From positions 1 to 64,000 of the IMG/VR virus record IMGVR_UViG_3300044959_000237: 64,000 nucleotides of DNA; one strand, given 5' to 3'. The translations under genes and the position numbers were made by a program. Shown here piece by piece: positions 1-64,000 of this stretch. This DNA is from a virus. The notes under the pieces are model-generated. The model saw nothing but the letters and a program-made list of their open reading frames with translations, made no database searches and was not told the origin of the DNA. The first letter of the stretch is position 1, and every line of letters starts with the position of its first letter.

Positions 1-1
1 G

Positions 2-937
2 GTAAACATTTCTCTTACACAAACGGGTGTAACTGCCGGTACATATACGAGACTTACAGTCGATTCATATGGTAGAGTGACTTCTGGTACTACAGCAAGT
101 TTGAGCAATCTCAATTCACCTACAGCCGATTTCAGTTTTGCCGGTTTCAAGTTGACCGACCTTGGTACTCCCACGGCTGCAACCGATGCGGCAACAAAGG
201 CATACGTGGATAGCATTATGGTTTCTTCAGGTGGTGGTGTTTTTGAAATGTCGTCACGGTTTTTCAATATCCCCGGAACATACAATATTCAGGTACCATA
301 TAATTTCAATGCATGTGAAGTTATCGTGATCGGCGGTGGTGGTGGTGGGGGTCCCGTAAGCAATAATTTTAATGTAAAAGGAATTGCTGGAGGAGGATAT
401 GCCGGAGCATTTTGTTGGGCATACATAAGCGGTTTTCCCTTGGGGACGAACATTCAAGTGGTCATAGGTAGTGGTGGAAGCGGATTTTATACAAACTATG
501 ATGCAAGTGCTCAACCCGGTGGATTTTCGAGATTCGGAAACTACGTATATTGCGAAGGTGGTGCTGGTGGCAGATCATTGGATCAAGAACGTAATAATAT
601 TCAACCATACTTGAGTGCCGCAAGTTTCGTGGTAAGTGGTGTAAAATATTTTCATGGAATGGAGGGTGAAGAAGGTTCTTTTTCACTTTGCTCAAGTTCT
701 CCGGCAAACATTTTTCTCTACAATAACAGTCAAATAGCATTTTTTTCGAAAAGTGGAGGAAATGTTCCGGGATTCGGTATCGGCGGAAAAACACAACCTA
801 TCACTGCGAACAACCAAGGGAAAAACGCACGGGGATATGGAGCTGGAGGAGGAGGAGCAATTCGATTAAATTCTGCAAATCGTTCGGGAGGAAATGGAGC
901 TCCCGGATTGGTGTTGGTCAAATGGTATAGAAAATAA
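2..937 (+). CDS. Tail fibre/adhesin, C-terminal part (5' end outside window)
   Basis: The reading frame is open from base 2 with no stop, so this is the 3' part of a longer gene. The first residues carry a GTYTRLTVDSYGRVTSG motif, common in repeat regions of phage tail fibres. An ATKAYVD motif follows near the middle of the visible part, as in many fibre proteins just before a C-terminal module. The rest is very glycine-rich, with GGGGGGG and many GG pairs, like glycine-rich phage adhesin tips (for example gp38-like tips). I infer a receptor-binding distal fibre exposed on the virion. A GTG at 77 could start an internal product, but the open upstream frame argues against it being the true start. 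Confidence 0.85.
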   Translation, partial: VNISLTQTGVTAGTYTRLTVDSYGRVTSGTTASLSNLNSPTADFSFAGFKLTDLGTPTAATDAATKAYVDSIMVSSGGGVFEMSSRFFNIPGTYNIQVPYNFNACEVIVIGGGGGGGPVSNNFNVKGIAGGGYAGAFCWAYISGFPLGTNIQVVIGSGGSGFYTNYDASAQPGGFSRFGNYVYCEGGAGGRSLDQERNNIQPYLSAASFVVSGVKYFHGMEGEEGSFSLCSSSPANIFLYNNSQIAFFSKSGGNVPGFGIGGKTQPITANNQGKNARGYGAGGGGAIRLNSANRSGGNGAPGLVLVKWYRK

Positions 938-981
938 AATTTTAATAGTTTTCATAAACAGAAAATCAGAGTAATCAGAAA

Positions 982-1371
982 ATGAATTTCGAATTTTACG
1001 ATTATACCGAAGAAGAATTGAATATTTTATTGGAAGAAACGTTGAAAAGATATAATTTTCTTTGTAAATTCAATTACAATAACGAAACAACGAAACTTCT
1101 CGAAAAAAGATTGGAAAATATCAGAAAAGCTTTGGAAATCAAGATGAGAGAAAGATTTCTGTCGACCAATCCGAACCAGAATCTGATCAATTTGAACAAA
1201 AATAAAAGTATCGTAATACCATTGCCTGAAAGAGGAACAAAAGCATCATACGAAAATAATGAAAATAATGAAAATATTTTCAAGAAAGGAATAGTAATTG
1301 AAACCGATCCATATCTTGCAAAATTGAACGAACTTCAGGAAAAAAGAGACGATTTGATAGATTTGGAATGA
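982..1371 (+). CDS. Hypothetical protein, 129 aa
   Basis: The function is not recognised. The product is acidic to neutral, rich in Asn, Glu and Lys, and predicted mostly helical at both ends (Leu/Glu/Lys heptad-like stretches at residues 8-60 and 108-129). A low-complexity Asn-Glu stretch (NNENNEN) lies near residue 90. The gene starts 45 bases after the tail-fibre gene on the same strand, so it may be co-transcribed. No clear Shine-Dalgarno site precedes the ATG, which leaves the start uncertain. Confidence 0.65.
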   Translation: MNFEFYDYTEEELNILLEETLKRYNFLCKFNYNNETTKLLEKRLENIRKALEIKMRERFLSTNPNQNLINLNKNKSIVIPLPERGTKASYENNENNENIFKKGIVIETDPYLAKLNELQEKRDDLIDLE

Positions 1372-1417
1372 AGTCGACAAACTTGATAAATATTTTCAGG
1401 AGAGCAACAATTCAAAA

Positions 1418-2092
1418 ATGGCAAATTTTCTGTTCTATTGTTGCTCTCCATCCGAATGGTTTGAAAAAATGAATTATTACAATATAATAAACAAGAAAAT
1501 CAAAATAATAAGAATTTTCGAAAATTTCATTCAGCCGTGTGAAATAGAAATTTCATTCAAGGCAAAATCTCTCGATGATGAAAATCAAACTGTTTCATGT
1601 ATAAAAAAAATGAACATTTTCATAGATGAAATTTTGGAATGTTCCGTTTTTATTTCTCATGATTCTCCATTGATTGATCTGTTTTTGGAAAATGATAATT
1701 TGAAAGTAGCAAACAATGTTGTTTTACTTCCAAAAGATCCGTTGGATGATGTAATAGCTGCGGTTCTGTTTTCCAAATTGAAATCATTATTCAAAGATTT
1801 CATTGAAATCGATGATTTTCGTCTGACAAGTTCTCTTTTCTACGAATCGGAAATAATATTCGAAGATGATTCCGATGATTACATAAAATCATTTCCGTAT
1901 GTCGAAAATGTCGAAATTCCATGGTGGAAGAGAAATGATTTTACAACCAGAGATTATCTGGAAGCACACGAAGAAGAAAACAAACCGAATTTGGAAATGT
2001 TGAAATTGATGATTGAAGAAGAAAAAGTAAATTTCAACAAAAGGTTCACTGAAATAATACAATTGGGAAGCAGAGAAGAAGAGGATTTTTGA
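1418..2092 (+). CDS. Hypothetical protein, 224 aa
   Basis: The function is not recognised. The protein is acidic, with clusters such as EDDSDDY, and an EIPWWKR segment around residue 166 that could be a binding loop. The C-terminus (last about 40 residues) is highly charged and helical. There is no signal peptide or membrane segment. It lies 46 bases downstream of the 129-aa gene on the same strand. A CAGGAG sequence lies about 14 bases before the ATG, slightly far for a ribosome site. Confidence 0.7.
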   Translation: MANFLFYCCSPSEWFEKMNYYNIINKKIKIIRIFENFIQPCEIEISFKAKSLDDENQTVSCIKKMNIFIDEILECSVFISHDSPLIDLFLENDNLKVANNVVLLPKDPLDDVIAAVLFSKLKSLFKDFIEIDDFRLTSSLFYESEIIFEDDSDDYIKSFPYVENVEIPWWKRNDFTTRDYLEAHEEENKPNLEMLKLMIEEEKVNFNKRFTEIIQLGSREEEDF

Positions 2093-2271
2093 ATTGAAAT
2101 TATCGATATTTTTCAATTTTGTCGATTGAAATTCGAATATTTTCGACCTTTCGAGTAAATTCATAATATCCTTGTAAAAAAGTTGCGATTTCAGTTGCAG
2201 TTGATTTATTTGAATACAGTTTCCAATTTACAAGATTTTTGATTTTTTCAATTTTTGTAATTCGATCGATA

Positions 2272-2502
2272 TCAATTGACTTTGACTGCTTTCATTCTGA
2301 TGGTTTTTTTGATATTTTCCAAAAGAAAATAGTTTTCTTCTTTTTTCGAAATTTTCATAATTTCAATATATGTGGAATTTCTTCTTTTTACTATCATAAA
2401 TTCATCGTTGATGGGAATCAGATAGAAAAGATCTCGAATCTTGTTGTCATTCAGATAAATTTCATATAAATCTTCAAGTTTGAAATCAAGAGAAATTTTC
2501 AT
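2272..2502 (-). CDS. Hypothetical small protein, 76 aa
   Basis: Candidate small gene, function not recognised. Codon choice (AAA, GAA, ATA, TTC before G) resembles neighbouring real genes more than the overlapping plus-strand frame does. The product is lysine-rich, with alternating hydrophobic positions that suggest a small beta-strand fold. No good ribosome site is visible. It ends about 180 bases from the convergent 224-aa gene. Confidence 0.45.
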   Translation of the reverse strand: MKISLDFKLEDLYEIYLNDNKIRDLFYLIPINDEFMIVKRRNSTYIEIMKISKKEENYFLLENIKKTIRMKAVKVN

Positions 2503-2559
2503 GATTTTTCATCGAAAAAAGTTTCGAAGAAATGCAATTGTTTTTCATTTTTGAAAATT

Positions 2560-2907
2560 TCACTGTTGAACATAAGGAGTAATTTTCTTTATGTTTTTTA
2601 TCACACTATCCACCAAATCTTCCGGTACATACATGATGATGTAATTCAATTTTGGCAACCATTTTATTGGAAAGTTTGGATATACTTTGCTCAATTCCAG
2701 TAAATACTTGCCCGGATGCGGCCAGTTTTTTTCATGTCTTTGAAAAGTTTCGAACCATTCTTCGTGACCACCTCTGATGAACATTTCATATTTTTCTGGT
2801 TCGCTTTTTTTCAAAGCCGCCAGACTTGATCCGAAAATTTTACCATCTTTCCAAGCTTCTTCATCGTTTCCATAATGAATGATAAGACTTGTAATTCTTC
2901 TTTCCAT
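2560..2907 (-). CDS. Hypothetical protein downstream of tmRNA, 115 aa
   Basis: The function is not recognised. I chose the ATG at 2907 because an AAGGA ribosome site lies just upstream and because the longer reading frame to 2964 runs into the 3' half of the tmRNA. The product is rich in Trp, Tyr and Pro (HEEWFETF, KNWPHPGKY, IKWLPKLNYII), with a C-terminal segment that reads like a beta-strand plus helix. It may be co-transcribed with the tmRNA, as it begins right after the tmRNA's terminal pseudoknot, but a link in function is only a guess. Confidence 0.7.
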   Translation of the reverse strand: MERRITSLIIHYGNDEEAWKDGKIFGSSLAALKKSEPEKYEMFIRGGHEEWFETFQRHEKNWPHPGKYLLELSKVYPNFPIKWLPKLNYIIMYVPEDLVDSVIKNIKKITPYVQQ

Positions 2908-2921
2908 TTTTTTCAGTCCTT

Positions 2922-3218
2922 GAAGAGGGGAGTATTCTGTTGCTGGGAACTCCCCGAACCCCACTTGATTCTGCGTCGAATCAAGAATTAATTTTTTCGA
3001 TGTATTGGCTGCATTATGCTGCCAATGCCATCTTCGCTACATTGTCGTTTGCAGCTATTTTCAAGGTTATAGGTAACCACCCGGCATCTCCGATGTTATT
3101 TTTCCATTGCGTCGAACCTTTTTCGCCCCCGCGAAAAAAATATTTTCATATTTCTTTGGTGGAGGCGACGGGTACTGCCCCCGTGTCCGCAATGGTGAAT
3201 AACATCTTCATCGATACC
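2922..3218 (-). ncRNA. ssrA: Permuted two-piece tmRNA (transfer-messenger RNA)
   Basis: A tmRNA frees stalled ribosomes and tags the unfinished protein. The order here is circularly permuted. The acceptor piece comes first: one P2 strand at 3195-3188, a T-arm ACGGG/CCCGT at 3184-3168, the acceptor 3' strand CGCCTCC at 3167-3161, then A and CCA to 3157. A 26-nt spacer follows, then the coding piece starting GGGGGCG at 3130. GGGGGCG pairs over 7 bp with CGCCTCC, including the G3-U70 wobble read by alanyl-tRNA synthetase. GGTTCGACG follows, as in known tmRNAs. CGCAATGG (3111-3104) pairs perfectly with CCATTGCG (3195-3188) to close helix P2. The resume codon GCA at 3052 opens a 12-codon tag, ANDNVAKMALAA, then TAA at 3016-3014 inside a hairpin ATTGGC/GCCAAT. 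An H-type pseudoknot (TGGG/CCCA; GGGGAGT/ACTCCCC) ends near 2927. The E. coli tag is ANDENYALAA. Exact 5' and 3' ends are estimates. The T-loop (GGCAGTA) is not the canonical TTCRA type. Confidence 0.93.
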
Positions 3219-3224
3219 AATACA

Positions 3225-3253
3225 TATTTATTACCGAATAGAATATTTGTCAA
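3225..3253 (-). promoter_or_regulatory. Promoter of the tmRNA (sigma70-like, overlapping a late-type box)
   Basis: A perfect -35 TTGACA lies at 3253-3248. It is followed by a 17-base spacer and a weak -10 TAAATA at 3230-3225, placing the start near 3218 just before the acceptor piece. The same bases contain ATAAATA (3231-3225), which resembles the late promoter box seen before structural genes here, so the RNA could be made both early and late. Confidence 0.6.
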
Positions 3254-3315
3254 TATGTATTTTTGTCTGAAAATGTGAAAAATCAGGAAAAAGTTTTTCT
3301 TGAAATTCGAAGATT

Positions 3316-3573
3316 TTATTTTACGAAAACGTCATTGCTGCCATTTATGATTGTTGAAGGACAGGTTGTTGTATCTCCTGTTCCAGAAACAGGAATTCCA
3401 TTGACATATACATTGGAAGATCCACTTGCAACGAATCCATCACCACCGTCTTCACAACCAACCGTATCTCCTATTCTCGCAACGGGAATATTGTTTGCGT
3501 ATACATTGAAAGATCCACTTTTTATCGGACGATTTTCATTGGTATTATCTCCAATTCTGGCGACAGGTCTCAT
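3316..3573 (-). CDS. PAAR-type tail spike tip protein
   Basis: The product is 85 aa with the features of PAAR-repeat proteins (T4 gp5.4-like). It begins MRPVARIGD and has repeated short strands ending in (V)ARIGD, VxGxGD and GSxxVxVNGIPV. Cys and His/Asp residues near CPST could hold the metal ion. These proteins form the sharp cone at the end of the central tail spike that pierces the outer membrane. The length fits the family. It directly follows the 287-aa gene, with its ATG next to that gene's stop codon, so the two are translated from one message. Confidence in the family is high from the repeated pattern. Confidence 0.88.
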   Translation of the reverse strand: MRPVARIGDNTNENRPIKSGSFNVYANNIPVARIGDTVGCEDGGDGFVASGSSNVYVNGIPVSGTGDTTTCPSTIINGSNDVFVK

Positions 3574-3574
3574 T

Positions 3575-4438
3575 TTATCCTCCCTGTATTATTACCGGAA
3601 CGATATCATCTGGCGAATCAATTTTGGATAAGGTATTGAACGCACTTTTGACTTCATCGCTTCCAATGGCTTCGACGACTGCTCTTATACATGGATTTGT
3701 TATTACAGATAATGTAAATGCAAGAGCTTGATCCAGCAAATCCTGAGTCAGTTCCTCAAGTTGTTCAACTTCCTGTTTCAATTTATCGTAAAGAGGTTTG
3801 ATGGCTTCTTTGATAGGTTCCAAAAATTGATTTACAACATTTACTATAGCTTGTATTCCAGCTGCAATTGCTGCATTTATTGCTTGTAAAAATGTTTGAA
3901 GTATACTGTTGGCAGCATCCAGAAGTTGTTTTCCGATTCCCAAAAGAAGTCCCATGATTCCAAAATATTCGGCACATTGTTCTACTGCATTCAAATAAGT
4001 CAAATTGAAATTGTCCTTTGCACCTATTGCCGATAGTATGTTTGGCATACTTTCTGTAATGGTATTGGTATGATTCAAAATTCCCGGCAATGGAATTCCC
4101 ATTCCCTGTACTACGGTAGAAAGATCGCCATTGCTCGATAAAAGATGTTTCAAAGGAGGATAAAGACCATCGAAGACAGTTGGTTGTGCAAATCCACCAC
4201 TTCCCAAGTAAGGAGCATCCAATATCTTTACGACTTCGTTCAAAACATTGAAATTTGGATCACCCGGTCCTGTTATCAAAGATGGATTATCCATGATTCC
4301 GGTCAGAACTCCGACAACTTGACCACTCAGGTTCGTAGTTTCGGAAATTGGACCCGCCATCGTGTTGACAAAAGGCTGTCCTGCTTTTATTGCACGATAC
4401 ATCGATGCTACATTGTTGATATAAGGAATATTTGGCAT
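3575..4438 (-). CDS. Structural/baseplate-associated protein upstream of PAAR, 287 aa
   Basis: The exact function is not recognised. The middle (about residues 150-215) is strongly hydrophobic and Ala/Ile-rich (GIMGLLLGIGKQLL and AINAAIAAGIQAIVNVV), like an amphipathic or membrane-active helix bundle. It is followed by a charged coiled-coil region (KLKQEVEQLEELTQDLL). I chose the ATG at 4438 over the GTG two codons upstream because AGGAG sits 5 bases before it. Coupling to the PAAR gene suggests a tail-tip, baseplate or membrane-penetration role; this is inferred from neighbourhood only. Confidence 0.75.
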   Translation of the reverse strand: MPNIPYINNVASMYRAIKAGQPFVNTMAGPISETTNLSGQVVGVLTGIMDNPSLITGPGDPNFNVLNEVVKILDAPYLGSGGFAQPTVFDGLYPPLKHLLSSNGDLSTVVQGMGIPLPGILNHTNTITESMPNILSAIGAKDNFNLTYLNAVEQCAEYFGIMGLLLGIGKQLLDAANSILQTFLQAINAAIAAGIQAIVNVVNQFLEPIKEAIKPLYDKLKQEVEQLEELTQDLLDQALAFTLSVITNPCIRAVVEAIGSDEVKSAFNTLSKIDSPDDIVPVIIQGG

Positions 4439-4595
4439 ATTCACTCCTTTTTTGATTTTTTTTAATTTATTTAACTAATTTTCGACATATTCCTTTTCAT
4501 TTGTAAAATTTTTGTATCATGCAATCATGACATGAAGTATTTCTTATGTCGAAAGAAATATGAGCCTTTCTCGATTTCTGAAATTATGATGAATG

Positions 4596-5501
4596 TCATG
4601 TTTCCATGAAATTTTGTTTTTTCGAATCTTCCATTATAAATTCATCAACAATAGAAAAATAACAAGCATACATTGTACTATCGAAGTTTATATGTGCTTC
4701 TTTGAAAGTTCCCAACACGATGCAGGATCTACGAGATTTTCTGTTCTTTCCCGATTTTCACCAGAAAATAACCATTTTTTCTTATTGCTTCCTGATTATA
4801 CAAAGAAAGAGAGTATATTTCATCAAAACAAGAAGACAGTTTTTTGTGGTTTTTTGATTCTTTCTTTTTGTTCACCGTTGTACAATAATACGAAGCATAA
4901 ATTCTACATTTATGATTGTGTTCATCTCTTGTTTCTCGTGTTTTTTGAAATTTTTTTTTTCATTCTTTTTCAATTTATAGAATTGACTTTTGCAATGTTG
5001 GAAAATTGTTCTTCATCGGTGTAATTTAATGAGAATTTCAAGAAATTCAAACTGGCTTGAAAATATTTTTCAACTTTATCGGGAATAGCTACAGAAAGAC
5101 CATTTGTTGTCAAAAACATGTAATCGAATTCAATATTTTCTTTTGCATATCTTATTACTTGTGACAAGTCGGAATTGAGAAAACTTTCTTCAAAAAAGGA
5201 GCAATTTGTTCGACACCAATATTTTTTCAATTCTTTACAATTTTTTATAAAGTTGTATATTCATAAAAATCTTTTTTTCAAGTCGTAAATGAAAGCAGAA
5301 GGAGCAACTATAGTTGCAAGTTCTTGACAAGTCAATTTTCAACTGATATTGGCGGCGTTGTTGGTATCAGATAATCTTCGGCAATATGAACAAAGTGGTT
5401 TATTCTTCGAGTTATTGTCTTGTTTTCTTTTCTTTATGATGTCAAGCCTTGTTAACTTGTGAAAAGAAAAACAATGTCAATTCTATTTATTATTTTCATT
5501 T
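4596..5501 (-). pseudogene. Broken radical SAM enzyme gene
   Basis: No single frame is long, but adjacent pieces in different frames read as one protein. From the 5' side: a piece with KPLCSYCRRLSDTNN; then LKIDLSRTCNYSCSFC, with the CxxxCxxC iron-sulfur signature of radical SAM enzymes; then a piece (5230-4970) with LTTNGLSVAIPDKVEKYF and LKFSLNYTDEEQF, typical of the family's barrel; then pieces with KCRIYASYYC, NGYFLVKIGKEQ, DPASCWELSKKH and NFDSTMYACYFS. At least four frameshifts separate them. The likely original start is the ATG at 5501, with an ATAAATA box upstream. The substrate cannot be told. Neighbouring genes are intact, so local decay is more likely than poor sequence quality. 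Confidence 0.75.
5484..5490 (-). promoter_or_regulatory. Late-type promoter box before the radical SAM pseudogene
   Basis: ATAAATA on the minus strand, just upstream of the likely original start. It matches the box found before many structural genes in this window. Confidence 0.3.
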
Positions 5502-5525
5502 TTTTTGAAAAATGATTTTAGTCTT

Positions 5526-6572
5526 TTAGTCAATTATATTCAGTTTCTTTCTTGCCAAAAGTACCGCAGTATAGTTTGTAGGAACATTGTTTTTTTCACT
5601 TTCTTCCAGAATTTCTTTCAATATGACTGGAATGTTTTTCAATTTTCTTTCTACAATATTTTCATGATACTTACCATTTACACTACCAGAAACTTGTATG
5701 ACTCCGCCGGCGTTGATGACAAAATCAGGCAAATATATGATATTGTTATTTTTGAGTTCCCATCCGATCGAGTTTGTTTCCAATTGATTGTTCGCTGATC
5801 CTGCTATTATCTTGATGTTGTTTTTCTTCATTTTTTCGATAGATTGGCGAGTTACCACATTTCCTCGGGCACATGGAGAGAAAACATCATACGAGAAATC
5901 GAAAATTTTTTCACTCGGAACAAACTCGATTTGCGGAAATTTGTTTCTGACTTCTTCGTTTATGTCACTTATGTAAACTTTGAATTCATTTTCGACGAGA
6001 AGTGACACAAGAGACGAACCTACAGAACCGATACCTTGTACCAATACTGAAATTTCTCTTGATTCCTTACCAAGAATGGAAGGAACAATTTCCTTTATTC
6101 CAAAAAATACACCTTTTGCAGTAACAGGTCCCGGATCTCCGGCAATTTTTTCCACAACATGAGGAGTAATTTCTCTTACTACATCCAAATCGTCACAGCT
6201 TATATTCATATCTTCTGCTATTATATATTTTCCATTCAGATCGTTCAAAACATGAGAAATACATTTCAGATAACTCGATTTTTTTTCTCTGTTTCTGAAA
6301 TAGGGTGTATTTATTACAGATTTGCCACCCCCAAACGGCAAATCAGCCAAACAACTTTTGTAAGTCATGGCTTTCGATAATGCGAGAGCATCGGTAAATG
6401 CAGATTCATTGTTTTCATAGAACAAACATCTACAGCCACCCAATGAAGGGCCTCGATGTGTGTTATGAATTGAAATGTAAGCTGTAAATTCCTCTTCAAC
6501 TTCAATTTTTACAATTTTTTCGTAATTTTCCATATGAATTTCCGAAACTTTCATTTTGAAATCGTCTTTCAT
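5526..6572 (-). CDS. Leucine dehydrogenase-like amino acid dehydrogenase
   Basis: The product (348 aa) belongs to the Glu/Leu/Phe/Val dehydrogenase family, which reversibly deaminates a branched or aromatic amino acid to the 2-oxo acid with NAD and ammonia. MTYK (K72) and GGGKSVI (K84) match the substrate and catalytic lysines of leucine dehydrogenase. The nucleotide-binding domain has VQGIGSVG, then DVFSPCARG, IIAGSANNQL and DFVINAGGVI, all in the expected order. The length is close to the family's usual 350-370 aa. I chose the ATG at 6572 because AAAGGAG sits 9 bases upstream. It is the second gene after the Sm-like gene on the minus strand. Such an enzyme is unusual in a phage and may alter the host's nitrogen or branched-chain amino acid balance. 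Confidence 0.92.
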   Translation of the reverse strand: MKDDFKMKVSEIHMENYEKIVKIEVEEEFTAYISIHNTHRGPSLGGCRCLFYENNESAFTDALALSKAMTYKSCLADLPFGGGKSVINTPYFRNREKKSSYLKCISHVLNDLNGKYIIAEDMNISCDDLDVVREITPHVVEKIAGDPGPVTAKGVFFGIKEIVPSILGKESREISVLVQGIGSVGSSLVSLLVENEFKVYISDINEEVRNKFPQIEFVPSEKIFDFSYDVFSPCARGNVVTRQSIEKMKKNNIKIIAGSANNQLETNSIGWELKNNNIIYLPDFVINAGGVIQVSGSVNGKYHENIVERKLKNIPVILKEILEESEKNNVPTNYTAVLLARKKLNIID

Positions 6573-6595
6573 TGTGTTTCTCTCCTTTGGAAACT

Positions 6596-6937
6596 TCATG
6601 AATCTTTGAGAAAATTCATATTCGAGATTACTCTCAGATTCGAAATTTGTTGAAGATAATTGATTCTGACGTTTTCGTTACTTTTTGTTATCATAATGAC
6701 AAAATTTTTATTCAATATTATTTCATCTTTATCTGTGTCAGCTGAAAATAACCAAGGTAATAGCATAAGTTGAATATTACCTTCCAACGAACCAGTTACC
6801 GCAACAAGTCGGGGTTTGGATATTTTGTAAGATTCTTGTGTTTGTTCCACAAATTTTGCAATTATTTCATCGCCATTGATCAATTTCATTGTTATCACGT
6901 CGTTTTTCAAAAATTGAAAATTTTTCTCTATCAACAT
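6596..6937 (-). CDS. Sm-like (LSm-fold) small phage protein, 113 aa
   Basis: The protein has an Sm-like pattern: VITMKLINGDEIIAKFVEQ, then SKPRLVAV, LMLLPWLFSADTDKDEIILNKNFVIMI. Similar small proteins occur in marine T4-type phages. The LSm fold binds RNA in Hfq, but RNA binding has not been shown for the phage family as far as I know. A perfect AAGGAG precedes the ATG at 6937. It lies directly upstream of the leucine-dehydrogenase-like gene and probably shares its transcript. Confidence 0.6.
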   Translation of the reverse strand: MLIEKNFQFLKNDVITMKLINGDEIIAKFVEQTQESYKISKPRLVAVTGSLEGNIQLMLLPWLFSADTDKDEIILNKNFVIMITKSNENVRINYLQQISNLRVISNMNFLKDS

Positions 6938-7156
6938 ATTTTTTCTCCTTGTTTACAGTTTGAAAAAAATTGTAGAAAACCATGGAAATTCCATATGATT
7001 TTTTCTTTGAAAGTAATTTTGATTGGTTCACAAGAACTCCTGTGTTCCTGCTTGCATTTATATCTGCATTTATTTTTTTGCCATATATTGAACATTCAAA
7101 TTCTTCCCGGTCCCGAATACAATTATATTTTTTGTATTGTAATTTTCAAATAAAAA

Positions 7157-8053
7157 TTATTCAATTTCGATCAATCCTTTTTTGATTTTGTGATATTTTC
7201 GATCATGATTTACGAAAACTACTTTCGAACTTTTTTCATCGACAAAGTAGAAACAATCGTTCAGTTTTTCTGCGAGAGTTCGAATGAAAACTCTGTTTTC
7301 TTCTTTCAGATTTTTTTCTGTCAAAATTGCTTGTAATACTTTTTCTGTTTTTTCTATGGTAGTGAAAATATTTTCTGACATGTTTTCATAATTTTTACCG
7401 CCACAAAAACGAAATTCAATGAAATTGTATTGTTGTTTACCGAACGCAATGTTCGCATATTTTGTTTTCCAGAAAGGTTCTTTGAAAGGAATCAAAGTGT
7501 TGTGAACATTGTTCACAAGTTTTTCCAATTTATCGATATCATCGAATTTTTCTTTTGCATTTTCCCATTTTATGTTGAAAAGAATTTCCTGAATAATTCT
7601 CCAATTTTCTCTGTTCACATAGCAAACATTTTCCTTCTCTTTGTTTTCTTGCCATTTTTTGTGTATTTTTTCTTTTATTTCCAGTTTGTACACAAGATTC
7701 AACGCTTGTTGAAAATTCAGAGAAAAATTTCCCAGAGAAAAATGAAAACCGCAACTTCCGTTTGTATATCCGTTTTTCTTGATGAAATCGAGACAAATGA
7801 ATATTTCTTCGAAAAATTTATCTCTGTTTTCGAATATTGGTGATATTATTTCTATACCTGTTTCATTTGTATTGTACGGAATTATGCTTCTGTCATGGAA
7901 GTACGAATAATTCGATTTGGAAATATGAGGAAAATGATTGTGATTTTTCGATTTTATATTTCTGTGGAAATTTTTCAGATTTTCGAAAAAATCTTTTTTT
8001 CTTCTGTTACAACAAAACTCTGCTTCGAAACCATAGGTGAAATGAAAATTCAT
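7157..8053 (-). CDS. Amidoligase-like enzyme (glutamine-synthetase-fold family)
   Basis: The 298-aa product has the layout of the putative amidoligase family (COOH-NH2 ligases with a glutamine synthetase fold). TYGFEAEFC stands at the N-terminus, where the family has FGxExE. DRSI and EIISPIF follow near residues 54-73, then CGFHFSLG near 102, and an aromatic/EFR segment (YNFIEFRFCGG) near 215. The family is thought to form amide or peptide bonds between carboxyl and amino groups, often on peptides or cell-wall components; the substrate here is unknown. It follows the 159-aa gene on the minus strand. Confidence 0.7.
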   Translation of the reverse strand: MNFHFTYGFEAEFCCNRRKKDFFENLKNFHRNIKSKNHNHFPHISKSNYSYFHDRSIIPYNTNETGIEIISPIFENRDKFFEEIFICLDFIKKNGYTNGSCGFHFSLGNFSLNFQQALNLVYKLEIKEKIHKKWQENKEKENVCYVNRENWRIIQEILFNIKWENAKEKFDDIDKLEKLVNNVHNTLIPFKEPFWKTKYANIAFGKQQYNFIEFRFCGGKNYENMSENIFTTIEKTEKVLQAILTEKNLKEENRVFIRTLAEKLNDCFYFVDEKSSKVVFVNHDRKYHKIKKGLIEIE

Positions 8054-8100
8054 GACCGTTCTTCAAATAAACTTGCAATTTCTCTCGTGATTGACAATTT

Positions 8101-8580
8101 TCATTTTTCTAAAATTTTCCATTTTCCTTTTATTTTTGCAAAACGATACAATTCCGACATTTTACAGATTTCGCTTTCTAGAATGATTTTACCTTCATGT
8201 GTCAAAAAAACATTTTCATCTTTTCCTTTGTAGTGCAGTATATCAATTATTTTCGAATTTTTCAAGTCTTTCATTGTCAAAATTTCCAAACGATCTTCCA
8301 ATTGAGGAATTGCCTGTATATGAAGCTCGGCAATAATGTAGATTATCGAAAAATCATCGTAATCGTTGTCTTTCAAAAGTTCCCATATTGTAGGCCAAGT
8401 ATCTGTATTTTCTTTTATCATCGATATTTTTACTTTCGGACATGATTTCAGAAAATCGAAACAATTCAGAAAAGATTTTTCAATTTCTTTGAAATTCGTC
8501 CCTTCTGTTTTGGAAATTTTCTCTCGAAGATTTCTGATATAATTCAGTCTCTCGTAGTATGTCAAATTGAAAGGATTCAT
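8101..8580 (-). CDS. Hypothetical protein, 159 aa
   Basis: The function is not recognised. The protein is largely helical with a conserved-looking centre (DTWPTIWELLKDNDYDDFSII) and a C-terminal short beta region. GAGGAATC precedes the ATG at 8580 at a normal distance. It sits between the amidoligase-like gene and the beta-helix fibre gene, on the same strand. Confidence 0.7.
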   Translation of the reverse strand: MNPFNLTYYERLNYIRNLREKISKTEGTNFKEIEKSFLNCFDFLKSCPKVKISMIKENTDTWPTIWELLKDNDYDDFSIIYIIAELHIQAIPQLEDRLEILTMKDLKNSKIIDILHYKGKDENVFLTHEGKIILESEICKMSELYRFAKIKGKWKILEK

Positions 8581-8630
8581 GTTTTGATTCCTCTATGAAA
8601 ATATGAACAAAAAATTCGAAATTTTTCAAA

Positions 8631-10631
8631 TCAATTTTTGTACCACTTTATTTCGAATCTCATTTTGGCATTATTTGCATTTGGATTTCTATATCTGATT
8701 TTGGATGGATTCGAACCTATGGCACTCAATTCTATTCCAGTGTTTCCTCCAACTTCGGAATATTCTTCATCGAAAATAACCTGTGTTTCATTTATGATGA
8801 TTTTTGCTGTTCCTACTCTTTGAATCGAATTTCCGCCTGCGGAAACATTTATGGAATAATTCATGAAAGCAACATTTCCATTCGAATATCTGAATTCTAT
8901 TCCAGTATCCGTAAAAATGTTTTTCGAAGACAACAATATTATTTCCCTTTGTATTCCATCGACTTCATATTGATTGATTATCAAATTTTCTCTTCGATTT
9001 GTTGCGAATATTCTGCTATTTGTCGGATTTCCAATTTCAATGGTTGTTGCCAGTTTTTCTTCTTCGAAACCACGTTCGAAGCTATCTCCTATACTTACAT
9101 TTTTGATCGAATTGGAAAAGTTTATTGCAGGAGATATTGGAAACGAAGGAAAAGATGAAATTTCCGGATCGTAATATTCTTTTCCTTTATTTGTATTGTT
9201 GTATCCTACATTTTCGAAACGGTTGAAGTTACTTATGATAAATGAAGAATTATGGAGCTGTGCATTGACAGAATTTGCAGAGAAGCTTGTTTTTGTGGCA
9301 AAGTTTGCTTCTCCTTCTCTTTTTATATTTCTGAATATGTTTTTGATCGAAACAACATTCTGTGGTCCTCGAAATCCTTTGGTAACCGAACCAAAAGTCG
9401 AACCGGGCGGCACAGGTATGATTTCATTCAATGAAATACCACGGTATAATCTGTTGAATATGTTTTCTTCGAAGAAAATATCGTTGATATCATCTGTCAA
9501 TAAGCAACCATATGTTGTGTTTCCAATTTCACAGTTCGAAATCAGAATGTTTCTCGGTTTGAGATTTTCATCGAAAAATCCAAAACTATCGAATACCAGA
9601 CAAATGGTGTCAGTATTGTAATGATAAAAATTTCCATTTGTTGTCGATTTTGCTTCCGTTCCTATATCTCCAATGTAAGGAACCGACCAATTTCCAATGA
9701 ATCGACAATTTTTCAAAATAATGTTTTTTGCTCCTATGAATCTTATCACATCGTAGTATCTGGCATTTTGCAGATTGACAACGAAACTGATATCTTCGAA
9801 TATGATATATTCTGGAGCAAATTCCGGGTCCATGTTTTGATATGATTTGGAAACATATTCCGGAATATTGTTACTGTCTACGGATTTCAATCTGCCGTCT
9901 ACTGTGAAAGCCAAACAATTGAACTGTGGCAGATTGGTAATCGAACTTGTCAAAGCAATGAAAGTATTACCTTTTCCCTCTCCGATCCAATGAGAATAAG
10001 GAGGAATTGGCAAACTGTCATTTATATGATAAATTCCGGCTGGAAAATGCAATTTTTTAGGGTGAAATCCATATTTTCTGCTTTTGTCCGTATTGGTATT
10101 GTATACATCGAGTATTGCTCTTCTCAATGCTGCTGTTTCTGCATTCATTTTTGCATTTGTCGGCGTTTTACTCCAATCGTAATTTGCAGATAACATCAAA
10201 CTTTCGAATATTCCATCGCCAGAAGCACCATAATCTTTTACACTTACATATTCGTCGAGTTTTTCCTGAAGTTTTCTGACAATTGTTATGTTTTTTGCCG
10301 AAATTCCGGTATTGTATTCCAATGATGGAATTGCACGCGAAGAAACAGGAACAAATTCGGCAGAAAGTTCTTTGAATTCTATATTACGGTCCAGATATTT
10401 GTATCTGAGAAGATTTTTTACGTTATCTGACCATTCTGTCAAAATTTGTGTATTTCCAAATGGAAATTCATTCTTGTTTTTTCTTTCGATAGCCGGCGGA
10501 AAGTTTGGTGTTCCTATAAATACCTCACCGGTATCCAGTGTTAAACCTATTTCGCCTTCTTCCAAAGATTTTGGTAAATCGTTTCTCAAACCGCGACGAT
10601 GTTTTATTTGTGATATTTGAATAATTGGCAT
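8631..10631 (-). CDS. Tail fibre/spike with pectate-lyase-type beta-helix
   Basis: The 666-aa product starts with a phage fibre attachment module (QIKHRRGLRNDLPKSLEEGE then TLDTGEVFIGTP). Near residue 130 it has the VSVKDYGASGDG entry motif of pectate-lyase-superfamily beta-helix tail spikes. The body is full of short strands and Asn/Ser turns (NIILKNCRFIGN, NILISNCEIGN), as in right-handed beta-helices. The C-terminal 130 residues look like a beta-sandwich tip ending RFEIKWYKN. I infer host surface recognition and perhaps polysaccharide cleavage; no catalytic residues can be assigned by eye. A late-type box (10668-10662) precedes the gene. Confidence 0.88.
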   Translation of the reverse strand: MPIIQISQIKHRRGLRNDLPKSLEEGEIGLTLDTGEVFIGTPNFPPAIERKNKNEFPFGNTQILTEWSDNVKNLLRYKYLDRNIEFKELSAEFVPVSSRAIPSLEYNTGISAKNITIVRKLQEKLDEYVSVKDYGASGDGIFESLMLSANYDWSKTPTNAKMNAETAALRRAILDVYNTNTDKSRKYGFHPKKLHFPAGIYHINDSLPIPPYSHWIGEGKGNTFIALTSSITNLPQFNCLAFTVDGRLKSVDSNNIPEYVSKSYQNMDPEFAPEYIIFEDISFVVNLQNARYYDVIRFIGAKNIILKNCRFIGNWSVPYIGDIGTEAKSTTNGNFYHYNTDTICLVFDSFGFFDENLKPRNILISNCEIGNTTYGCLLTDDINDIFFEENIFNRLYRGISLNEIIPVPPGSTFGSVTKGFRGPQNVVSIKNIFRNIKREGEANFATKTSFSANSVNAQLHNSSFIISNFNRFENVGYNNTNKGKEYYDPEISSFPSFPISPAINFSNSIKNVSIGDSFERGFEEEKLATTIEIGNPTNSRIFATNRRENLIINQYEVDGIQREIILLSSKNIFTDTGIEFRYSNGNVAFMNYSINVSAGGNSIQRVGTAKIIINETQVIFDEEYSEVGGNTGIELSAIGSNPSKIRYRNPNANNAKMRFEIKWYKN

Positions 10632-10661
10632 TTGTTTTTCTAACTTTGAATTTTCTTCGTA

Positions 10662-10668
10662 TATTTAT
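10662..10668 (-). promoter_or_regulatory. Late-type promoter box before beta-helix fibre gene
   Basis: ATAAATA on the minus strand, about 31 bases before the ATG at 10631, the position expected of a T4-like late promoter. Confidence 0.4.
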
Positions 10669-10688
10669 TATTTTTTTTCAGTTTATTA

Positions 10689-10718
10689 TTGATAAGATAA
10701 ATGTTTATGTATTATATT
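10689..10718 (+). promoter_or_regulatory. Sigma70-like promoter before glycosyltransferase gene
   Basis: TTGATA at 10689-10694 and TATATT at 10713-10718, with an 18-base spacer, about 33 bases upstream of the start codon at 10751. Confidence 0.4.
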
Positions 10719-10750
10719 TCATCAAGTAGCAATTATACAAGGTAATTGAA

Positions 10751-11632
10751 ATGAGTAGAAAAATAGCAATAGTATCAACAAATTCTCTGGATAATTTTAT
10801 CAAAACAAAAGGCATCATGATCAGCACTTTTTTGAATTGTTGGCCAGAGAAATGCAATTTTTACGATGAATGCAATTTGTTTTTTTACTGTGAAAATTTC
10901 GATTTGAAAAAAATTCCGGAAAGAGTGAAAACTTTCGACATATACGAAAGAATTCCCGATTTACTGAATTTCAAGAAAAGAAATTCCAATATAGATTATC
11001 TGAATGGTTATAGAGAAAAAGAAAAATACAATATTTTGTATGATTTTGTAAAGTTTTCTCATAAAAGTTATGTCATGGTTGATGCATTGTTGAATTTCGA
11101 AGATTACGATATAATAATATGGTTGGATTGTGATATCTTGACTCATACCAAAGTCAATGACATATTGTTCGAATATATATATGATGAAAATTCATATGTT
11201 TCCTATTTGGGAAGAGACTTTTTCGGTTTTCGAAAACTTTACACGGAAACCGGATTTCTTCTCTTCAATAGAAGAAATTCATTTGCATTGGAACATGCTC
11301 GAAGAGTCAAGAATATATACGATAATGATTTGTACGAAGAAGTTTTTCAGTACACTTCGAAAAATTATCAACATGGAGGTTATACTGATTGTCATGTTTT
11401 CGATTATGTGAAGGATCGACTTGTAAATGAAGGTGCAAAAACTTTGAATATTAGCAAAATTTTCAATATACCTTCTTCTCATCCGTTTATAAATTCAATT
11501 CTGGGCTGGTATTTCGATCATTTCAAAGGAGACAGAAAAGAAAAACTGTCATCTTCGAAAGAAGACATAAGATGGAAACAATTGCTGAATCATCCTTACT
11601 GGCGAGAAAAATACGAAAACCATGAAATATGA
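10751..11632 (+). CDS. Glycosyltransferase (GT-A fold, GT8-like)
   Basis: The 293-aa product has an N-terminal nucleotide-sugar domain with a DxD-type metal motif (IIWLDCDIL, about residues 120-128). A GFLLFNRRN segment and a late HFKGDRK motif resemble the HxxGxxKP of GT8 enzymes. It would transfer a sugar from a nucleotide donor; the acceptor could be phage DNA, a phage protein or host surface glycan. AAGGT sits 8 bases before the ATG. The stop overlaps the next gene by 11 bases, indicating translational coupling with the nuclease. Confidence 0.75.
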   Translation: MSRKIAIVSTNSLDNFIKTKGIMISTFLNCWPEKCNFYDECNLFFYCENFDLKKIPERVKTFDIYERIPDLLNFKKRNSNIDYLNGYREKEKYNILYDFVKFSHKSYVMVDALLNFEDYDIIIWLDCDILTHTKVNDILFEYIYDENSYVSYLGRDFFGFRKLYTETGFLLFNRRNSFALEHARRVKNIYDNDLYEEVFQYTSKNYQHGGYTDCHVFDYVKDRLVNEGAKTLNISKIFNIPSSHPFINSILGWYFDHFKGDRKEKLSSSKEDIRWKQLLNHPYWREKYENHEI

Positions 11633-12326
11633 ACCGATATTGAGAAAATTGTTACCAGAATACAAAAGAATCACGATCGACAACAAAAGAATGTATTACG
11701 ATTCTGTCAATAACATTTATGTTCCGTCGGTCACTACAATTTTAAGTGAAACAAAAAATGAAAAAGACAAACAGATTCTGGAAAACTGGAAAAGAAAAGT
11801 AGGCGAGGAAGAATCGGAAAAAATTATAAAAAATTCTACAGATCTCGGAACTTTGATGCATTCTTTTCTGGAAGATTACATCAAAGGAAAAAACATTCAT
11901 GAAGGCATAAAAAGAAAAAATTTGATATATCAAAATGCGTATAGAATTGCTTTGAAAATAATCGAAAATGAAATCGAAAACTGGGATGTTGTACTTGCTT
12001 CCGAATTGGAATTGTGTTGTCCAAATTTGTATGGTGGTACAGTCGATCTGATTTTCATTCAAAACAACAGTTTGTTCGTTGGTGATTTCAAAACTGCGAG
12101 AAAAATGAAAGAAGAAAGTCAAATAAAAGATTATCAGTTACAACTGTCGGCTTATGCTTTGGCTATAAATGAACATAAGATAGAAGATCTTCATATCGAA
12201 AATGGAAAAATAATCATGGTCGATCATGAAGGCAATTTGAAAATATGGAAATATGGTAAAGAAGATATGAAAAGATTCGAAAAAGAATGGTTGACAAGAT
12301 TGAACAAATATTTTTTTCGGAAATGA
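11622..12326 (+). CDS. RecB-like PD-(D/E)XK exonuclease
   Basis: The 234-aa product shows RecB/exonuclease motifs in order: GTLMH (about residue 76), an ELELCC strand, GGTVDLIF (metal-binding Asp about 142), FVGDFKTA (the DxK core, about 154-161) and YQLQLSAYA (the Q-x3-Y motif, about 174-182). This is a single-domain PD-(D/E)XK nuclease of the kind found in many T4-type marine phages. It probably processes DNA ends in recombination or degrades host DNA. It is translated from the same message as the glycosyltransferase. Confidence 0.85.
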   Translation: MKYEPILRKLLPEYKRITIDNKRMYYDSVNNIYVPSVTTILSETKNEKDKQILENWKRKVGEEESEKIIKNSTDLGTLMHSFLEDYIKGKNIHEGIKRKNLIYQNAYRIALKIIENEIENWDVVLASELELCCPNLYGGTVDLIFIQNNSLFVGDFKTARKMKEESQIKDYQLQLSAYALAINEHKIEDLHIENGKIIMVDHEGNLKIWKYGKEDMKRFEKEWLTRLNKYFFRK

Positions 12327-12353
12327 TTGTCGAAAGGGAAAATTTCGATAATG

Positions 12354-12686
12354 TTATTTCCTGCTTTTTGTTTTGTTTTTATTACTTTTTTTGCTTTTAC
12401 ATTCTGGATCATCACCAAAAAGTTTCCAAGCTGTAGCATAGAGAATTGGTTGCCATCTTTTTCCATATCTTTTTTTGAAATCTTTTTTTGAATTTTTTAT
12501 GAATCTTTCTGCTTTTGGACAGGGAGGAGAAGATTCCATTATATCATTGATCAGTTCGTTTGGAGTTTTTCCGTAAAATAAACAGGTTTCGAGCAAAGCT
12601 TCTTCCATTGGCATTTGCTTCGATTTTCTGGCATAAAAAATCAAAGCATCTTCTTTGTTTTCTTTGAAAAGTTCTTCCAGAAGCAT
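12354..12686 (-). CDS. Small virion-type protein with procapsid-leader-like N-terminus, 110 aa
   Basis: The function is not recognised. The N-terminus (MLLEELFKENKED) resembles a short leader shared by several proteins here. The C-terminal half has AERFIKNSKKDFKKRYGKRW then LYATAWKLFG, a pattern I associate with procapsid or scaffold-linked proteins of marine T4-like phages. The tail is lysine-rich. CAGGTAG precedes the ATG. It follows the 356-aa gene with 5 bases between them. Confidence 0.7.
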   Translation of the reverse strand: MLLEELFKENKEDALIFYARKSKQMPMEEALLETCLFYGKTPNELINDIMESSPPCPKAERFIKNSKKDFKKRYGKRWQPILYATAWKLFGDDPECKSKKSNKNKTKSRK

Positions 12687-12690
12687 TTTT

Positions 12691-13761
12691 CTACCTGTTT
12701 ATTGCCTTGAGTATTTCCTTCAATATTTTCTTTATATTATTGTTGGTTATACTGAAACCATAATTATTGAATATGTCCGTCCTGTATTTATTTATCAAAT
12801 TCAGGCATTTGACAACAATATCTTTTTTTGTGAGAGATTTTCTTTCTTCTTGGCTTATGTTTTTCAGAATGAATGCAGCTATTTTTCTGATTTCGAAATT
12901 TATGAAATCTCTTGCATATTCCATATCGATTTCATATGGTTTTTCAAAGTGATTTTCCAGTTTTTTTTCAATTTTTGCTTCCAATTCTTTTGTTTTTTTC
13001 ATGTTTTTTCCAGTTATATTGCTGTATTTCCCCAGATTGTAATTCTGTTGAATATCTTCGAGGTTTGCAAATCGATCTGAAGAAAATTTCGAATTTTTCG
13101 AATATAAATGTTCCGTATTCAAAGAAAAAACATCATTGTCAGTTTTGATTTGACTTTTCATATTGTTCGAATATTTTGTAAATTCGAATTCATCGAAATC
13201 CAGACTTATGTTATGTAATGTATCGATATTTCCAGAAATGAAATATTTTGGTCTGTAGATATTATCCATACATTTATAGAAGTCGTAAATAAAGTTTCCA
13301 TGAGCTACATTGTGATAAGATTCATCGACAATTTGACTGTCTTTCAAAAACTCGTAATCTTCTTTGCATGAAATGACCGGTTTTTTGTAATTTTTGGCAT
13401 TGTTGAAAACTGTTTCGAAAATGTTCACAGAAAATTGTTCCATACCACAAAAAGTAAGGTTTGCATTCGGAAAATAATTGATGAAAGTTGTGAAAGCTTC
13501 TCTCGGAGTTTTTTTACCAAAAAACAGACATTCGAGATCAAGTTTTCTTTCCGAATTTGTGACATGAACCACGTAAAAATATTTGTAATTTTTCAAATCA
13601 TCATTCTCTTCTTTTGCAAAAATTCTCCAAAAAGGAACTTGATCACTGTAGTAGTAATTGTCGAAAAGATATTGTTTGTGTAATTCACCGTCATATGAAT
13701 CGGTAAAATAATAATAAGTGCCAGAAGGTCTTTTGATATTGAAAAAACTACTCAGATACAT
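12691..13761 (-). CDS. Hypothetical protein, 356 aa
   Basis: The function is not recognised. The N-terminal half is aromatic-rich (GTYYYFTDSYDGE, KYFYVVHVTNS) and predicted beta-rich. The C-terminal 140 residues are helical and lysine-rich, with a coiled-coil stretch (MKKTKELEAKIEKKLENHF). It lies between two genes of the same strand with short gaps, and its ribosome site is weak. Confidence 0.7.
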   Translation of the reverse strand: MYLSSFFNIKRPSGTYYYFTDSYDGELHKQYLFDNYYYSDQVPFWRIFAKEENDDLKNYKYFYVVHVTNSERKLDLECLFFGKKTPREAFTTFINYFPNANLTFCGMEQFSVNIFETVFNNAKNYKKPVISCKEDYEFLKDSQIVDESYHNVAHGNFIYDFYKCMDNIYRPKYFISGNIDTLHNISLDFDEFEFTKYSNNMKSQIKTDNDVFSLNTEHLYSKNSKFSSDRFANLEDIQQNYNLGKYSNITGKNMKKTKELEAKIEKKLENHFEKPYEIDMEYARDFINFEIRKIAAFILKNISQEERKSLTKKDIVVKCLNLINKYRTDIFNNYGFSITNNNIKKILKEILKAINR

Positions 13762-13785
13762 TTTATTCGATTTCTTGTTTTTTGA

Positions 13786-14415
13786 TCAATTCATTTTTGC
13801 TCTGTAACTTGTTCCTCCAACATAATCCCAAATACCTGTAGTTCCGAGATATTTTTTGAAATCTTCTGCTTTGAGATTGAAATCCCTTGAAATATCATTG
13901 GCCAACGTAATTTTGTTCTGTTTGGGATTCCAATCCAAAGCTTCGATCCATGCTTCTGCTGCTTCTCTCATTTTTTCCAATGTTTTTTTATCAAATCCCA
14001 AATCAGTAGATTCCAGTTTTTCTGTCGATTGTGCAGTTGATGTTTTTGGCAATATGTTACTGATTTTACTTTCTTCTTCTGCTCTCTTTTGTATTTTTTC
14101 AATTCTCGATGCAAGTTTGTTGTTTTCCATTATTATATTGTCAATTATTCGAGGTGAAACTTCGAAAGCCAAGGACATTTTCCACAAAAGTTTTTCATAC
14201 AATTTATTTGTAGCATTTTTACCAAATTTTTTCTCTACTTTGTCGAACAAATTTTCTGCTATCAATTTGACTTTTACATCATCTACTTCATTCATATTTT
14301 TCTTGAATTTGTTTTTACGCAATCCTGCTGCTTTTTTGAGAACTTCGAGATTTTCTGTTTTTGAAATATTTTCCAATTTTTCAAGTAAAATTTTCATTTC
14401 TTCCGAATTTTTCAT
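13786..14415 (-). CDS. Hypothetical lysine-rich protein, 209 aa
   Basis: The function is not recognised. It is helical and highly charged, with coiled-coil character in the first 120 residues, a Ser/Thr-rich linker (about 122-135) and a compact C-terminal domain containing AWIEALDWNPKQN and LGTTGIWDYVGG. AAGGAAC precedes the ATG, and a late-type box lies at 14448-14442. The neighbourhood suggests a virion or procapsid component. Confidence 0.7.
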   Translation of the reverse strand: MKNSEEMKILLEKLENISKTENLEVLKKAAGLRKNKFKKNMNEVDDVKVKLIAENLFDKVEKKFGKNATNKLYEKLLWKMSLAFEVSPRIIDNIIMENNKLASRIEKIQKRAEEESKISNILPKTSTAQSTEKLESTDLGFDKKTLEKMREAAEAWIEALDWNPKQNKITLANDISRDFNLKAEDFKKYLGTTGIWDYVGGTSYRAKMN

Positions 14416-14441
14416 TTTCTTGTTCCTTTTTTGTTCATAAT

Positions 14442-14448
14442 TATTTAT
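14442..14448 (-). promoter_or_regulatory. Late-type promoter box before the 209-aa gene
   Basis: ATAAATA on the minus strand, 27 bases before the ATG at 14415. Confidence 0.35.
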
Positions 14449-14461
14449 TTTTTATCATTTG

Positions 14462-14791
14462 TTACCAATTGATTATCCAAACAAAGGTGTTCAATGTACT
14501 GCTATTTTGCCTGACAACAATATCATATCCTTTTTTTGTAAAATATAAAATAACCTGATTTATTTGCTCTTTTTTGACTGCATCATCGATATCGCCGGTC
14601 CATGCACTATAATAATCTCGGGCTATTTGAGTATTTGGTGTCGTCATCAATGTATCGTTTACTGTCACGGACAATTTATGTTGTTCCATCGAAGATAGAA
14701 TTTTCTGTTCAATGGAAAAAATTTCCCGATTCAAGGTTTTCAGATCTATCGAAAATGTTCTCATATCGTTCGACGAAGGCAAAATGCTCAT
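14462..14791 (-). CDS. Probable structural protein, 109 aa
   Basis: The exact role is not known. The pattern SIDLKTLNREIFSIEQKIL, then LSVTVNDTLMT, DYYSAWTG, VILYFTKKGYDI and TFVWIINW resembles a small conserved protein of marine T4-like phages found among virion genes. It looks like two helices followed by a small beta-sheet. AAAAGG precedes the ATG at 14791. It follows the 116-aa gene closely. Confidence 0.65.
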   Translation of the reverse strand: MSILPSSNDMRTFSIDLKTLNREIFSIEQKILSSMEQHKLSVTVNDTLMTTPNTQIARDYYSAWTGDIDDAVKKEQINQVILYFTKKGYDIVVRQNSSTLNTFVWIINW

Positions 14792-14804
14792 TTTCTGAAC
14801 CTTT

Positions 14805-15155
14805 TTAAATATCGAATTTACTCTTCAATCCTTTTTTCAACAATTTTTGAAATTCTTTTTCAGACATGTCGATTTCTGGCAAATTCGTACTCGAATTTCT
14901 TGTTCCCGTATCGTTTTTCATAAAAACGTTGTCATTGAAAACACCCAGTACAAAATTTTTTTGTTTGCTTATCAATTCTCTTACATCGTTTTTATCTTCC
15001 TCGTCGACCAAATTCGGAAATATGTTTTTCAAATAATTGAAGATGAAAGAAAAAGGTATTTTTTCCACATTGTTTTCTTTGAGAATCAAAAGTATATCAC
15101 GAATGTGTATTTCCAATTCTTTTTCTGTTCTCGAAAGTAATTCAAATATTTTCAT
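14805..15155 (-). CDS. Hypothetical protein with leader-like N-terminus, 116 aa
   Basis: The function is not recognised. It begins MKIFELLSRTEKELE, similar to the leaders of several other proteins in the window. A helical body is followed by a Ser/Thr/Asn linker (about residues 82-92) and a C-terminal helix (EKEFQKLLKKGLKSK). It may be a packaged or scaffold-linked protein. Confidence 0.6.
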   Translation of the reverse strand: MKIFELLSRTEKELEIHIRDILLILKENNVEKIPFSFIFNYLKNIFPNLVDEEDKNDVRELISKQKNFVLGVFNDNVFMKNDTGTRNSSTNLPEIDMSEKEFQKLLKKGLKSKFDI

Positions 15156-15227
15156 TTATTGTTTCTTTTTATTTTTTGTCTTTCATTTTTGTTACAAAAC
15201 ATTTTTTGTTAATTGTTTTTCCATATT

Positions 15228-16562
15228 TTACAAAGTTTTAACTTTGTAATATTTAGCATTTACAAGATATGGTTTACTGGAAAATGAAACCCACAATTCT
15301 TTGTAATCCGGAGAAACCAATGCTCCTGATATATCATCATATTCTGAAGCAGGAACATCAAAATGTTGCAATATTGATTCGAGATCTTCTTTGTTGCCAT
15401 ACAAAAGAATCCAATCAGCATCACCAATTTCACCGGCTTCTTTTTCTTCATCGAAATCAATAACTGCTCGATTTTCATTCATTAGCTTTTTACCAAGTTT
15501 TCTTTTTGGACCTCTATGTGAGTGATCTACACGATATTTTCCAGCACTTGAGCTTTTTGTTTCATCATAAGATTCTTCTATTCCGCAAACTTTCTTTGCC
15601 GAACCCCATTTTTCATGTCCACCATAATATTTTGCACGAATTGCAAAAGCCAGTTCACGAATTGTTTCCAGATCTTTTTCTGTTTTGTTTTTCTTTTCTC
15701 TGAGTTCTTTCCACTTTCTGCAAAGTTCTTCGACAGAATAGGGTGTCCATTTTCCTTTTTCACCTTTTTCCACTTCGAAATCGACACCCCATTTTTCACG
15801 AACTGGTTTTTTACCAGGTTCTTTTTTTGGTCCTCTGTGCGAATGATCTACATAGTCATATTTTCCTGCAGCAAGGCTTTTGGTTTCATCACGTTTCTTT
15901 TCCATGCTACAAACTTTCTTTGCCGAACCCCATTTTTCATGTCCACCATAATATTTTGCACGAATTGCAAAAGCCAGTTCACGAATTGTTTCCAGATCTT
16001 TTTCTGTTTTGTTTTTCTTTTCTCTGAGTTCTTTCCACTTTCTGCAAAGTTCTTCGACAGAATAGGGTGTCCATTTTCCTTTTTCACCTTTTTCCACTTC
16101 GAAATCGACACCCCATTTTTCACTTAATTTTTTCTGCATTTCAATATCTCCTTTATTTTCTGAATTTTTATTTGCATTACTTATTTTTTTTATGAAATTT
16201 TCGTCGTCGATTTTGTTTTCATTTTTGAAATCTATATCGAATTTGGTACTTTCGCCTGAAACCAGTTTTTCCAGTTCCAAATTTACATAGGAAAATTTCT
16301 GTTTCAAATCTTCCAAATTATTCAAGGTTGAATTCAATGTTTCATCGATTGCCGTCATATATTTTTCTGCTATGTTTACTCCGAAAATTTTTCTTATTCT
16401 GTCTACCAATGTATAAAATTTTTTTATTTTCCAATCATTCAGATCTTCGAGAATTTCTTGTAACAAATTGTTGACACCTTCAGCGGCTATAAGTATTTCT
16501 GCCTCTTCTATGTTCTTTTCTTCATTTATTGTTCTTATTTTTTTTCTCGTTTTGTTTATCAT
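15228..16562 (-). CDS. Virion-type protein with a duplicated 108-aa module, 444 aa
   Basis: The N-terminal about 100 residues (AEILIAAEGVNNLLQEILED, then YTLVDRIRKIFGV) match a helical module typical of marine T4-like phage virion or scaffold proteins. Two tandem copies of a 108-residue charged module follow, each with EKWGVDFEVEKGEKGKWTPY, YGGHEKWGSAKKVC and HSHRGPK. A distinct acidic C-terminal domain ends the protein. The DNA of the two modules is identical over 214 bp while the flanking part has diverged. AAGGAAAATAC precedes the ATG at 16562. The start overlaps the end of the upstream 103-aa gene by 41 bases. The exact function is unknown. Confidence 0.75.
   Translation of the reverse strand: MINKTRKKIRTINEEKNIEEAEILIAAEGVNNLLQEILEDLNDWKIKKFYTLVDRIRKIFGVNIAEKYMTAIDETLNSTLNNLEDLKQKFSYVNLELEKLVSGESTKFDIDFKNENKIDDENFIKKISNANKNSENKGDIEMQKKLSEKWGVDFEVEKGEKGKWTPYSVEELCRKWKELREKKNKTEKDLETIRELAFAIRAKYYGGHEKWGSAKKVCSMEKKRDETKSLAAGKYDYVDHSHRGPKKEPGKKPVREKWGVDFEVEKGEKGKWTPYSVEELCRKWKELREKKNKTEKDLETIRELAFAIRAKYYGGHEKWGSAKKVCGIEESYDETKSSSAGKYRVDHSHRGPKRKLGKKLMNENRAVIDFDEEKEAGEIGDADWILLYGNKEDLESILQHFDVPASEYDDISGALVSPDYKELWVSFSSKPYLVNAKYYKVKTL
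15586..16123. repeat. Tandem 324-bp repeat, two copies with a 214-bp identical core
   Basis: Bases 15586-15799 and 15910-16123 are identical (214 bp) at an offset of 324 bp. The remaining about 110 bp of each unit are related but clearly diverged (for example 15800-15909 against 15476-15585). The repeat lies wholly inside the 444-aa gene and keeps the frame. Confidence 0.95.
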
Positions 16563-16833
16563 TTTGTATTTTCCTTAAAATACTTTTTAAATTTATTTTT
16601 GTTCTTCCCGGTTTTATTTCTTTCAATATTTGTCTGGTTATTTTTTCCAATAATAGATATTTCATGTAATTGTTGTTTTTATGATAAGAATTGAAAACAT
16701 CTTCCAAAAGAATATTTTTTCTTTCATTTTTGCAAATTTTCAATATCTCGTTGATTGAAAAATTGTCAAAAAAATAATTCAGATTTTTTTCTCCGAATTT
16801 TTCTCTGAAAATATTTATTAATTTGTCTAACAT
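16522..16833 (-). CDS. Hypothetical lysine-rich protein, 103 aa
   Basis: The function is not recognised. The N-terminus MLDKLINIFREKFGEKN is an amphipathic helix similar to other leaders here. The C-terminus is strongly basic (KNDKQNEKKNKNNK). GAGAAAG precedes the ATG at 16833, and a late-type box lies at 16885-16879. Its end overlaps the start of the 444-aa gene, so the two are coupled. Confidence 0.65.
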   Translation of the reverse strand: MLDKLINIFREKFGEKNLNYFFDNFSINEILKICKNERKNILLEDVFNSYHKNNNYMKYLLLEKITRQILKEIKPGRTKINLKSILRKIQNDKQNEKKNKNNK

Positions 16834-16878
16834 TTTTCTTTCTCGAAAGTAAAAATGAAAAAGTAAAAGTTTTTTATA

Positions 16879-16889
16879 TATTTATTTAT
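16879..16889 (-). promoter_or_regulatory. Late-type promoter box (double) before the 103-aa gene
   Basis: Two overlapping ATAAATA boxes on the minus strand (16889-16883 and 16885-16879), about 46-50 bases upstream of the ATG. They could drive the whole 16.8-12.35 kb minus-strand run. Confidence 0.4.
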
Positions 16890-16927
16890 CGAAAATATTT
16901 TTCGAAAGATTGGAACAGTCTAAGATT

Positions 16928-17392
16928 TCAGATATGATATTGATCGTTTTTGATTTGATGTAGCAGTAGCTTGAGTTCGAACTGAATATTTTCCAGTTTT
17001 ATCAGTTGCACTTCTTTTCTGAAATCATCGTCAATTCTTTTTATGAAATTTTTGATGAAAATTGCCTTGTTTCTTTTATTTTCGAACAATTTGTCCAGTT
17101 GTATGAGATTTTGTATTTTTTTGTGATGTTTTTTGTAACCTTTGCTCAGTAAATTTGCGATTTTTTCGGCTACATCGAACAGAAAAATATTATCGAATAC
17201 AATTTTGTTGTCAATATCGACTATTTTGTACATGAAACAATCATCGTTTTCCAATTTTATCGGAACAATTGTAAAAGTAAATTTTTTTTCATTCAATTTG
17301 TTTCTCACTACAATGGGTATATTCGAATTTCTCAGAAATTTTTCAAAAAATTCCTCGAAATTTGATAAATCGTATAAAGTCTGTTTTTTCAT
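16928..17392 (-). CDS. Hypothetical protein, 154 aa
   Basis: The function is not recognised. I chose the ATG at 17392 because GAGGGG lies just upstream; a longer frame reaches 17419. The protein has an N-terminal helix, then beta-like strands (FTFTIVPIKL, CFMYKIVDID, KIVFDNIFLF), then a basic helical C-terminus. Marine T4-type phages carry similarly organised small proteins of unknown role. Confidence 0.65.
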   Translation of the reverse strand: MKKQTLYDLSNFEEFFEKFLRNSNIPIVVRNKLNEKKFTFTIVPIKLENDDCFMYKIVDIDNKIVFDNIFLFDVAEKIANLLSKGYKKHHKKIQNLIQLDKLFENKRNKAIFIKNFIKRIDDDFRKEVQLIKLENIQFELKLLLHQIKNDQYHI

Positions 17393-17586
17393 ATATCCCC
17401 TCTTCGAAAATAAAAACATTTGGAAAATTTTTTGGATCTTTTAGAATAGTTATTATATCGAATCGTTCAGAACGATCAATATTCGAATTTTTTGAAAATT
17501 TCCAATTCTCGAATTTTTTCAATTCTCTTGATTCGAATGATTTGCGAATTTTTCGAATAAATATTCGAAAAAAGGAAAAAAATTCA
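17393..17586. other. Divergent intergenic region dense in TTCGAA
   Basis: This 194-bp space lies between divergent genes. TTCGAA occurs about five times in it, far above chance for such AT-rich DNA, plus other TCGA sites. It presumably holds promoters for both sides, but no clear -35/-10 pair was found. Confidence 0.4.
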
Positions 17587-18921
17587 ATGTTGATAAGAGA
17601 AATTCTTTTGGAAAAATTTCCAACTCTCGATCTGAATGAAATAATTGAAAAATTACAAGATGATGATTCGAAATTATATTCCATTCATTTTTCCAATGTG
17701 AAAAAATTGGGAATAGATCCTCTTGTGATGAATTATGTCAATACACCTGTTGGTATATATGGATATCCATTAAAATATACAAAAAACAGATACAAAAATT
17801 TGCTGGAATATCCTTATGCCAATGACAGAAATTACATAATATTTTTTTCCATTCGAAATTCTGCGAAAGTTCTGGAGCTTGACAACAAAATTCCGTTCGA
17901 ATATTTCGAAAAACTCGTAAAATATTATGAAAAAGAAATAAAAGAAAAAATCGACGAAGATGAATTGAATGATAAAAAAGTAAAAAAAGAATTGGAAGAA
18001 ATTGAATTTGTAATCGAAAAAAATATCAATAAAAAACATATAGAAAATTCCTATTTTATAAGATTGATAAATTCTATTTTGAATTTGAAAAAAGAATTTT
18101 TGAATCCTGCATTCAGAACATTTATTTTGAGAAAAATTTTGGGAATTGATGTTCTGATCGATTCCGGATACAGTATGATACACCAAAACGAACCTGTTCA
18201 ATTGGTTGTATTGAATCCCAAAGTTATAGAAAACGTAGAAATTTTCAAAAATCCATTCAAAGAAACCATCGATAAATTGAAAAAAGAAAATAAATCTATT
18301 CCTATTACTGTACCTTCGAAAAAAGATTTTTTAGAAGACGCTCATTATGCATTTTTGAGTTTTTTGAGTTCAAAAGATTTGGAAAAAAAGAGAAGATATT
18401 TTCATAAATTCATCAATGATCTTTTGAAAGGATTTTCTTTGTGGAAAAAAATATTTGATTATGAACAAGTTGTGGAAAAATTTTTCCATTACGTCAAGAA
18501 ATACGATAATGTATTTGATTTCTACAAAGAATTACTTACCAAAAAATCCGAATTTTACGAAATCGTGAAAGAATTCGTTGAAGTGAAATATCTCAAAAAA
18601 GATTCGAGATATATAAGTTATCGCTTGGATATGAAAAATGAAGAAGTTGACAGAAAATATGCAGAGTTTCTCGACTTTTTGAGAAAAAACAAAAAACTGA
18701 ATGAATTTTTCAACAAAGAAAGTCTGAAATATTTTCCAGAGGAACTTGTCGACAATGAAAATTTTCGAAAAGTTTTTGTCGAAAATATCAAAAGCAGATC
18801 GAAATTTTTCGAAATACTTTCGAAGCAATATCCTGAAACATTTTTCGAGATTTTGACAATATTGAAAGATGAAATTATTCGAGTTTCGAAAGAAAAAACT
18901 GTTCACAAACAAGCTTTTTGA
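17587..18921 (+). CDS. Unknown phage protein, C-terminally truncated by frameshift
   Basis: I chose the ATG at 17587 because AAGGA lies 11 bases upstream. The 444-aa product begins MLIREILLEKFPTL. It has a helical middle and an SGYSMIHQNEPVQLVVLNP motif (about residues 196-214), then a strand with VIENVEIF. That pattern (hydrophobic, DxG, IHxNEPxQ, hydrophobic Pro) is familiar from C-terminal domains of large phage structural or ADP-ribosyltransferase-like proteins; I cannot name it further. The reading frame ends right at a 10-bp tandem duplication, and coding-like sequence continues in other frames to about 19242. It is the only plus-strand gene between 12.3 and 23.7 kb. Confidence 0.7.
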   Translation: MLIREILLEKFPTLDLNEIIEKLQDDDSKLYSIHFSNVKKLGIDPLVMNYVNTPVGIYGYPLKYTKNRYKNLLEYPYANDRNYIIFFSIRNSAKVLELDNKIPFEYFEKLVKYYEKEIKEKIDEDELNDKKVKKELEEIEFVIEKNINKKHIENSYFIRLINSILNLKKEFLNPAFRTFILRKILGIDVLIDSGYSMIHQNEPVQLVVLNPKVIENVEIFKNPFKETIDKLKKENKSIPITVPSKKDFLEDAHYAFLSFLSSKDLEKKRRYFHKFINDLLKGFSLWKKIFDYEQVVEKFFHYVKKYDNVFDFYKELLTKKSEFYEIVKEFVEVKYLKKDSRYISYRLDMKNEEVDRKYAEFLDFLRKNKKLNEFFNKESLKYFPEELVDNENFRKVFVENIKSRSKFFEILSKQYPETFFEILTILKDEIIRVSKEKTVHKQAF

Positions 18922-18930
18922 AGCTTTTTG
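18911..18930. repeat. 10-bp tandem duplication at the gene's stop codon
   Basis: AAGCTTTTTG occurs twice in immediate succession (18911-18920 and 18921-18930). The stop codon TGA of the upstream gene is created across the junction. Removing one copy lets the frame run on. Confidence 0.95.
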
Positions 18931-19242
18931 TAATTTGTATGGAAATTATTCGAAAAAAAGCTCGAATTACATTTACGATTTCTTGTTTGAACTATTTTTT
19001 ACATCAGAAAAAATACCAAGAAATTGATTATCGAAATTGTACAAAATATTCTCGATGAAAATATCGTTCAGAATTGTGATTTCAATAAAATTGAAAAATT
19101 GGTCTGTTCGATTGTGAAATTGAAAAATTACGATAATTTTTCGAAAGTCTTTTCCACTGAGGAAAACAGGTTGAAATTCGAGAAGAATTTCAGTTTCAAA
19201 TGGAAAGATTTTCAGAAAATCATGAAAAATATTCATGTCTGA
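18922..19242 (+). pseudogene. Detached C-terminal remnant of the 17587 gene
   Basis: The stretch up to about 19024 reads as FCNLYGNYSKKSSNYIYDF then FELFFTSEKIPR when one copy of the 10-bp duplication is removed. After a second single-base shift in an A-rich run near 19010-19027 it reads KLIIEIVQNILDENI, then KIEKLVCSIVKLKNYDNF, to a stop at 19242. Composition and codon use match the intact part. The original protein would have been about 110 residues longer. Confidence 0.6.
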
Positions 19243-20136
19243 TTATTCTATGCAATTTTTCAATATTGCACATCTTATCCACAATCCGTTTTCGACCTGA
19301 CGAAAATAAGCAGCTCTCGAATCGTTGTCAAATGATGGATGTATTTCATCGTTTCTTGGTAACGGATGCATGACAATGCAATCATTTTTTGCATTTTTCA
19401 TCAACTCTGGTGTTATTCTGTACATTGAAGTATCGAAAGTCGATGACAATTCTGGATGTCTTTCCCTTTGAATTCTTGTTACATATATTACGTCAAGTTC
19501 AGAAATAACTTTTTTTATGTTATCTTCTTTCGAGATTACATTGCAAAGATTTTCATACTCTTCAGGCAATGATATTTCTTTTGGAGAAATGCAAAAAACA
19601 TTCATTGAATAAAGTTTGGCAAAATGACATAAACTGTGAATGGTTCTGCTATATTTGAGATCTCCGACAAATCCCATGTTGATATTTTCCAGTTTTCCCT
19701 TTTCCTTGTAAATGGTATATATATCCAATAATGATTGAGTCGGATGTTCACCATCTCCATCACCAGCATTGATTACTGGAATATTTACCAAATTTGCTGC
19801 ATTGAATGCCATTCCTCTATGAGGTGTTCTGGTCACAATTATATCACTGTAATACTCTATGGTTTTGACCATATCTTCGAAACTTTCGCCTTTTACCATG
19901 CTACTGTAATTTGGATTGTTTACAAGTATGGCATTACCGCCCAATTTGTATGTTGCTGCCATGAATGATGAAGATGTTCTTGTGCTCGGTTCCAGAAACA
20001 AATGATATACAATTTTGTTCTTCAGACATTTTTCGTATTCTTTGTTATTTTTTCTTATTTTTTCGGCATAATTTATCAGTTCTTCTATGGTTTGTTTTTC
20101 GATGTTTCGAGTTGTCAGCAAGCTTTTTGGATGCAT
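19243..20136 (-). CDS. pyrB: Aspartate carbamoyltransferase catalytic chain
   Basis: ATCase joins carbamoyl phosphate and aspartate, the first committed step of pyrimidine synthesis. The 297-aa product has every family hallmark: FLEPSTRT (carbamoyl-phosphate loop, residues 47-54), SSMVKGES with the active-site lysine (K82), RTPHRG (103-108), HPTQ (131-134), RIQRERHP with the aspartate-binding Arg/Gln, and MHPLPRNDEI. Length fits the bacterial catalytic chain (about 300-310). I chose the ATG at 20136 since AAGGAGG sits 8 bases upstream. No regulatory chain (PyrI) is nearby. Together with ThyX it suggests the phage boosts thymidine nucleotide supply. It is rare in phages. Confidence 0.95.
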   Translation of the reverse strand: MHPKSLLTTRNIEKQTIEELINYAEKIRKNNKEYEKCLKNKIVYHLFLEPSTRTSSSFMAATYKLGGNAILVNNPNYSSMVKGESFEDMVKTIEYYSDIIVTRTPHRGMAFNAANLVNIPVINAGDGDGEHPTQSLLDIYTIYKEKGKLENINMGFVGDLKYSRTIHSLCHFAKLYSMNVFCISPKEISLPEEYENLCNVISKEDNIKKVISELDVIYVTRIQRERHPELSSTFDTSMYRITPELMKNAKNDCIVMHPLPRNDEIHPSFDNDSRAAYFRQVENGLWIRCAILKNCIE

Positions 20137-20150
20137 GCTTCGTGCCTCCT

Positions 20151-21215
20151 TCAATTTGAAATTTTCATGAAAGTTATCATGTTTTCATCGAATTCGAAAT
20201 TCGTGATTCCATTACTGAACTTTTTCAGAAAATTTTCCAGAAAGGTTTTCCAATTTGCTTTCAAACTTTTTTCTTTTTCTTCGTTTGTCAATTTTCTCGG
20301 TGGATATTCGTGATTCATGAAAAAAGGATGAACCAGAGGAAAATATATTTTTCTTTCTTCATAATAAAGATGATTGAAAAATCCAGATATGAAATATACA
20401 TCAGAAACATTTGTAATATGTATTCGATTCGAAAATTGAAAAGCATTGTTTTTGTCCAATATATTGAGAATCGAGAACATTATTGTTATCGTAGAAACTA
20501 CAGGTAATGAAATATTGAATTTTTTTCTTGTTGGTATCATTAAAAAATTTACGAGATTGAATTCCGGTCGATACATAATCATTATTTTATTCAGAAATGT
20601 CAAACTGATATTGTGAGAATTGTTTTTTCTTGCAAGAAAAGAAATTTTTTCCAGTTCGTAAATGTAAACTTTTTCTTTTGAAATTTTTTTCGAATCATGA
20701 TTTGTCTTTTGAATGAGTGATGTTTTATTCGTAAAGATTTCATTTTCACTTTCTTTGAAAATTTTTTTGTCAAGTTCTTCGAAAATTTCAATTTTCAATA
20801 TTTCGATTGATAAATTTTCCAGAATCAGATTATTGAAAAAAACGTCTTCGTTCGTGTTGGCAAAAATATTCTCTTTTTTCAAAGTTTTTTCGAAATTTTT
20901 CATATTCAAATGATAGTTTTGATTGATTATGATTCTATTTTCATTGTCTTTTAATTCTTCTGAAATAAAATCTTCATCATGGAAAAAATGATTTTTGACA
21001 AGAAATTCCAGAGTATTGAAAATTAAACAAAAAATTCTCTCTATATCGGAGATGAGAATTTTTTTGAGATTCATATCCCTGGTTTCTTGTATTTTACAAC
21101 AAAAGTATTCATCTTCATTGTGAAAGATGAAATATTTTCCATCCAAAAATTTTTTACAAAAATATGGTAAAAATTCATGAGGAACCGTAATTTCATTAGC
21201 TGATTTTTTTATCAT
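20151..21215 (-). CDS. Hypothetical protein, 354 aa
   Basis: The function is not recognised. I chose the ATG at 21215 because GGAG lies 9 bases upstream; a TTG five codons earlier is also possible. The protein is rich in Phe, Asn, Ile and Lys. It has a central charged region (about 160-190) and hydrophobic strands in the last third (FNISLPVVSTITIMFSILNI). It shares overall composition with the 335-aa product at 21.8 kb but no obvious motif. It ends just upstream of pyrB on the same strand. Confidence 0.65.
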   Translation of the reverse strand: MIKKSANEITVPHEFLPYFCKKFLDGKYFIFHNEDEYFCCKIQETRDMNLKKILISDIERIFCLIFNTLEFLVKNHFFHDEDFISEELKDNENRIIINQNYHLNMKNFEKTLKKENIFANTNEDVFFNNLILENLSIEILKIEIFEELDKKIFKESENEIFTNKTSLIQKTNHDSKKISKEKVYIYELEKISFLARKNNSHNISLTFLNKIMIMYRPEFNLVNFLMIPTRKKFNISLPVVSTITIMFSILNILDKNNAFQFSNRIHITNVSDVYFISGFFNHLYYEERKIYFPLVHPFFMNHEYPPRKLTNEEKEKSLKANWKTFLENFLKKFSNGITNFEFDENMITFMKISN

Positions 21216-21524
21216 GGACAATTTCTCCAAAAGAAACAGATGGTGTCAACATTTGCCAAAAAAATATATAAAAATATATTCAAACATTTACAATCATTGA
21301 TTTTTGGAACTTTCCCTTAGATTGTGCCTTTTTTTCAGATGAATTTTCCAAAGAAATTCCCAACCATACCATTGAACCGTCCCTCCCTCCTGCCTATTTT
21401 TGACAAGCAGGATAGGTAAAATGAAAAAAATCGATTGAATATTACATTCATATCTGCATTTATTTTTTCGCATACATTCAATTTTCAATCAAATGAAATT
21501 TGTTCGAATTTTTCGAGAAAAATG
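21216..21524 (-). other. Intergenic region with inverted repeats and a G-rich strand
   Basis: This 309-bp gap has no convincing gene. On the minus strand it carries GGCAGGAGGGAGGGACGG (21395-21378), striking in this AT-rich genome. Just before it are two overlapping, mutually exclusive hairpins (CCTAT/ATAGG and TCCTGC/GCAGGA, 21416-21388). Upstream (21468-21450) is a 19-base stretch also present at 7060-7078. It might be a structured leader or a small RNA for the 354-aa gene downstream. Confidence 0.35.
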
Positions 21525-21815
21525 CTAATTATATTTTTTATTTTTTCTTTGATTTTTTTGTTTTTTATTCAGGTTATGTTTATATTGTAATTCATTGTCG
21601 TCCCAGTCTTCGAATTTCTTCGTTTTTTTGTTTCTTGATTCACGATTGTTTGTCAAATTTCTCATCTTTGTTTTGCTGAATCCATGTTCTTCGAGAATGT
21701 CAACTGTTTCTTCATCAAGATCAATATGGTAATTTCTGCTACGAGCCATTTTCTGTTGAAACTCCTCTTTTGAAGTTGGTAAGTTGATTTTATTTGTTTT
21801 CGGCGTTTTTTTCAA
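21525..21815 (-). CDS. Hypothetical basic protein, 96 aa
   Basis: The function is not recognised. It is hydrophilic, with NYHIDLDEETVDILEEHGFS in the middle and a very basic tail (NKKQKNQRKNKKYN) that could bind nucleic acid. The only upstream start is a TTG at 21815; an internal ATG 22 codons later is the alternative. The start is uncertain because neither has a good ribosome site. It follows the next gene by 18 bases. Confidence 0.5.
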   Translation of the reverse strand: MKKTPKTNKINLPTSKEEFQQKMARSRNYHIDLDEETVDILEEHGFSKTKMRNLTNNRESRNKKTKKFEDWDDNELQYKHNLNKKQKNQRKNKKYN

Positions 21816-21833
21816 TATATTTTTTCGAATTTT

Positions 21834-22841
21834 TCAGTTATTTCCTAAAGATATCAGATTGATGATATTATTGTTAAGCGAAAAATTCAATAAATTTTTA
21901 TTTTCAGATAAACTTTTCATATAATTGATGAATATATTTCTTTCAATTTTCAATAGCGTTCTGCTTATTTTGCTGTCATGATCACCATATAATGAAATAA
22001 AATCGTTGTTTTTATTGGTAATAGGAAAGAGAAAGTTTTTTTCATCATCACTTTTATTATTGAAATATGGAACTATCAGAACATATTTTCCAGTATCGAA
22101 CATTTTAGAATTGATACTGAAAGAAATCTGTTTGTCTATTGAAAAATCGGATATGTATCTGAGTGTGAAAAAAACGGATTCATTCGAAAGAATATGAAAA
22201 TTGTTTTTTCTTTCGAAATCGGATTTTATCAAATCGATATATAACTCGTCAGTCGAAGGAAAATGTTTGACCAGAAATGAATTTTTTACACAAATTTCCA
22301 TTTTTCTGTTTTCGAATGGAAAGAACAATCTTATATTGATTGTATCGAATTTGAAAATCATGAAACTTGTATTCGATTGAAAATTTATTGAAGAAAATGA
22401 ACTCATATATTCATTTTCCAAAGAAATTTCATTGTATATCTGAAAATTTATTTCTCTGGGAAAAGCTATTTTTTCGATAATGATATCATTATCGAAAAAT
22501 CTGTTGATATTGAATTCGTATTTCGAAAAAACATATTTTTTTTCATTGCCGTTTGTGATTTTTTCATATGTTTTTTTCGTATCCAATTTTTCTCTCAGTA
22601 ATTCTGTTTTCTTGTCAATATCATAGTTTTTTTCTTTTATTTCTTCATTGAGATCTTCCAACAAGTAATGAAAGGACTTTTTTACAATTTCGAGAATCGT
22701 GATATAATCTTCGATATTTTTTACAAATATTTTTTCTTTGTTTTTTGCTTTTGTTTCCAACGTGTAAAATTCATTGTAGCACAAAATGGTATAATACTGT
22801 TTTGTTTTATCGATAAAATAATTCATATCCAGACCCGGCAT
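21834..22841 (-). CDS. Hypothetical protein, 335 aa
   Basis: The function is not recognised. It is rich in Phe, Asn, Ile and Ser, with beta-like strands throughout the C-terminal two thirds and a charged helical region near residues 60-100. The ATG at 22841 is my choice; a TTG at 22859 in frame is also possible. A good promoter lies at 22917-22890, so this gene probably has its own transcript. Confidence 0.65.
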   Translation of the reverse strand: MPGLDMNYFIDKTKQYYTILCYNEFYTLETKAKNKEKIFVKNIEDYITILEIVKKSFHYLLEDLNEEIKEKNYDIDKKTELLREKLDTKKTYEKITNGNEKKYVFSKYEFNINRFFDNDIIIEKIAFPREINFQIYNEISLENEYMSSFSSINFQSNTSFMIFKFDTINIRLFFPFENRKMEICVKNSFLVKHFPSTDELYIDLIKSDFERKNNFHILSNESVFFTLRYISDFSIDKQISFSINSKMFDTGKYVLIVPYFNNKSDDEKNFLFPITNKNNDFISLYGDHDSKISRTLLKIERNIFINYMKSLSENKNLLNFSLNNNIINLISLGNN

Positions 22842-22889
22842 GATTTTCTGAAATTTCAAACTTCTTTGATTTTTACTGAAATTGATATC

Positions 22890-22917
22890 ATAATATCATA
22901 AAAAAATTATTTGTCAA
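22890..22917 (-). promoter_or_regulatory. Sigma70-like promoter for the 335-aa gene
   Basis: Perfect -35 TTGACA at 22917-22912, a 16-base AT-rich spacer and -10 TATTAT at 22895-22890, about 50 bases before the start codon. Confidence 0.6.
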
Positions 22918-22958
22918 TTGTAAATCATCTGCAATCTTGAGTTACGGTTTTTTTTCTT

Positions 22959-23006
22959 GAGAAGATACTATCCTATGAAGATACTATTTTGTGAAGATAC
23001 TACGAT
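22959..23006. repeat. Three 16-bp iterons
   Basis: GAAGATACTA occurs at 22961, 22977 and 22993, exactly 16 bp apart, within units that begin TG/TA. The array straddles the stop codon of the kinase gene (23002-23000) and lies about 45-90 bp upstream of the promoter at 22917. It could be a binding site for a dimeric regulator or initiator. Confidence 0.8.
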
Positions 23007-23617
23007 GACAACCATTTGTTGATTGTCTTAATGTATTTTTGCCAATCTACCTCTTCGCTATTGTTGTTATTGATAACCAATATGTTTTCCTTTCCGAAAA
23101 GTTTGACATAATCCGATATTGATCTGATGACACTTTCATATATACTTTTCAATATATCTGGTCTTATGCTTCTATCTCTTTGTTGATTTCGTTGCATTGC
23201 TACATCGAGAGTTGTAAAAACATATACGAGATATGTTTTGTAACCAAGTTTTTCCAACATTTCTTTAGTTGACCGTATCAATGATACATTTCTTCCTGTT
23301 CCGTCCAAAACGATACCAAGATTGTTTTTTGCATACAAATTCAGAAGTTTTTCGATTAATTCTTTTGCTCTTTGATATATCTCATTGTATTCCGGAGATT
23401 TGTAATCAATGTTTTTCATTTCTTTTACGTTCTTTTTGATTTTTACAAGATGTTCGAAAATTATATCGATATCTACAGGTTTAACTCCATATGGAAATAT
23501 CTTTTTTCTGACAAAAGTTTTACCACTTCCGGGAGAACCGATGAGAAAAAATGCTTTTCTTATATGGGGGTCGTATCTTCCTTCAAAAATTGAATTTTTC
23601 ATCACTTTTTTTTTCAT
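23000..23617 (-). CDS. P-loop kinase (AAA_33 / zeta-toxin / polynucleotide-kinase type)
   Basis: The 205-aa product has Walker A GSPGSGKT (residues 27-34) after a short N-terminal extension. It also has VDIDIIFE, a Walker-B-like strand NLGIVLDGTGRN (about 100-111), and QRNQQRDRSIRPD, a lid with arginines. This is the fold of zeta toxins and polynucleotide or adenylate-type kinases. Similar small kinases are common in T4-type marine phages, but their substrate is unsettled. AAGGAAAG precedes the ATG. A late-type box (23648-23642) lies upstream. Confidence 0.8.
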   Translation of the reverse strand: MKKKVMKNSIFEGRYDPHIRKAFFLIGSPGSGKTFVRKKIFPYGVKPVDIDIIFEHLVKIKKNVKEMKNIDYKSPEYNEIYQRAKELIEKLLNLYAKNNLGIVLDGTGRNVSLIRSTKEMLEKLGYKTYLVYVFTTLDVAMQRNQQRDRSIRPDILKSIYESVIRSISDYVKLFGKENILVINNNNSEEVDWQKYIKTINKWLSS

Positions 23618-23641
23618 AATTTTTCTTTCCTTTTTATTTTC

Positions 23642-23648
23642 TATTTAT
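23642..23648 (-). promoter_or_regulatory. Late-type promoter box before the P-loop kinase gene
   Basis: ATAAATA on the minus strand, 25 bases before the ATG at 23617. It is paired back to back with a plus-strand box. Confidence 0.35.
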
Positions 23649-23657
23649 TAAAGTAGA

Positions 23658-23664
23658 ATAAATA
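23658..23664 (+). promoter_or_regulatory. Late-type promoter box before the 269-aa gene
   Basis: ATAAATA on the plus strand, 20 bases before the ATG at 23684. Confidence 0.35.
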
Positions 23665-23683
23665 TTGAAAAAAAGAGACAAAA

Positions 23684-24493
23684 ATGAGAATTGACGAAGT
23701 AGAACAACACGAAGAAAATTCTTCGATTTCTTTCATAAAAGATATGATAGAAAATTGTGGAAAATCACGTGTAGCTTTTCTTATCAGAAAGCCTTTGTTC
23801 AGAGGATTCAGACATACGAATAATCTGAACAGTGATTTTGGAATTTTCAAAATTCTGGAAGAAAGAAAACCAAAAGACATGACATTCTGTATGCAGAAAC
23901 TCGTCGATGAAGAACTGAAAAAAAGAGGGTTCGATGTTTTTCGAAAAAATTCGATATTTTGTAGTGGAGACATAAATTTTGCATCCAGATTTGGAAAAGT
24001 TTACAGAATATTTCCGCCAATGCAGGCAAAATTTCTATGGAACAGAAAATCACAGGATTTTTTCAGTTTTTCTTATCGTGTTTTCGATATCGATGTCGAT
24101 TATCTTGTGAAAAATTACAAAAAAGAAATTTATCCTGTTATTGCAAAATTGTACAAACTCAATGAAAGTTTCATAAATTTCGATAAGGAAAAATTCGACA
24201 ATATTCTGAAAGACGATATGTTGTACAAAACTCTTGTCATTAAAATTGCGGATTTTTACAAAACTACAAAAATGTTTTCGTTTTTTGCAAGTAATCTGGA
24301 AAAAATTCTGAAAGAAGACTGTAATTATCTTGTATTACACAGTAATGACAAAATTTTCGATTATTTCACGAATTCGAATTTCGAAGAGGCAGTAAGATCC
24401 GGAAATGAAATCATGATAAAAAGTGATTATGTTTACTACATAAGTGAAGATCATTTCGTCGATATGATAGAAGATTTGATCGATTTTGTCTGA
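23684..24493 (+). CDS. Conserved phage-type protein, possibly ADP-ribosyltransferase fold, 269 aa
   Basis: The function is not established. Residues 28-42 (RVAFLIRKPLFRGFRH) and 87-110 (NSIFCSGDINFASRFGKVYRIFP) follow a pattern found in many T4-like phage proteins: 'LxRG ... FxTGD..A..YG..y.iFP'. The layout (Arg strand, then Ser/Thr strand, then acidic residues) recalls ADP-ribosyltransferase folds, but a clear ExE catalytic motif is not visible, so this is tentative. AAGAGAC precedes the ATG. Confidence 0.65.
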   Translation: MRIDEVEQHEENSSISFIKDMIENCGKSRVAFLIRKPLFRGFRHTNNLNSDFGIFKILEERKPKDMTFCMQKLVDEELKKRGFDVFRKNSIFCSGDINFASRFGKVYRIFPPMQAKFLWNRKSQDFFSFSYRVFDIDVDYLVKNYKKEIYPVIAKLYKLNESFINFDKEKFDNILKDDMLYKTLVIKIADFYKTTKMFSFFASNLEKILKEDCNYLVLHSNDKIFDYFTNSNFEEAVRSGNEIMIKSDYVYYISEDHFVDMIEDLIDFV

Positions 24494-24536
24494 TTTTCGA
24501 ATTCAATTTCGGACTTGACACTTCGTGATAATATTT

Positions 24537-25274
24537 TCAAAAAAGCTTTACAGGAAATTTGGTAATTCTATTGAAAAATGATTTTTTCGAATTTGTATAG
24601 TAATCAGATATGATTTCTATCAGTTTTCTATCTTTTTCGATTTGATTTTCCGTTGGAACATAAACATATCCAAAAGTGACAAAAGCTTCTACTTCTTCGG
24701 AATTTTCTATCGGACAACGTAATATATATTTGATATTGAATTTTTTGAGAAAGGAAAGCAATCTGTTTTTTTCGATTTGTTCGAAATTCGAAGTTTCATA
24801 CTCGATGCATTTTCCTTTCAAATTTTCTTCCAAATATGGAAAATTCGAATATGAAATGGAATTTTTCAAATCTGGATCGTTCAAAGTCATGTTCTTGTTT
24901 TTGGATGACAATGCAATTGCTTTTATGGAAAGAACTTTCTTGTTTCCGTATATATCGAATGTATATTTGTCAATTATCGATACGACTATTGTGTCTGCAT
25001 TGGAAATTTTGATGATCTGATTGACAAGATTTTGTATTTTTTCCGAGTTTGTCAACAGTTCTTCGATGTTTTTTTCTTCGTAGAATTTTGAATTTTCATA
25101 ATTTTCGTATATTATACCCAAGAAAAACATGGATATTGCAAATATGATAAAAATTGTCAAAATCAGTATTTGAATGTTGTTCATTTTCAAAAATTTGAGA
25201 ATTTTTTTTGCAATAGAAATAACAGTTTTCAAAAACAGAATCATGTCCATGTTTTTTTTTTGATTTCTGTTCAT
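24537..25274 (-). CDS. Membrane-anchored protein with GAF-like domain, 245 aa
   Basis: The N-terminus is basic, followed by one strong membrane helix (about residues 33-55, IQILILTIFIIFAISMFFLG). The remaining soluble part reads like a sensor/GAF-type domain (ADTIVVSIIDKYTFDIYGN and KYILRCPIENSEEVEAFVTF). It would sit in the inner membrane with the domain on one side; its role is unknown. ATG at 25274 or eight codons later. It ends opposite the 269-aa gene. Confidence 0.65.
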   Translation of the reverse strand: MNRNQKKNMDMILFLKTVISIAKKILKFLKMNNIQILILTIFIIFAISMFFLGIIYENYENSKFYEEKNIEELLTNSEKIQNLVNQIIKISNADTIVVSIIDKYTFDIYGNKKVLSIKAIALSSKNKNMTLNDPDLKNSISYSNFPYLEENLKGKCIEYETSNFEQIEKNRLLSFLKKFNIKYILRCPIENSEEVEAFVTFGYVYVPTENQIEKDRKLIEIISDYYTNSKKSFFNRITKFPVKLF

Positions 25275-25285
25275 GTTTCTGTTTT

Positions 25286-25292
25286 TATTTAT
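25286..25292 (-). promoter_or_regulatory. Late-type promoter box before membrane protein gene
   Basis: ATAAATA on the minus strand, 12 bases before the ATG at 25274. This is rather close, so it favours the internal start codon. Confidence 0.3.
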
Positions 25293-25318
25293 TCAACGGG
25301 AAACAAGAGGTATTTTCG

Positions 25319-26137
25319 ATGATTCCTTTTTATCATAGAAAAAACATAAAATTATATCATGAAGATTGCATGAATTTGATGAAAGAACTGGAAAACGATT
25401 CGATAGATATGACTTTGACGAGTCCGCCATATGATAATCTGAGAAATTACAAAATTGAAAAATCATCGAATTTGAATGTGAAAGAAATAGCAGAAGAACT
25501 TCTGAGAATCACCAAAGATGGAGGTGTAGTCATATGGAACATTTTCGATCAGACTATAGATGGAAGTGAAACAGGAACATCTTTTCGACATGCTTTGACC
25601 TTCATGGAAGTTGGATGGAAATTGAATGATACGATGATATATGTAAAGGAAAATCCTATGCCTACATCGGGCAATCGATATAATCAGTCATGGGAATATC
25701 TTTTCTGTTTTTCCAAAGGTACTCCAAAAACGTTCAATCCGATAAAAAAACCGGTAATTTACAAAGGTTCTTCTACAAGCATTCGTAATTACAACAAAGA
25801 AGGCAATCGTGTCAAAAAAACTTTTGAAATTACAAACAATGAAAAAAAGATTGGAAATGTTTTTTCATATGTAATCGGTGGGAATCACAGTACAAAAGAT
25901 AAAATAGCTCATTTGCATCCTGCGATCATGCATGAACAACTTGCAATTGATCAGATTAAAACTTGGTCGAACAAGGACGATCTGGTTTTCGATCCTTTTT
26001 CTGGAAGCGGGACAACGGCAAAAGCATGTGTTCTTCTCGAAAGAAAATTCATAGGTTCGGAATTGAACGAAGAATATTGTAAAATATTTGTAGAAAGATT
26101 GGAAAATTATATATTGAACGAAGAACTTTTTTCATAG
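25319..26137 (+). CDS. DNA methyltransferase (beta-class, SPPY type)
   Basis: The 272-aa product has the catalytic motif TSPPYDNLRNY (about residues 34-44) before the AdoMet motif DPFSGSGTTAKAC (about 224-236), the order of beta-class amino-methyltransferases. SPPY usually means N4-cytosine or N6-adenine methylation; the site cannot be read from sequence. An HxxPAIMHEQLA segment precedes the AdoMet loop, as is usual. AAGAGG precedes the ATG. No restriction enzyme is adjacent, so protection against host restriction or regulation of phage DNA is more likely than a complete restriction system. Confidence 0.92.
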   Translation: MIPFYHRKNIKLYHEDCMNLMKELENDSIDMTLTSPPYDNLRNYKIEKSSNLNVKEIAEELLRITKDGGVVIWNIFDQTIDGSETGTSFRHALTFMEVGWKLNDTMIYVKENPMPTSGNRYNQSWEYLFCFSKGTPKTFNPIKKPVIYKGSSTSIRNYNKEGNRVKKTFEITNNEKKIGNVFSYVIGGNHSTKDKIAHLHPAIMHEQLAIDQIKTWSNKDDLVFDPFSGSGTTAKACVLLERKFIGSELNEEYCKIFVERLENYILNEELFS

Positions 26138-26295
26138 TATTTCTCTGCAAGAAAATCTGCAACTTCGGTCGAGGGGGTGATTTTATGAATTTTTGAAAAA
26201 AAAATCGAGCAATGAATATGTGATTTGCAACTTTTCGACAGTTGAATTACAACAAACAATCGATAAATAATTAAAAATTAACAGGATAGAGAATT
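26138..26295. other. Leader region of the tail-fibre gene cluster
   Basis: A 158-bp gap with a late-type box at 26263-26269. It also has GTTGAATTACAAC (26241-26253), a small inverted repeat that also occurs in the gp32 leader. Confidence 0.35.
26263..26269 (+). promoter_or_regulatory. Late-type promoter box for the fibre gene cluster
   Basis: ATAAATA 27 bases before the ATG at 26296. Confidence 0.4.
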
Positions 26296-27567
26296 ATGGC
26301 CATTTTTGCCGTAAAAAACGTTTTCGAAAAACTTGTCTTGATTACTTCTCCAAAAAATGGTGATTTGTTGGTTTACGATAGTAACAAGGGAGCTTTTGTA
26401 AACGTATCTTCTTCTCAATTGAACTTGAGTTCCATACCAACGTTGGATTTTCGATCTGTATCGGGAAACAATTCTGTAAGTTTGATAGAAAGAACCAGTG
26501 GAAACAGCGTCGAGTTTCGTTCTTTGATAGGAAAAAATGGTATATTGATAACGGAATCGAGCGGAAACATAATAGTACAGAATACAAATAATTTTTCGTC
26601 GATTTTCAGCAGAAATTCTTACTCGATAGTAATAGATTACGATGATGATAATTCAAATTCCTATTTTACGGTCGATACTGTCGATTCTACAAGTTCCAAA
26701 AATTTGACGATATCATCATTGCCAGAATTCAACATATCTTCATATGAATTGGTCAACTCTTCATCAACTTCTTTTCTGATCTCGACATTCAATTTTGCAG
26801 GTATAGGATTCGAGAAACAAATGTTGATAACATTGAGCAGTACTCCCGGCAATTTGTATGATGGTGTTTACCAAATACAGGATATTGATGTAATAGTTTC
26901 TGCAAGTTCGATACAAAATAGAATAGATCTTGGTAAAATTCTGGTTTCTTCGTCATCTATCGGTATTCCTCTTTCGAATGTTCGAATTCGGCAAGTTGGT
27001 ATATATGCATCGACCAGTGGAAATTTTTTTGTTTCTGGATATTCTTCGAGCAAACCGTTTTTCTTGAATATATGGAAAGGAAGTTCGTTGAATTTTACTG
27101 ATTTTCCTTCTGGAGTTTTCATTACTTTGAATAATTCTGAAAAAAATATAATTGATTCCAATTACATTGTGGCATCATCGAAAGATGGTAGTTTTCTTGG
27201 AAACAAATGGTTGACTTTGCTTTTGAATCAGGATACACCTCTCCCCCTCGATATTTCTGGAGATATTTCTTTTACAAGTAATAGTGAAAATTTCAGCATT
27301 TCGATTTTGGGAAATATTGTAAATACCGGTTTCAAAGTATCCAAAACCGGAACTGTTTATGGTAACAAGTTTGTCATGTCTGCTTTACCAACAAGCAGTG
27401 ATGTACTGGCCAATAAAGCATATGTCGATATGGAAATATCCAATTTGATCGATGTACATATATCTGCATTGAATTCTATCGTATCGGCCAATATTCGAAA
27501 AATAAATAATTTGGAAAAAGTCAACAAAAAAACATTCAGAATGTTCATGCAATATTCGAGACATTAA
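26296..27567 (+). CDS. Tail fibre protein, 423 aa
   Basis: The first 40 residues (VLITSPKNGDLLVYDSNKGAF) are a typical phage fibre strand repeat. The middle is Ser/Asn/Thr-rich beta structure. Near residue 360 there is GTVYGNKFVMSALPTSSDVL then NKAYVD, the junction motif seen at fibre ends, followed by a C-terminal coiled coil of about 45 residues. I infer a trimeric fibre or fibre-adaptor subunit. AGGATAG precedes the ATG. Confidence 0.85.
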   Translation: MAIFAVKNVFEKLVLITSPKNGDLLVYDSNKGAFVNVSSSQLNLSSIPTLDFRSVSGNNSVSLIERTSGNSVEFRSLIGKNGILITESSGNIIVQNTNNFSSIFSRNSYSIVIDYDDDNSNSYFTVDTVDSTSSKNLTISSLPEFNISSYELVNSSSTSFLISTFNFAGIGFEKQMLITLSSTPGNLYDGVYQIQDIDVIVSASSIQNRIDLGKILVSSSSIGIPLSNVRIRQVGIYASTSGNFFVSGYSSSKPFFLNIWKGSSLNFTDFPSGVFITLNNSEKNIIDSNYIVASSKDGSFLGNKWLTLLLNQDTPLPLDISGDISFTSNSENFSISILGNIVNTGFKVSKTGTVYGNKFVMSALPTSSDVLANKAYVDMEISNLIDVHISALNSIVSANIRKINNLEKVNKKTFRMFMQYSRH

Positions 27568-27591
27568 ATATAATAGAAACAGGAAAAAGAC

Positions 27592-27921
27592 ATGGCCAAA
27601 AGATTTTCGAATTTTACATTACCTGACAATGTAAATTGGCACAAGATAATCGAAGGCCAAACCGGCAAGGATATAACGGTCAATATTAATATTTCGAATC
27701 ATAATTCAGTAGATGCCAAGGTTACCATTGCCATGGTCGCCAAAGTGAGTGCATCATCCATATCGAATATGGATGATATTCTTTTTCTCGACAGATTGGT
27801 ATTTGCAAGAGATACAAGAGAAATAAGAGGAGTTGTTGTACCTTCTGATATGGCCATTTACGCAAAAGCTGATTATGCCAATGTAACTTTTCTTAGTTAT
27901 GGTTTCGAAGAAGATATTTAG
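27592..27921 (+). CDS. Fibre-associated structural protein, 109 aa
   Basis: The product is small and beta-rich (KDITVNINISNHNSVDAKVT then AIYAKADYANVTFLSYGFEE). This pattern (Asn/Ala-rich strands ending in an acidic SYGFEED) resembles small structural proteins next to T4-like fibre genes. AGGAAAAAGAC precedes the ATG. It lies 24 bases after the 423-aa fibre gene and 12 bases before the next, in one operon. Confidence 0.7.
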   Translation: MAKRFSNFTLPDNVNWHKIIEGQTGKDITVNINISNHNSVDAKVTIAMVAKVSASSISNMDDILFLDRLVFARDTREIRGVVVPSDMAIYAKADYANVTFLSYGFEEDI

Positions 27922-27933
27922 AATGTAAAAAAA

Positions 27934-28731
27934 ATGACAGTAAAAATAATACCAAATCCAATAGGAAAGAAAAATACAAGAGATGAAGGATTCTGGAATA
28001 TTTTCTTCAGTATGAACGAAGATGTTCCTAACAGAGCCAACATTTTGGATACTATAAATTATGTAGAAAGAAAACTTATTTTCAGAACCATCGAAGGAAA
28101 AAACGGAATTAATGTATCTGTCGAAGACGTGGATGGTAATTCTTACACAAAAGAAACAAAAATTACCATAGAAGTTGATTCATCTGCCATAAATTCTTTG
28201 TTGGGAATCAATGTTTTGGAAAATGGTGTTACTGCCAATACTGTTCCTGTCAAAACTTTCAATTTTACGGGAGCAGGTGTGTCAGTAACAGAAGCTTCTG
28301 CAGGTATAGTGAATATTTCAATTACAAATATGGGATTATTTGAAGTAAGAGTCGACGGCAGTTCATATCCATCATTTTTTACTACTTTCGATTTCAAAAA
28401 TAATTCGGATGCAATTAAAAATGTTGGTGGCGGTGTTGTTGAAATCGATTTGTCTGCTTTGGGTGGATTTCAAACAATCGAAACCAACAATGTAATTTAT
28501 ACAGGTGCTTTTGTAACAAGCGGCTCTGTTGTTTTGAGTGGTTTTTTTGGACCAAATACACCAGATCCTTCATCGACAATTGTGTCATTGAACGGATTGA
28601 TTCTGAAATATAGTACAAATCCTTCTCAAACAGATTTCAAAATAAGTGGAAACAATTTGGAAATAATTGTTGATAATCTGGATTATGGAATCGATTCGGA
28701 TGATGAAATAATAGCATATTATTGGTTATAA
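27934..28731 (+). CDS. Fibre/structural protein with C-terminal beta-sandwich, 265 aa
   Basis: The N-terminus is a small domain (NPIGKKNTRDEGFWNIFFS); the middle is a fibre-like beta region. The last 55 residues (VSLNGLILKYSTNP then NNLEIIVDNLDYGIDSDDEI) form a module also present at the end of the 968-aa fibre (VYFNGLALKRGGW then LVDSVNGYSTEPGDVI). The shared module is probably a beta-sandwich that caps the fibre or binds its target. It is part of the 26.3-31.7 kb fibre operon. Confidence 0.8.
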   Translation: MTVKIIPNPIGKKNTRDEGFWNIFFSMNEDVPNRANILDTINYVERKLIFRTIEGKNGINVSVEDVDGNSYTKETKITIEVDSSAINSLLGINVLENGVTANTVPVKTFNFTGAGVSVTEASAGIVNISITNMGLFEVRVDGSSYPSFFTTFDFKNNSDAIKNVGGGVVEIDLSALGGFQTIETNNVIYTGAFVTSGSVVLSGFFGPNTPDPSSTIVSLNGLILKYSTNPSQTDFKISGNNLEIIVDNLDYGIDSDDEIIAYYWL

Positions 28732-28764
28732 GTTAGTTGTAAGTTACATAAAAGCAAAAAAAAA

Positions 28765-28771
28765 ATAAATA
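28765..28771 (+). promoter_or_regulatory. Late-type promoter box before the large fibre gene
   Basis: ATAAATA about 54 bases before the ATG at 28826, in the only sizeable gap within the fibre cluster. Confidence 0.4.
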
Positions 28772-28825
28772 TTAATATGAAAAATAGTAATATTTTATCA
28801 ATATTTTCATATTAGGGAAAAAGTC

Positions 28826-31732
28826 ATGAGTCAGATTAAAGCAAAACAGATTAAATTACAAAATCAAGGTGATTTGATTATTGGAAATTCCAATGGAAAT
28901 GGAAGTATTCTTTCTATTGGTGTCGAGGATCAGACGCTTCATGTCACGGGTTCTGCTGCATTGTGGAGATACAATGAAAAACTTTTCGATTCTGCAGGAA
29001 ATTTGGTACTCAAAGCCGGATCGTCTGTTGGTTCCGTAAATTATTTTACAGTAACCGGCGCAACTTCAGGAAATTCTCCTTCAATAGAAGCAACAGGATT
29101 CGATTTGAACATCGATATAAATCTTACTCCAAAAGGAACAGGACAGGTTCTTTTACCTTCGGGTTACACTTCGAATATTTCTTCACCAAATGCTGTTGTC
29201 AACAAACAGTATGTGGATAGTTTGATTACAGGATTGGATTGGAAAAATTCAGTAAAAGTGGCTACTACTTCTTCTTCCGATTTATCAGGTTATACGTATA
29301 ATCCAACAAACGAACCTGTTGGTTTTGTATGGACAGGTGTTGCGGTAGCTCCAACAATCGATGGCATAACTTTATCGAATGGTGATAGACTTTTGATCAA
29401 AAATTCACCAGATGCCAGAGGAAATGGTATTTTTGTATATGATGCTGCCAATCAGGCTTTTGTCAGAGCCGAGGATGCAAATACAAGTGATGAAGTTTCC
29501 GATGGGCTTGCGGTTTTTGTCGAGCAGGGGACAGTAAATGCTTCAACTGGTTGGTTGATAACCAGTCCCGATGGTCCGGCAAATTTCGGAACGGATAACA
29601 TCATATTTACACAATTTGCCGGACAAAATCTGTATGTCGCTGGTTCTGGTTTGAGTTTGACCGGAAATGTATTTTCCGTGAATGATTCGACAACAATTGG
29701 TATAGATGGATCGAATAATGTTATTGTTCGATCAAACAATGTCAATGGTAATGTTCTTATATCTACCGGATTGGCAGGACAAGAAGCCAGTTGGGGTCCC
29801 CTCGATCTTTCGAATGCAAATTCGGTAACCAATTCACTCAAGGTTGTCAACGGTGGTACCGGTTTGAGTGCTGTTCCTTCGGGTGCGATACTTTACGGCA
29901 ATGGAACCGATAATCTTCGAACTTTGTCCATCGGGCCGGCATCTACAAATAATCTTGCATATGTTTTGCAGACAAATTCAACCGGCGAAGCTCCACAGTG
30001 GAGTACACTTACTCTGAATAAACTTCTGGATGTTTCGGTCCCATCTCCAAATTTTGAAGATATTTTGACTTTTGATGGAACCGAGTGGGTTGCTGTAAAT
30101 ACAAACCAATTGGATAGACTTGTTCGTGTATCGAACAACGATACAACTTCCGGATATTTGAGTGACAAACTGGTTGCTGCAACAAACGGAGCCTTGCAAT
30201 TTACAATAGCAAATCCGTCGGGTTACGAAGATTATGTTGTTTCGGTCAGAGTTGACAATACTACGGTTCGTATCAACGGCGGAAACGATCTTGCAGTTGG
30301 CAACGGAGCGAACAATCAGGTTTTGATCGGACAAGGTGCAGGCAACGATGCCGTATGGAGTTATCTTAACACTTTGAGAAATTCATCAGGAAATGCATTG
30401 TTCACGGTCAATGGAACAAATGTCAGTGGTGCAACAACGTTGTCGGCCGGTGTGAATTCGACAGATCTCACTGTTGGTGGTGGTGATTTCAATATAATTA
30501 CCACGAGCGGCAATATCATATTGAATGGTGTCAGATTTCCTTCTCCCGTACCAGAAAGATCGGTTCTTGTTGCAAATACGAACAATGTGCTGATTGCATT
30601 GCAAGCTTCGCCAAATGAAAATCAGTTGTTGCAATGGAATGTAGCATTGTCGGCGTTCGAATTTATCGATACGAGTGCCGTTGCCGGAAATTCATTTACC
30701 GTATTCAGTTTCAATGGAAATGCATCCGGTGGTAATCTGGTTGCCGATAGTGCATCCGATACACTCACGGTAAGTGCCGGTGTTGGTATTACATTGGTTT
30801 CGGAACCTGCAACAGATAAAGTAAATATTTCATTCTCAAGAGATGGAATGACAGAAGTTGCGGTTCAGTTGGCTGATACACTTCCATACTTCGATTCATC
30901 CAATTCGAACAAACCAGAATATCGTTCATTTGTGGGACTTTTTTCGGATCTCGATGTTCCGTTCAACATTATTTTCGATGGTCTTCTGACAAGAACTGCA
31001 AATGACACATATACTTCGAGAATGATTCTTGCATCGACTGATGATGAGAAGCTTGGTATTTCAGTTGACAACGGTAATGGTGTTGCTGGTAATCCGACAA
31101 TTGGCCTTGATATTAAAGGTTTACCATTGAATCCGGGACAACCCGAGCCAATTGATACGATTGCAATGTATAGTAAATCTTTGGATAAAAATTTCTTTGT
31201 AAGTTTTGATGATATTTTTTCATCTCTATTAATATCGGCAAATTTCAAATGGCAATCCATTACGGATGGAACAACTACAATATTTGCGTTGTATCCAAAT
31301 GATGCGTTGACTGTGGTTGGAAGTGGAATATTTCTCGGATTGAATCCTGCGGCAAGAAGAATAGAATTCAACATAAATATTGCTTCTCTTTCTCCGATAA
31401 CAGTCAGCGGCACACAAGCAAGTGCTTACAGTATACTTGTCTATAATGGTACAAATGGTCATCGTGTTACCAATTTGCAAACGGCGGTCATTTCTCAAGT
31501 CAAGGAAAGTTATGCATCGGCAAATGCTACCGGTGCGGCAAACGAATCATTTATAGGATTTTTTGCAAATTCGAATATTGTGGATGAAAATGTGAAAGTT
31601 TACTTCAATGGACTTGCTCTGAAAAGAGGAGGATGGACAAGAACTGGAACTACCTTGACATTGGTCGATTCTGTAAACGGTTATTCTACAGAGCCGGGAG
31701 ATGTTATTACGGCTACTTATCTTGTTCAGTAA
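28826..31732 (+). CDS. Large tail fibre protein, 968 aa
   Basis: The product is long, with low charge and rich in Asn, Gly, Ser, Thr and Val. Near residue 131 the fibre motif NKQYVDSLITGLDWKNSVKV appears. It is followed by a well-known fibre domain with IDGITLSNGDRLLIKNSPD, GNGIFVYDAANQAFVRAED and GTVNASTGWLITSPDGP (to about 265). Repeated strand-turn segments follow, then the C-terminal beta-sandwich module shared with the 265-aa protein. It is likely the main long tail fibre or fibre hinge. AGGGAAAAAG precedes the ATG. GC content is higher than in the early genes. A terminator follows at 31764. Confidence 0.9.
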   Translation: MSQIKAKQIKLQNQGDLIIGNSNGNGSILSIGVEDQTLHVTGSAALWRYNEKLFDSAGNLVLKAGSSVGSVNYFTVTGATSGNSPSIEATGFDLNIDINLTPKGTGQVLLPSGYTSNISSPNAVVNKQYVDSLITGLDWKNSVKVATTSSSDLSGYTYNPTNEPVGFVWTGVAVAPTIDGITLSNGDRLLIKNSPDARGNGIFVYDAANQAFVRAEDANTSDEVSDGLAVFVEQGTVNASTGWLITSPDGPANFGTDNIIFTQFAGQNLYVAGSGLSLTGNVFSVNDSTTIGIDGSNNVIVRSNNVNGNVLISTGLAGQEASWGPLDLSNANSVTNSLKVVNGGTGLSAVPSGAILYGNGTDNLRTLSIGPASTNNLAYVLQTNSTGEAPQWSTLTLNKLLDVSVPSPNFEDILTFDGTEWVAVNTNQLDRLVRVSNNDTTSGYLSDKLVAATNGALQFTIANPSGYEDYVVSVRVDNTTVRINGGNDLAVGNGANNQVLIGQGAGNDAVWSYLNTLRNSSGNALFTVNGTNVSGATTLSAGVNSTDLTVGGGDFNIITTSGNIILNGVRFPSPVPERSVLVANTNNVLIALQASPNENQLLQWNVALSAFEFIDTSAVAGNSFTVFSFNGNASGGNLVADSASDTLTVSAGVGITLVSEPATDKVNISFSRDGMTEVAVQLADTLPYFDSSNSNKPEYRSFVGLFSDLDVPFNIIFDGLLTRTANDTYTSRMILASTDDEKLGISVDNGNGVAGNPTIGLDIKGLPLNPGQPEPIDTIAMYSKSLDKNFFVSFDDIFSSLLISANFKWQSITDGTTTIFALYPNDALTVVGSGIFLGLNPAARRIEFNINIASLSPITVSGTQASAYSILVYNGTNGHRVTNLQTAVISQVKESYASANATGAANESFIGFFANSNIVDENVKVYFNGLALKRGGWTRTGTTLTLVDSVNGYSTEPGDVITATYLVQ

Positions 31733-31763
31733 AAAATAATTTTCTTGATTTGTCTACACAAAC

Positions 31764-31797
31764 AAGGGAGATTGAAAAATCTCCCTTATTTTTTTGA
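31764..31797 (+). terminator. Rho-independent terminator after the fibre operon
   Basis: Perfect 10-bp stem AAGGGAGATT / AATCTCCCTT with a GAAA tetraloop (31774-31777), followed by ATTTTTTTG. It lies 32 bases after the stop of the 968-aa fibre. Confidence 0.92.
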
Positions 31798-31798
31798 C

Positions 31799-31805
31799 AT
31801 AAATA
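31799..31805 (+). promoter_or_regulatory. Late-type promoter box before the holin gene
   Basis: ATAAATA directly after the terminator and 20 bases before the ATG at 31826. Confidence 0.4.
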
Positions 31806-31825
31806 AAATAAAAAAGGTTTGCCAA

Positions 31826-32188
31826 ATGAACAACAATGATAATGAAAATGGTTTCATTTATGTAGAAAGATGGTATCAGAGAGCATGGAGACCAATGATG
31901 GCCATGCTCTACATGCTTTTGAATTTTTTCGACTATGTTGTTCGTCCGATAATAAATTATATGTATGTAAAAAATGTCGATATAGTAACTGTTTTGTTAC
32001 AGTTGAAAGATTTGGATACGGTTGTTCAAATCAAAATCATAGAAACTTTGGGAAATTCCGTTATTCCTCCCATTATGCCAGAATTTTTGCATATTGCTTT
32101 TGCTGCAGTTCTTGGCGTGGCTGCATATAGTCGAGGTATGGAAAAAAATTTCATACAAGGTTCGATAATAAAAAACAATTCACAATAA
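31826..32188 (+). CDS. Holin (three-TM type)
   Basis: I chose the ATG at 31826 because AAAAAGG lies 8 bases upstream; the frame upstream reads through the terminator. The 120-aa product has YQRAWRPMMAMLYMLLNFFDYVVRPI (first membrane helix, with the W-RP pattern of the GTA/three-TM holin family). A second hydrophobic stretch and a final helix (FLHIAFAAVLGVAAYSRG) follow. Holins make the lesion in the inner membrane that triggers lysis. No endolysin is adjacent in this window. Confidence 0.75.
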   Translation: MNNNDNENGFIYVERWYQRAWRPMMAMLYMLLNFFDYVVRPIINYMYVKNVDIVTVLLQLKDLDTVVQIKIIETLGNSVIPPIMPEFLHIAFAAVLGVAAYSRGMEKNFIQGSIIKNNSQ

Positions 32189-32552
32189 TTAAGTAAAGAA
32201 ATTTTTCAATTTATTTGTAATTAATTTATGAAAACAAAATCGATAATAAAAAATCATGAAAGACAATTATACAATTACATTTGAATTGAACTGAAAATTT
32301 ATATTAAAGTTTTGTAAAAAAAAGCATTACAAATTTTTGAAATTCAAAAACTTCAAAAATCATGATAAAAAATTCATTTTTGCAAATTTTATGTTCGAAT
32401 ATCTTCATGAAATCGATTTTTGTATCTTTGATGGAACAATTTCGAATCACTTCGAAAAATCATGAAATTTTTTTATTTTTTTTTTTTAGTTTCCTTTCAA
32501 CTTGTTAAATATTATTGTAATAGTAATACATTCAAAACAAAAAGGTAACAAA
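32189..32552. other. Long AT-rich leader upstream of prkA
   Basis: This 364-bp stretch has no convincing gene. AAATCATGA occurs three times (32251, 32357, 32457), about 100 bp apart, which might mark a regulator's sites. A short ORF starting at 32228 (18 codons) has no ribosome site. No clear sigma70 pair was found. Confidence 0.35.
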
Positions 32553-34508
32553 ATGAAAAAAACCATTTTAAGAAACAATTACAGAAAAGCAGTAGAAATA
32601 ATGGATTTTTCAGAATATATGGAAAAACTTAAAAAAGACAGAAGCTTTTACGCATCACCAGCAGAAAGATTACTCAAGGCGATAGGAGAACCGGAACTGA
32701 TCAATACGAAAGAAGATACAAGATTATCCAAAATATTCGGAAACGAAACAATAAAGTTGTATCCTGCTTTCAAAGATTTTTATGGAATGGAAAAAACAAT
32801 AGAAAATATCGTCAATTATTTCAAATTCGTAGCACAAGGTTTGGAAGAAAAAAAGCAGATTCTTTATTTGTTGGGACCAGTCGGAGGCGGTAAATCATCT
32901 CTCGTAGAAAGAATAAAATATTTGATGGAAAAAGAACCGATATATGTTTTGGCTTTCGAAGTAAAAGACAAAGAAGGCAACAAAATAATTCAACATAGTC
33001 CGGTTTTCGAAAGTCCTCTGGGACTTTTTTCGAAAGAAAACGATGCAGAAATGTTACTGAGAGAATATGGTGTCGAATCGAGATATATTCCATCGGTGGC
33101 TTCCCCTTGGGCAATAAAAAGACTCGATGAAATTGATGGTGATGAATCGAAAATAAAAGTCGTAAAAATGTATCCATGCAGATTGAGGCAAATTGCCATA
33201 GCAAAAACGGAACCCGGTGATGAAAACAATACCGACGTCGGCTCTCTGGTCGGAAAACTCGATTTGAGAAAATTGAATATATATTCGCAAAACGATCCGG
33301 ATGCTTACAATTACTCCGGTGCTCTTTGCAGAGGAAATCAAGGCGTTGTAGATATAGTAGAAATATTCAAATCTCCGAAAGATACATTGCATCCTCTATT
33401 GACAGCCACTCAGGAAGGAAACTTTACCGGAACCGAAGAAATTGGCCCGATTCCGTTCTCGGGAATCATTCTTGCCCATTCGAATGAAACTGAATGGAAA
33501 AAATTTCGGAACAATCCGGCCAACGAAGCTTTCATAGATAGAATCTATAAAATAACCGTTCCTTATTGCCTGAGATATAGTGATGAAGTTAAAATATACA
33601 AAAAAATGCTTTCAGAAAGCAATTTGAAAGATGCTCAAACAGCACCACAAACATTGGAAACATTGGCACAATGGTCGGTTTTGACCAGATTGAAAGATCC
33701 TTCTACAGGATCCATTTATACAAAAATGAAAATTTACAATGGAGATTATATACAAAATACTGATCCGGCTGCAAAAACTTACAAGGATTATGTCGAGGAA
33801 GCCGGTTTGAATGAAGGAATGTTCGGCTCTTCGACAAGAACAGCTTTCAAACTTCTGAGTAAAACATACAATGCAGACAATGAAGAAATTGCAGCCGATC
33901 CAATAACATTGCTTTATATAATAGAAGAGCATATCGACAATGAACAATTGTCCGATGACATAAAAGAAAAATACAAATCTTTCATCAAACGTTATCTTGT
34001 TCCAAATTATTTCGAATTCATTTCGAATGAATTGAGAAAAGCATATCTTGAAAGTTACCATGATTATGGTCAGAACATTTTTGAAACATATTTTACATAC
34101 GCTGACAAGTGGTGTGACAACGAAGAATATGTGGATCCGGAAACAAAACAAACTTTTGATCGTGAATATTTGAACAAGGAACTGGAAAAAATTGAAAAAG
34201 CCGCAAATATTGCAAATCCGAAAGATTTCAGATTCGAAACGGTGAAATGGATTTACAGAAGAAAAGCCGATAATGACGGCAGAATGCCAGATTGGACAGA
34301 ATATGAAAAATTGAAAGATGTAATCGAGAAAAAAATGTTCGAAACAATCGATGATTTGCTGCCAGTAATTTCATTCAGTAAGAAATCGAGCAAGGAAATC
34401 GAAAAGAAACATGAGGAATTTGTAGATAGAATGATAAAAAAGGGTTATACCAAAAAACAAATCAAAAGATTGGTAGAATGGTTCATAAGAGTCAAGACGA
34501 ACAGGTAA
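32553..34508 (+). CDS. prkA: PrkA-type serine protein kinase (AAA+ domain)
   Basis: The 651-aa product matches PrkA/YeaG over its full length (E. coli YeaG is about 644 aa). The N-terminal AAA+ domain has LGPVGGGKSSLVERIK (Walker A about 108-115), then a long insert with the YPCRLRQIAIAK region and RGNQGVVDIVEIFK. It continues with LHPLLTATQEGNF, IILAHSNETEW and FIDRIYKITVPYCLRYSDEVKIY, all PrkA signatures, and ends with the C-terminal PrkA kinase domain. I chose the ATG at 32553 because AAAGG sits upstream. PrkA is a stress and stationary-phase serine kinase/AAA protease in bacteria, usually with YeaH and often SpoVR. It is immediately followed by yeaH. Confidence 0.95.
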   Translation: MKKTILRNNYRKAVEIMDFSEYMEKLKKDRSFYASPAERLLKAIGEPELINTKEDTRLSKIFGNETIKLYPAFKDFYGMEKTIENIVNYFKFVAQGLEEKKQILYLLGPVGGGKSSLVERIKYLMEKEPIYVLAFEVKDKEGNKIIQHSPVFESPLGLFSKENDAEMLLREYGVESRYIPSVASPWAIKRLDEIDGDESKIKVVKMYPCRLRQIAIAKTEPGDENNTDVGSLVGKLDLRKLNIYSQNDPDAYNYSGALCRGNQGVVDIVEIFKSPKDTLHPLLTATQEGNFTGTEEIGPIPFSGIILAHSNETEWKKFRNNPANEAFIDRIYKITVPYCLRYSDEVKIYKKMLSESNLKDAQTAPQTLETLAQWSVLTRLKDPSTGSIYTKMKIYNGDYIQNTDPAAKTYKDYVEEAGLNEGMFGSSTRTAFKLLSKTYNADNEEIAADPITLLYIIEEHIDNEQLSDDIKEKYKSFIKRYLVPNYFEFISNELRKAYLESYHDYGQNIFETYFTYADKWCDNEEYVDPETKQTFDREYLNKELEKIEKAANIANPKDFRFETVKWIYRRKADNDGRMPDWTEYEKLKDVIEKKMFETIDDLLPVISFSKKSSKEIEKKHEEFVDRMIKKGYTKKQIKRLVEWFIRVKTNR

Positions 34509-34525
34509 CAACAAAAGTAATACAA

Positions 34526-35821
34526 ATGAAACATTACATAATAGATAGAAGAAAAAATCCAAAAGGTAAAAGTGTAACAAATCGACAGAAATTCATTGAA
34601 AAATACAAAAAACAAATAAAGGAAGTTGTCAAGAAATCAATAAAAGAAGGAAAAATTCAGGATATTGGAAATGATGGTGCAATTGTTACAATTCCGAAAG
34701 ATAATTTATCGGAACCGAATATCGATTATGACAGAAAAACCGGAAAAAAAGATCTGGTTGTTCCTCATAATCCCGGATACAATGAAGGAGATACTATTGA
34801 AAAACCCAAAGGAGGAGGCGGAAACGGTACAGGAAAGGGAAACGCTTCCGGTTCCGGAGAAGGCGAAGATCAGTTTCAATTCAAGATCAGTCGTGACGAA
34901 TTTTTCGACTTGCTTTTCGAAGATCTGGAATTACCAAATCTTGTAAAAAAGAAGTTCGAAGAACTTGAACAATTCAAGTTGAAAAGAGCCGGGTTCAAAA
35001 ATCGTGGTGATCCCGTAAATCTCGACATAAAACAAACTTTCAGAAAAAGTTACATGAGGCGAATAAGTCTCAATCGTCCAGATGAAAGTGAAATCGAAGA
35101 TTTGGAAGTAAAAATCAAAAACGAAAAAGACGAGAACAAGAAAAAGGAATTGATTCGACAACTCGAAGAAATGAAAAGAAAAATTTTAGAAATTCCTTTT
35201 CTCGACAATCTGGATTTGAAATTGAGAAATTTCGAACCCAGACCCTTGCCTTCGAATAGAGCCGTCATGTTTGCCATCATGGATGTTTCAGCATCCATGG
35301 ACGAAGAAAAAAAGACCATTTCCAAAATATTCTTTCTTCTTCTTTATACTTTTTTGAGAAAAAAATACGACAAGGTGGAAATAGTTTTCATAAGACATCA
35401 TTCTGTTGCAGAAGAAACAAACGAAGAAGACTTTTTTCACAAGAAAGAAACAGGTGGTACGGTTGTCAGTTCTGCTCTCGAACTGTCTTTGAAAATAATA
35501 GAAGAAAGATATTCGCCAGAAGAATGGAACATATATTTTTCTCAAAGTTCCGATGGTGACAATTACGAGACAGACAATTCCAAAGTTATTGCTTTGACAA
35601 ATAAAATTTTGGACATATGTCAGTATTTTGCTTATATAGAAATTGATACAAGATATTCCAATTACGATATCTGGAACATGAATACGATACGGGGAGAAAC
35701 AAGTTTGTGGAAAACTTACAAAAAGATCAATAATCCAATTCTTCAAATGTCTGTTATAAGAAACAGAAAAGAAATCTGGAACGTATTCAGAAGTTTGTTT
35801 TCGAAAAACGAAAAACAGTAA
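34526..35821 (+). CDS. yeaH: YeaH/YhbH family protein (DUF444, von Willebrand A domain)
   Basis: The 431-aa product aligns by eye along its whole length with E. coli YeaH. It has IDRRKNPKGKSVTNRQKFI at the start, VTIPKDNLSEP, a Gly-rich linker (KGGGGNGTGKGNASGSGEGE), FQFKISRDEFFDLLFEDLEL, then a vWA domain with the metal-binding DVSASMD motif (about 253-260). FIRHHSVAEETNEEDFFHKK, ETGGTVVSSAL and SSDGDNY follow. I chose the ATG at 34526, which gives the family N-terminus; an ATG at 34478 would overlap prkA. In bacteria YeaG and YeaH work together, YeaH being a phosphorylation target or adaptor. It lies 17 bases after prkA in the same operon. SpoVR is not present. Confidence 0.95.
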   Translation: MKHYIIDRRKNPKGKSVTNRQKFIEKYKKQIKEVVKKSIKEGKIQDIGNDGAIVTIPKDNLSEPNIDYDRKTGKKDLVVPHNPGYNEGDTIEKPKGGGGNGTGKGNASGSGEGEDQFQFKISRDEFFDLLFEDLELPNLVKKKFEELEQFKLKRAGFKNRGDPVNLDIKQTFRKSYMRRISLNRPDESEIEDLEVKIKNEKDENKKKELIRQLEEMKRKILEIPFLDNLDLKLRNFEPRPLPSNRAVMFAIMDVSASMDEEKKTISKIFFLLLYTFLRKKYDKVEIVFIRHHSVAEETNEEDFFHKKETGGTVVSSALELSLKIIEERYSPEEWNIYFSQSSDGDNYETDNSKVIALTNKILDICQYFAYIEIDTRYSNYDIWNMNTIRGETSLWKTYKKINNPILQMSVIRNRKEIWNVFRSLFSKNEKQ

Positions 35822-35890
35822 ATTGCTCACAATTTCAGTTGCAGATTATCTGTAAAAATATCATGAAAAGTCGAAAAGAAAATTTTCGGA

Positions 35891-36289
35891 CTATTCGATA
35901 GATACGGGTTTTGAAATCAACTTGAAATAAGCTTTTTCTCTGTCTTCGAAGGTTTTGAACAAAATAACAATTTCCAGAGTATCGTCATTTTTTTCATCGT
36001 AAACAATCGTTTTATATAAAGTCAAGATTGGCAAAATTACATTTTCATAATTGAATTCGTATATTTCTTTTTTCAAAATAAAAGTTATACCATACTCGTA
36101 TGATTTTTTTTCCATTGAAAATGTTTCGAAAAATTTTTTCATGTTTCCATAATTTTCAGATTCATCATCAATGTCATCTTCATTTTCGATAAAAGTTATT
36201 TTTATCGACCAGAATTTCGATGAAATATCGGAAAGTTTTTCGAGCAAATTCGACATTTTATCGAATCTAACTTCGATTTTCAATTTCAA
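35891..36289 (-). CDS. Hypothetical protein, 132 aa
   Basis: The function is not recognised. It has an acidic loop (ENEDDIDDESENYGN) flanked by beta-like strands and helices, consistent with an alpha/beta fold. The start TTG at 36289 overlaps the stop of the upstream gene by 4 bases; an ATG 11 codons later is the alternative. It is coupled to the DsbA-like gene. Confidence 0.6.
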   Translation of the reverse strand: MKLKIEVRFDKMSNLLEKLSDISSKFWSIKITFIENEDDIDDESENYGNMKKFFETFSMEKKSYEYGITFILKKEIYEFNYENVILPILTLYKTIVYDEKNDDTLEIVILFKTFEDREKAYFKLISKPVSIE

Positions 36290-36546
36290 TCCATAATAGA
36301 TTCGACGATATCGATAATGTTTTTTTCTTCTTCGAGTAGCAACATGTTGTTTTTGTTTTTGACAGTAAACATGACACGAATTGTTTTTCTGAGAATTTTT
36401 TTACTCAATCCGGTTTCCTCTTCGATTTTTTTAATCTCTTCGCTGAGATTTTCTCTCAATTCCTTGATTTGTTCCAAAGTATCAATTCCATATTTTACAA
36501 GTGAACGAACTTTCTCGATCTGAGTATTGTTGAGAACTTCATTCAT
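36286..36546 (-). CDS. T4 DsbA-like double-strand DNA binding protein, 86 aa
   Basis: The pattern of the last 60 residues (LREN-x3-EEIKKIEEETGLSKKILRKTIRVMFTVKN, then LLLEEEKNIIDIVESI) resembles the phage DsbA family. DsbA is a small dsDNA-binding protein that stimulates late transcription in T4. Length (86 aa) is close to T4 DsbA (about 89). AAAAGGGAG precedes the ATG. The match is by eye; other small helical DNA-binding proteins remain possible. Confidence 0.5.
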   Translation of the reverse strand: MNEVLNNTQIEKVRSLVKYGIDTLEQIKELRENLSEEIKKIEEETGLSKKILRKTIRVMFTVKNKNNMLLLEEEKNIIDIVESIMD

Positions 36547-36889
36547 TTTTTTTCTCCCTTTTCGACAAAAGAAGAATACAGTAATAAAATAAAAATGTCA
36601 ATTACTCGTTTCGAGTATATTTGAAAGCAAAACATTTGTCCATGATTGGTTCGTGGGTTTTTTTCGAAATTGCATTCCATTCACTTTCTTGATTGAAGTG
36701 TTTTTTTGTTTTGTTTCTAATTTCAGTTCGAACAGAATGATTTCAGTTACTTGCGATTTAATGTAAAAAAAAAACTGGAATGAAAATCATTTTCTGTAAA
36801 GAAAAAACCTGCTTGACAGATTTTCTTTTCTTGTGTAGAAATTTACAAGAATACGAGTTTTCTTCGTTTTTGAGAACGGGAAATATTAC
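36547..36889. other. Divergent intergenic region, 343 bp
   Basis: It lies between the DsbA-like gene (minus) and the first paralogous membrane protein (plus). It has a sigma70-like promoter at 36813-36841. No other feature is visible. Confidence 0.4.
36813..36841 (+). promoter_or_regulatory. Sigma70-like promoter before the paralog pair
   Basis: Perfect -35 TTGACA (36813-36818), a 17-base spacer and -10 TAGAAA (36836-36841), 48 bases before the GTG at 36890. Confidence 0.5.
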
Positions 36890-37564
36890 GTGAAAAGCAT
36901 TGTAAAAAGAAAATGTGATTTGAAAGAATTCTTTTTGAAACAATTTTTCTTCTATATGGACGAGAAAAAATCGAAAAGTTGTTGTATTGTTCGTTTTTTT
37001 CTGAAAAGATTTTATCTTGCATCGAAAGAGGAAAACAATAAAGACAGATTTCAAATATTGTTCGACATTTTGAAAAAATTTCTGATCGTAACGAAATTGA
37101 TGAATTTGATTCATTTCTATGTTTTTTATTTCTTGTTCATTTCATTGAAATACAACGATTTTACAATTATTTTCGATTATTTTTTGAACTTTTTGAATCA
37201 CAAAAACATTTACGAAATTTTGAAAGAAGAAAAGAAATATCATCTTGTTTTTGTTTTCGAAGAAATTGATCGATTCGACGATGTAAATAGAAATGTAAAG
37301 AATTTCTTCTTCTCCAAAAAAGAACTTGTTCCTTTTTTGAATGAAAACAAGTACGATATTGTTTTCATGAATAAGGAATTCTTTTTTCTTCGAAGATCGT
37401 TCTTTTCCGAAAATAGTAAACATTTCAATTTCAAGAAAATGTTTTTTCAGGATTTTCTCGAAAAAGCGAAACAGAATGAAAAAAGATTCTGGTATCTACA
37501 TTTGTATGTAATTGAATTGAAAGAACATGAAAACAGAATTTTGTTGGATTTGATGAATTTTTGA
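36890..37564 (+). CDS. Membrane protein, paralog 1 (224 aa)
   Basis: The function is not recognised. GTG start. One hydrophobic segment (LIHFYVFYFLFISL, about residues 71-84) could be a membrane helix. The C-terminal half has KKYHLVFVFEEIDRF, KYDIVFMNKEF and FFQDFLEKAKQNEKRFWYLH, then LYVIELKEHEN. These match the protein encoded next in the same order, so the two are tandem duplicates. The soluble part reads like an alpha/beta domain. The promoter at 36813 suggests early expression. Confidence 0.65.
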   Translation: MKSIVKRKCDLKEFFLKQFFFYMDEKKSKSCCIVRFFLKRFYLASKEENNKDRFQILFDILKKFLIVTKLMNLIHFYVFYFLFISLKYNDFTIIFDYFLNFLNHKNIYEILKEEKKYHLVFVFEEIDRFDDVNRNVKNFFFSKKELVPFLNENKYDIVFMNKEFFFLRRSFFSENSKHFNFKKMFFQDFLEKAKQNEKRFWYLHLYVIELKEHENRILLDLMNF

Positions 37565-37650
37565 TATTGACTTCTTGTTTTTTCTTCTTTATTCTGACAA
37601 TGCAACGGGAAATTTTTTTCGATTGCAAATTTTTCTCGAATTTGTGAAAA

Positions 37651-38586
37651 TTGAAAAAAGTACCAAGTTTTCAGACAATGAATCACGTTTATGATTTCGA
37701 AGTCGAAAACAACATGAAGAAATTTTATTGTTTGAACGATTTTCTGTTCGAACAATTCGAACATTATCTCAATAAAAATAAAATCGAAAATTCAATTATA
37801 TACTGTTTTCTGAAAAATCATGGTTATACATGGAAAGATGAAAACAATAGGGAAATATGTAAAAACAAAATCAAAATTTCAATTTTGAGTACAATTTTGA
37901 AAATTTCCAATTTCGATTTTTCGAAATTTTTTTCGTTCTTTTTGTTTTTCATGGCCATTACTTTTATTTTTTCCATGTATTTCTTCCAGAAAAATTCGAA
38001 TATCGTACTTTTGTTATATTTGTCAATTTTCATTGTTTTTTCATGTTATTTTACAATGATCAAAATTTCACATTTTGTCAAAGAAAATCTTATTCGTCAT
38101 CATTTTTTCGAATCGTTGAAATACAATCGAATTTTCAATCTCTTGAATTCTTATCTTTATTATAGAACCATTGATGAAATCTTTTCTTTCGAAAAAAAAT
38201 ATCATGTCGTTTTCGTTTTTCAGGAAATAAACGAATTTTTTGTCGACAAATTTCATTATGAAAAAGTTCATGGTAATTATTACGATTTTCTTCACAAATT
38301 CGAAGACGAGCAATGTTTTATTGTAAATTCTGAAATTGTCAGAGAATTCTACTTTCCAAAAAATGAACTCATCAAAGTTTCAGACGAAAAATGTTTCGAT
38401 ATTGTCTTCAGTAAAAAAAAATTTACAAACATCGAACTTGAAGAGGAAAAACTGAAAAAAAGTTATTTTCAGGATTTTTACAAAGAAGCAAAAGAAAAAG
38501 AAAAAAAATTTTGGTACATTCATGTTTATGTAATAAAGTTCAAAAAAAACGAAGATGAAATTTTTTTGCAGATTCTTTTATCATGA
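37651..38586 (+). CDS. Membrane protein, paralog 2 (up to 311 aa)
   Basis: It is a paralog of the preceding gene. It has two adjacent membrane helices (about residues 92-112 FFSFFLFFMAITFIFSMYFF and 120-142), then KKYHVVFVFQEINEF, CFDIVFSKKKF, YFQDFYKEAKEKEKKFWYIH and VYVIKFKKNEDEI. The start is unsure: TTG at 37651, or ATGs at 37678 and 37714; the last gives an N-terminus (KKFYCLNDFLFEQF) that aligns with paralog 1. The function is unknown. Confidence 0.65.
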   Translation: MKKVPSFQTMNHVYDFEVENNMKKFYCLNDFLFEQFEHYLNKNKIENSIIYCFLKNHGYTWKDENNREICKNKIKISILSTILKISNFDFSKFFSFFLFFMAITFIFSMYFFQKNSNIVLLLYLSIFIVFSCYFTMIKISHFVKENLIRHHFFESLKYNRIFNLLNSYLYYRTIDEIFSFEKKYHVVFVFQEINEFFVDKFHYEKVHGNYYDFLHKFEDEQCFIVNSEIVREFYFPKNELIKVSDEKCFDIVFSKKKFTNIELEEEKLKKSYFQDFYKEAKEKEKKFWYIHVYVIKFKKNEDEIFLQILLS

Positions 38587-38663
38587 ACATTTTTTGAAAA
38601 AAATTTTCGGACTTTCGAAACATGAGGGTTTTGCACAAAAATTACAATAAGGAGAAAAACAAA

Positions 38664-39029
38664 ATGATGGATATACTATATTCTGGTTCCCTGTTTTTCG
38701 AAAAAATTTCAATTGATTTCGATTTTGACACGAACAAAAACCTGTATCTGTATCCGGTTTTCATGAATTTCAATGACAGAAAAATTTATGTTGGCGATGC
38801 TTATGATCTGAAAACGGCAAATCATATAAGAGAAAATCTGGAACATCTTGTAAAAAATACTTCGGTCGATTTTGGAATAATAAAATTGAAGACGAATTAC
38901 GATCATTTCAATTTTATTGAAAATTTTTTCGAATCGAGAAATATGAATTGCTTGGAAATAGAGAAAAATGAAAATGGAACTTTTGTTGTTTTTATAAAAT
39001 GTTTTTTAATAGTTGAAAAAAATGATTGA
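38664..39029 (+). CDS. Hypothetical protein, 121 aa
   Basis: The function is not recognised. I chose the ATG at 38664 because a strong AAGGAG lies 9 bases upstream. The small alpha/beta protein has LYLYPVFMNFNDRKIYVGDA then a helix (LKTANHIRENLEHLVKN) and paired strands (FGIIKLKTNY, GTFVVFIKCF). It follows the two paralogs and may share their transcript. Confidence 0.65.
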   Translation: MMDILYSGSLFFEKISIDFDFDTNKNLYLYPVFMNFNDRKIYVGDAYDLKTANHIRENLEHLVKNTSVDFGIIKLKTNYDHFNFIENFFESRNMNCLEIEKNENGTFVVFIKCFLIVEKND

Positions 39030-39033
39030 AAAA

Positions 39034-39513
39034 TCAAAACAAAAGTTCATCAGGGTGATAATAGGTTATTGCATACTTTATGCAACCATTTATGACATAT
39101 TCACTCAAATCGTCAATTAGAATTCTGCAATTTTTTCGAAAAGCAATCTTTCCTTTCCATTCCTTCAATTGATTTACAATTTCAATATTGTTTTTTTGTT
39201 TGTCGAGAATGTAATTGTTATTTACAATTTTTTCATATTCTTCTATGTATTTTTTCGGCAAACCTGTTATACTTTTGAAATATGATTCGTCGAGTCCGGA
39301 TTCGTTTTTTATATCGTTGAAAGCATTTTCAAAATATTCATTGTATCTGAAAGTTATCAAATGAATGTCATGTTTATCTTTGTTGTTTTTCAAATACTCC
39401 CATATGAATTCCTTGACTTTACTGCAACCAATAAGAGTATGATCGATATCCAAAGCAATATTCTCGTGTTTCGAAAAAATCACAGGAATTTTGGTAATTT
39501 CATAGTTTTTCAT
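39034..39513 (-). CDS. HAD-family phosphatase
   Basis: The 159-aa product has the HAD motif I ALDIDHTL (catalytic Asp 22 and Asp 24), motif II LITFR (Thr about residue 54), a basic stretch with lysines before residue 125, and motif IV LIDDLSEYVINGC (Asp-Asp about 134-135). It is small, with no obvious cap domain, like phage 5'-nucleotidase or T4 Pnkp-like phosphatase domains. The substrate is unknown. GAGGTTG precedes the ATG. Confidence 0.8.
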   Translation of the reverse strand: MKNYEITKIPVIFSKHENIALDIDHTLIGCSKVKEFIWEYLKNNKDKHDIHLITFRYNEYFENAFNDIKNESGLDESYFKSITGLPKKYIEEYEKIVNNNYILDKQKNNIEIVNQLKEWKGKIAFRKNCRILIDDLSEYVINGCIKYAITYYHPDELLF

Positions 39514-39562
39514 GAATTTTCAACCTCGAAAATTTGCAATTTTCATCAAAAAACGATCAATT

Positions 39563-40120
39563 TCATGAAGTTTTTGTATTGAATTTTATTTTTCTTTTTA
39601 CCTTTCTTTCCTTTTTCGAATTTTCGGTATTTTCTTTTTTTGTCGTTTTTCTGGTTTTTCTGATTTTTTCAATTGCTTCGATTTTATTATTTTCGTTTTT
39701 TTCGATGATATTGTTCAAATCAAAAAACACTCGATCATTTTCGACAGAATTTTCACAGTGAATTATTACCAATTCAAAATCATTCGATTTGAAAAATTTT
39801 ATTTTCTTTTGTTGAATTTTCTGTTTTTCCAGAAATGTCGAAATTTCATTTTTCATATTTTCCAAATTTTCTCCTGAAATGACAATCTTGTTTTTGTTTA
39901 TGTTTTTATTTTTCAAAAACATTTTTTGTATATATTGCAGTCTGAAAAATTCATTTTGTAAATTTTCCGGAATGGACAACAAAATAAAATCATCTTTATT
40001 TTCATATTTTACCGAATTTTTTTCCAAAAGATTTTTCAATTGAAACCATTCGAAAAGAAAATCATCGTTTATCGATCTTTCTATCATGAAATGAGGATTT
40101 CTTATCAATACATCGATCAT
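39563..40120 (-). CDS. Hypothetical protein with basic tail, 185 aa
   Basis: The function is not recognised. Its N-terminal domain is alpha/beta (FILLSIPENLQNEFFRLQYI, FELVIIHCENSVENDRVFFD). The last 35 residues are strongly basic and Thr/Lys-rich (RKTRKTTKKE, KKERKVKRKIKF), likely binding nucleic acid. AAAGGAAAATTAC precedes the ATG; a late-type box lies at 40148-40142. Confidence 0.65.
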   Translation of the reverse strand: MIDVLIRNPHFMIERSINDDFLFEWFQLKNLLEKNSVKYENKDDFILLSIPENLQNEFFRLQYIQKMFLKNKNINKNKIVISGENLENMKNEISTFLEKQKIQQKKIKFFKSNDFELVIIHCENSVENDRVFFDLNNIIEKNENNKIEAIEKIRKTRKTTKKENTENSKKERKVKRKIKFNTKTS

Positions 40121-40141
40121 CTGTAATTTTCCTTTTTCGAA

Positions 40142-40148
40142 TATTTAT
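40142..40148 (-). promoter_or_regulatory. Late-type promoter box before the 185-aa gene
   Basis: ATAAATA on the minus strand, 22 bases before the ATG at 40120. Confidence 0.35.
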
Positions 40149-40189
40149 GAAACAAAAGGTAAAAATGATTGAATTTTCGAAAAGACAAA

Positions 40190-42580
40190 TCAATAAAGTT
40201 TGTGTGAATAAATTATTGTCTTGTAAATTCTATACAATCTTTTTCCATCAGGACGTACGAATACGGAATCTCCACCATAAGCATTGACGTATTTCAATTT
40301 TGCCGAAGACAAATCCCAGAAATTTTTCAATTCGTAACGCCGTATCAAATCTGGTTGTATGACATAGATAACATTGCCTGAATCATTGAAATAGATATCT
40401 GCTAATCCATAATCATGTATTCCGAGAAAGACATTATCATAAGTTGCAGTAGAAATATTCCAATCAGAACTCAATGTATACGAATGTATTTTTCGACTCG
40501 TTCTTCCCACTATATAAAATTTTTTTCCATCAGGTCTGAAAAACATGCCAGTTGGTTGTAATTCTTCCGTATCTACAGAAAAACTTACATTATCATACGT
40601 TATTGTAGAAATATTCCATGGTATACTCAAAGTGTAAGAATATATACTACGATTATTATATCCAAGAATATACATTTTTGTTCCGTCGGGTTTGAAACGT
40701 ATACTTGTGGGCAAGAAATCTTGTGTAATAGAATAACTCGTACCATCATCAATTGCAGTGGAAATATTCCATGGAGAAGATAATGTATAAGAACGTATGG
40801 TTTTATTGAAAGCAGTTATGATATAAAATTTGGTACCATCAGGTTTGAAAAATAAATCTATAGGATAATCACCCAAAAATGGTAACAAATCCAAACTGTT
40901 TTCGATAATGAAAGGAAAATTCAATTCAAATGGTTTTATTGTACTCGAATGAAGAATTGAACCATTGGCAGAATCGGTTATATAAATTTTTTCTCCATTG
41001 TTCTTCAAAAAAACTCCGGTAGGAAAAGCATTGTAAGTGTTGATGTAGAAAATGTTGTTATCATATGTTCCACTACCAAGATTCCATGGAGTTCCAAGTG
41101 TGTATGAAGCAACAATATTATTGAAAGCATCGAATACGACCACATATACTTTTTTTCCGTCTGGTTTGAAAAATATCGATCTTGGAGTAGAGTCTTCATT
41201 TTCAATGTACAAAGAATCTCCATAACCATCGAAAGTTGCAGTCGAAATATCCCAAGAACTGGAAAGAGAATAAGAATATATTCCTTCAGAATCACCAGTT
41301 ATGTACATTTTTGTACCATCGAATTTGAAAAATAATCCAAAAGGTAATGATTCTTCACTTCCGACATCAAAATCCAAACCATCATATGTTGCCGAGGATA
41401 TATCCCATGCATTACTCAAGGTATAGGAGTATACCCTGGTATTTGTAGAACCAAGAATATACATTTTAGTACCATCTGTTTTGAAAAACAATGAAGTAGG
41501 ATTCGAATCTTCGCTTCCAACATAGAATTCCAAACCATCATATGTTGCAGTATCCACTTCCCATGGAGTGCTCAAAGTATACGAATATACTTTTGCAGTC
41601 GTAGAACCCAAAATATACATCTTGAGACCATCCGATCTGAAAAATATTTCTTCTGGTGTTTTATCTTCGTTTCCAACATAAAAGTTTTCAATGTTGTAAC
41701 TTGCAGTAGAAATTTCCCAAGAATTTTTCAAACTATAAGAAAAAATTTGTGCTTGATTCGAACCCAAAACATATACTCGACTTCCATCATTACGAAAGAA
41801 AAATGAAAAACTTGCCCAATCTTGTCCACCAACGAAAAAACTTTCATCATCGTAACTTGCCGAAGAAATATTCCATGGAGTACTCAATGTATATGAGTAA
41901 ATTCTATCATTGTCATCCCCGATTACATACATCTTTGTACCATCTGGTTTGAAAAATATTTCTTCCGGAAACAAATCTTCCGAAATTACTGAAAAACCAA
42001 AACCATCATAAGAAGCGGTAGAAATATCCCATGGAATACTTAATGTATAGGAGTAAATATTCGAATTGTCTTGTCCAGCAATATAAATTTTTGTTCCATC
42101 GGGTTTGAAATACAATGAATAAACCAAAGTATCTTCATCACCAAAATAGAAATTTACTCCATCATAACTTGCTGAAGATATTTCCCAAGGAATACTCAAT
42201 GTATAAGAATAAATTTGTTTGTTGTCATTTCCGAGTGTATATAATTTTGTGCCATCATTCTTGAAAAACATTGCGGTAAAATACGAATCTTCTGGTCCTA
42301 AAGTAAAACTCGAATTGTCGTAATTTGCCGTGGTAATATCCCACGGAATACTCAAAGTATAAGAATAAATTGTATTGGTATCATAATCGAGCACATACAA
42401 TTTTGTACCATCGTCTCTGAAATACAAATCCATTGGATACGTACTTTGATTTCCTAAAGAAAAAAAGATGTCATTTACAGGAACGGAAATATTGAAAAAA
42501 TTCAATCTTTCCATCAAAAAAAGACCGAAGGAAGAATTGTTTATTTTTATTTTTGCGTTTTCTATTTTCAAATGTACCAT
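40190..42580 (-). CDS. Double beta-propeller fibre/receptor-binding protein, 796 aa
   Basis: After a short N-terminal segment the protein consists of about 14 copies of one unit of about 50-55 residues. Each unit has FFKPDGTKMYVxGxxNxxIYSYTLS then (I)PWDISTASYDGxxFxVGxED. Such units make the blades of beta-propellers; 14 copies fit two seven-bladed rings. Propellers of this type occur in phage fibres and bacterial adhesins that bind surface glycans or proteins. GGGAAAG precedes the ATG at 42580, with a late-type box at 42616-42610. Blades 9-10 are the most degenerate and may form the joint between the rings. Confidence 0.85.
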   Translation of the reverse strand: MVHLKIENAKIKINNSSFGLFLMERLNFFNISVPVNDIFFSLGNQSTYPMDLYFRDDGTKLYVLDYDTNTIYSYTLSIPWDITTANYDNSSFTLGPEDSYFTAMFFKNDGTKLYTLGNDNKQIYSYTLSIPWEISSASYDGVNFYFGDEDTLVYSLYFKPDGTKIYIAGQDNSNIYSYTLSIPWDISTASYDGFGFSVISEDLFPEEIFFKPDGTKMYVIGDDNDRIYSYTLSTPWNISSASYDDESFFVGGQDWASFSFFFRNDGSRVYVLGSNQAQIFSYSLKNSWEISTASYNIENFYVGNEDKTPEEIFFRSDGLKMYILGSTTAKVYSYTLSTPWEVDTATYDGLEFYVGSEDSNPTSLFFKTDGTKMYILGSTNTRVYSYTLSNAWDISSATYDGLDFDVGSEESLPFGLFFKFDGTKMYITGDSEGIYSYSLSSSWDISTATFDGYGDSLYIENEDSTPRSIFFKPDGKKVYVVVFDAFNNIVASYTLGTPWNLGSGTYDNNIFYINTYNAFPTGVFLKNNGEKIYITDSANGSILHSSTIKPFELNFPFIIENSLDLLPFLGDYPIDLFFKPDGTKFYIITAFNKTIRSYTLSSPWNISTAIDDGTSYSITQDFLPTSIRFKPDGTKMYILGYNNRSIYSYTLSIPWNISTITYDNVSFSVDTEELQPTGMFFRPDGKKFYIVGRTSRKIHSYTLSSDWNISTATYDNVFLGIHDYGLADIYFNDSGNVIYVIQPDLIRRYELKNFWDLSSAKLKYVNAYGGDSVFVRPDGKRLYRIYKTIIYSHKLY

Positions 42581-42609
42581 TTCGACTTTCCCGATATTTT
42601 AATTTCAAA

Positions 42610-42616
42610 TATTTAT
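42610..42616 (-). promoter_or_regulatory. Late-type promoter box before the propeller gene
   Basis: ATAAATA on the minus strand, 30 bases before the ATG at 42580 and directly after the terminator of the upstream gene. Confidence 0.4.
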
Positions 42617-42621
42617 TTTAT

Positions 42622-42662
42622 GAAAAAAAAAGGAGGAAGATGTAAATTACATCTTCCTCCTC
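42622..42662 (-). terminator. Rho-independent terminator after the 135-aa gene
   Basis: On the minus strand a stem AGGAGGAAGATGTAA / TTACATCTTCCTCCT (42662-42631) is followed by a run of Ts (42630-42622). It ends transcription of the upstream 135-aa gene just before the propeller gene's own promoter box. Confidence 0.92.
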
Positions 42663-42686
42663 GAAAATTGATTTATTATGATAATT

Positions 42687-43094
42687 TTATATCATAAACT
42701 GAGTCAAAACGACAGAAACGTTGTTGTTGACGGTTGGGGTTGTATAAACAAACCCTGCAATTCCATGAAGTGACTCTTCAAGTGATATATCCGGGCTTGT
42801 CCATGCATCCGGATGTTCGATGGCAAATCTGAAATTATAGACTGGAACAGGTCCAAGACCTGCTGCAGCTGGAAGATCGAGTGGATCTGTTTCTGTTGTT
42901 GTAGTTACACTTCCAATAATGACTGGCTGTGCACGTGTACTGATTATCTCGATCAATTTTTCGAAATTTTTTTGTGAAGTATCTGCAAAATTACCAGTCG
43001 GAGTTATATCGACCAAAGTACGGAGTAAAAAGAAATCCATATCTTTGGTCAAGAATTCTTTTGGTACCGCGGCTCCATGTACTCTTTCTACCAT
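42687..43094 (-). CDS. Probable virion structural protein, 135 aa
   Basis: The exact role is unknown. It has MVERVHGAAVPKEFL, DMDFFLLRTLVDITPTGNF, an Ala/Gly/Pro linker, FAIEHPDAWTSPDIS and a C-terminal strand region (VYTTPTVNNNVSVVLTQFM). The composition is more GC-rich and balanced than neighbours, like abundant structural proteins. CAGGAG precedes the ATG, there is a late-type box (43134-43128) and a strong terminator, so it is a monocistronic, probably highly expressed late gene. Confidence 0.75.
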   Translation of the reverse strand: MVERVHGAAVPKEFLTKDMDFFLLRTLVDITPTGNFADTSQKNFEKLIEIISTRAQPVIIGSVTTTTETDPLDLPAAAGLGPVPVYNFRFAIEHPDAWTSPDISLEESLHGIAGFVYTTPTVNNNVSVVLTQFMI

Positions 43095-43127
43095 TTTATT
43101 TCTCCTGAAAAATAGTTTGGTTGTAAA

Positions 43128-43134
43128 TATTTAT
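43128..43134 (-). promoter_or_regulatory. Late-type promoter box before the 135-aa structural gene
   Basis: ATAAATA on the minus strand, 34 bases before the ATG at 43094. Confidence 0.4.
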
Positions 43135-43140
43135 TATTTT

Positions 43141-43371
43141 TCAAAATCTTTTTATCAATAAACCTTTTATTTTCGAATTTTTTTGTTTGGTTTTTTCATT
43201 TTCTTTTCTTTTATCGTAATTTTCACGATGATTGTATATACTTCTCCAATATTCATTCGAAAATCCAGCAGAACCAAGAGGGAAAGTCAACGTAGCGACA
43301 TTTCCGGAAGATGTACTTCCGGCAGTGGATGTTTCATAAAGAATATCTTCGAATAATTCTACCAACCTCAT
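43141..43371 (-). CDS. Small basic protein with leader-like N-terminus, 76 aa
   Basis: The function is not recognised. N-terminus MRLVELFEDILYET resembles leaders elsewhere in the window. A Ser/Thr/Gly linker follows, then a WRSIYNHREN segment and a strongly basic tail. The shape (short amphipathic helix, cleavable-looking linker, basic body) would suit a DNA-associated internal head protein; this is inference. AAAGGAAAC precedes the ATG. Confidence 0.55.
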   Translation of the reverse strand: MRLVELFEDILYETSTAGSTSSGNVATLTFPLGSAGFSNEYWRSIYNHRENYDKRKENEKTKQKNSKIKGLLIKRF

Positions 43372-43387
43372 TTTATTGTTTCCTTTT

Positions 43388-45580
43388 CTACCATGGTATT
43401 TCTTTGTAAAGATTTCTCGATTCCATCGATTCTTTCCATTCTTTCATTACATCATCGACAATATTTTTTCTGTTTTTTCTCAGTAATTCCATTATTCTTT
43501 TGATACTTTTGAGATCTTCGGCTTTTGCATCATTTCCGAGCAAAATTTTGGCTATTTTGTTCTTGTCCTTGATTTCTGGGGAAATTATCGTATCTTTTCT
43601 GTTTTTCAAAGGTTTTCCATCTTTTGTTCTTATTTCGGAAATTATTCTGATCAATCCGTCTTTTGGACTGTATCTCCATCTTTCTATTCGTACGGGAATT
43701 CCATCTATTTTTTCTTCAGAAACCTTTCTGTCCAAGAATTTTGCTATGGAACCTAACAGTGAGTTGAGATGAGCTCCTTTGAATTCTTCTTCGATTGGAC
43801 TTACATAATACGATTTCAACCAATTTACATCACCAAATATCAAATCGATCTGAACATGATCTTTTGTTCCTGCTACAGGATATTTCAGATGTATCATCGA
43901 TGATAATATCTTATGTGCATAATTCGAATTTTTTACTTTTTGTTTAATTTCATCATACATGCTTTCCGGAAGAGCGATATCTATATCACTCGATATCTGT
44001 TTTACAAAAGCACTTCCAAGAAGATTGTTTTTCAGAATTTCGAAAGGTATATCGAGATCTTTGGACAAATTTTCAAGAGTTGGTAATATTTTGCTTTTTT
44101 CTATTTTCACTGTTTCAGGAAAGACGTTTCCTCCTTCTTTCAGCAAGTTTCTCGAATATCTTTTTTCAACCAGTTTTTCTTTTCCCGAAAAAAGTATGAA
44201 AACAACATCTTCGATATTTTTACCTTTATCAAGTTGTTTCAACATTTCTTCCAAATCTGCTCGAAATTCTGCAAAAGTTTCCAACGTTTTTCTGTGTTGA
44301 GCATTGGTATATTCGAACGTTCTGTCTATTTTTTCGAGATATATTTTGATTCTGTTTCTGTTTCTTTTGTAATATTCCAACATTGCATCGAGTGCTTTGA
44401 TTGCTTTGGTCAGAATTTCTTTTATTTTGTTTTTGACTTCATCTACGGGTTTGTTTATTTCTATTCTTTCCCGATTCTTTATTTTATTTCTCAATTCTAT
44501 TGGTTTGTAACCAAGAACATTCGATATTCTGGATACAATTTTGGAGAAATAAGAACCGGTTTTTTTGGATAAATTACTGTCTTTCAGTAATGATCTTACT
44601 TTCCAGTTGAATTTGTTCAATTCTGTAAAAATATCTTTATCTACCAACTTGAAACTTTTTCCTGTAATTCGATCCCGGAATACTACTCCTTCTATCCATC
44701 CACCTTCTTCGAATTTCGGACCAAATTTGCTTTCGAGATTTCTTACGAAATGATTCAACAAATCTTCCTTGATATTGAGTTTCATTTGCATTATCTGATC
44801 TTTTATTCTGTTTTTTTCTTCTTTTATCTTTTCTTTCAGAATTTCCCAATCATTTCTTTCGATGTTGTTTGGTTTTCTATTCAGTGGAATGGAAATGATG
44901 TCTATGTTATTCAGTCCTTTTATGTTGGAAGGATGTGAAAGATAATTTTCGATGTTCCTTATTTTCTTTTCCAAAACATTTCTCAAATGTTCTTTATCGA
45001 TAATATTCGGGTTTATTCTAGGCGTAACATCGAACAACCAGACATGTTTTTCTGCAATTTTTCTGATTGTTTTTCCATCGTCTGTAAAAGGAACGTCCAA
45101 TACGACCTCGACTCTTTTTCCTTTCAGATAATCGACCAGTTTTTCAAATCTGTCTTGTAATTTTTCTTTTTCTTTCTGAGCAGAAAATGGATTCAACAAT
45201 ACTACCTGATTTTCATCGCCTTTGTAAGGAACAGTGTTGGGAAGTTCTCCGAATAGTATTTCAGCCACGAAAGAATCACCGGGATATACTATTTTATTCA
45301 ATATATCGAATAAGACTTTTTCAAGAGCCAGATGAGCACTTCTGAATCCTGTTGTCCAAAATTTCAAAGGATAATCTTTTTCATTGTAAAATCTTTTACC
45401 ACCTTTCATTTCTCTGGAAGTATAAAATTTGCCATTTTCGTCGAAACCAAATATTATATTTGCACCATCTATTTTTTCAGTTATTTCGAATTCGTTGATT
45501 TTTTTTATTGTTTCCAGAAAATCCAAAACGGGCAGATCTTCTATATGTACAAGTCCTTCTGTCAAATGTTTCAAAAACAT
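43388..45580 (-). CDS. Ligase-nucleotidyltransferase fusion protein, 730 aa
   Basis: The N-terminal half is a covalent nucleotidyltransferase of the DNA/RNA ligase superfamily: ITEKIDGANIIFG (catalytic Lys 36), FYTSREMKGG, FVAEILFGE, WIEGVVFRD and SFKLVDKD (motifs IV and V, about 305-325). A charged helical linker follows. The C-terminal part has LLGSAFVKQISSDIDIALPE and HVQIDLIFGD, a DNA polymerase beta-type nucleotidyltransferase core with Gly-Ser and paired Asp residues. Ligation and nucleotide addition in one protein suggest end repair of RNA (for example tRNA cut by host nucleases) or DNA. The exact substrate is unknown. AAGGGGG precedes the ATG. Confidence 0.8.
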   Translation of the reverse strand: MFLKHLTEGLVHIEDLPVLDFLETIKKINEFEITEKIDGANIIFGFDENGKFYTSREMKGGKRFYNEKDYPLKFWTTGFRSAHLALEKVLFDILNKIVYPGDSFVAEILFGELPNTVPYKGDENQVVLLNPFSAQKEKEKLQDRFEKLVDYLKGKRVEVVLDVPFTDDGKTIRKIAEKHVWLFDVTPRINPNIIDKEHLRNVLEKKIRNIENYLSHPSNIKGLNNIDIISIPLNRKPNNIERNDWEILKEKIKEEKNRIKDQIMQMKLNIKEDLLNHFVRNLESKFGPKFEEGGWIEGVVFRDRITGKSFKLVDKDIFTELNKFNWKVRSLLKDSNLSKKTGSYFSKIVSRISNVLGYKPIELRNKIKNRERIEINKPVDEVKNKIKEILTKAIKALDAMLEYYKRNRNRIKIYLEKIDRTFEYTNAQHRKTLETFAEFRADLEEMLKQLDKGKNIEDVVFILFSGKEKLVEKRYSRNLLKEGGNVFPETVKIEKSKILPTLENLSKDLDIPFEILKNNLLGSAFVKQISSDIDIALPESMYDEIKQKVKNSNYAHKILSSMIHLKYPVAGTKDHVQIDLIFGDVNWLKSYYVSPIEEEFKGAHLNSLLGSIAKFLDRKVSEEKIDGIPVRIERWRYSPKDGLIRIISEIRTKDGKPLKNRKDTIISPEIKDKNKIAKILLGNDAKAEDLKSIKRIMELLRKNRKNIVDDVMKEWKESMESRNLYKEIPW

Positions 45581-45614
45581 ATCAATATATCCCCCTTGTT
45601 GTTTTTGTAATTTT

Positions 45615-46796
45615 TCATTCTTGTATACATTTTTTCAAGGAATACAAACATTTGTAAAATTTGTCGTCATTGAATTTCTTGTTGTTTAGTTCTTCTTGTA
45701 TTACTTTTCCCAAACATTTGAAAACTTCTGCCATAAATTCGAGATTGAATGGAGTGAAACATTTTGGATTTCCCAGTATATTATCGAAAATCTCTTTTCT
45801 TATTTCCTTTCTTCTTTTTATCAAAATGAATATTTGAACAGGTTCGTATTTTTTGATTTCGTTTACACTGATATATTTTTTTATATCTTCTCTCAAGGAG
45901 TCAAGTAAATCTTCTTTCGATTTTGCACTTGATGATGATTTTTCAGTTTGTCGAGTTTGTTGAGTTTGTCGAGTTACCGATTTCATATCAGCTGCCAATT
46001 TGTCATCAATATTTTTATCGTATGTTCCTTTCAAAACTTTTTTCCATCCTCTACGAACAGCAATTTCTTTTGCAATATAAAAAATGAAATCTCGAATCAA
46101 AGGTAAACTTTGTGGTAATGGAGCAGTCAACTCGTCTTTTAATACTTTGTTGTCTTTTGTAAATTTGTCATAATAGAAATTTACGAAAAACGGATCCAGA
46201 TTTTTCTCATTGATAAGATATTCTTTGAAAATTTCCAAATTCATACTTTCACTGTCTTTGGAGCCAGGTAATCTGAATTTTATGTTTGCAGTGTTTATCG
46301 ATCTTACCAATTTTTGAAAATACGACCACAAATCTTCGGCAATTCTTCTCGATTCTATTTCTATTGCTTTTTGTTCCCATACATTTGGATCCAAAAGTTT
46401 CTTGATTTTCTCGATAGTGCTTCCTTGCTCACAAACTTTTTCTTTTCTTTCCGTTTTTTCTATGCCAGCATGTCTTTTTATATCCGAATAAACACTGTCG
46501 TCGTTCTCGTCACAAGTATATCTCAAACCCAATTCCCATGCTCTACGATCCAATGCATCTCTGGCAAATGCAAAAGTATCATATGAATGATCGAAAAAAC
46601 TGGAATATTGTCTTGCAAGATCATTGATAACATCTATAGGATATTCTCCATTTTCAATTCTTTTTTTCATAATTTCCGTACATGCATCCAGCCATTCCTT
46701 GACTTTTGGAATGGAACAAAATTTTTTCATGTCTATTTCATTTACATATAATTCAGAGTTACGAATCGATTCGAGTTTGTCCAGAATATCTCTCAT
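45615..46796 (-). CDS. Unknown procapsid-type protein, 393 aa
   Basis: The function is not recognised. It starts MRDILDKLESIRNS, similar to the leaders found elsewhere here; I chose this ATG (46796) because AAAAGG sits 7 bases upstream. The body is helical, with ALDRRAWELGLRYTCDENDD and a Ser/Thr/Gln linker (VTRQTQQTRQTEKSSSS) before a C-terminal helical domain (YEPVQIFILIKRRKEIRKEI). It is coupled to the 83-aa gene upstream. Confidence 0.65.
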   Translation of the reverse strand: MRDILDKLESIRNSELYVNEIDMKKFCSIPKVKEWLDACTEIMKKRIENGEYPIDVINDLARQYSSFFDHSYDTFAFARDALDRRAWELGLRYTCDENDDSVYSDIKRHAGIEKTERKEKVCEQGSTIEKIKKLLDPNVWEQKAIEIESRRIAEDLWSYFQKLVRSINTANIKFRLPGSKDSESMNLEIFKEYLINEKNLDPFFVNFYYDKFTKDNKVLKDELTAPLPQSLPLIRDFIFYIAKEIAVRRGWKKVLKGTYDKNIDDKLAADMKSVTRQTQQTRQTEKSSSSAKSKEDLLDSLREDIKKYISVNEIKKYEPVQIFILIKRRKEIRKEIFDNILGNPKCFTPFNLEFMAEVFKCLGKVIQEELNNKKFNDDKFYKCLYSLKKCIQE

Positions 46797-46798
46797 TT

Positions 46799-47050
46799 TC
46801 ATACCTTTTTGTTTTTCGAATATTCTTTTATGATTTTGTCCAGTTTTTTGATAAATTTTTCAGAATCGCCTTTTTTGACCGATAAAATAAACTTCGAAAG
46901 AAGAATATCACAATTTTCATCTCCAAATTCTTCACGAATGGAGTCGAAAAGATTTATGGTAGATTCTACTATATTTTTTGCTTTCGAACTTATAAGCAGA
47001 TCTTTTCTTGGTATTTTTATATCTGCCAGTTCTTCTAATAATGATCTCAT
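46799..47050 (-). CDS. Hypothetical small protein with leader-like N-terminus, 83 aa
   Basis: The function is not recognised. I chose the ATG at 47050, giving MRSLLEELADIKIPRKD; a longer lysine-rich frame reaches 47089. It is helical and mixed-charge. Its stop lies 2 bases from the start of the 393-aa gene, so they are probably translated together. Confidence 0.55.
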   Translation of the reverse strand: MRSLLEELADIKIPRKDLLISSKAKNIVESTINLFDSIREEFGDENCDILLSKFILSVKKGDSEKFIKKLDKIIKEYSKNKKV

Positions 47051-47075
47051 TTTTTTCTTTTTTGTTTTTTTTTCC

Positions 47076-48677
47076 TTACAAGAAATCAATTTTTTTCAGA
47101 ATATTCTTCAAACTTGTGTCGTTTTCTTCTAAACTATTTATATTACTAATATTTTTCGAATATAATGTATTTTTTTTATCAATTGTTTTTTTGTCACTTT
47201 TCTGTTTTATTCTTTTGTTTTCTATCATGTTTTCTATTTCTTTTTCAAAATCTTTTGCATTTACAACATTTCGAACTTCTTCTTCGATACCGTTTTCATC
47301 ATCTGAATTTGTGTTTTTTTCCATAATTGTATTATCTGTTTTTTCTGAATTTCGATTGTGTGTTTCTTTCAAAACAAACTTTTTTATCAAGAGTGAATTT
47401 CTTTCTTCATGTTCTTCTTCATCATAGTCTGGAGAATCATCGATTCTCATACAAAGAGGATCATAATTCATTACAATTTCTTTTCCTACACCAGAACTGC
47501 TACGAGTTTTGATGAACTTGATTTTGTATTTTTCGTCTTTGGTAAGTCTTTTGATGGTTATGACATTATCTGCTGTATTTATTTTACTGATACCACCGGC
47601 AATATGACTCATTTCATGTTCATCTGCATCTATGGCAGAACGATTCAACTGACTTGCAGTGACGCATAAAATGTTTTTTTCTACAGCCAATCCTCTTACT
47701 TCTTCGGAAACAAATTTGTCTTTTATGAACAAATCGCTCGGATCGACTTTTTTGTTCGATGGATACATCAAATCCAGATAATCGACAATTATTGCATCAG
47801 GTAAATATCCACGTTGTATTTCATACTCTTTCAAATGAGACCTGAGATCATTTATGTTTGCTCCGGCTGGCAGAACTTTTATATCCAAATTGCCAACGTT
47901 GGGATCTTTTTTCAGATGTTTCAGAAACATATCAACGGCTTCAGCATTTCGAAAGTTTTCTTTTGTAGATTTTTTCAAAATCATTGCATCGATTCTCGAT
48001 GCAACCAACAGATCGGACAATTCCAATGTGTAATATACAACGTTCAGTCCTTTTGAAATTTTTTTGTTTATTTTCGGTCCCAATATCCAATTTACTGCAA
48101 TATTTTGTAAAAACAAACTTTTTCCTTCACCGGAATTGCCAGCAAATATTGTTATTTCGCCTCTGTTCAAACCACCATAGAGAACTTTGTCTATTGTATT
48201 CCAACCCGTAGATATGGTGTTGTTGTTATTGAGTAATTTTTCGATTCTTTCTTTCGGGGATTCGAAATAGTTCAAACCAATATCGAAATCGAATTTGACA
48301 GATAAAGCATCTTTGATACTTTGCTCGATACCCTCGAATATTCCTTTTTCTATTTTTTCCGAAGATTCCAGAATGGAATGCATCAAAGCTTTGGTTTTAC
48401 AGAATTTTTCCAGTTCTTCGAGAAAATATTCTCTTTGTTTTACAATTTTTTCTTTTGATAAATCTACTTTTTCCAGATTTGAAAATTCGGAATAAAGCAC
48501 TTCATCTGTTGGAAGTGAATTGTATTTCGAGGAAAAATCCATGATGAAACTGACAACGTTTTTGTATATTCCATCGAAATACTTCGGTTTTACGATTTTC
48601 AGACACTTTATGAAAGAATCTTGGTCTTTCAACAGAAATTCTATCAATAATCTTTGTTTTTCTTTACTTGTTTCCAT
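47076..48677 (-). CDS. 41: Replicative DnaB-type helicase (gp41-like)
   Basis: The 533-aa product unwinds DNA ahead of the polymerase. Its N-terminal helical domain is followed by a RecA-like core: TISTGWNTIDKVLYGGLNRGE, Walker A GNSGEGKS (about 180-187), YYTLELSDLLVASRID, Walker B IIVDYLDLMYPS, VTASQLNRSAIDADEHEMSHI and KTRSSSGVGKEI, the DnaB order. A charged C-terminal extension of about 110 residues is unusual. The ATG at 48677 overlaps the primase stop (TGATG), so helicase and primase are translated together, as expected for a primosome. Confidence 0.92.
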   Translation of the reverse strand: METSKEKQRLLIEFLLKDQDSFIKCLKIVKPKYFDGIYKNVVSFIMDFSSKYNSLPTDEVLYSEFSNLEKVDLSKEKIVKQREYFLEELEKFCKTKALMHSILESSEKIEKGIFEGIEQSIKDALSVKFDFDIGLNYFESPKERIEKLLNNNNTISTGWNTIDKVLYGGLNRGEITIFAGNSGEGKSLFLQNIAVNWILGPKINKKISKGLNVVYYTLELSDLLVASRIDAMILKKSTKENFRNAEAVDMFLKHLKKDPNVGNLDIKVLPAGANINDLRSHLKEYEIQRGYLPDAIIVDYLDLMYPSNKKVDPSDLFIKDKFVSEEVRGLAVEKNILCVTASQLNRSAIDADEHEMSHIAGGISKINTADNVITIKRLTKDEKYKIKFIKTRSSSGVGKEIVMNYDPLCMRIDDSPDYDEEEHEERNSLLIKKFVLKETHNRNSEKTDNTIMEKNTNSDDENGIEEEVRNVVNAKDFEKEIENMIENKRIKQKSDKKTIDKKNTLYSKNISNINSLEENDTSLKNILKKIDFL

Positions 48678-49717
48678 CAATTTTCTCTCAATGAATTATA
48701 AATGATCTTGCTTTTTATGTAATTTTTACTTTTGTTTTCCAAGAGAGAATATATTGTATACAATTTTCCATATTTTTTTACGGCATCGGCACAATCCTTG
48801 ATATCTGGTTCCCATATTGGATTATTATTGTAATGAATATAAGGAACAACACTTATCCACCAATTGTTTTCTTCTGCAACTTCGATAAAATTCGTAACAG
48901 TTTTCAATCTGTCAGGAACTACGATATATTCTTTGTCGAATTTTTTCAATAATTCGATTTGTTCTTTATTTATCTTGCTTCCACAAACAGCTATGCCATT
49001 TACGGAAATTGCATCGAAAGGACCTTCGACAATAAAAACATATTCCTGATCGGAAAAAAGAATATCATAATTGAAAAACAAGTTTTTTGGTCTTTTCATG
49101 AAATATTTCTGTTTTTTTGTCGAATCGATGTATCTTGCAGTAAAACCGACAATTTCTCCATTCTTGAAAAAGGGTAAAATCAAGGATCGAGTAAATTTCA
49201 CATAAGGTGTCCAATAATATTCGTAAGAATTCAATAAATGTTCTCCTCTTTCAATCAGATATTTGCACGTATCGATGAAATTTCTGTTTTCACAATTCAA
49301 ATTCAACCATTTTTCAATGGTCTTGGATTCCTTTGGCAGTTCGAATTTCTCTTCTTTCAAAGTCAAGGAAAATTCAATTTTGGAATTATTTCTTGTTTCA
49401 CTGTTATTTTCCGTAATCGAATATCTTAGTATTTCAAAGGATATTCTTTTGATATCATCGACATTCAAACCTAATAATACGAGAAATTCTTCGTGTTTCG
49501 AATTGAGGGGCGAATAAGGTTTCCAATAGAATGTTATTTTACAACGAAAACAATGATATTTTATTTCTCCATTGTAATTTACGATGTAAGATGCACTTTT
49601 CTTTTTATCCGGTTTTGTTTCTCCTCGATAAACACAAAAAGGACAATTGATTCTTTTCCAATTGTCCGTGTACATCAAATTTGGTATGTTTTTCAACAGA
49701 ACATCATGTAGTATCAT
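48677..49717 (-). CDS. 61: DNA primase (gp61-like)
   Basis: The 346-aa product starts with a zinc-binding domain (CPFC at 25-28, CFRC at 56-59), then a catalytic region ending in a Toprim segment VFIVEGPFDAISV (about 225-237) with the acidic Glu and the DxD-like later Asp residues. It makes RNA primers for the lagging strand with the helicase encoded directly downstream. T4 gp61 is similar in length. The start has no strong ribosome site. Confidence 0.88.
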   Translation of the reverse strand: MILHDVLLKNIPNLMYTDNWKRINCPFCVYRGETKPDKKKSASYIVNYNGEIKYHCFRCKITFYWKPYSPLNSKHEEFLVLLGLNVDDIKRISFEILRYSITENNSETRNNSKIEFSLTLKEEKFELPKESKTIEKWLNLNCENRNFIDTCKYLIERGEHLLNSYEYYWTPYVKFTRSLILPFFKNGEIVGFTARYIDSTKKQKYFMKRPKNLFFNYDILFSDQEYVFIVEGPFDAISVNGIAVCGSKINKEQIELLKKFDKEYIVVPDRLKTVTNFIEVAEENNWWISVVPYIHYNNNPIWEPDIKDCADAVKKYGKLYTIYSLLENKSKNYIKSKIIYNSLREN

Positions 49718-49906
49718 ATCATTTTCGAATTTTTGATTTTCGGAATGGAATGAAACAGGTCGAAGCAGAATTCTTTATCACAAAATCATTTTACTGTTTT
49801 TCGGAAAAAAATTCAAATATTATGAAATTTACGCATGATAGGTAAAAAAGTTGTCGAACAATCGAAAATTGAAATTTTACAAGAAAAATTTTTTCGAACG
49901 AAAAAA
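49718..49906. other. Intergenic gap, 189 bp
   Basis: Nothing convincing was seen; a short plus-strand ORF here overlaps the real 252-aa minus-strand gene. Confidence 0.3.
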
Positions 49907-50665
49907 TCAAACAACTATAATTTTCTTAATTTTACCGGAATTGTTCACGTCCGGTTTGAAAATCAAACGGAACCAATTGAAATTTCCATAGAAATTGAAA
50001 GCATCGATTCCAGTGAAAGAGTTGTATATTTTCTCTGTATTTGTTCCTGATATCAAAAGTTCGTCCCATAGAGACGGGACGTTCATGTTCGAAGGAACTT
50101 CGACCTCCAAAGTAGATTCTGCTTTGAAAATTCCACTGAAATTATCGAAATAAATTGCTACTGTTGTCAAATTTTTCGATGCGGATCTCTGAATGGTGCC
50201 TCTTATTGCTCCTGTAGTTAACCATGTTTCCGGAATATGGGAACTGTTCATTCTGGTAAACGGAGTCAACTCGTCTATGACAATCGAATTTATCGGTTTC
50301 AAATCTATATTGTCATTGATTTGTAAATAACCCCATGAAATTCCGGAATAATCATTTGCCAATGGTATCTCTTCGCCTGTAACATCATCGATCATTGTAA
50401 CCGCATATTTCAAGGTAGAAGCATTGATATTGAACAAATCACGAGGATCGATTTTGAGTTTATATCTTCCTCTCGAAGAATCGACAACTTCAAGAGGTTT
50501 CGAAAACAGAAATTCTCCGGTTATCAGATCGAAAAATTTGGCTTCCAAAAATTTGTTCGTTTCAATTTTGACGGGTCTTCTGTCAATATCTTTTATACTG
50601 AATTCGATTATGTTATCATAACCTTTGTAAATTATGGTGTCAGAATCACCCCAATTGAAATTCAT
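49907..50665 (-). CDS. Structural/baseplate-type protein, 252 aa
   Basis: I chose the ATG at 50665 because GGGAGAG lies 6 bases upstream. The product starts MNFNWGDSDTIIYKGYDNII, then IKDIDRRPVKIETNKFLEAK, FFDLITGEFLF and beta-rich segments to a C-terminal GNFNWFRLIFKPDVNNSGKI. It reads as an all-beta virion protein of T4-like marine phages (neck, sheath-accessory or baseplate). A late-type box lies at 50784-50778. The exact role is not known. Confidence 0.7.
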   Translation of the reverse strand: MNFNWGDSDTIIYKGYDNIIEFSIKDIDRRPVKIETNKFLEAKFFDLITGEFLFSKPLEVVDSSRGRYKLKIDPRDLFNINASTLKYAVTMIDDVTGEEIPLANDYSGISWGYLQINDNIDLKPINSIVIDELTPFTRMNSSHIPETWLTTGAIRGTIQRSASKNLTTVAIYFDNFSGIFKAESTLEVEVPSNMNVPSLWDELLISGTNTEKIYNSFTGIDAFNFYGNFNWFRLIFKPDVNNSGKIKKIIVV

Positions 50666-50777
50666 TTTATCTCTCCCGATTTTTCCAAGAGTAAGCTTTA
50701 TTATTTGTCTGTTTAAATATAGAAATTTTTTCATATTTTTTCAACTTTGTCATTAAATAATTGTAAATAGTTTCAAG

Positions 50778-50784
50778 TATTTAT
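50778..50784 (-). promoter_or_regulatory. Late-type promoter box before the 252-aa structural gene
   Basis: ATAAATA on the minus strand, about 113 bases before the ATG at 50665. Confidence 0.3.
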
Positions 50785-50816
50785 TTCTGCCAATAAGGAA
50801 AAAGGGCCGGAATGCA

Positions 50817-51221
50817 ATGATCGAGGAGGAAAAATATAAAAAGTTCAGAGAAATTTTGTGTGAAGATGATTATAATAAATTTTTGATGTTGAGAAAAAAA
50901 TTTTCATATCTTTCGTTTTTGATCTACAATGATGATTTGTACTATGGTATTATTCAAAAATCCACAAAAGAGTTTTTGAGTATTTATCTGTACACAGAAA
51001 TCAAAGATCATAAAGCAAGAATTTTATTCTTGAAAATAGGAGAGAATTGGTGGTGGGAAAGTAACAGAAAATTTCCCATAAATTTTTTTTACACAAAATG
51101 GGATCTACTTTTTCGAAAAACACTGAAAAATTTTTCATGGAATGGAATAGTTTGTTACGATGGACCTCTTTTCTACATCGAGCAAATCAAAACAAAATCC
51201 AAAATAATATCCTTGTATTAA
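50817..51221 (+). CDS. Hypothetical protein, 134 aa
   Basis: The function is not recognised. It is aromatic-rich (NWWWESNRKFP, FYTKWDLLF) with an alpha/beta pattern. AAGG sits upstream of the ATG. It is the only plus-strand gene between 39 and 54.4 kb and is convergent with the DnaE-like gene, overlapping its end by 4 bases. Confidence 0.65.
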   Translation: MIEEEKYKKFREILCEDDYNKFLMLRKKFSYLSFLIYNDDLYYGIIQKSTKEFLSIYLYTEIKDHKARILFLKIGENWWWESNRKFPINFFYTKWDLLFRKTLKNFSWNGIVCYDGPLFYIEQIKTKSKIISLY

Positions 51222-51790
51222 TTTTTTTCTTTCAGTGAAAGAAGATTCATTTTAACGACAATCATCAATGCATAGGCATATGCGTGACTTTTCTTGAAGA
51301 AATAAGCATTTTCATTTTTTGATTTTTTCCATACCTCTTTCATTGCCATGTCTTTTGGTTTTTTTCTGAGATAGCTTTTTCCGGGACGAATTATGGCCAA
51401 AAATGCTGCCAATTCGTGAATATTACCGACCTGAAATTTTTGAAGATCGTCATAATAATTGTGAATATGTGGTAATTGTTGCACAATATCTTTTCTTTTC
51501 AAAAGATTCCAATCAGGAGTCATATTCAGCAAATAATCGAGTTCTTCTGGAGTTTCAATGTCAAAATAAGAATAATTGTTCAGAATATCTATTTTGTAAA
51601 AACCAAATTTTTCAGCTTTTTCATAGGAAATAGATGACAAATCTGTTTCTGGATCGACTGGAATATCTTGCAAATAAATTCCGGAAGGATGTTTCGATAC
51701 ATTGTTTTTCTTGATTACAGAAGCGTTTATGTAATTGTTCAATTTTTCGAGAAGATCGTTACGATCTTTGATATCGATATCGATATCCAT
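51218..51790 (-). CDS. DnaE (DNA polymerase III alpha)-like C-terminal fragment, 190 aa
   Basis: The segment YLQDIPVDPETDLSSISYEK, then AEKFGFYKIDILNN, EELDYLLNMTPDWNLLKRKD, ELAAFLAIIRPGKSYL and FFKKSHAYAYALMIVV matches the helical part of bacterial DNA polymerase III alpha around its active site support (the 'AxFLAxIRPG' and 'FxKSHAxAYA' stretches). The polymerase catalytic aspartates are missing. Free-standing proteins of this kind occur in marine T4-like phages; their role is unknown. ATG at 51790 is chosen; a TTG at 51805 overlaps the upstream gene. Confidence 0.7.
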   Translation of the reverse strand: MDIDIDIKDRNDLLEKLNNYINASVIKKNNVSKHPSGIYLQDIPVDPETDLSSISYEKAEKFGFYKIDILNNYSYFDIETPEELDYLLNMTPDWNLLKRKDIVQQLPHIHNYYDDLQKFQVGNIHELAAFLAIIRPGKSYLRKKPKDMAMKEVWKKSKNENAYFFKKSHAYAYALMIVVKMNLLSLKEKN

Positions 51791-51791
51791 T

Positions 51792-52193
51792 TCAGTTATC
51801 CACAAAAGTACAATGTGATGAAATACTGCATGAAAAGTAGTTATCGTATTTGTTTATTACTACTGATAAAGGATGAATTCCTGTTGTCATTTCATAGGAG
51901 ACCGCAAACAAGGCACAGAAAAATACAAAAGTTTTTGTAATTTCATTATCGAAATTCCGTCTTTTTTCATTACTATCCAGTTGCATATACATGTTGGCGT
52001 AAGATACCACAAATTGCAAGATCTTTTTTGGATCTTTTTCATCGAAAACTCTTTTTTTGATTTCAGAATCCATATGAGCAAATTTGTTTTTCATTTCTTC
52101 CATGAAATTCAAGATCGATTTTTTTTCTTCACTGTTCAAACTTATTACATATTCCGAATTACTATCGAGATCGTTGAGGTAATATGATATCAT
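51792..52193 (-). CDS. Hypothetical protein, 133 aa
   Basis: The function is not recognised. It is helical, with one hydrophobic stretch near residues 88-105 (TFVFFCALFAVSYEMTTG). A strong AAGGGAG precedes the ATG. It ends 1 base from the DnaE-like start, so the two are coupled. Confidence 0.65.
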   Translation of the reverse strand: MISYYLNDLDSNSEYVISLNSEEKKSILNFMEEMKNKFAHMDSEIKKRVFDEKDPKKILQFVVSYANMYMQLDSNEKRRNFDNEITKTFVFFCALFAVSYEMTTGIHPLSVVINKYDNYFSCSISSHCTFVDN

Positions 52194-52220
52194 TTTATTT
52201 TTTCTCCCTTTCGAAAGTTT

Positions 52221-52478
52221 TTATTGAATCCATTTTGTTTTCTCTTCCAAATTCTGAATTTTTCTCTGCATTTCTCTTTCCTTTCTTTTCATGACAAAAA
52301 TTTCCGAATCCATTCTTTTTATTTTTCTATCTTGCATGTCCAAAATTCTTTTCATTTCATTCAATTGTTTTTTCAGATTTTCAATTTCATGATTGTCGTT
52401 TTTGACGAAATTATGTTTCTGTTTTTCTCTGTCTTTTATTTCTTGAATTTTCGTTTTATATTGATTTTTGTCACTCAT
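52221..52478 (-). CDS. Coiled-coil protein, 85 aa
   Basis: Almost the whole protein is a charged heptad coiled coil (IENLKKQLNEMKRILDMQD, MKRKEREMQRKIQNLEE). It might act as a small dimeric scaffold; no family is recognised. AGGAG sits 6 bases before the ATG. Its start overlaps the end of the zinc-finger gene. Confidence 0.65.
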   Translation of the reverse strand: MSDKNQYKTKIQEIKDREKQKHNFVKNDNHEIENLKKQLNEMKRILDMQDRKIKRMDSEIFVMKRKEREMQRKIQNLEEKTKWIQ

Positions 52479-53253
52479 CGATTTCTCCTAAAAATTTCGA
52501 AACATGATCTTCGATGATTTTCTTGTTGAAATTGGCTTTCAATTTGATTTTCTCGAACATGAATTTTCCTATTTGTTTCTTGAACAAATTCAATGTTTCT
52601 TCATTTTGTTCCTGTAGAAACTTTTTTCCTTCCAACGTACCGAACATGACAACAGGACTGATTTTTTTGGATATTATATGTTGCAGTATTACATAATATG
52701 GAGAGTCGAAGTATATTTCGATAATATTTTTGTCAATTTTTCCTTTTTTGAAATTACTGGTTTTTTCGACAAAGGTCTTGATGAATTTCAACGAATAATT
52801 CAACTCTTCTTCCAAATTGTTTTTATAATAATGAATTTTCATGAATTTTTCAATATTGTTTCTTTTTTTCCAAAAACGAAAATTGATCTTTTTATCGAGA
52901 CAATAGATAACATATTTTTTCTTTACGTTTTTTATATTGTCATTTTCTGGTAAAATTTCATTCAACCATTTGTTCAAATCTTCGAAAAAATGAAAGAGTT
53001 GACTTTTGGCATATTTGTCTATGGTGATTTTATTTTTTGTCAATTGATTTTTATATTCTTTTACCGTAACGAACAAATCGTAACCTGTACCATTTTTTTC
53101 ATTGTAATGTATATTTTCTATGACTTTTCTGACTTTGCATTTTTCATTGACATGATTTATCAATGATTTTTCGTAGAAGAATTCCTTTTTGCACATGAAA
53201 CAAACAAATTTTTTTCTTTTTCGACTTTCGACCTGTTTCACATCTTTTTTCAT
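52471..53253 (-). CDS. Zinc-finger phage protein, 260 aa
   Basis: An N-terminal C2H2-like finger (FVCFMCKKEFFYEKSLINHV then NEKC; Cys pair near residues 18-21, His/Cys near 34-38) is followed by a large helical domain (FVTVKEYKNQLTKNKITI, KNVKKKYVIYCL, FLQEQNEETLNLFKKQI). This layout, finger then helical body, matches a conserved hypothetical family of T4-type cyanophages and marine phages. Function is unknown. GGGAGGATTC precedes the ATG at 53253. The same frame stays open upstream to 53358 and reads like coding sequence, see the decayed segment. Confidence 0.7.
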   Translation of the reverse strand: MKKDVKQVESRKRKKFVCFMCKKEFFYEKSLINHVNEKCKVRKVIENIHYNEKNGTGYDLFVTVKEYKNQLTKNKITIDKYAKSQLFHFFEDLNKWLNEILPENDNIKNVKKKYVIYCLDKKINFRFWKKRNNIEKFMKIHYYKNNLEEELNYSLKFIKTFVEKTSNFKKGKIDKNIIEIYFDSPYYVILQHIISKKISPVVMFGTLEGKKFLQEQNEETLNLFKKQIGKFMFEKIKLKANFNKKIIEDHVSKFLGEIDE

Positions 53254-53640
53254 GAATCCTCCCACAAGAAAATCTTCGATTTCAGTTACGGGAGAAATTG
53301 TAAACAGAAGCCGGTTGAATTTGGTCTCGTCGTCTTGTATATGCCAGAAATCTGCAATTGAATGTATAACTTCTGTCCATTCGACAATTTATGGAGGCTG
53401 ATTTTCTTTTTGAGAAAACCTGCCATATGACAGATTCTCCATTTCGAACGTTCGATTGAATTGCCTCTTTCGAAATTCAGATTCATCGTTTTTCCTTATG
53501 ATTGGCTGACATCGTTATCGGGCCGCGTTGTTCGTTCACTCAAGTCTTTTCATTCTTTTCAGAATGCTTGAAATTTCTATTTGGCAAGATTGTACTTCTT
53601 GCAATCTCTCGATTTCTGGAGAAGGTAATTGGCTTCCGTA
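53254..53640 (-). pseudogene. Decayed or recoded coding segments
   Basis: Coding-like text lies in shifted frames here. A start at 53486 (SD AAGGA) gives MNLNFERGNSIERSKWRICH and continues to about KLSNGQ. After a one-frame shift near 53390-53400 the text continues as EWTEVIHSIADFWHIQDDET and RLLFTISPVTEIEDFLVGGF, in frame with the zinc-finger gene. Upstream, after the TGA of the 223-aa gene, the same frame reads GSQLPSPEIERLQEVQSCQI then EISSILKRMKRLE before a stop. Short overlaps (GTGA, ATGA) link tiny frames. I read this as one or two small genes broken by frameshifts; programmed shifting cannot be excluded. Confidence 0.5.
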
Positions 53641-54312
53641 TCAAGCATTTTCTTGTTCTATGTATTCTTCTATCATTTTTCTCAATTCTACGCTGTTTTT
53701 CAAAATTTTTTCAAGAATGCTTTTTTCTTCCTTTTTCAACTCTGGAAATTTGTTTTCAATGAAATAATTTATTTTGTCTTCCTTGTTCATTTTTCTTTTT
53801 GTTTTTTTGGAGAAAATTGGCAAAAATTTTTCTTCTCCAGTCATATATTCATTGAATTTCAATGCTATTGTATACGACACAATACAAAAAAGTTTGTACT
53901 GTATTTTTGGAAAATTCACCAGTGCCCAAAAATTTCTATTTACTATATCATTGACAACATACACATAAGCTGAAGTAACTTTTTCTATATTGTCAATCGT
54001 TGTGGGCCATTTACCTTTGCCATCACCTTTTTTTCTTCCTTGTTTTTTTGCTTCCTCGAAATTTATTGTTTCTTTGATACACGAGGAGATGTTTTTCAAA
54101 ATCAAAAATGAATTTTTCTTCCAAAACTCAGCTAATTCCTGTTCTCCAATTTCTTTTTCCAGTTCTTCATAAAAGTTCGTTTGAAAAAGTCGAATGTTTT
54201 CGAGAATATCATTGAACAATTTCCAATGATTTTTTTTCTCGTTCTTTGTATTTATTTCTGTATTTATTTCTTCTTCAGCAAATTCTTGCCAGTTTTCGAA
54301 CAGTTGATTCAT
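53641..54312 (-). CDS. Unknown protein with leader-like N-terminus, 223 aa
   Basis: The function is not recognised. The ATG at 54312 follows AAGGA closely. The N-terminus MNQLFENWQEFAEEE resembles T4 capsid-targeting sequences in shape (short amphipathic helix rich in Phe/Glu). The body is helical, with QGRKKGDGKGKWPTTIDN (a basic glycine loop, about residues 94-110) and a conserved-looking VNRNFWALVNFPKIQYKLF. It could be an internal head protein; this is inference. Confidence 0.65.
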   Translation of the reverse strand: MNQLFENWQEFAEEEINTEINTKNEKKNHWKLFNDILENIRLFQTNFYEELEKEIGEQELAEFWKKNSFLILKNISSCIKETINFEEAKKQGRKKGDGKGKWPTTIDNIEKVTSAYVYVVNDIVNRNFWALVNFPKIQYKLFCIVSYTIALKFNEYMTGEEKFLPIFSKKTKRKMNKEDKINYFIENKFPELKKEEKSILEKILKNSVELRKMIEEYIEQENA

Positions 54313-54359
54313 GTTTTTTTCCTTTATCCACATTATAGAAAAAAATTTTTATCAATCAA

Positions 54360-54370
54360 ATAAATAAATA
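54360..54370 (+). promoter_or_regulatory. Late-type promoter boxes before the 115-aa structural gene
   Basis: Two overlapping ATAAATA boxes (54360-54366 and 54364-54370), about 37-41 bases before the ATG at 54407. Confidence 0.4.
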
Positions 54371-54406
54371 TGAATGGTAATTCAACAATCAAAGGGAATT
54401 CAAATA

Positions 54407-54754
54407 ATGGGAAGACCACTGAATAAAAGATTTTTTGGAAATCCTACGACAAAACCTGGTTTGCAAATAAAAGTATCTGCAGATTTGGGATCAGGAAAAG
54501 TTCCCGCTTGGATCGTAGAACAGGTCGGAACGAGACAATTTATTGTCACTGATGGCACCACGACAACAAGATGTTTTCTTGTTCAAAACGTTACTCAGCC
54601 CGGCGAAGCCGTGGTAAGAGTATATTTGAGTGGTGGTGTTGTGGAAACTGCAAGAACGATACAGGCACGTAGAGTCAAAACTTTCGAAGGTTCCGATGTG
54701 GTTTGGTCGTTCGATCCTCCTGCCAACGATAAAGCTCAAATACTCGGAGCCTGA
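54407..54754 (+). CDS. Virion structural protein, 115 aa
   Basis: I chose the ATG at 54407 because AAAGGGA lies upstream and the start MGRPLNKRFFGNP is typical of a small structural protein conserved in marine T4-like phages. The rest is all-beta (LQIKVSADLGSGKVPAWIVE, QFIVTDGTTTTRCFLVQNV, EAVVRVYLSGGVVETAR). Balanced composition and late-type boxes suggest abundant late expression. Its place in the particle is unknown. Confidence 0.75.
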   Translation: MGRPLNKRFFGNPTTKPGLQIKVSADLGSGKVPAWIVEQVGTRQFIVTDGTTTTRCFLVQNVTQPGEAVVRVYLSGGVVETARTIQARRVKTFEGSDVVWSFDPPANDKAQILGA

Positions 54755-54765
54755 AATATCATTTT

Positions 54766-55284
54766 TCATAACAAATTGCTTACACATATTTCTACATTCG
54801 TTTTATTCTGTTCTGTTGATACTATTATACATTCCGGATTATCCTCTTTCGAAAGAGGATATATCAGGTAATGATTGTTTTTTACTTTTGGATTGAGCCA
54901 TTCTATGTTTGGATATATATTGGATACTCTCAAGGAATGCCATTTTGGAATATAGCTGGTTATTGGATTTATTGAAATACAGGTATGATCACTTGACATG
55001 AGATCTTGTATACTTATAAATTCCAAATTTTCGTAATGAATCTTGTCACCGCACAAAATATGCCAACTTATTGGTAGTTTGATCACATATTTTTCTTTTA
55101 TTATTAATTCGGCAAGAGTGGTTGTTTTTTTCTCTATGAATTTCAATGGAAAACATTTGAAATCGACATTTTCTTCTTCAAAATCGAGAACAAAAAACAT
55201 CAATTTTTGATTCGGATCGAAATTGTACAAAAATGTCAAATCCGATAAATTTATGGATTTATTGTATTCGTTCAATATGAACAT
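54766..55284 (-). CDS. Hypothetical protein, 172 aa
   Basis: The function is not recognised. The alpha/beta-looking protein has KLMFFVLDFEEENVDFKCFP, LPISWHILCGDKIHYENL and YIPKWHSLRVSNIYPNIEWL. TAGGAG precedes the ATG. It lies 12 bases downstream of uvsW and is probably co-transcribed. Confidence 0.65.
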   Translation of the reverse strand: MFILNEYNKSINLSDLTFLYNFDPNQKLMFFVLDFEEENVDFKCFPLKFIEKKTTTLAELIIKEKYVIKLPISWHILCGDKIHYENLEFISIQDLMSSDHTCISINPITSYIPKWHSLRVSNIYPNIEWLNPKVKNNHYLIYPLSKEDNPECIIVSTEQNKTNVEICVSNLL

Positions 55285-55295
55285 TTTTATTACTC

Positions 55296-56816
55296 CTATA
55301 TTTTATTGTATGTAAAAGGATAATTTGCTTTTTTGTAAATTGCTTTTCTCATCGAGACATGTCTTTTGCTTCTTTTGGTAGAACCACAAATATCATATAT
55401 TATGACATGATTTTTTTCCTGTGTTTTTCTCAAACCTCTTCCTATGCTCTGTAATACTCTTATTATGCTTTTTCCTGCTTCGATCAGAACAATATTGTAT
55501 ATTTTTGGAATATTGATTCCTACCGATGCAACTCCATAAGTTGCAATCAGTACAACATTGTCTTTTTCTTTTATCATGTTGAATTTTTCAATTTTTTCTT
55601 TCATTTTTACCGAACCTGTAACAACATGGCTGTTTTTTGTCATTTCGCCAAGTTTTCTTGCTGTTTTTACAAAATCGACCAAAACCAGAGTATTACCATC
55701 ATTCGATATTTCATTTATCAGATTCGAAATAATTTCAAGTCTTCTCGAATCGTTCAAAAGATAATTCTTTTCTTCCTGATAAGTTTCGAAATTTTTCTTG
55801 TCATCGGATATTTCTATAATGTGAACATCACAACTACTCAGAATACCTTTGTTTTGCAAATCATTTGCGGACATGAAATTTATCGGAGGACCGATCAACG
55901 ATTTTATTGCATAGAAAAGATAATTTTCTTCTGGAAGTGTAGCGGTGAGTCCCCAACGAATTGGAACATTTTTGTACATGTTTCCCAATATTTTTTTGAG
56001 AGAAGGTGCTTTTGCAATGTGACATTCGTCAACTATCACTGCAACCATGTTCTTTGTAATTTTTTCATATATATCTTCTTCTTCTTTTTTACTTTTTCGA
56101 ATTTTTTCAAGTGATTGCCATGTTGCTATTATATGTTTGTTTTCAGTATCCTTTTGATCACCGAAAAATACACCAACATCCAGACCAATATTTTTGTAAT
56201 CTTCGTAAGTTTGTTTGACCAAGGTTTTGCTCGGAACTATCGTGATCGTTCTTCCTTCTTTTTCTACTATTTTTGCCAAAACTGCAGTAATGATGGTTTT
56301 GCCTGCTCCGGTAGCTACTTCCTGAACAGCGTGTCTTCTTTGCAAGAAATAGTTTACAACTTCGACTTGGTAATCTCTCAAGATAATATCTTTTCCTGCC
56401 AAATGATGTGTTTCTGGCCATTTTATATTCTGATTTTTCAAATAATTTTCATCTATCGCATCGAAAGTATAAATTTGTTTGTTTTGTCTTCTGTCTTCTT
56501 TTTGTATTTTGTATTTGAATTCATCCAGAACTTCCAGTATTTCTTTCAACAAATGAAAATAACTTTTTCCGTTCAAATCGAAGTAGGAAATTTTTCCGTT
56601 CCATCGTCCTATTTTATAGGAAGGAAGATATTTTGCAGAAGGATCATAGAAACTCATTTTTTTGTTCAGACTCGAAAGAATATGGGTCTCGACGTTTTCA
56701 AGTTTTATGTTGACTTCATCGAGTATTATCAATTTGCAAATCTTTTCATCTTTTCTAAGTTTTCTGATATCCGGTTTGTTTTTTGTTTCGACTTTTTTCA
56801 TATTGAATTTTTCCAT
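55296..56816 (-). CDS. uvsW: UvsW-like superfamily 2 helicase
   Basis: The 506-aa product carries the SF2 motifs in order: LRDYQVEVVNYFLQRRHA (Q-like), ATGAGKT (motif I, about 168-174), TIVPSKTLVKQ (Ia), VIVDECHIAKAPS (DECH box), GLTATLPEE (III), TLVLVDFVKTARKLGE (IV), IATYGVASVGINIP (V) and VLQSIGRGLRKTQEKNH (VI). A small N-terminal domain precedes it, as in T4 UvsW. The enzyme remodels D-loops and stalled forks, and so shifts T4 from origin-dependent to recombination-dependent replication. It sits next to uvsY- and uvsX-like genes, supporting the assignment. Confidence 0.92.
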   Translation of the reverse strand: MEKFNMKKVETKNKPDIRKLRKDEKICKLIILDEVNIKLENVETHILSSLNKKMSFYDPSAKYLPSYKIGRWNGKISYFDLNGKSYFHLLKEILEVLDEFKYKIQKEDRRQNKQIYTFDAIDENYLKNQNIKWPETHHLAGKDIILRDYQVEVVNYFLQRRHAVQEVATGAGKTIITAVLAKIVEKEGRTITIVPSKTLVKQTYEDYKNIGLDVGVFFGDQKDTENKHIIATWQSLEKIRKSKKEEEDIYEKITKNMVAVIVDECHIAKAPSLKKILGNMYKNVPIRWGLTATLPEENYLFYAIKSLIGPPINFMSANDLQNKGILSSCDVHIIEISDDKKNFETYQEEKNYLLNDSRRLEIISNLINEISNDGNTLVLVDFVKTARKLGEMTKNSHVVTGSVKMKEKIEKFNMIKEKDNVVLIATYGVASVGINIPKIYNIVLIEAGKSIIRVLQSIGRGLRKTQEKNHVIIYDICGSTKRSKRHVSMRKAIYKKANYPFTYNKI

Positions 56817-56831
56817 TTCACATTTTTTCGA

Positions 56832-58157
56832 TCAAGATCGAGCCGATCGATTTACGATAATTCCATTGAATTCCAATATATTTTCTGCCAAATCATCATA
56901 TAAATTACAATTTTCTTTTTCAACATGCAATTTATCTACAAAATAGATGAATTTGTAAAATGGAAGATAACTGTAATTTCTTTTTTTCATATTGAAATTC
57001 ACGATATATTTTATGATACCATCGAAATCGAGATTGTTATCATTATCGAAAACAAAAGAATTGTATTTACAAGGAAACAATTTGTCATAAATGCTATATT
57101 GATGAGTTATGAAAGATAGCAAAATGTTGCTTCTGTCTTTATTGATGAAATCTTCGAAATTGTAATCCTGAAGACGATGCATCAAATTTACCAGATTGAA
57201 AACCGAATCATTGGAATAAAAAGAAGGATAATATAGATCGTAATTCAAATTTGTAAAATTTTTACTTTTTTCAATAGAAATTTCTTTGTCTATGAAATAA
57301 AGAACCTGTTTTATGATTTTTCTCAAATCGAGAAAGTCGATATTCATGTCGTATTCATTTTCGAAAAAAAGTCGGTTTTTACTTTCACAAACAAAATCGA
57401 AAGCATGTTTGTGAAAACATCTTCCCCGAATAAATTTTATTTTCATATTGTTCACTATCGAATATAGAAACAAGGACAAAAGATAATTGAAAAAATCGAA
57501 TCCAACAGAAACAATTCTACCGTCGTGTATCTCCATGAAAGTCAGTAATTTTGATACACTTTCGTCAATTTTTTCCAATTTGAAAAATTTTTCGTATTTT
57601 TTAAAAACAAAATTTCTGTAATTGATGAATTTTTCCTTGTGTTTTTCTTTTTTCAGAATATTGTTGATATATTCTATGTAAACATCGTTTTTTTCATTGA
57701 AACAGATTGTAAAATCGTGATTGTCGTATTCATTTATTTTGTTGCTTTCGTACAGTTGAATATTATTGAAAAAATATTTCAACTGAAAAATATTTGTATG
57801 TATTCTGATTATATTGTTTTTTCTGTCGTAATCAACCATGAATTCTTCGTTTCTGTATTTTCGATCCAAGAAGTCGATCAATTCGTTTTTGTTCTCGAAA
57901 TCATTTTTAAGCAAAAATTTTCTGATATATGAATAATTTTCATTACATATTTTCACACACAATATCTTGTCGTCATGACTTTTGTATCCCATGTTTACAA
58001 ATTTGAGATTATAAGGAGTCAAAAATTTCATATATTTGAAACTTTTTACAATATTCGAATCTTTTTTCTTCAATTCCAAGAAAAGATATCCGTTTTTGTA
58101 ATCGATAAAATCTATAATGGATTCTTCTTCATGATTTGATTTACGAATGAACTCCAT
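56832..58157 (-). CDS. Hypothetical protein between uvsW and uvsY, 441 aa
   Basis: The function is not recognised. It is rich in Phe, Asn, Tyr, Ile and Lys, with alternating strands and helices and no clear catalytic motif (IKFIRGRCFHKHAFDFVCES may be a metal-binding patch). GGAAG precedes the ATG. Its position within the recombination block suggests expression with uvsW. Confidence 0.65.
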   Translation of the reverse strand: MEFIRKSNHEEESIIDFIDYKNGYLFLELKKKDSNIVKSFKYMKFLTPYNLKFVNMGYKSHDDKILCVKICNENYSYIRKFLLKNDFENKNELIDFLDRKYRNEEFMVDYDRKNNIIRIHTNIFQLKYFFNNIQLYESNKINEYDNHDFTICFNEKNDVYIEYINNILKKEKHKEKFINYRNFVFKKYEKFFKLEKIDESVSKLLTFMEIHDGRIVSVGFDFFNYLLSLFLYSIVNNMKIKFIRGRCFHKHAFDFVCESKNRLFFENEYDMNIDFLDLRKIIKQVLYFIDKEISIEKSKNFTNLNYDLYYPSFYSNDSVFNLVNLMHRLQDYNFEDFINKDRSNILLSFITHQYSIYDKLFPCKYNSFVFDNDNNLDFDGIIKYIVNFNMKKRNYSYLPFYKFIYFVDKLHVEKENCNLYDDLAENILEFNGIIVNRSARS

Positions 58158-58214
58158 GAATTTTCTTCCACGGAAGTTTCGGAACTTTCAGGAAATATTG
58201 TAACAAGAAATCCG

Positions 58215-58673
58215 TCAAATGTCAAAGTTCATGCTTTTGAGTTTTACCAGATTTGTTATTTGATAGGCTTTTATGTCCAAAGCTTTGATTATTGCCGTAT
58301 ATCTTCCTTTTATATAATTGAACGTGTTGAGTAAATCATAAAGAGCCAAAACATCATCTTCACCTTCTGCATATTTTTCTGCTTCTCTTATTGTCAAACT
58401 TCTATTGTAATTTTCCAGATAATATTTGAGTTTTTCTGTTTTCAGTTTGTTGAGTCTTCTTTCTATGAATTCTACAATAGAACATATATCCTGAAGTTGT
58501 GAAAATCTATACTCGATGGAACCGGGAAGTTCTATGGCATTTTTTTCGAGACTGTTTGTTATCTTTACATCTTTTTTGGCTTTCTCGATTTCTTCTTCGT
58601 AGAATTCCAGAGCTTTCGCCAATATGTCGAAGTCCAATTCACTTTTTTCTATTAATTTTTTGAAAAAGAACAT
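58215..58673 (-). CDS. uvsY: UvsY-like recombination mediator, 152 aa
   Basis: T4 UvsY loads UvsX onto gp32-coated DNA. This product has similar length (T4 UvsY is 137 aa) and the same helical plan: AIELPGSIEYRFSQLQDICS, IVEFIERRLNKLKTEKLKYY, then YNRSLTIREAEKYAEGEDD and a long helix ending QITNLVKLKSMNF. The pattern 'YxxLxDI..WxExL...' recalls UvsY-like proteins. Position between UvsW- and UvsX-like genes supports it. AAGGGAG precedes the ATG. The assignment rests on context as much as on sequence. Confidence 0.6.
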   Translation of the reverse strand: MFFFKKLIEKSELDFDILAKALEFYEEEIEKAKKDVKITNSLEKNAIELPGSIEYRFSQLQDICSIVEFIERRLNKLKTEKLKYYLENYNRSLTIREAEKYAEGEDDVLALYDLLNTFNYIKGRYTAIIKALDIKAYQITNLVKLKSMNFDI

Positions 58674-58746
58674 TCGAAATTACTCCCTTGAAATATCACA
58701 AGAAAAACTGACAATTCGAAATCATGAACAATCATCGAATCGATCC

Positions 58747-58774
58747 AAGAGAGGAAAAAAATTTTTCCTCTCTT
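58747..58774. terminator. Inverted repeat, possible bidirectional terminator
   Basis: AAGAGAGGAAAAA / TTTTTCCTCTCTT (13 bp, 58747-58774), followed on the plus strand by GAATTTTTATC. It lies about 143 bases downstream of the 78-aa gene on the minus strand and may end its transcript before uvsY. Confidence 0.6.
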
Positions 58775-58916
58775 GAATTTTTATCATGATTTTTTCATTT
58801 TGAAAAGTATGAATTCATTTTTTTTCGTAATAAATCATATTGTGCACGAAATTGCAAATTTATTTGTAAATCTGTAAAAGCATTATTGAAATTTTACAAA
58901 TCTTTTCAAATTTTTT

Positions 58917-59153
58917 TCATTCTTCCGAAAACTTTTCATCGAAAATCGAATCTTCTTCCGGAAATATGTTTTCAACAGCCAAATTCATATGTTTATCAAT
59001 TCCGAACAATGATTCTTTGGTCAGATGATCCAGAAGATTGTGATCGAAAAAAGTTTTCAACATCAAATAACAAACTTCCGTTCTTTGTTTCGATGGTATC
59101 AAATCCTTGAAATTGTTCCATAGATCTTCAAGAAATTCCGGAGTTATTTCCAT
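58917..59153 (-). CDS. Hypothetical small protein, 78 aa
   Basis: The function is not recognised. I chose the ATG at 59153 because AAAGGAG lies upstream. The protein is helical and acidic at the end (FPEEDSIFDEKFSEE), with RTEVCYLMLKTFFDHNLLDH in the middle. Many T4-type phages have a small protein of this design near uvsX, but I cannot name it. Confidence 0.65.
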   Translation of the reverse strand: MEITPEFLEDLWNNFKDLIPSKQRTEVCYLMLKTFFDHNLLDHLTKESLFGIDKHMNLAVENIFPEEDSIFDEKFSEE

Positions 59154-59199
59154 TATTTTATTTCTCCTTTCGAAGCTTTCGAATATCAATTTTATATAT

Positions 59200-60237
59200 T
59201 CATTTTGAAAATTTTTCTCGAATTATAAGATCGATAATTCCATTTTCGTTCCTGTTGTATTCTTTTTCGTAATACTTGTGTTCATTTCCTTGCAAATCGA
59301 CGTACAGGTATTTGTTTCCATTTTTCGTTACAATATTTTCTTTCAACAGAATGTCGAAAAATCCGGAATATGGATCCATTCCGGTATTGAAGGGAATTTT
59401 GATTTCAACTTCTCTGAAAGGTTTGGTAAATCTTGTTTTCATGACTTTACATTTTGTTCTTACACCAAATACTTCGGATGTTTTATTACCGTCTTCGTCT
59501 TCTTTCAGCTTCCATTTTTTCATTGCCACCACAATAGAAGAAGCATAAATGAATCCCTGTCCGCCAGATATTTTATCTTCTGGATCGAAAATATCCTGCG
59601 AAGCATAAGTATGATTTGTTGCCACGAGACCTATATCGAGATTACCAAATTTATTCACACAATTTCTTACCAAAGAAGTCAAAGCTTTAGCTTTTCTTCC
59701 CATATCACCTTTCATGTCTCCTTTTTCGAATTGCTCCACCTCCGATTTTGTAAGTAACATTCCGAGAGAATCGATGACAAACAGAAGCTTTGGTTTTTGT
59801 TCTTCACTCTTGTCATGATATTTTTCAGTGTAATCATGAACGATTCCATATATTATTTTCGATACATCATCGACAAGAGAAACATTTACCTTGAACAGTT
59901 TGGATTCATCGACAGATACACCCAATTTGATCAACCATTTTTCATCCAAAGCATTTTCCGAATCCAGAATGATGCAGAAAGCTCCCTGTTTTTGTGCTTC
60001 TCTTACAATATTTCCTGCTGCGATGTAACTTTTTCCAGACCCGCTTTCACCAGCAAAGACCACTACTTTGCCCAAAGGAACTCCTTTCATTGGATCTCCG
60101 GAAATTATGTAATTCAATGCATAATTGCCAGTGCTTATCCAATGTTTCGGATCATTGAAACCCAAAGATGCAGATTCTGTTTTGTTTATTATCTTTTCTA
60201 TTTTCGACAAATCGAAAGGCATATTTGTTGGCGACAT
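59200..60237 (-). CDS. uvsX: UvsX/RecA-like recombinase
   Basis: The 345-aa product has a RecA core: SLGFNDPKHWISTGNYALNY, Walker A GESGSGKSY (about 63-71), IILDSENALDEKW, Walker B KLLFVIDSLGMLLTKSE, a MGRKAKALTSLVRNCVN helix and VATNHTYASQDIFDPEDKIS (loop 2 region with the conserved Gly-Gly after it). It catalyses strand exchange in recombination-dependent replication. I chose the ATG at 60237 because AGGGAGACCGAA lies in front of it; upstream frame residues have no ribosome site. It follows the gp32 gene, separated by a terminator. Confidence 0.95.
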   Translation of the reverse strand: MSPTNMPFDLSKIEKIINKTESASLGFNDPKHWISTGNYALNYIISGDPMKGVPLGKVVVFAGESGSGKSYIAAGNIVREAQKQGAFCIILDSENALDEKWLIKLGVSVDESKLFKVNVSLVDDVSKIIYGIVHDYTEKYHDKSEEQKPKLLFVIDSLGMLLTKSEVEQFEKGDMKGDMGRKAKALTSLVRNCVNKFGNLDIGLVATNHTYASQDIFDPEDKISGGQGFIYASSIVVAMKKWKLKEDEDGNKTSEVFGVRTKCKVMKTRFTKPFREVEIKIPFNTGMDPYSGFFDILLKENIVTKNGNKYLYVDLQGNEHKYYEKEYNRNENGIIDLIIREKFSK

Positions 60238-60287
60238 TTCGGTCTCCCTTTTCTGCTGATTGAAAAACATGGGAAAAACATGGAAAA

Positions 60288-60322
60288 GGTTGCACTGCAA
60301 TCAATTGCAGTGCAACCGAGTT
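60288..60322 (-). terminator. Rho-independent terminator between gp32 and uvsX
   Basis: On the minus strand a perfect 13-bp stem GGTTGCACTGCAA / TTGCAGTGCAACC (60317-60288) with loop TTGA is followed by TTTTCC. It lies a few bases after the gp32 stop. The short T-run may make it a partial terminator, letting some reads reach uvsX. Confidence 0.85.
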
Positions 60323-61390
60323 TCACTGAGAGTTGATTCTTTTCTTCAATCTTGCCAAGATATCATCGGGATTTGTTTTTGTTTTGTTTTCCGAGACCAC
60401 AATCTTTCTGGATGAATTTTTGTTTTCCAAAAGTTTTTCTTCAATATCATCCTCGAATTCATCGATGTCGTCGACATCGACAAAACCTGTTTCAGTCAAT
60501 TCATCATTGTTTTCTTCTTCTGCAAATTTTTCTTTTTCAATTTTCTTCTGATCGGTTTTCACAGAAGTCTCGTTCTTGGCCTTTATGATTGGAATGCTAT
60601 CAGTTTCATCGTCCTGCTTTCTTTTCTGCTTCAACCATCTTCCCCATTTTTGAATATCGAACAGCTCACCATTGACACTGGCAACGAACATTTCGTAAAT
60701 TTCTTTCAAATCATCAGAATCCGGTTTTGCTGGAATGAAATCTGACAAATTGAACAATCCATAGGTTTCGATGGCTTCGAGTTCTTCTTCACTCAGGTTG
60801 CGAGATTTGATCGACCAAGTACTTGTAGAATAATCGGCATACTTGCCACCTTTCTTTGTTTTTGTAATACGAAAATCTCTACCGTCCTTGTAATCTACTG
60901 GTATGATTTCCATTTCAGGATTCATCAAACTTGATTTTATGATGTTGAAAAGACTTGTATTCAATACAAATCTTCTGATCGGATTTTTTGGTGGATTATC
61001 TTCTTTGAATGGTGAGGAAACAACAAAACCCTGAAAAATATAAGATTTCTTTTTCCAGTATTTTTTAGCTGATTCTTCCAACTCCGGGTCCTTGAACCAG
61101 GTTCTGACTTCTTTCAATATCGGACATGGAAGACCATACATTTCCACACAAGGAACCCTGACTGTCAACGGAGTGTTTTCATTATCTGTCGATCCGGAAA
61201 AATACAGATTTATCGTAAGTTTTTCAACCCAGAAAAATGGATTCGATTCATTGCCATCTGGAAGAAATCTTACTATTGCGGTTTTATCATCAGGAATGTT
61301 CCAAAACTGATAAATGGCATTGTCAGCAAAATTGTTCTTTTTTTCATCATCTTTTGCAAGTTTACGACGTATTTCTTCTAATGAAAGCAT
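60323..61390 (-). CDS. 32: Single-stranded DNA binding protein (gp32-like)
   Basis: The 355-aa product has the gp32 plan. A basic N-terminus (LEEIRRKLAKDDEKKNNF) is followed by an OB-type core starting AIVRFLPDGNESNPFFWVEK, VRVPCVEMYGLPCPILKEVR (zinc-type Cys in the position of the gp32 finger, though only two Cys are clear) and YIFQGFVVSSPF. The acidic C-terminal tail (VDVDDIDEFEDDIEEK) for protein contacts is longer than in T4. It coats single strands for replication, repair and recombination. AAGGAGA precedes the ATG, a strong promoter lies at 61500, and the leader folds into a hairpin. Confidence 0.9.
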   Translation of the reverse strand: MLSLEEIRRKLAKDDEKKNNFADNAIYQFWNIPDDKTAIVRFLPDGNESNPFFWVEKLTINLYFSGSTDNENTPLTVRVPCVEMYGLPCPILKEVRTWFKDPELEESAKKYWKKKSYIFQGFVVSSPFKEDNPPKNPIRRFVLNTSLFNIIKSSLMNPEMEIIPVDYKDGRDFRITKTKKGGKYADYSTSTWSIKSRNLSEEELEAIETYGLFNLSDFIPAKPDSDDLKEIYEMFVASVNGELFDIQKWGRWLKQKRKQDDETDSIPIIKAKNETSVKTDQKKIEKEKFAEEENNDELTETGFVDVDDIDEFEDDIEEKLLENKNSSRKIVVSENKTKTNPDDILARLKKRINSQ

Positions 61391-61424
61391 TTTTTTCTCC
61401 TTTCTTCAGCCTTGTTGAGTTTCA

Positions 61425-61466
61425 TGTTAGCCAGCATGAGTTGTAATTCAACCTGCGTAACTAACA
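61425..61466 (-). promoter_or_regulatory. Structured leader RNA of the gp32 gene
   Basis: On the minus strand the leader folds TGTTAG (61466-61461) with CTAACA (61430-61425), CAG with CTG, and GTTG with CAAC around the AATTA loop. T4 gene 32 is autoregulated by gp32 binding to a structured leader, so this could be the matching translational operator. The regulatory role is inference. Confidence 0.5.
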
Positions 61467-61471
61467 AAAGA

Positions 61472-61500
61472 ATTATATGTTTCACTTGTTCTGAATTCAA
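61472..61500 (-). promoter_or_regulatory. Sigma70-like promoter of the gp32 gene
   Basis: -35 TTGAAT (61500-61495), a 17-base spacer and perfect -10 TATAAT (61477-61472). The start would be near 61465, leaving a leader of about 75 bases. Confidence 0.75.
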
Positions 61501-61621
61501 TATAAAAGTCGAACGAAAAAAAATTTTTCGTGAAACTTTTCAATTTGTTCGAAAAACAAAGCAAAATTCTTCCAAGTTTTCTAAAATGAATTTTCGAAAA
61601 AAAAAACTTGCAAGATACATT
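61501..61621. other. Intergenic gap upstream of the gp32 promoter
   Basis: AT-rich; no gene or further motif seen between the gp32 promoter and the thyX stop. Confidence 0.3.
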
Positions 61622-62482
61622 TCAGAACAACCATTTTTTCAATTTGTTTTTTATTTCCACTTTTTCTGTTCTGGATAATTTGTCACTGTTTTCTATTTCT
61701 CGAAGAACAAAAGATTTGTTTTGTACATATTTGAATATCATATCGAGAACATCATGTGTCAAATCCACTGAATTCAATATATAATTTTCCCATGCTTCTA
61801 TCGTCATGGGAACATATGGTCTTACAAGTTCGAGAATTGAATTTGCCAAAACTCTTATTTCGAACTGAGCATGTTCATCGATTCTCAATGAAAGAAATTT
61901 CAAAAGATTGTTCAAATCGATTTTCCAATACATTTCTGTGTAATTGGACACTGGTAGAACAATTCTCGACAATTCTCTTGCCAAATCTTCTTCCAACAGA
62001 TTTCGATAAATCTCGTATGCCTTGTCGTTGAAATCTTTTATTGTATTTCGAATTCTTTTTGCCGTATTTTCGTCGAAATTTTCGCTTCTTCCCTGTTTGT
62101 TGTTTTTCGACTGTTTTCCCAAACAGGTCATGTCCGGAACATAAAATTCGTCTGTCATTACAGAATATCGACCAGAATATTCATTGACGTTTGCAGTTCT
62201 GTGTCTTATCAATTGACGAGCCACAAAAATTGGTATTTTCAGATGAAATTTGAATTCTACCATTTCAAAAGGAGAAGTATGTCTGTTTCTCAACAAATAT
62301 CTTATCAATGCTCTATCTTCGGATACTTTTCTGGTACCTTTGCCATATGATACTCTTGCTGCTTCTACAATAGCTCGATCACCATCACCATCCGAAGGCA
62401 TTCTGTCGACAAGACCAACAAATCCATGGTCGAGAATTCTTATATACGAAGAATTGTTTTCTACATCTTTTGCATTTGTCAT
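61622..62482 (-). CDS. thyX: FAD-dependent thymidylate synthase
   Basis: ThyX makes dTMP from dUMP using FAD, methylene-tetrahydrofolate and NADPH. The 286-aa product has the ThyX signature RHRTANVNEYS (Arg93-His94-Arg95-x7-Ser103), preceded by VEAARVSYGKG and SPFEMVEFKFHLKIPIFVAR, and followed by EFYVPD. Its C-terminal region has LRIDEHAQFEIRVLA. Length is somewhat longer than bacterial enzymes (about 220-250), with an extended C-terminus. AAGGAATTTCC precedes the ATG. A good promoter lies at 62543-62515. It acts with ATCase to raise dTTP supply. Confidence 0.95.
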   Translation of the reverse strand: MTNAKDVENNSSYIRILDHGFVGLVDRMPSDGDGDRAIVEAARVSYGKGTRKVSEDRALIRYLLRNRHTSPFEMVEFKFHLKIPIFVARQLIRHRTANVNEYSGRYSVMTDEFYVPDMTCLGKQSKNNKQGRSENFDENTAKRIRNTIKDFNDKAYEIYRNLLEEDLARELSRIVLPVSNYTEMYWKIDLNNLLKFLSLRIDEHAQFEIRVLANSILELVRPYVPMTIEAWENYILNSVDLTHDVLDMIFKYVQNKSFVLREIENSDKLSRTEKVEIKNKLKKWLF

Positions 62483-62514
62483 GGAAATTCCTTCTGATTA
62501 ATTTTCACACAAAA

Positions 62515-62543
62515 ATAATAATGACAAAGAAAGTTTATTTCAA
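62515..62543 (-). promoter_or_regulatory. Sigma70-like promoter of thyX
   Basis: -35 TTGAAA (62543-62538), a 17-base spacer and -10 TATTAT (62520-62515), about 33 bases before the ATG. The promoter begins directly behind the stop of the preceding gene. Confidence 0.6.
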
Positions 62544-62551
62544 TATGAATT

Positions 62552-62809
62552 TCAATGTTGAAAATTTTGAATGCCGAGAATTTTTTTCAAATATTGTTTT
62601 GCAAAATCTTTTCCTTTTATTCTTTCGATAAGTTGCCAACCTTTGTTGAAGGTTATCAATTTGTCATAAATGCAATTCAAATCACCATCACATTTCAAAT
62701 AATAAGATTGTATTTCATTTTTGTTTGGAACTGTTTTCAGCAGAATGTAAATTGCATCCATATCTTCATCATAATTCAAGGTTTGATCGAACAATTCGTA
62801 TAATTTCAT
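62552..62809 (-). CDS. Small protein with leader-like N-terminus, 85 aa
   Basis: The function is not recognised. It starts MKLYELFDQTLNYDED, one of the clearest examples of the shared leader. A helical body follows (DAIYILLKTVPNKNEIQSYY, GWQLIERIKGKDFAKQYL). I chose the ATG at 62809, which lies directly after the stop (TGA) of the upstream gene, with AGGATT as a ribosome site. Confidence 0.6.
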   Translation of the reverse strand: MKLYELFDQTLNYDEDMDAIYILLKTVPNKNEIQSYYLKCDGDLNCIYDKLITFNKGWQLIERIKGKDFAKQYLKKILGIQNFQH

Positions 62810-62811
62810 TT

Positions 62812-64000
62812 TCACAATCCTATTGCTTTTCTCAAAAAGTTCGAAAAATCGACTTCTTTCCTGTCAAGAGCAACATCATATATGAGTTCGAGTGCCTTTC
62901 TGTTTTGTTCATTCGATGGAAAACCGTTCATCAATTCCAGACATTGTTCTGCAATATAAATTCCATAACGATTTTTCACTTCGGAAATAATATCTATCGG
63001 ATTGTCGATTGTTCCTTCGAAAGTCAAATTTCCAGCATAATTGTATTCATTGTTTCGATCCACGGCATTTATGTAATCTTCCAATTCGTTTGCCATATCT
63101 TTATAACCATACATGTTTGCAAAATTTGCAATCATTTTGAGACTTTTGATATCACATGTACTGAGAGGATTGTTTGCAAACAATCTTTCTGCTTGTGATG
63201 CTACAGCTGCTCCCTTGTTGAATTCGAGTTGTGTCAGAAATTGTTTTTGTTCCAGAACATTCTTTGGATAATTTTTCAATGTTACGAACTTGATAGGATC
63301 CATTTTGAGATCATCGACATATTCATCACGACTATTGGAAGAAGAACAAAAATCGCAATTGCATTTACAAGAAGGATCATTGGGACATTTACATCCACAA
63401 GAACACTCTTTCAACAAGTTTCTGTTGTTTTTTATCAGGTTCTTCATGATAGAAGAACAGATCATATTCGCTGTTTCTTTTCTTATATCATTTTTTATGA
63501 CATTCATCAATCTCAATATCTGTTTTTCACTCAAGAAAGAAGTAATTCTTCCGAGTCGCAAGGGATTGTTTTTCTCTCTTATCATTTCTGTAACAATTTG
63601 AGAGAAAAATTCTCTGTCTCCCCTGAGAATTTCTTCTGAAAGTCTTTTTTCGGCAGGAATCGATTTCAGTGGACCTACGACTTTTTCCGAAACGTAAATA
63701 TGAAAAGGATAATCGATGACAAACGTAAGATATTCATGTTTCATTACAGGCAAATCACCGATTTCCTTGGGAGGAAATCCTATTTTTTCCAATATTTTTC
63801 TTGCTTCGTCTCGCAAATAATTTTTCAGAACCATGTCGTCTTTTATTTTGTCATAATGAAAATTCATGAAATGTAACTGTCCGCCAACAAATTTCTTGGA
63901 ATTTTTTTCTTCTTCCGTCATTTCTTTTACAACAACATCGTATTTTTTTCCACCAACTTCGACATGATATTCTTCTGTCTTGGAATTTACGTCGTTTCTT
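62812..64000 (-). CDS. Cysteine-rich unknown protein (5' end outside window)
   Basis: The frame is open through the last base of the window, so the N-terminus is missing. The visible part has an N-terminal strand region (YHVEVGGKKYDVVVKEM), helices, and a cysteine cluster near the middle (ECSCGCKCPNDPSCKCNCDF with a further Cys, about nine Cys in 22 residues) that looks like a metal-binding insert. The C-terminal half is helical (KMIANFANMYGYKDMANELE, then AEQCLELMNGFPSNEQNRKA). A conserved-looking helical repeat ends the protein. I do not recognise the family. It is coupled to the small leader-type gene downstream. Confidence 0.7.
   Translation of the reverse strand, partial: RNDVNSKTEEYHVEVGGKKYDVVVKEMTEEEKNSKKFVGGQLHFMNFHYDKIKDDMVLKNYLRDEARKILEKIGFPPKEIGDLPVMKHEYLTFVIDYPFHIYVSEKVVGPLKSIPAEKRLSEEILRGDREFFSQIVTEMIREKNNPLRLGRITSFLSEKQILRLMNVIKNDIRKETANMICSSIMKNLIKNNRNLLKECSCGCKCPNDPSCKCNCDFCSSSNSRDEYVDDLKMDPIKFVTLKNYPKNVLEQKQFLTQLEFNKGAAVASQAERLFANNPLSTCDIKSLKMIANFANMYGYKDMANELEDYINAVDRNNEYNYAGNLTFEGTIDNPIDIISEVKNRYGIYIAEQCLELMNGFPSNEQNRKALELIYDVALDRKEVDFSNFLRKAIGL

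Follow-up and report, generated by a model that had tools for sequence, protein, structure and literature searches.

A complete two-piece, alphaproteobacterial-type tmRNA gene in a virus record related to jumbo phages

The window analysed here comprises the first 64 kb of a virus record of 111,268 bp and carries on its minus strand a complete permuted tmRNA gene, very probably the source of a functional, phage-encoded two-piece tmRNA that rescues ribosomes together with the SmpB protein of the host and tags with ANDNVAKMALAA. What was observed for this gene comprises its anatomy, its homology, a promoter motif and the pairing of its acceptor and T stems, conserved among related phages. The elements of the locus are the following.

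3316 to 3573, minus strand: PAAR-motif protein gene, directly upstream of the tmRNA (phrog_281, E=1e-21)
3248 to 3253, minus strand: TTGACA, putative -35 box of host sigma-70 type (sequence; counterparts in metavirome record G038 and in Sinorhizobium phage Phosso)
3225 to 3232, minus strand: AATAAATA, putative phage promoter motif, T4-late-like -10 (motif counts over the record)
3157 to 3218, minus strand: acceptor piece, with the P2 5' strands, the T arm (loop GGCAGUA), CGCCTCC and ACCA (RF01849, RF04321, ARAGORN, co-fold)
3131 to 3156, minus strand: internal spacer of 26 nt, expected to be excised (parsed from the sequence)
2926 to 3130, minus strand: coding piece, with GGGGGCG, the P2 3' strands, the tag frame, a 3' hairpin and the pseudoknot (RF01849 to the model end; sequence)
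3014 to 3052, minus strand: tag frame GCAAACGACAATGTAGCGAAGATGGCATTGGCAGCATAA, encoding ANDNVAKMALAA, with the stop codon TAA (ARAGORN; end of the RF04321 match)
2926 to 2963, minus strand: 3' terminal pseudoknot with the conserved GCAACAGAA (sequence, aligned to the RF01849 3' end)
2560 to 2907, minus strand: downstream open reading frame (ORF) of about 115 aa, with AAGGA, resembling a ribosome-binding site, before its ATG (sequence)

ARAGORN called one tmRNA in the window, of the permuted class (tmRNA*, 3249-2923, minus strand), with the tag ANDNVAKMALAA. The covariance-model search proposed in the first-pass annotation gave a full-length match to Rfam RF01849, alpha_tmRNA (3257-2926, minus strand; 149.4 bits, E=5e-41, model positions 1-355), and a match to RF04321, tmRNA_permuted (3219-3014, minus strand; 104.2 bits, model positions 1-213), whose alignment stops at the stop codon of the tag; both scores lie well above the curated gathering cut-offs of 50 and 47 bits, respectively. 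The match is not a chance one, and the initial description of a complete, permuted split tmRNA on the minus strand of a phage genome was borne out, as was its alphaproteobacterial type, with which both the RF01849 match and the T-loop GGCAGUA agree.

The permuted order is evident in the sequence, where an acceptor piece ending in ACCA (last base 3157) is followed by the spacer and by the coding piece, which begins at 3130. The acceptor stem pairs GGGGGCG (3130-3124) with CGCCTCC (3167-3161) in seven of seven positions, including G3-U70, and the T arm reads ACGGG-GGCAGTA-CCCGT, its loop being of the alphaproteobacterial type and shared by 17 of 25 parsed bacterial genes. A count of the G3-U70 pair in all 62 viral permuted tmRNAs that were parsed carries no weight, most of those bases being fixed by the search pattern and the parser. 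The P2 helix is present, but the 8 bp first assigned to it proved too short, and three blocks were found (GGTATC/GATGCC, GATGTTATT/AATAACATC and CCATTGCG/CGCAATGG). Co-folding of the two pieces, which the P2 helix links, gave -50.0 kcal/mol against -29.5 +/- 3.4 kcal/mol in 300 dinucleotide shuffles of the same two pieces (z=-6.0; lowest shuffle -40.5 kcal/mol). In the coding piece, the tag codons (3052-3017) start with the resume codon GCA, encode a hydrophobic C-terminal end and are closed by TAA at 3016-3014; furthermore, a hairpin is formed by CTTGATTC/GAATCAAG, and in the terminal pseudoknot GGGGAGT pairs with ACTCCCC and TGGG with CCCA in the loop. The acceptor stem, the tag with its stop and the pseudoknot thus correspond to what had been annotated at first.

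The retention of a full coding piece, of a tag frame ending in ALAA with its stop and of the terminal pseudoknot bears on the proposal that the RNA is a decoy, titrating host SmpB or blocking the host tmRNA. A precedent would be mycobacteriophage DS6A, whose sequence holds the tRNA-like domain only, and such a DS6A-like domain inhibits the tmRNA of E. coli (PMC4131195, PMC11915505). However, the window gene keeps the parts that tagging would use, and the LAA ending of the tag is kept in five of the six phages compared, so that we regard a decoy as most improbable.

As for the genome in which the gene lies, the record encodes a terminase, a DNA polymerase, a UvsX recombinase, a single-stranded DNA-binding protein, a DnaB helicase, a primase, a tail tube protein, a tape-measure-like protein and a PAAR protein, and this phage protein set, in a virus record, identifies a genuine phage genome. 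The record carries no completeness estimate and is probably a fragment. The closest match of its terminase is that of Sinorhizobium phage Phosso (47.5% identity; 469-kb genome), followed by those of PA5oct-like Pseudomonas phages, Xanthomonas phage XaC1, Agrobacterium phage Atu_ph07 and Asteriusvirus-like phages, and most of the phages matched have genomes of 280-490 kb. The helicase comparison gave the same affiliation (the jumbo phages Phosso, PA5oct and Atu_ph07), and the record is therefore, in all likelihood, a piece of a jumbo myovirus genome. No phage record was matched by Megablast with the first 25 kb of the window, scans of viral contigs with the PAAR protein and with a 730-aa protein of the window found no relatives, and a single-sequence scan with the terminase returned one 8-kb fragment at 98%, in which no tmRNA was matched.

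We searched the whole records of the terminase relatives with the RF04321 model. Phosso was found to carry a permuted tmRNA (PV764938.1, 349596-350198, minus strand; L135 1501-2103; 113 bits) at a position where its record annotation has no feature and which ARAGORN misses; its two pieces are separated by 410 nt, against 26 nt in the window, and an Rfam search of this spacer found no intron and no other credible family. Of 50 metavirome records with related terminases, four (G038, G030, G021 and G010) likewise carry permuted tmRNAs. The same search found none in Atu_ph07, PA5oct, XaC1 and 121Q, Atu_ph07 having been published with zero tmRNA (PMC11242549), and the gene is therefore dispensable in this phage group. 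In all six genes (window, Phosso and the four metavirome records) the acceptor stem is fully paired over 7 bp, with compensatory changes at G5-C/C6-G of the window, which are C-G/U-A in Phosso and G030 and A-U/U-A in G021, and the T stems covary as well. The acceptor stems are intact in spite of a terminase identity between these relatives and the window phage of only about 44-48%, so that the broken pairing in homologous phages which the first-pass annotation had named as an argument against the gene did not appear. The alphaproteobacterial model RF01849 matches the tmRNAs of the window, Phosso and G038, whereas those of G030, G021 and G010 match the general permuted model only. Given these different types and the absence of the gene from some relatives, gain, loss and exchange of tmRNA seem to be frequent in the group.

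Two of the metavirome genes show peculiarities of their own. That of G021 (L344 5150-5496, in a 328-kb record) has a spacer of just 7 nt and an unusual tag with Glu in first position, ENDEIFALAA, and that of G010 (L345 4872-5316) is divergent, with an odd, long tag frame of 28 codons, and may be non-canonical or decaying. The spacers of the homologues in other phages range from 7 to 410 nt and those of the 62 parsed viral permuted tmRNAs from 7 to 235 nt (median about 70 nt); compared with the median of about 30 nt in 25 parsed alphaproteobacterial genes, the viral spacers look longer, the two samples having been drawn by different searches.

The tag of the window gene keeps the usual AND...ALAA form of bacterial tags, and searches of 84,980 species genomes and of 385 alphaproteobacterial genomes did not find its exact sequence. 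A similar tag among relatives, the lack of which had been held to count against the gene, is present in Phosso (ANDNVSTKVALAA, as translated from its sequence), and the viral contig L387 (ANDNVSPMALAA) shares with both the form ANDNV...ALAA. This common form, together with the absence of the exact tag from the genomes searched, would suit a functional tmRNA serving mainly to alter the fate of nascent chains through a phage-type tag (for example, in the selective turnover of host proteins) and not for general rescue. However, the form is the ordinary bacterial one, and the tag middles of other relatives are quite different (ANDNFVTSYALAA, ENDEIFALAA); this alternative is, in our judgement, quite improbable, and we retain ribosome rescue as the preferred function.

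Upstream of the gene, the string TTGACA-N17-TAAATA first proposed as its promoter does exist (3253-3225), and its TTGACA box stands; the site as a whole is not of the standard sigma-70 kind, TAAATA being a poor -10 of this type and the site not being listed by a consensus sigma-70 scanner. Below the TTGACA box, a better reading of the -10 is a motif of the phage itself, AATAAATA, which lies some seven bases ahead of the acceptor piece. Among the 8-mers located 15-70 nt ahead of the gene starts of the 111-kb record, counted without bias, AATAAATA ranked first (17 of its 31 copies; binomial p=4.8e-18, per word and uncorrected), and its 31 copies in the record compare with 16.9 +/- 3.5 expected from shuffles. 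It often lies 25-60 nt ahead of genes, structural genes among them (in the window, for example, at 10662, 14442, 23657 and 42610), and resembles the T4-type late promoter TATAAATA with the first base changed; TATAAATA itself was rejected as the enriched motif (7 copies versus 5.4 expected), AATAAATA being the enriched form. At the corresponding place, the tmRNA of G038 is preceded by TTGACA-N17-TATAAATA and that of Phosso by TTGACT-N18-TAAATA. Dual transcription of the tmRNA, early and late, is possible on the basis of these motifs. We tentatively suggest, as a rather speculative extension, that the gene might be wired into both phases, with TTGACA used early by the host polymerase and AATAAATA later by a phage-modified polymerase, so that rescue would operate throughout infection. 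If so, the transcript would begin with the acceptor piece, and rescue with a tag of the lineage-typical form ANDNV...ALAA would not depend on the degraded host chromosome.

Some 60 nt separate the end of the PAAR gene from the TTGACA box, and the PAAR product is 31.5% identical over 92 aa to the PAAR protein of Phosso, whose tmRNA sits two genes below the PAAR gene. A PAAR gene was not found near the tmRNAs of G038, G030, G021 and G010, so that this neighbourhood is common only to the window and Phosso. On the PAAR side, the window has several ORFs with homologues in the same wider region of Phosso, in rearranged order, and the protein next to PAAR (3575-4444) had no match in Phosso and Atu_ph07. 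The shared arrangement suggests, but is no proof of, an inherited tmRNA location. On the other side, the downstream ORF begins about 20 nt past the tmRNA, and a family search with its longer version (2560-2964) gave no hit. SmpB (PF01668) had no match in the 111-kb record, while 10 of 14 control genomes were positive; the absence is not final, since the record is a fragment. Known phage tmRNAs are not defined by an SmpB of the phage's own, and with none found in the record, the host protein would be needed.

Elsewhere in the window, the region 32502-35821 (plus strand) encodes a PrkA serine kinase (515 bits) and, after it, a DUF444/YeaH-like protein (485 bits), a bacterial stress-kinase pair here occurring in a phage; the kinase shares 53-57% identity with those of metagenomic phages of 635-642 kb and of the Enterobacter phage LAU1 record (30.8 kb). 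The 730-aa protein mentioned above (43388-45580, minus strand) carries an RNA-ligase domain at its N terminus (27.7 bits, just over the Pfam cut-off), and in Phosso the homologous stretches are divided between two adjacent ORFs. A tRNA-Glu called by ARAGORN at 61493-61591 (minus strand) was rejected as a probable false positive, the sequence being AT rich and without an Rfam tRNA match.

Blastn of the tmRNA gene against the 385 alphaproteobacterial genomes matched T-arm and acceptor stretches only, with a best match of 80% over about 84 nt, and against phages all matches were short, 32-42 nt within the acceptor and T arm. Elements commonly integrate at ssrA, fragments of which are known from prophages (PMC9004378, PMC12595487), and some relatives lack the window gene; it could accordingly be a passenger, a host ssrA captured by chance, for example through imprecise excision of an integrated element, and still to be lost. 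Against this stand the limited bacterial match, which argues against recent accidental capture, the completeness of a gene that is no fragment, the phage promoter motif on it, the Phosso tmRNA likewise near PAAR and the covariation of acceptor and T stems among relatives. Moreover, tags of the form ANDNVAxxALAA occurred in only four of the 84,980 species genomes, all of them alphaproteobacterial metagenome-assembled genomes in which the variable place is filled by HE or QE. We consider a passenger improbable and keep to the functional phage gene. The alphaproteobacterial-specific model, the T-loop and the Sinorhizobium host of Phosso, the best terminase match, make an alphaproteobacterial host plausible. 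The earlier view that the tmRNA points to the host lineage holds to this extent and not as proof, because the phage Melnitz infects an OM43 gammaproteobacterium and yet has an alpha-type tmRNA (PMC9004378), and because relatives carry other types; the tmRNA type is only a hint.

The gene resembles the Caulobacter-type alphaproteobacterial tmRNA (RF01849) in its acceptor-spacer-coding order, T-loop, G3-U70, long P2, AND-initial tag and terminal pseudoknot with GCAACAGAA. Different from these bacterial genes, it is phage encoded, scores lower (149 bits, against 216-245 bits in four bacterial members checked), has a phage promoter motif and bears a tag middle, VAKM, not found in the genomes searched. 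The tmRNA genes of mycobacteriophages and of Bacillus phage G are one-piece and not permuted, whereas the window gene is permuted and two-piece; in common with them (PMC4131195), it is phage encoded and host SmpB is presumed. With Melnitz and other marine or aquatic phages (PMC9004378) it shares being a permuted alpha-type tmRNA carried by a lytic myovirus, but the window phage belongs to the jumbo lineage of Phosso, PA5oct and Atu_ph07, the DNA similarity is confined to about 30 nt of the acceptor/T arm, and, in contrast to Melnitz with its glutamine riboswitch, no riboswitch was found in the window (Rfam, gathering threshold). Phosso agrees in having an alpha-type permuted tmRNA near PAAR, the tag form, a TTGAC -35 and a TAAATA -10, and differs in its long spacer and in an extra Ser-rich gene between PAAR and tmRNA.

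That a permuted phage tmRNA should be unusual, as stated at first, was an overstatement. In a survey of 2022, 53 of 133 unique phage tmRNA structures were two-piece, 50 of these 53 genes coming from marine or aquatic phages (PMC9004378), and the 471-kb Sinorhizobium jumbo phage AP-J-162 has an annotated tmRNA (PMC11242549). Our two pattern scans of IMG/VR viral contigs gave at least 120 matches each, and ARAGORN on 200 of the listed loci called 86 tmRNAs, 62 of them permuted; since certain types are favoured by the patterns and prophages may be among the contigs, these figures count examples and are not a rate. The window tmRNA is a good example of an already known kind, carried by dozens of phages.

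By analogy with established tmRNA biology, we infer transcription, processing, charging, tagging and a benefit to the phage. A single transcript would start near 3218 from TTGACA and AATAAATA, and host tRNA-processing enzymes would cut out the spacer, leaving two RNAs, acceptor and coding, which the acceptor stem and P2 would keep joined. Host AlaRS would charge the molecule with alanine via G3-U70, host SmpB and EF-Tu would deliver it to stalled ribosomes, translation would switch to the tag, and the product would be degraded by host proteases recognising the C-terminal LAA. It is possible to hypothesize that the phage gains a supply of ribosomes, kept free during the cleavage of host and phage mRNAs and the possible destruction of the host tmRNA gene.

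Since a permuted gene whose spacer is very long escapes ARAGORN, surveys relying on it alone (e.g., PMC9004378) may undercount such genes. The most useful by-products of this analysis are the promoter motif of the phage and the long-spacer tmRNA of a phage that has been isolated and can be cultivated. The window phage, with its complete two-piece tmRNA, has the largest cultured jumbo phages of alphaproteobacteria among its relatives, and Phosso, cultured on a Sinorhizobium host and with a tmRNA hitherto unannotated, offers a tractable system for studying why phages carry tmRNA.
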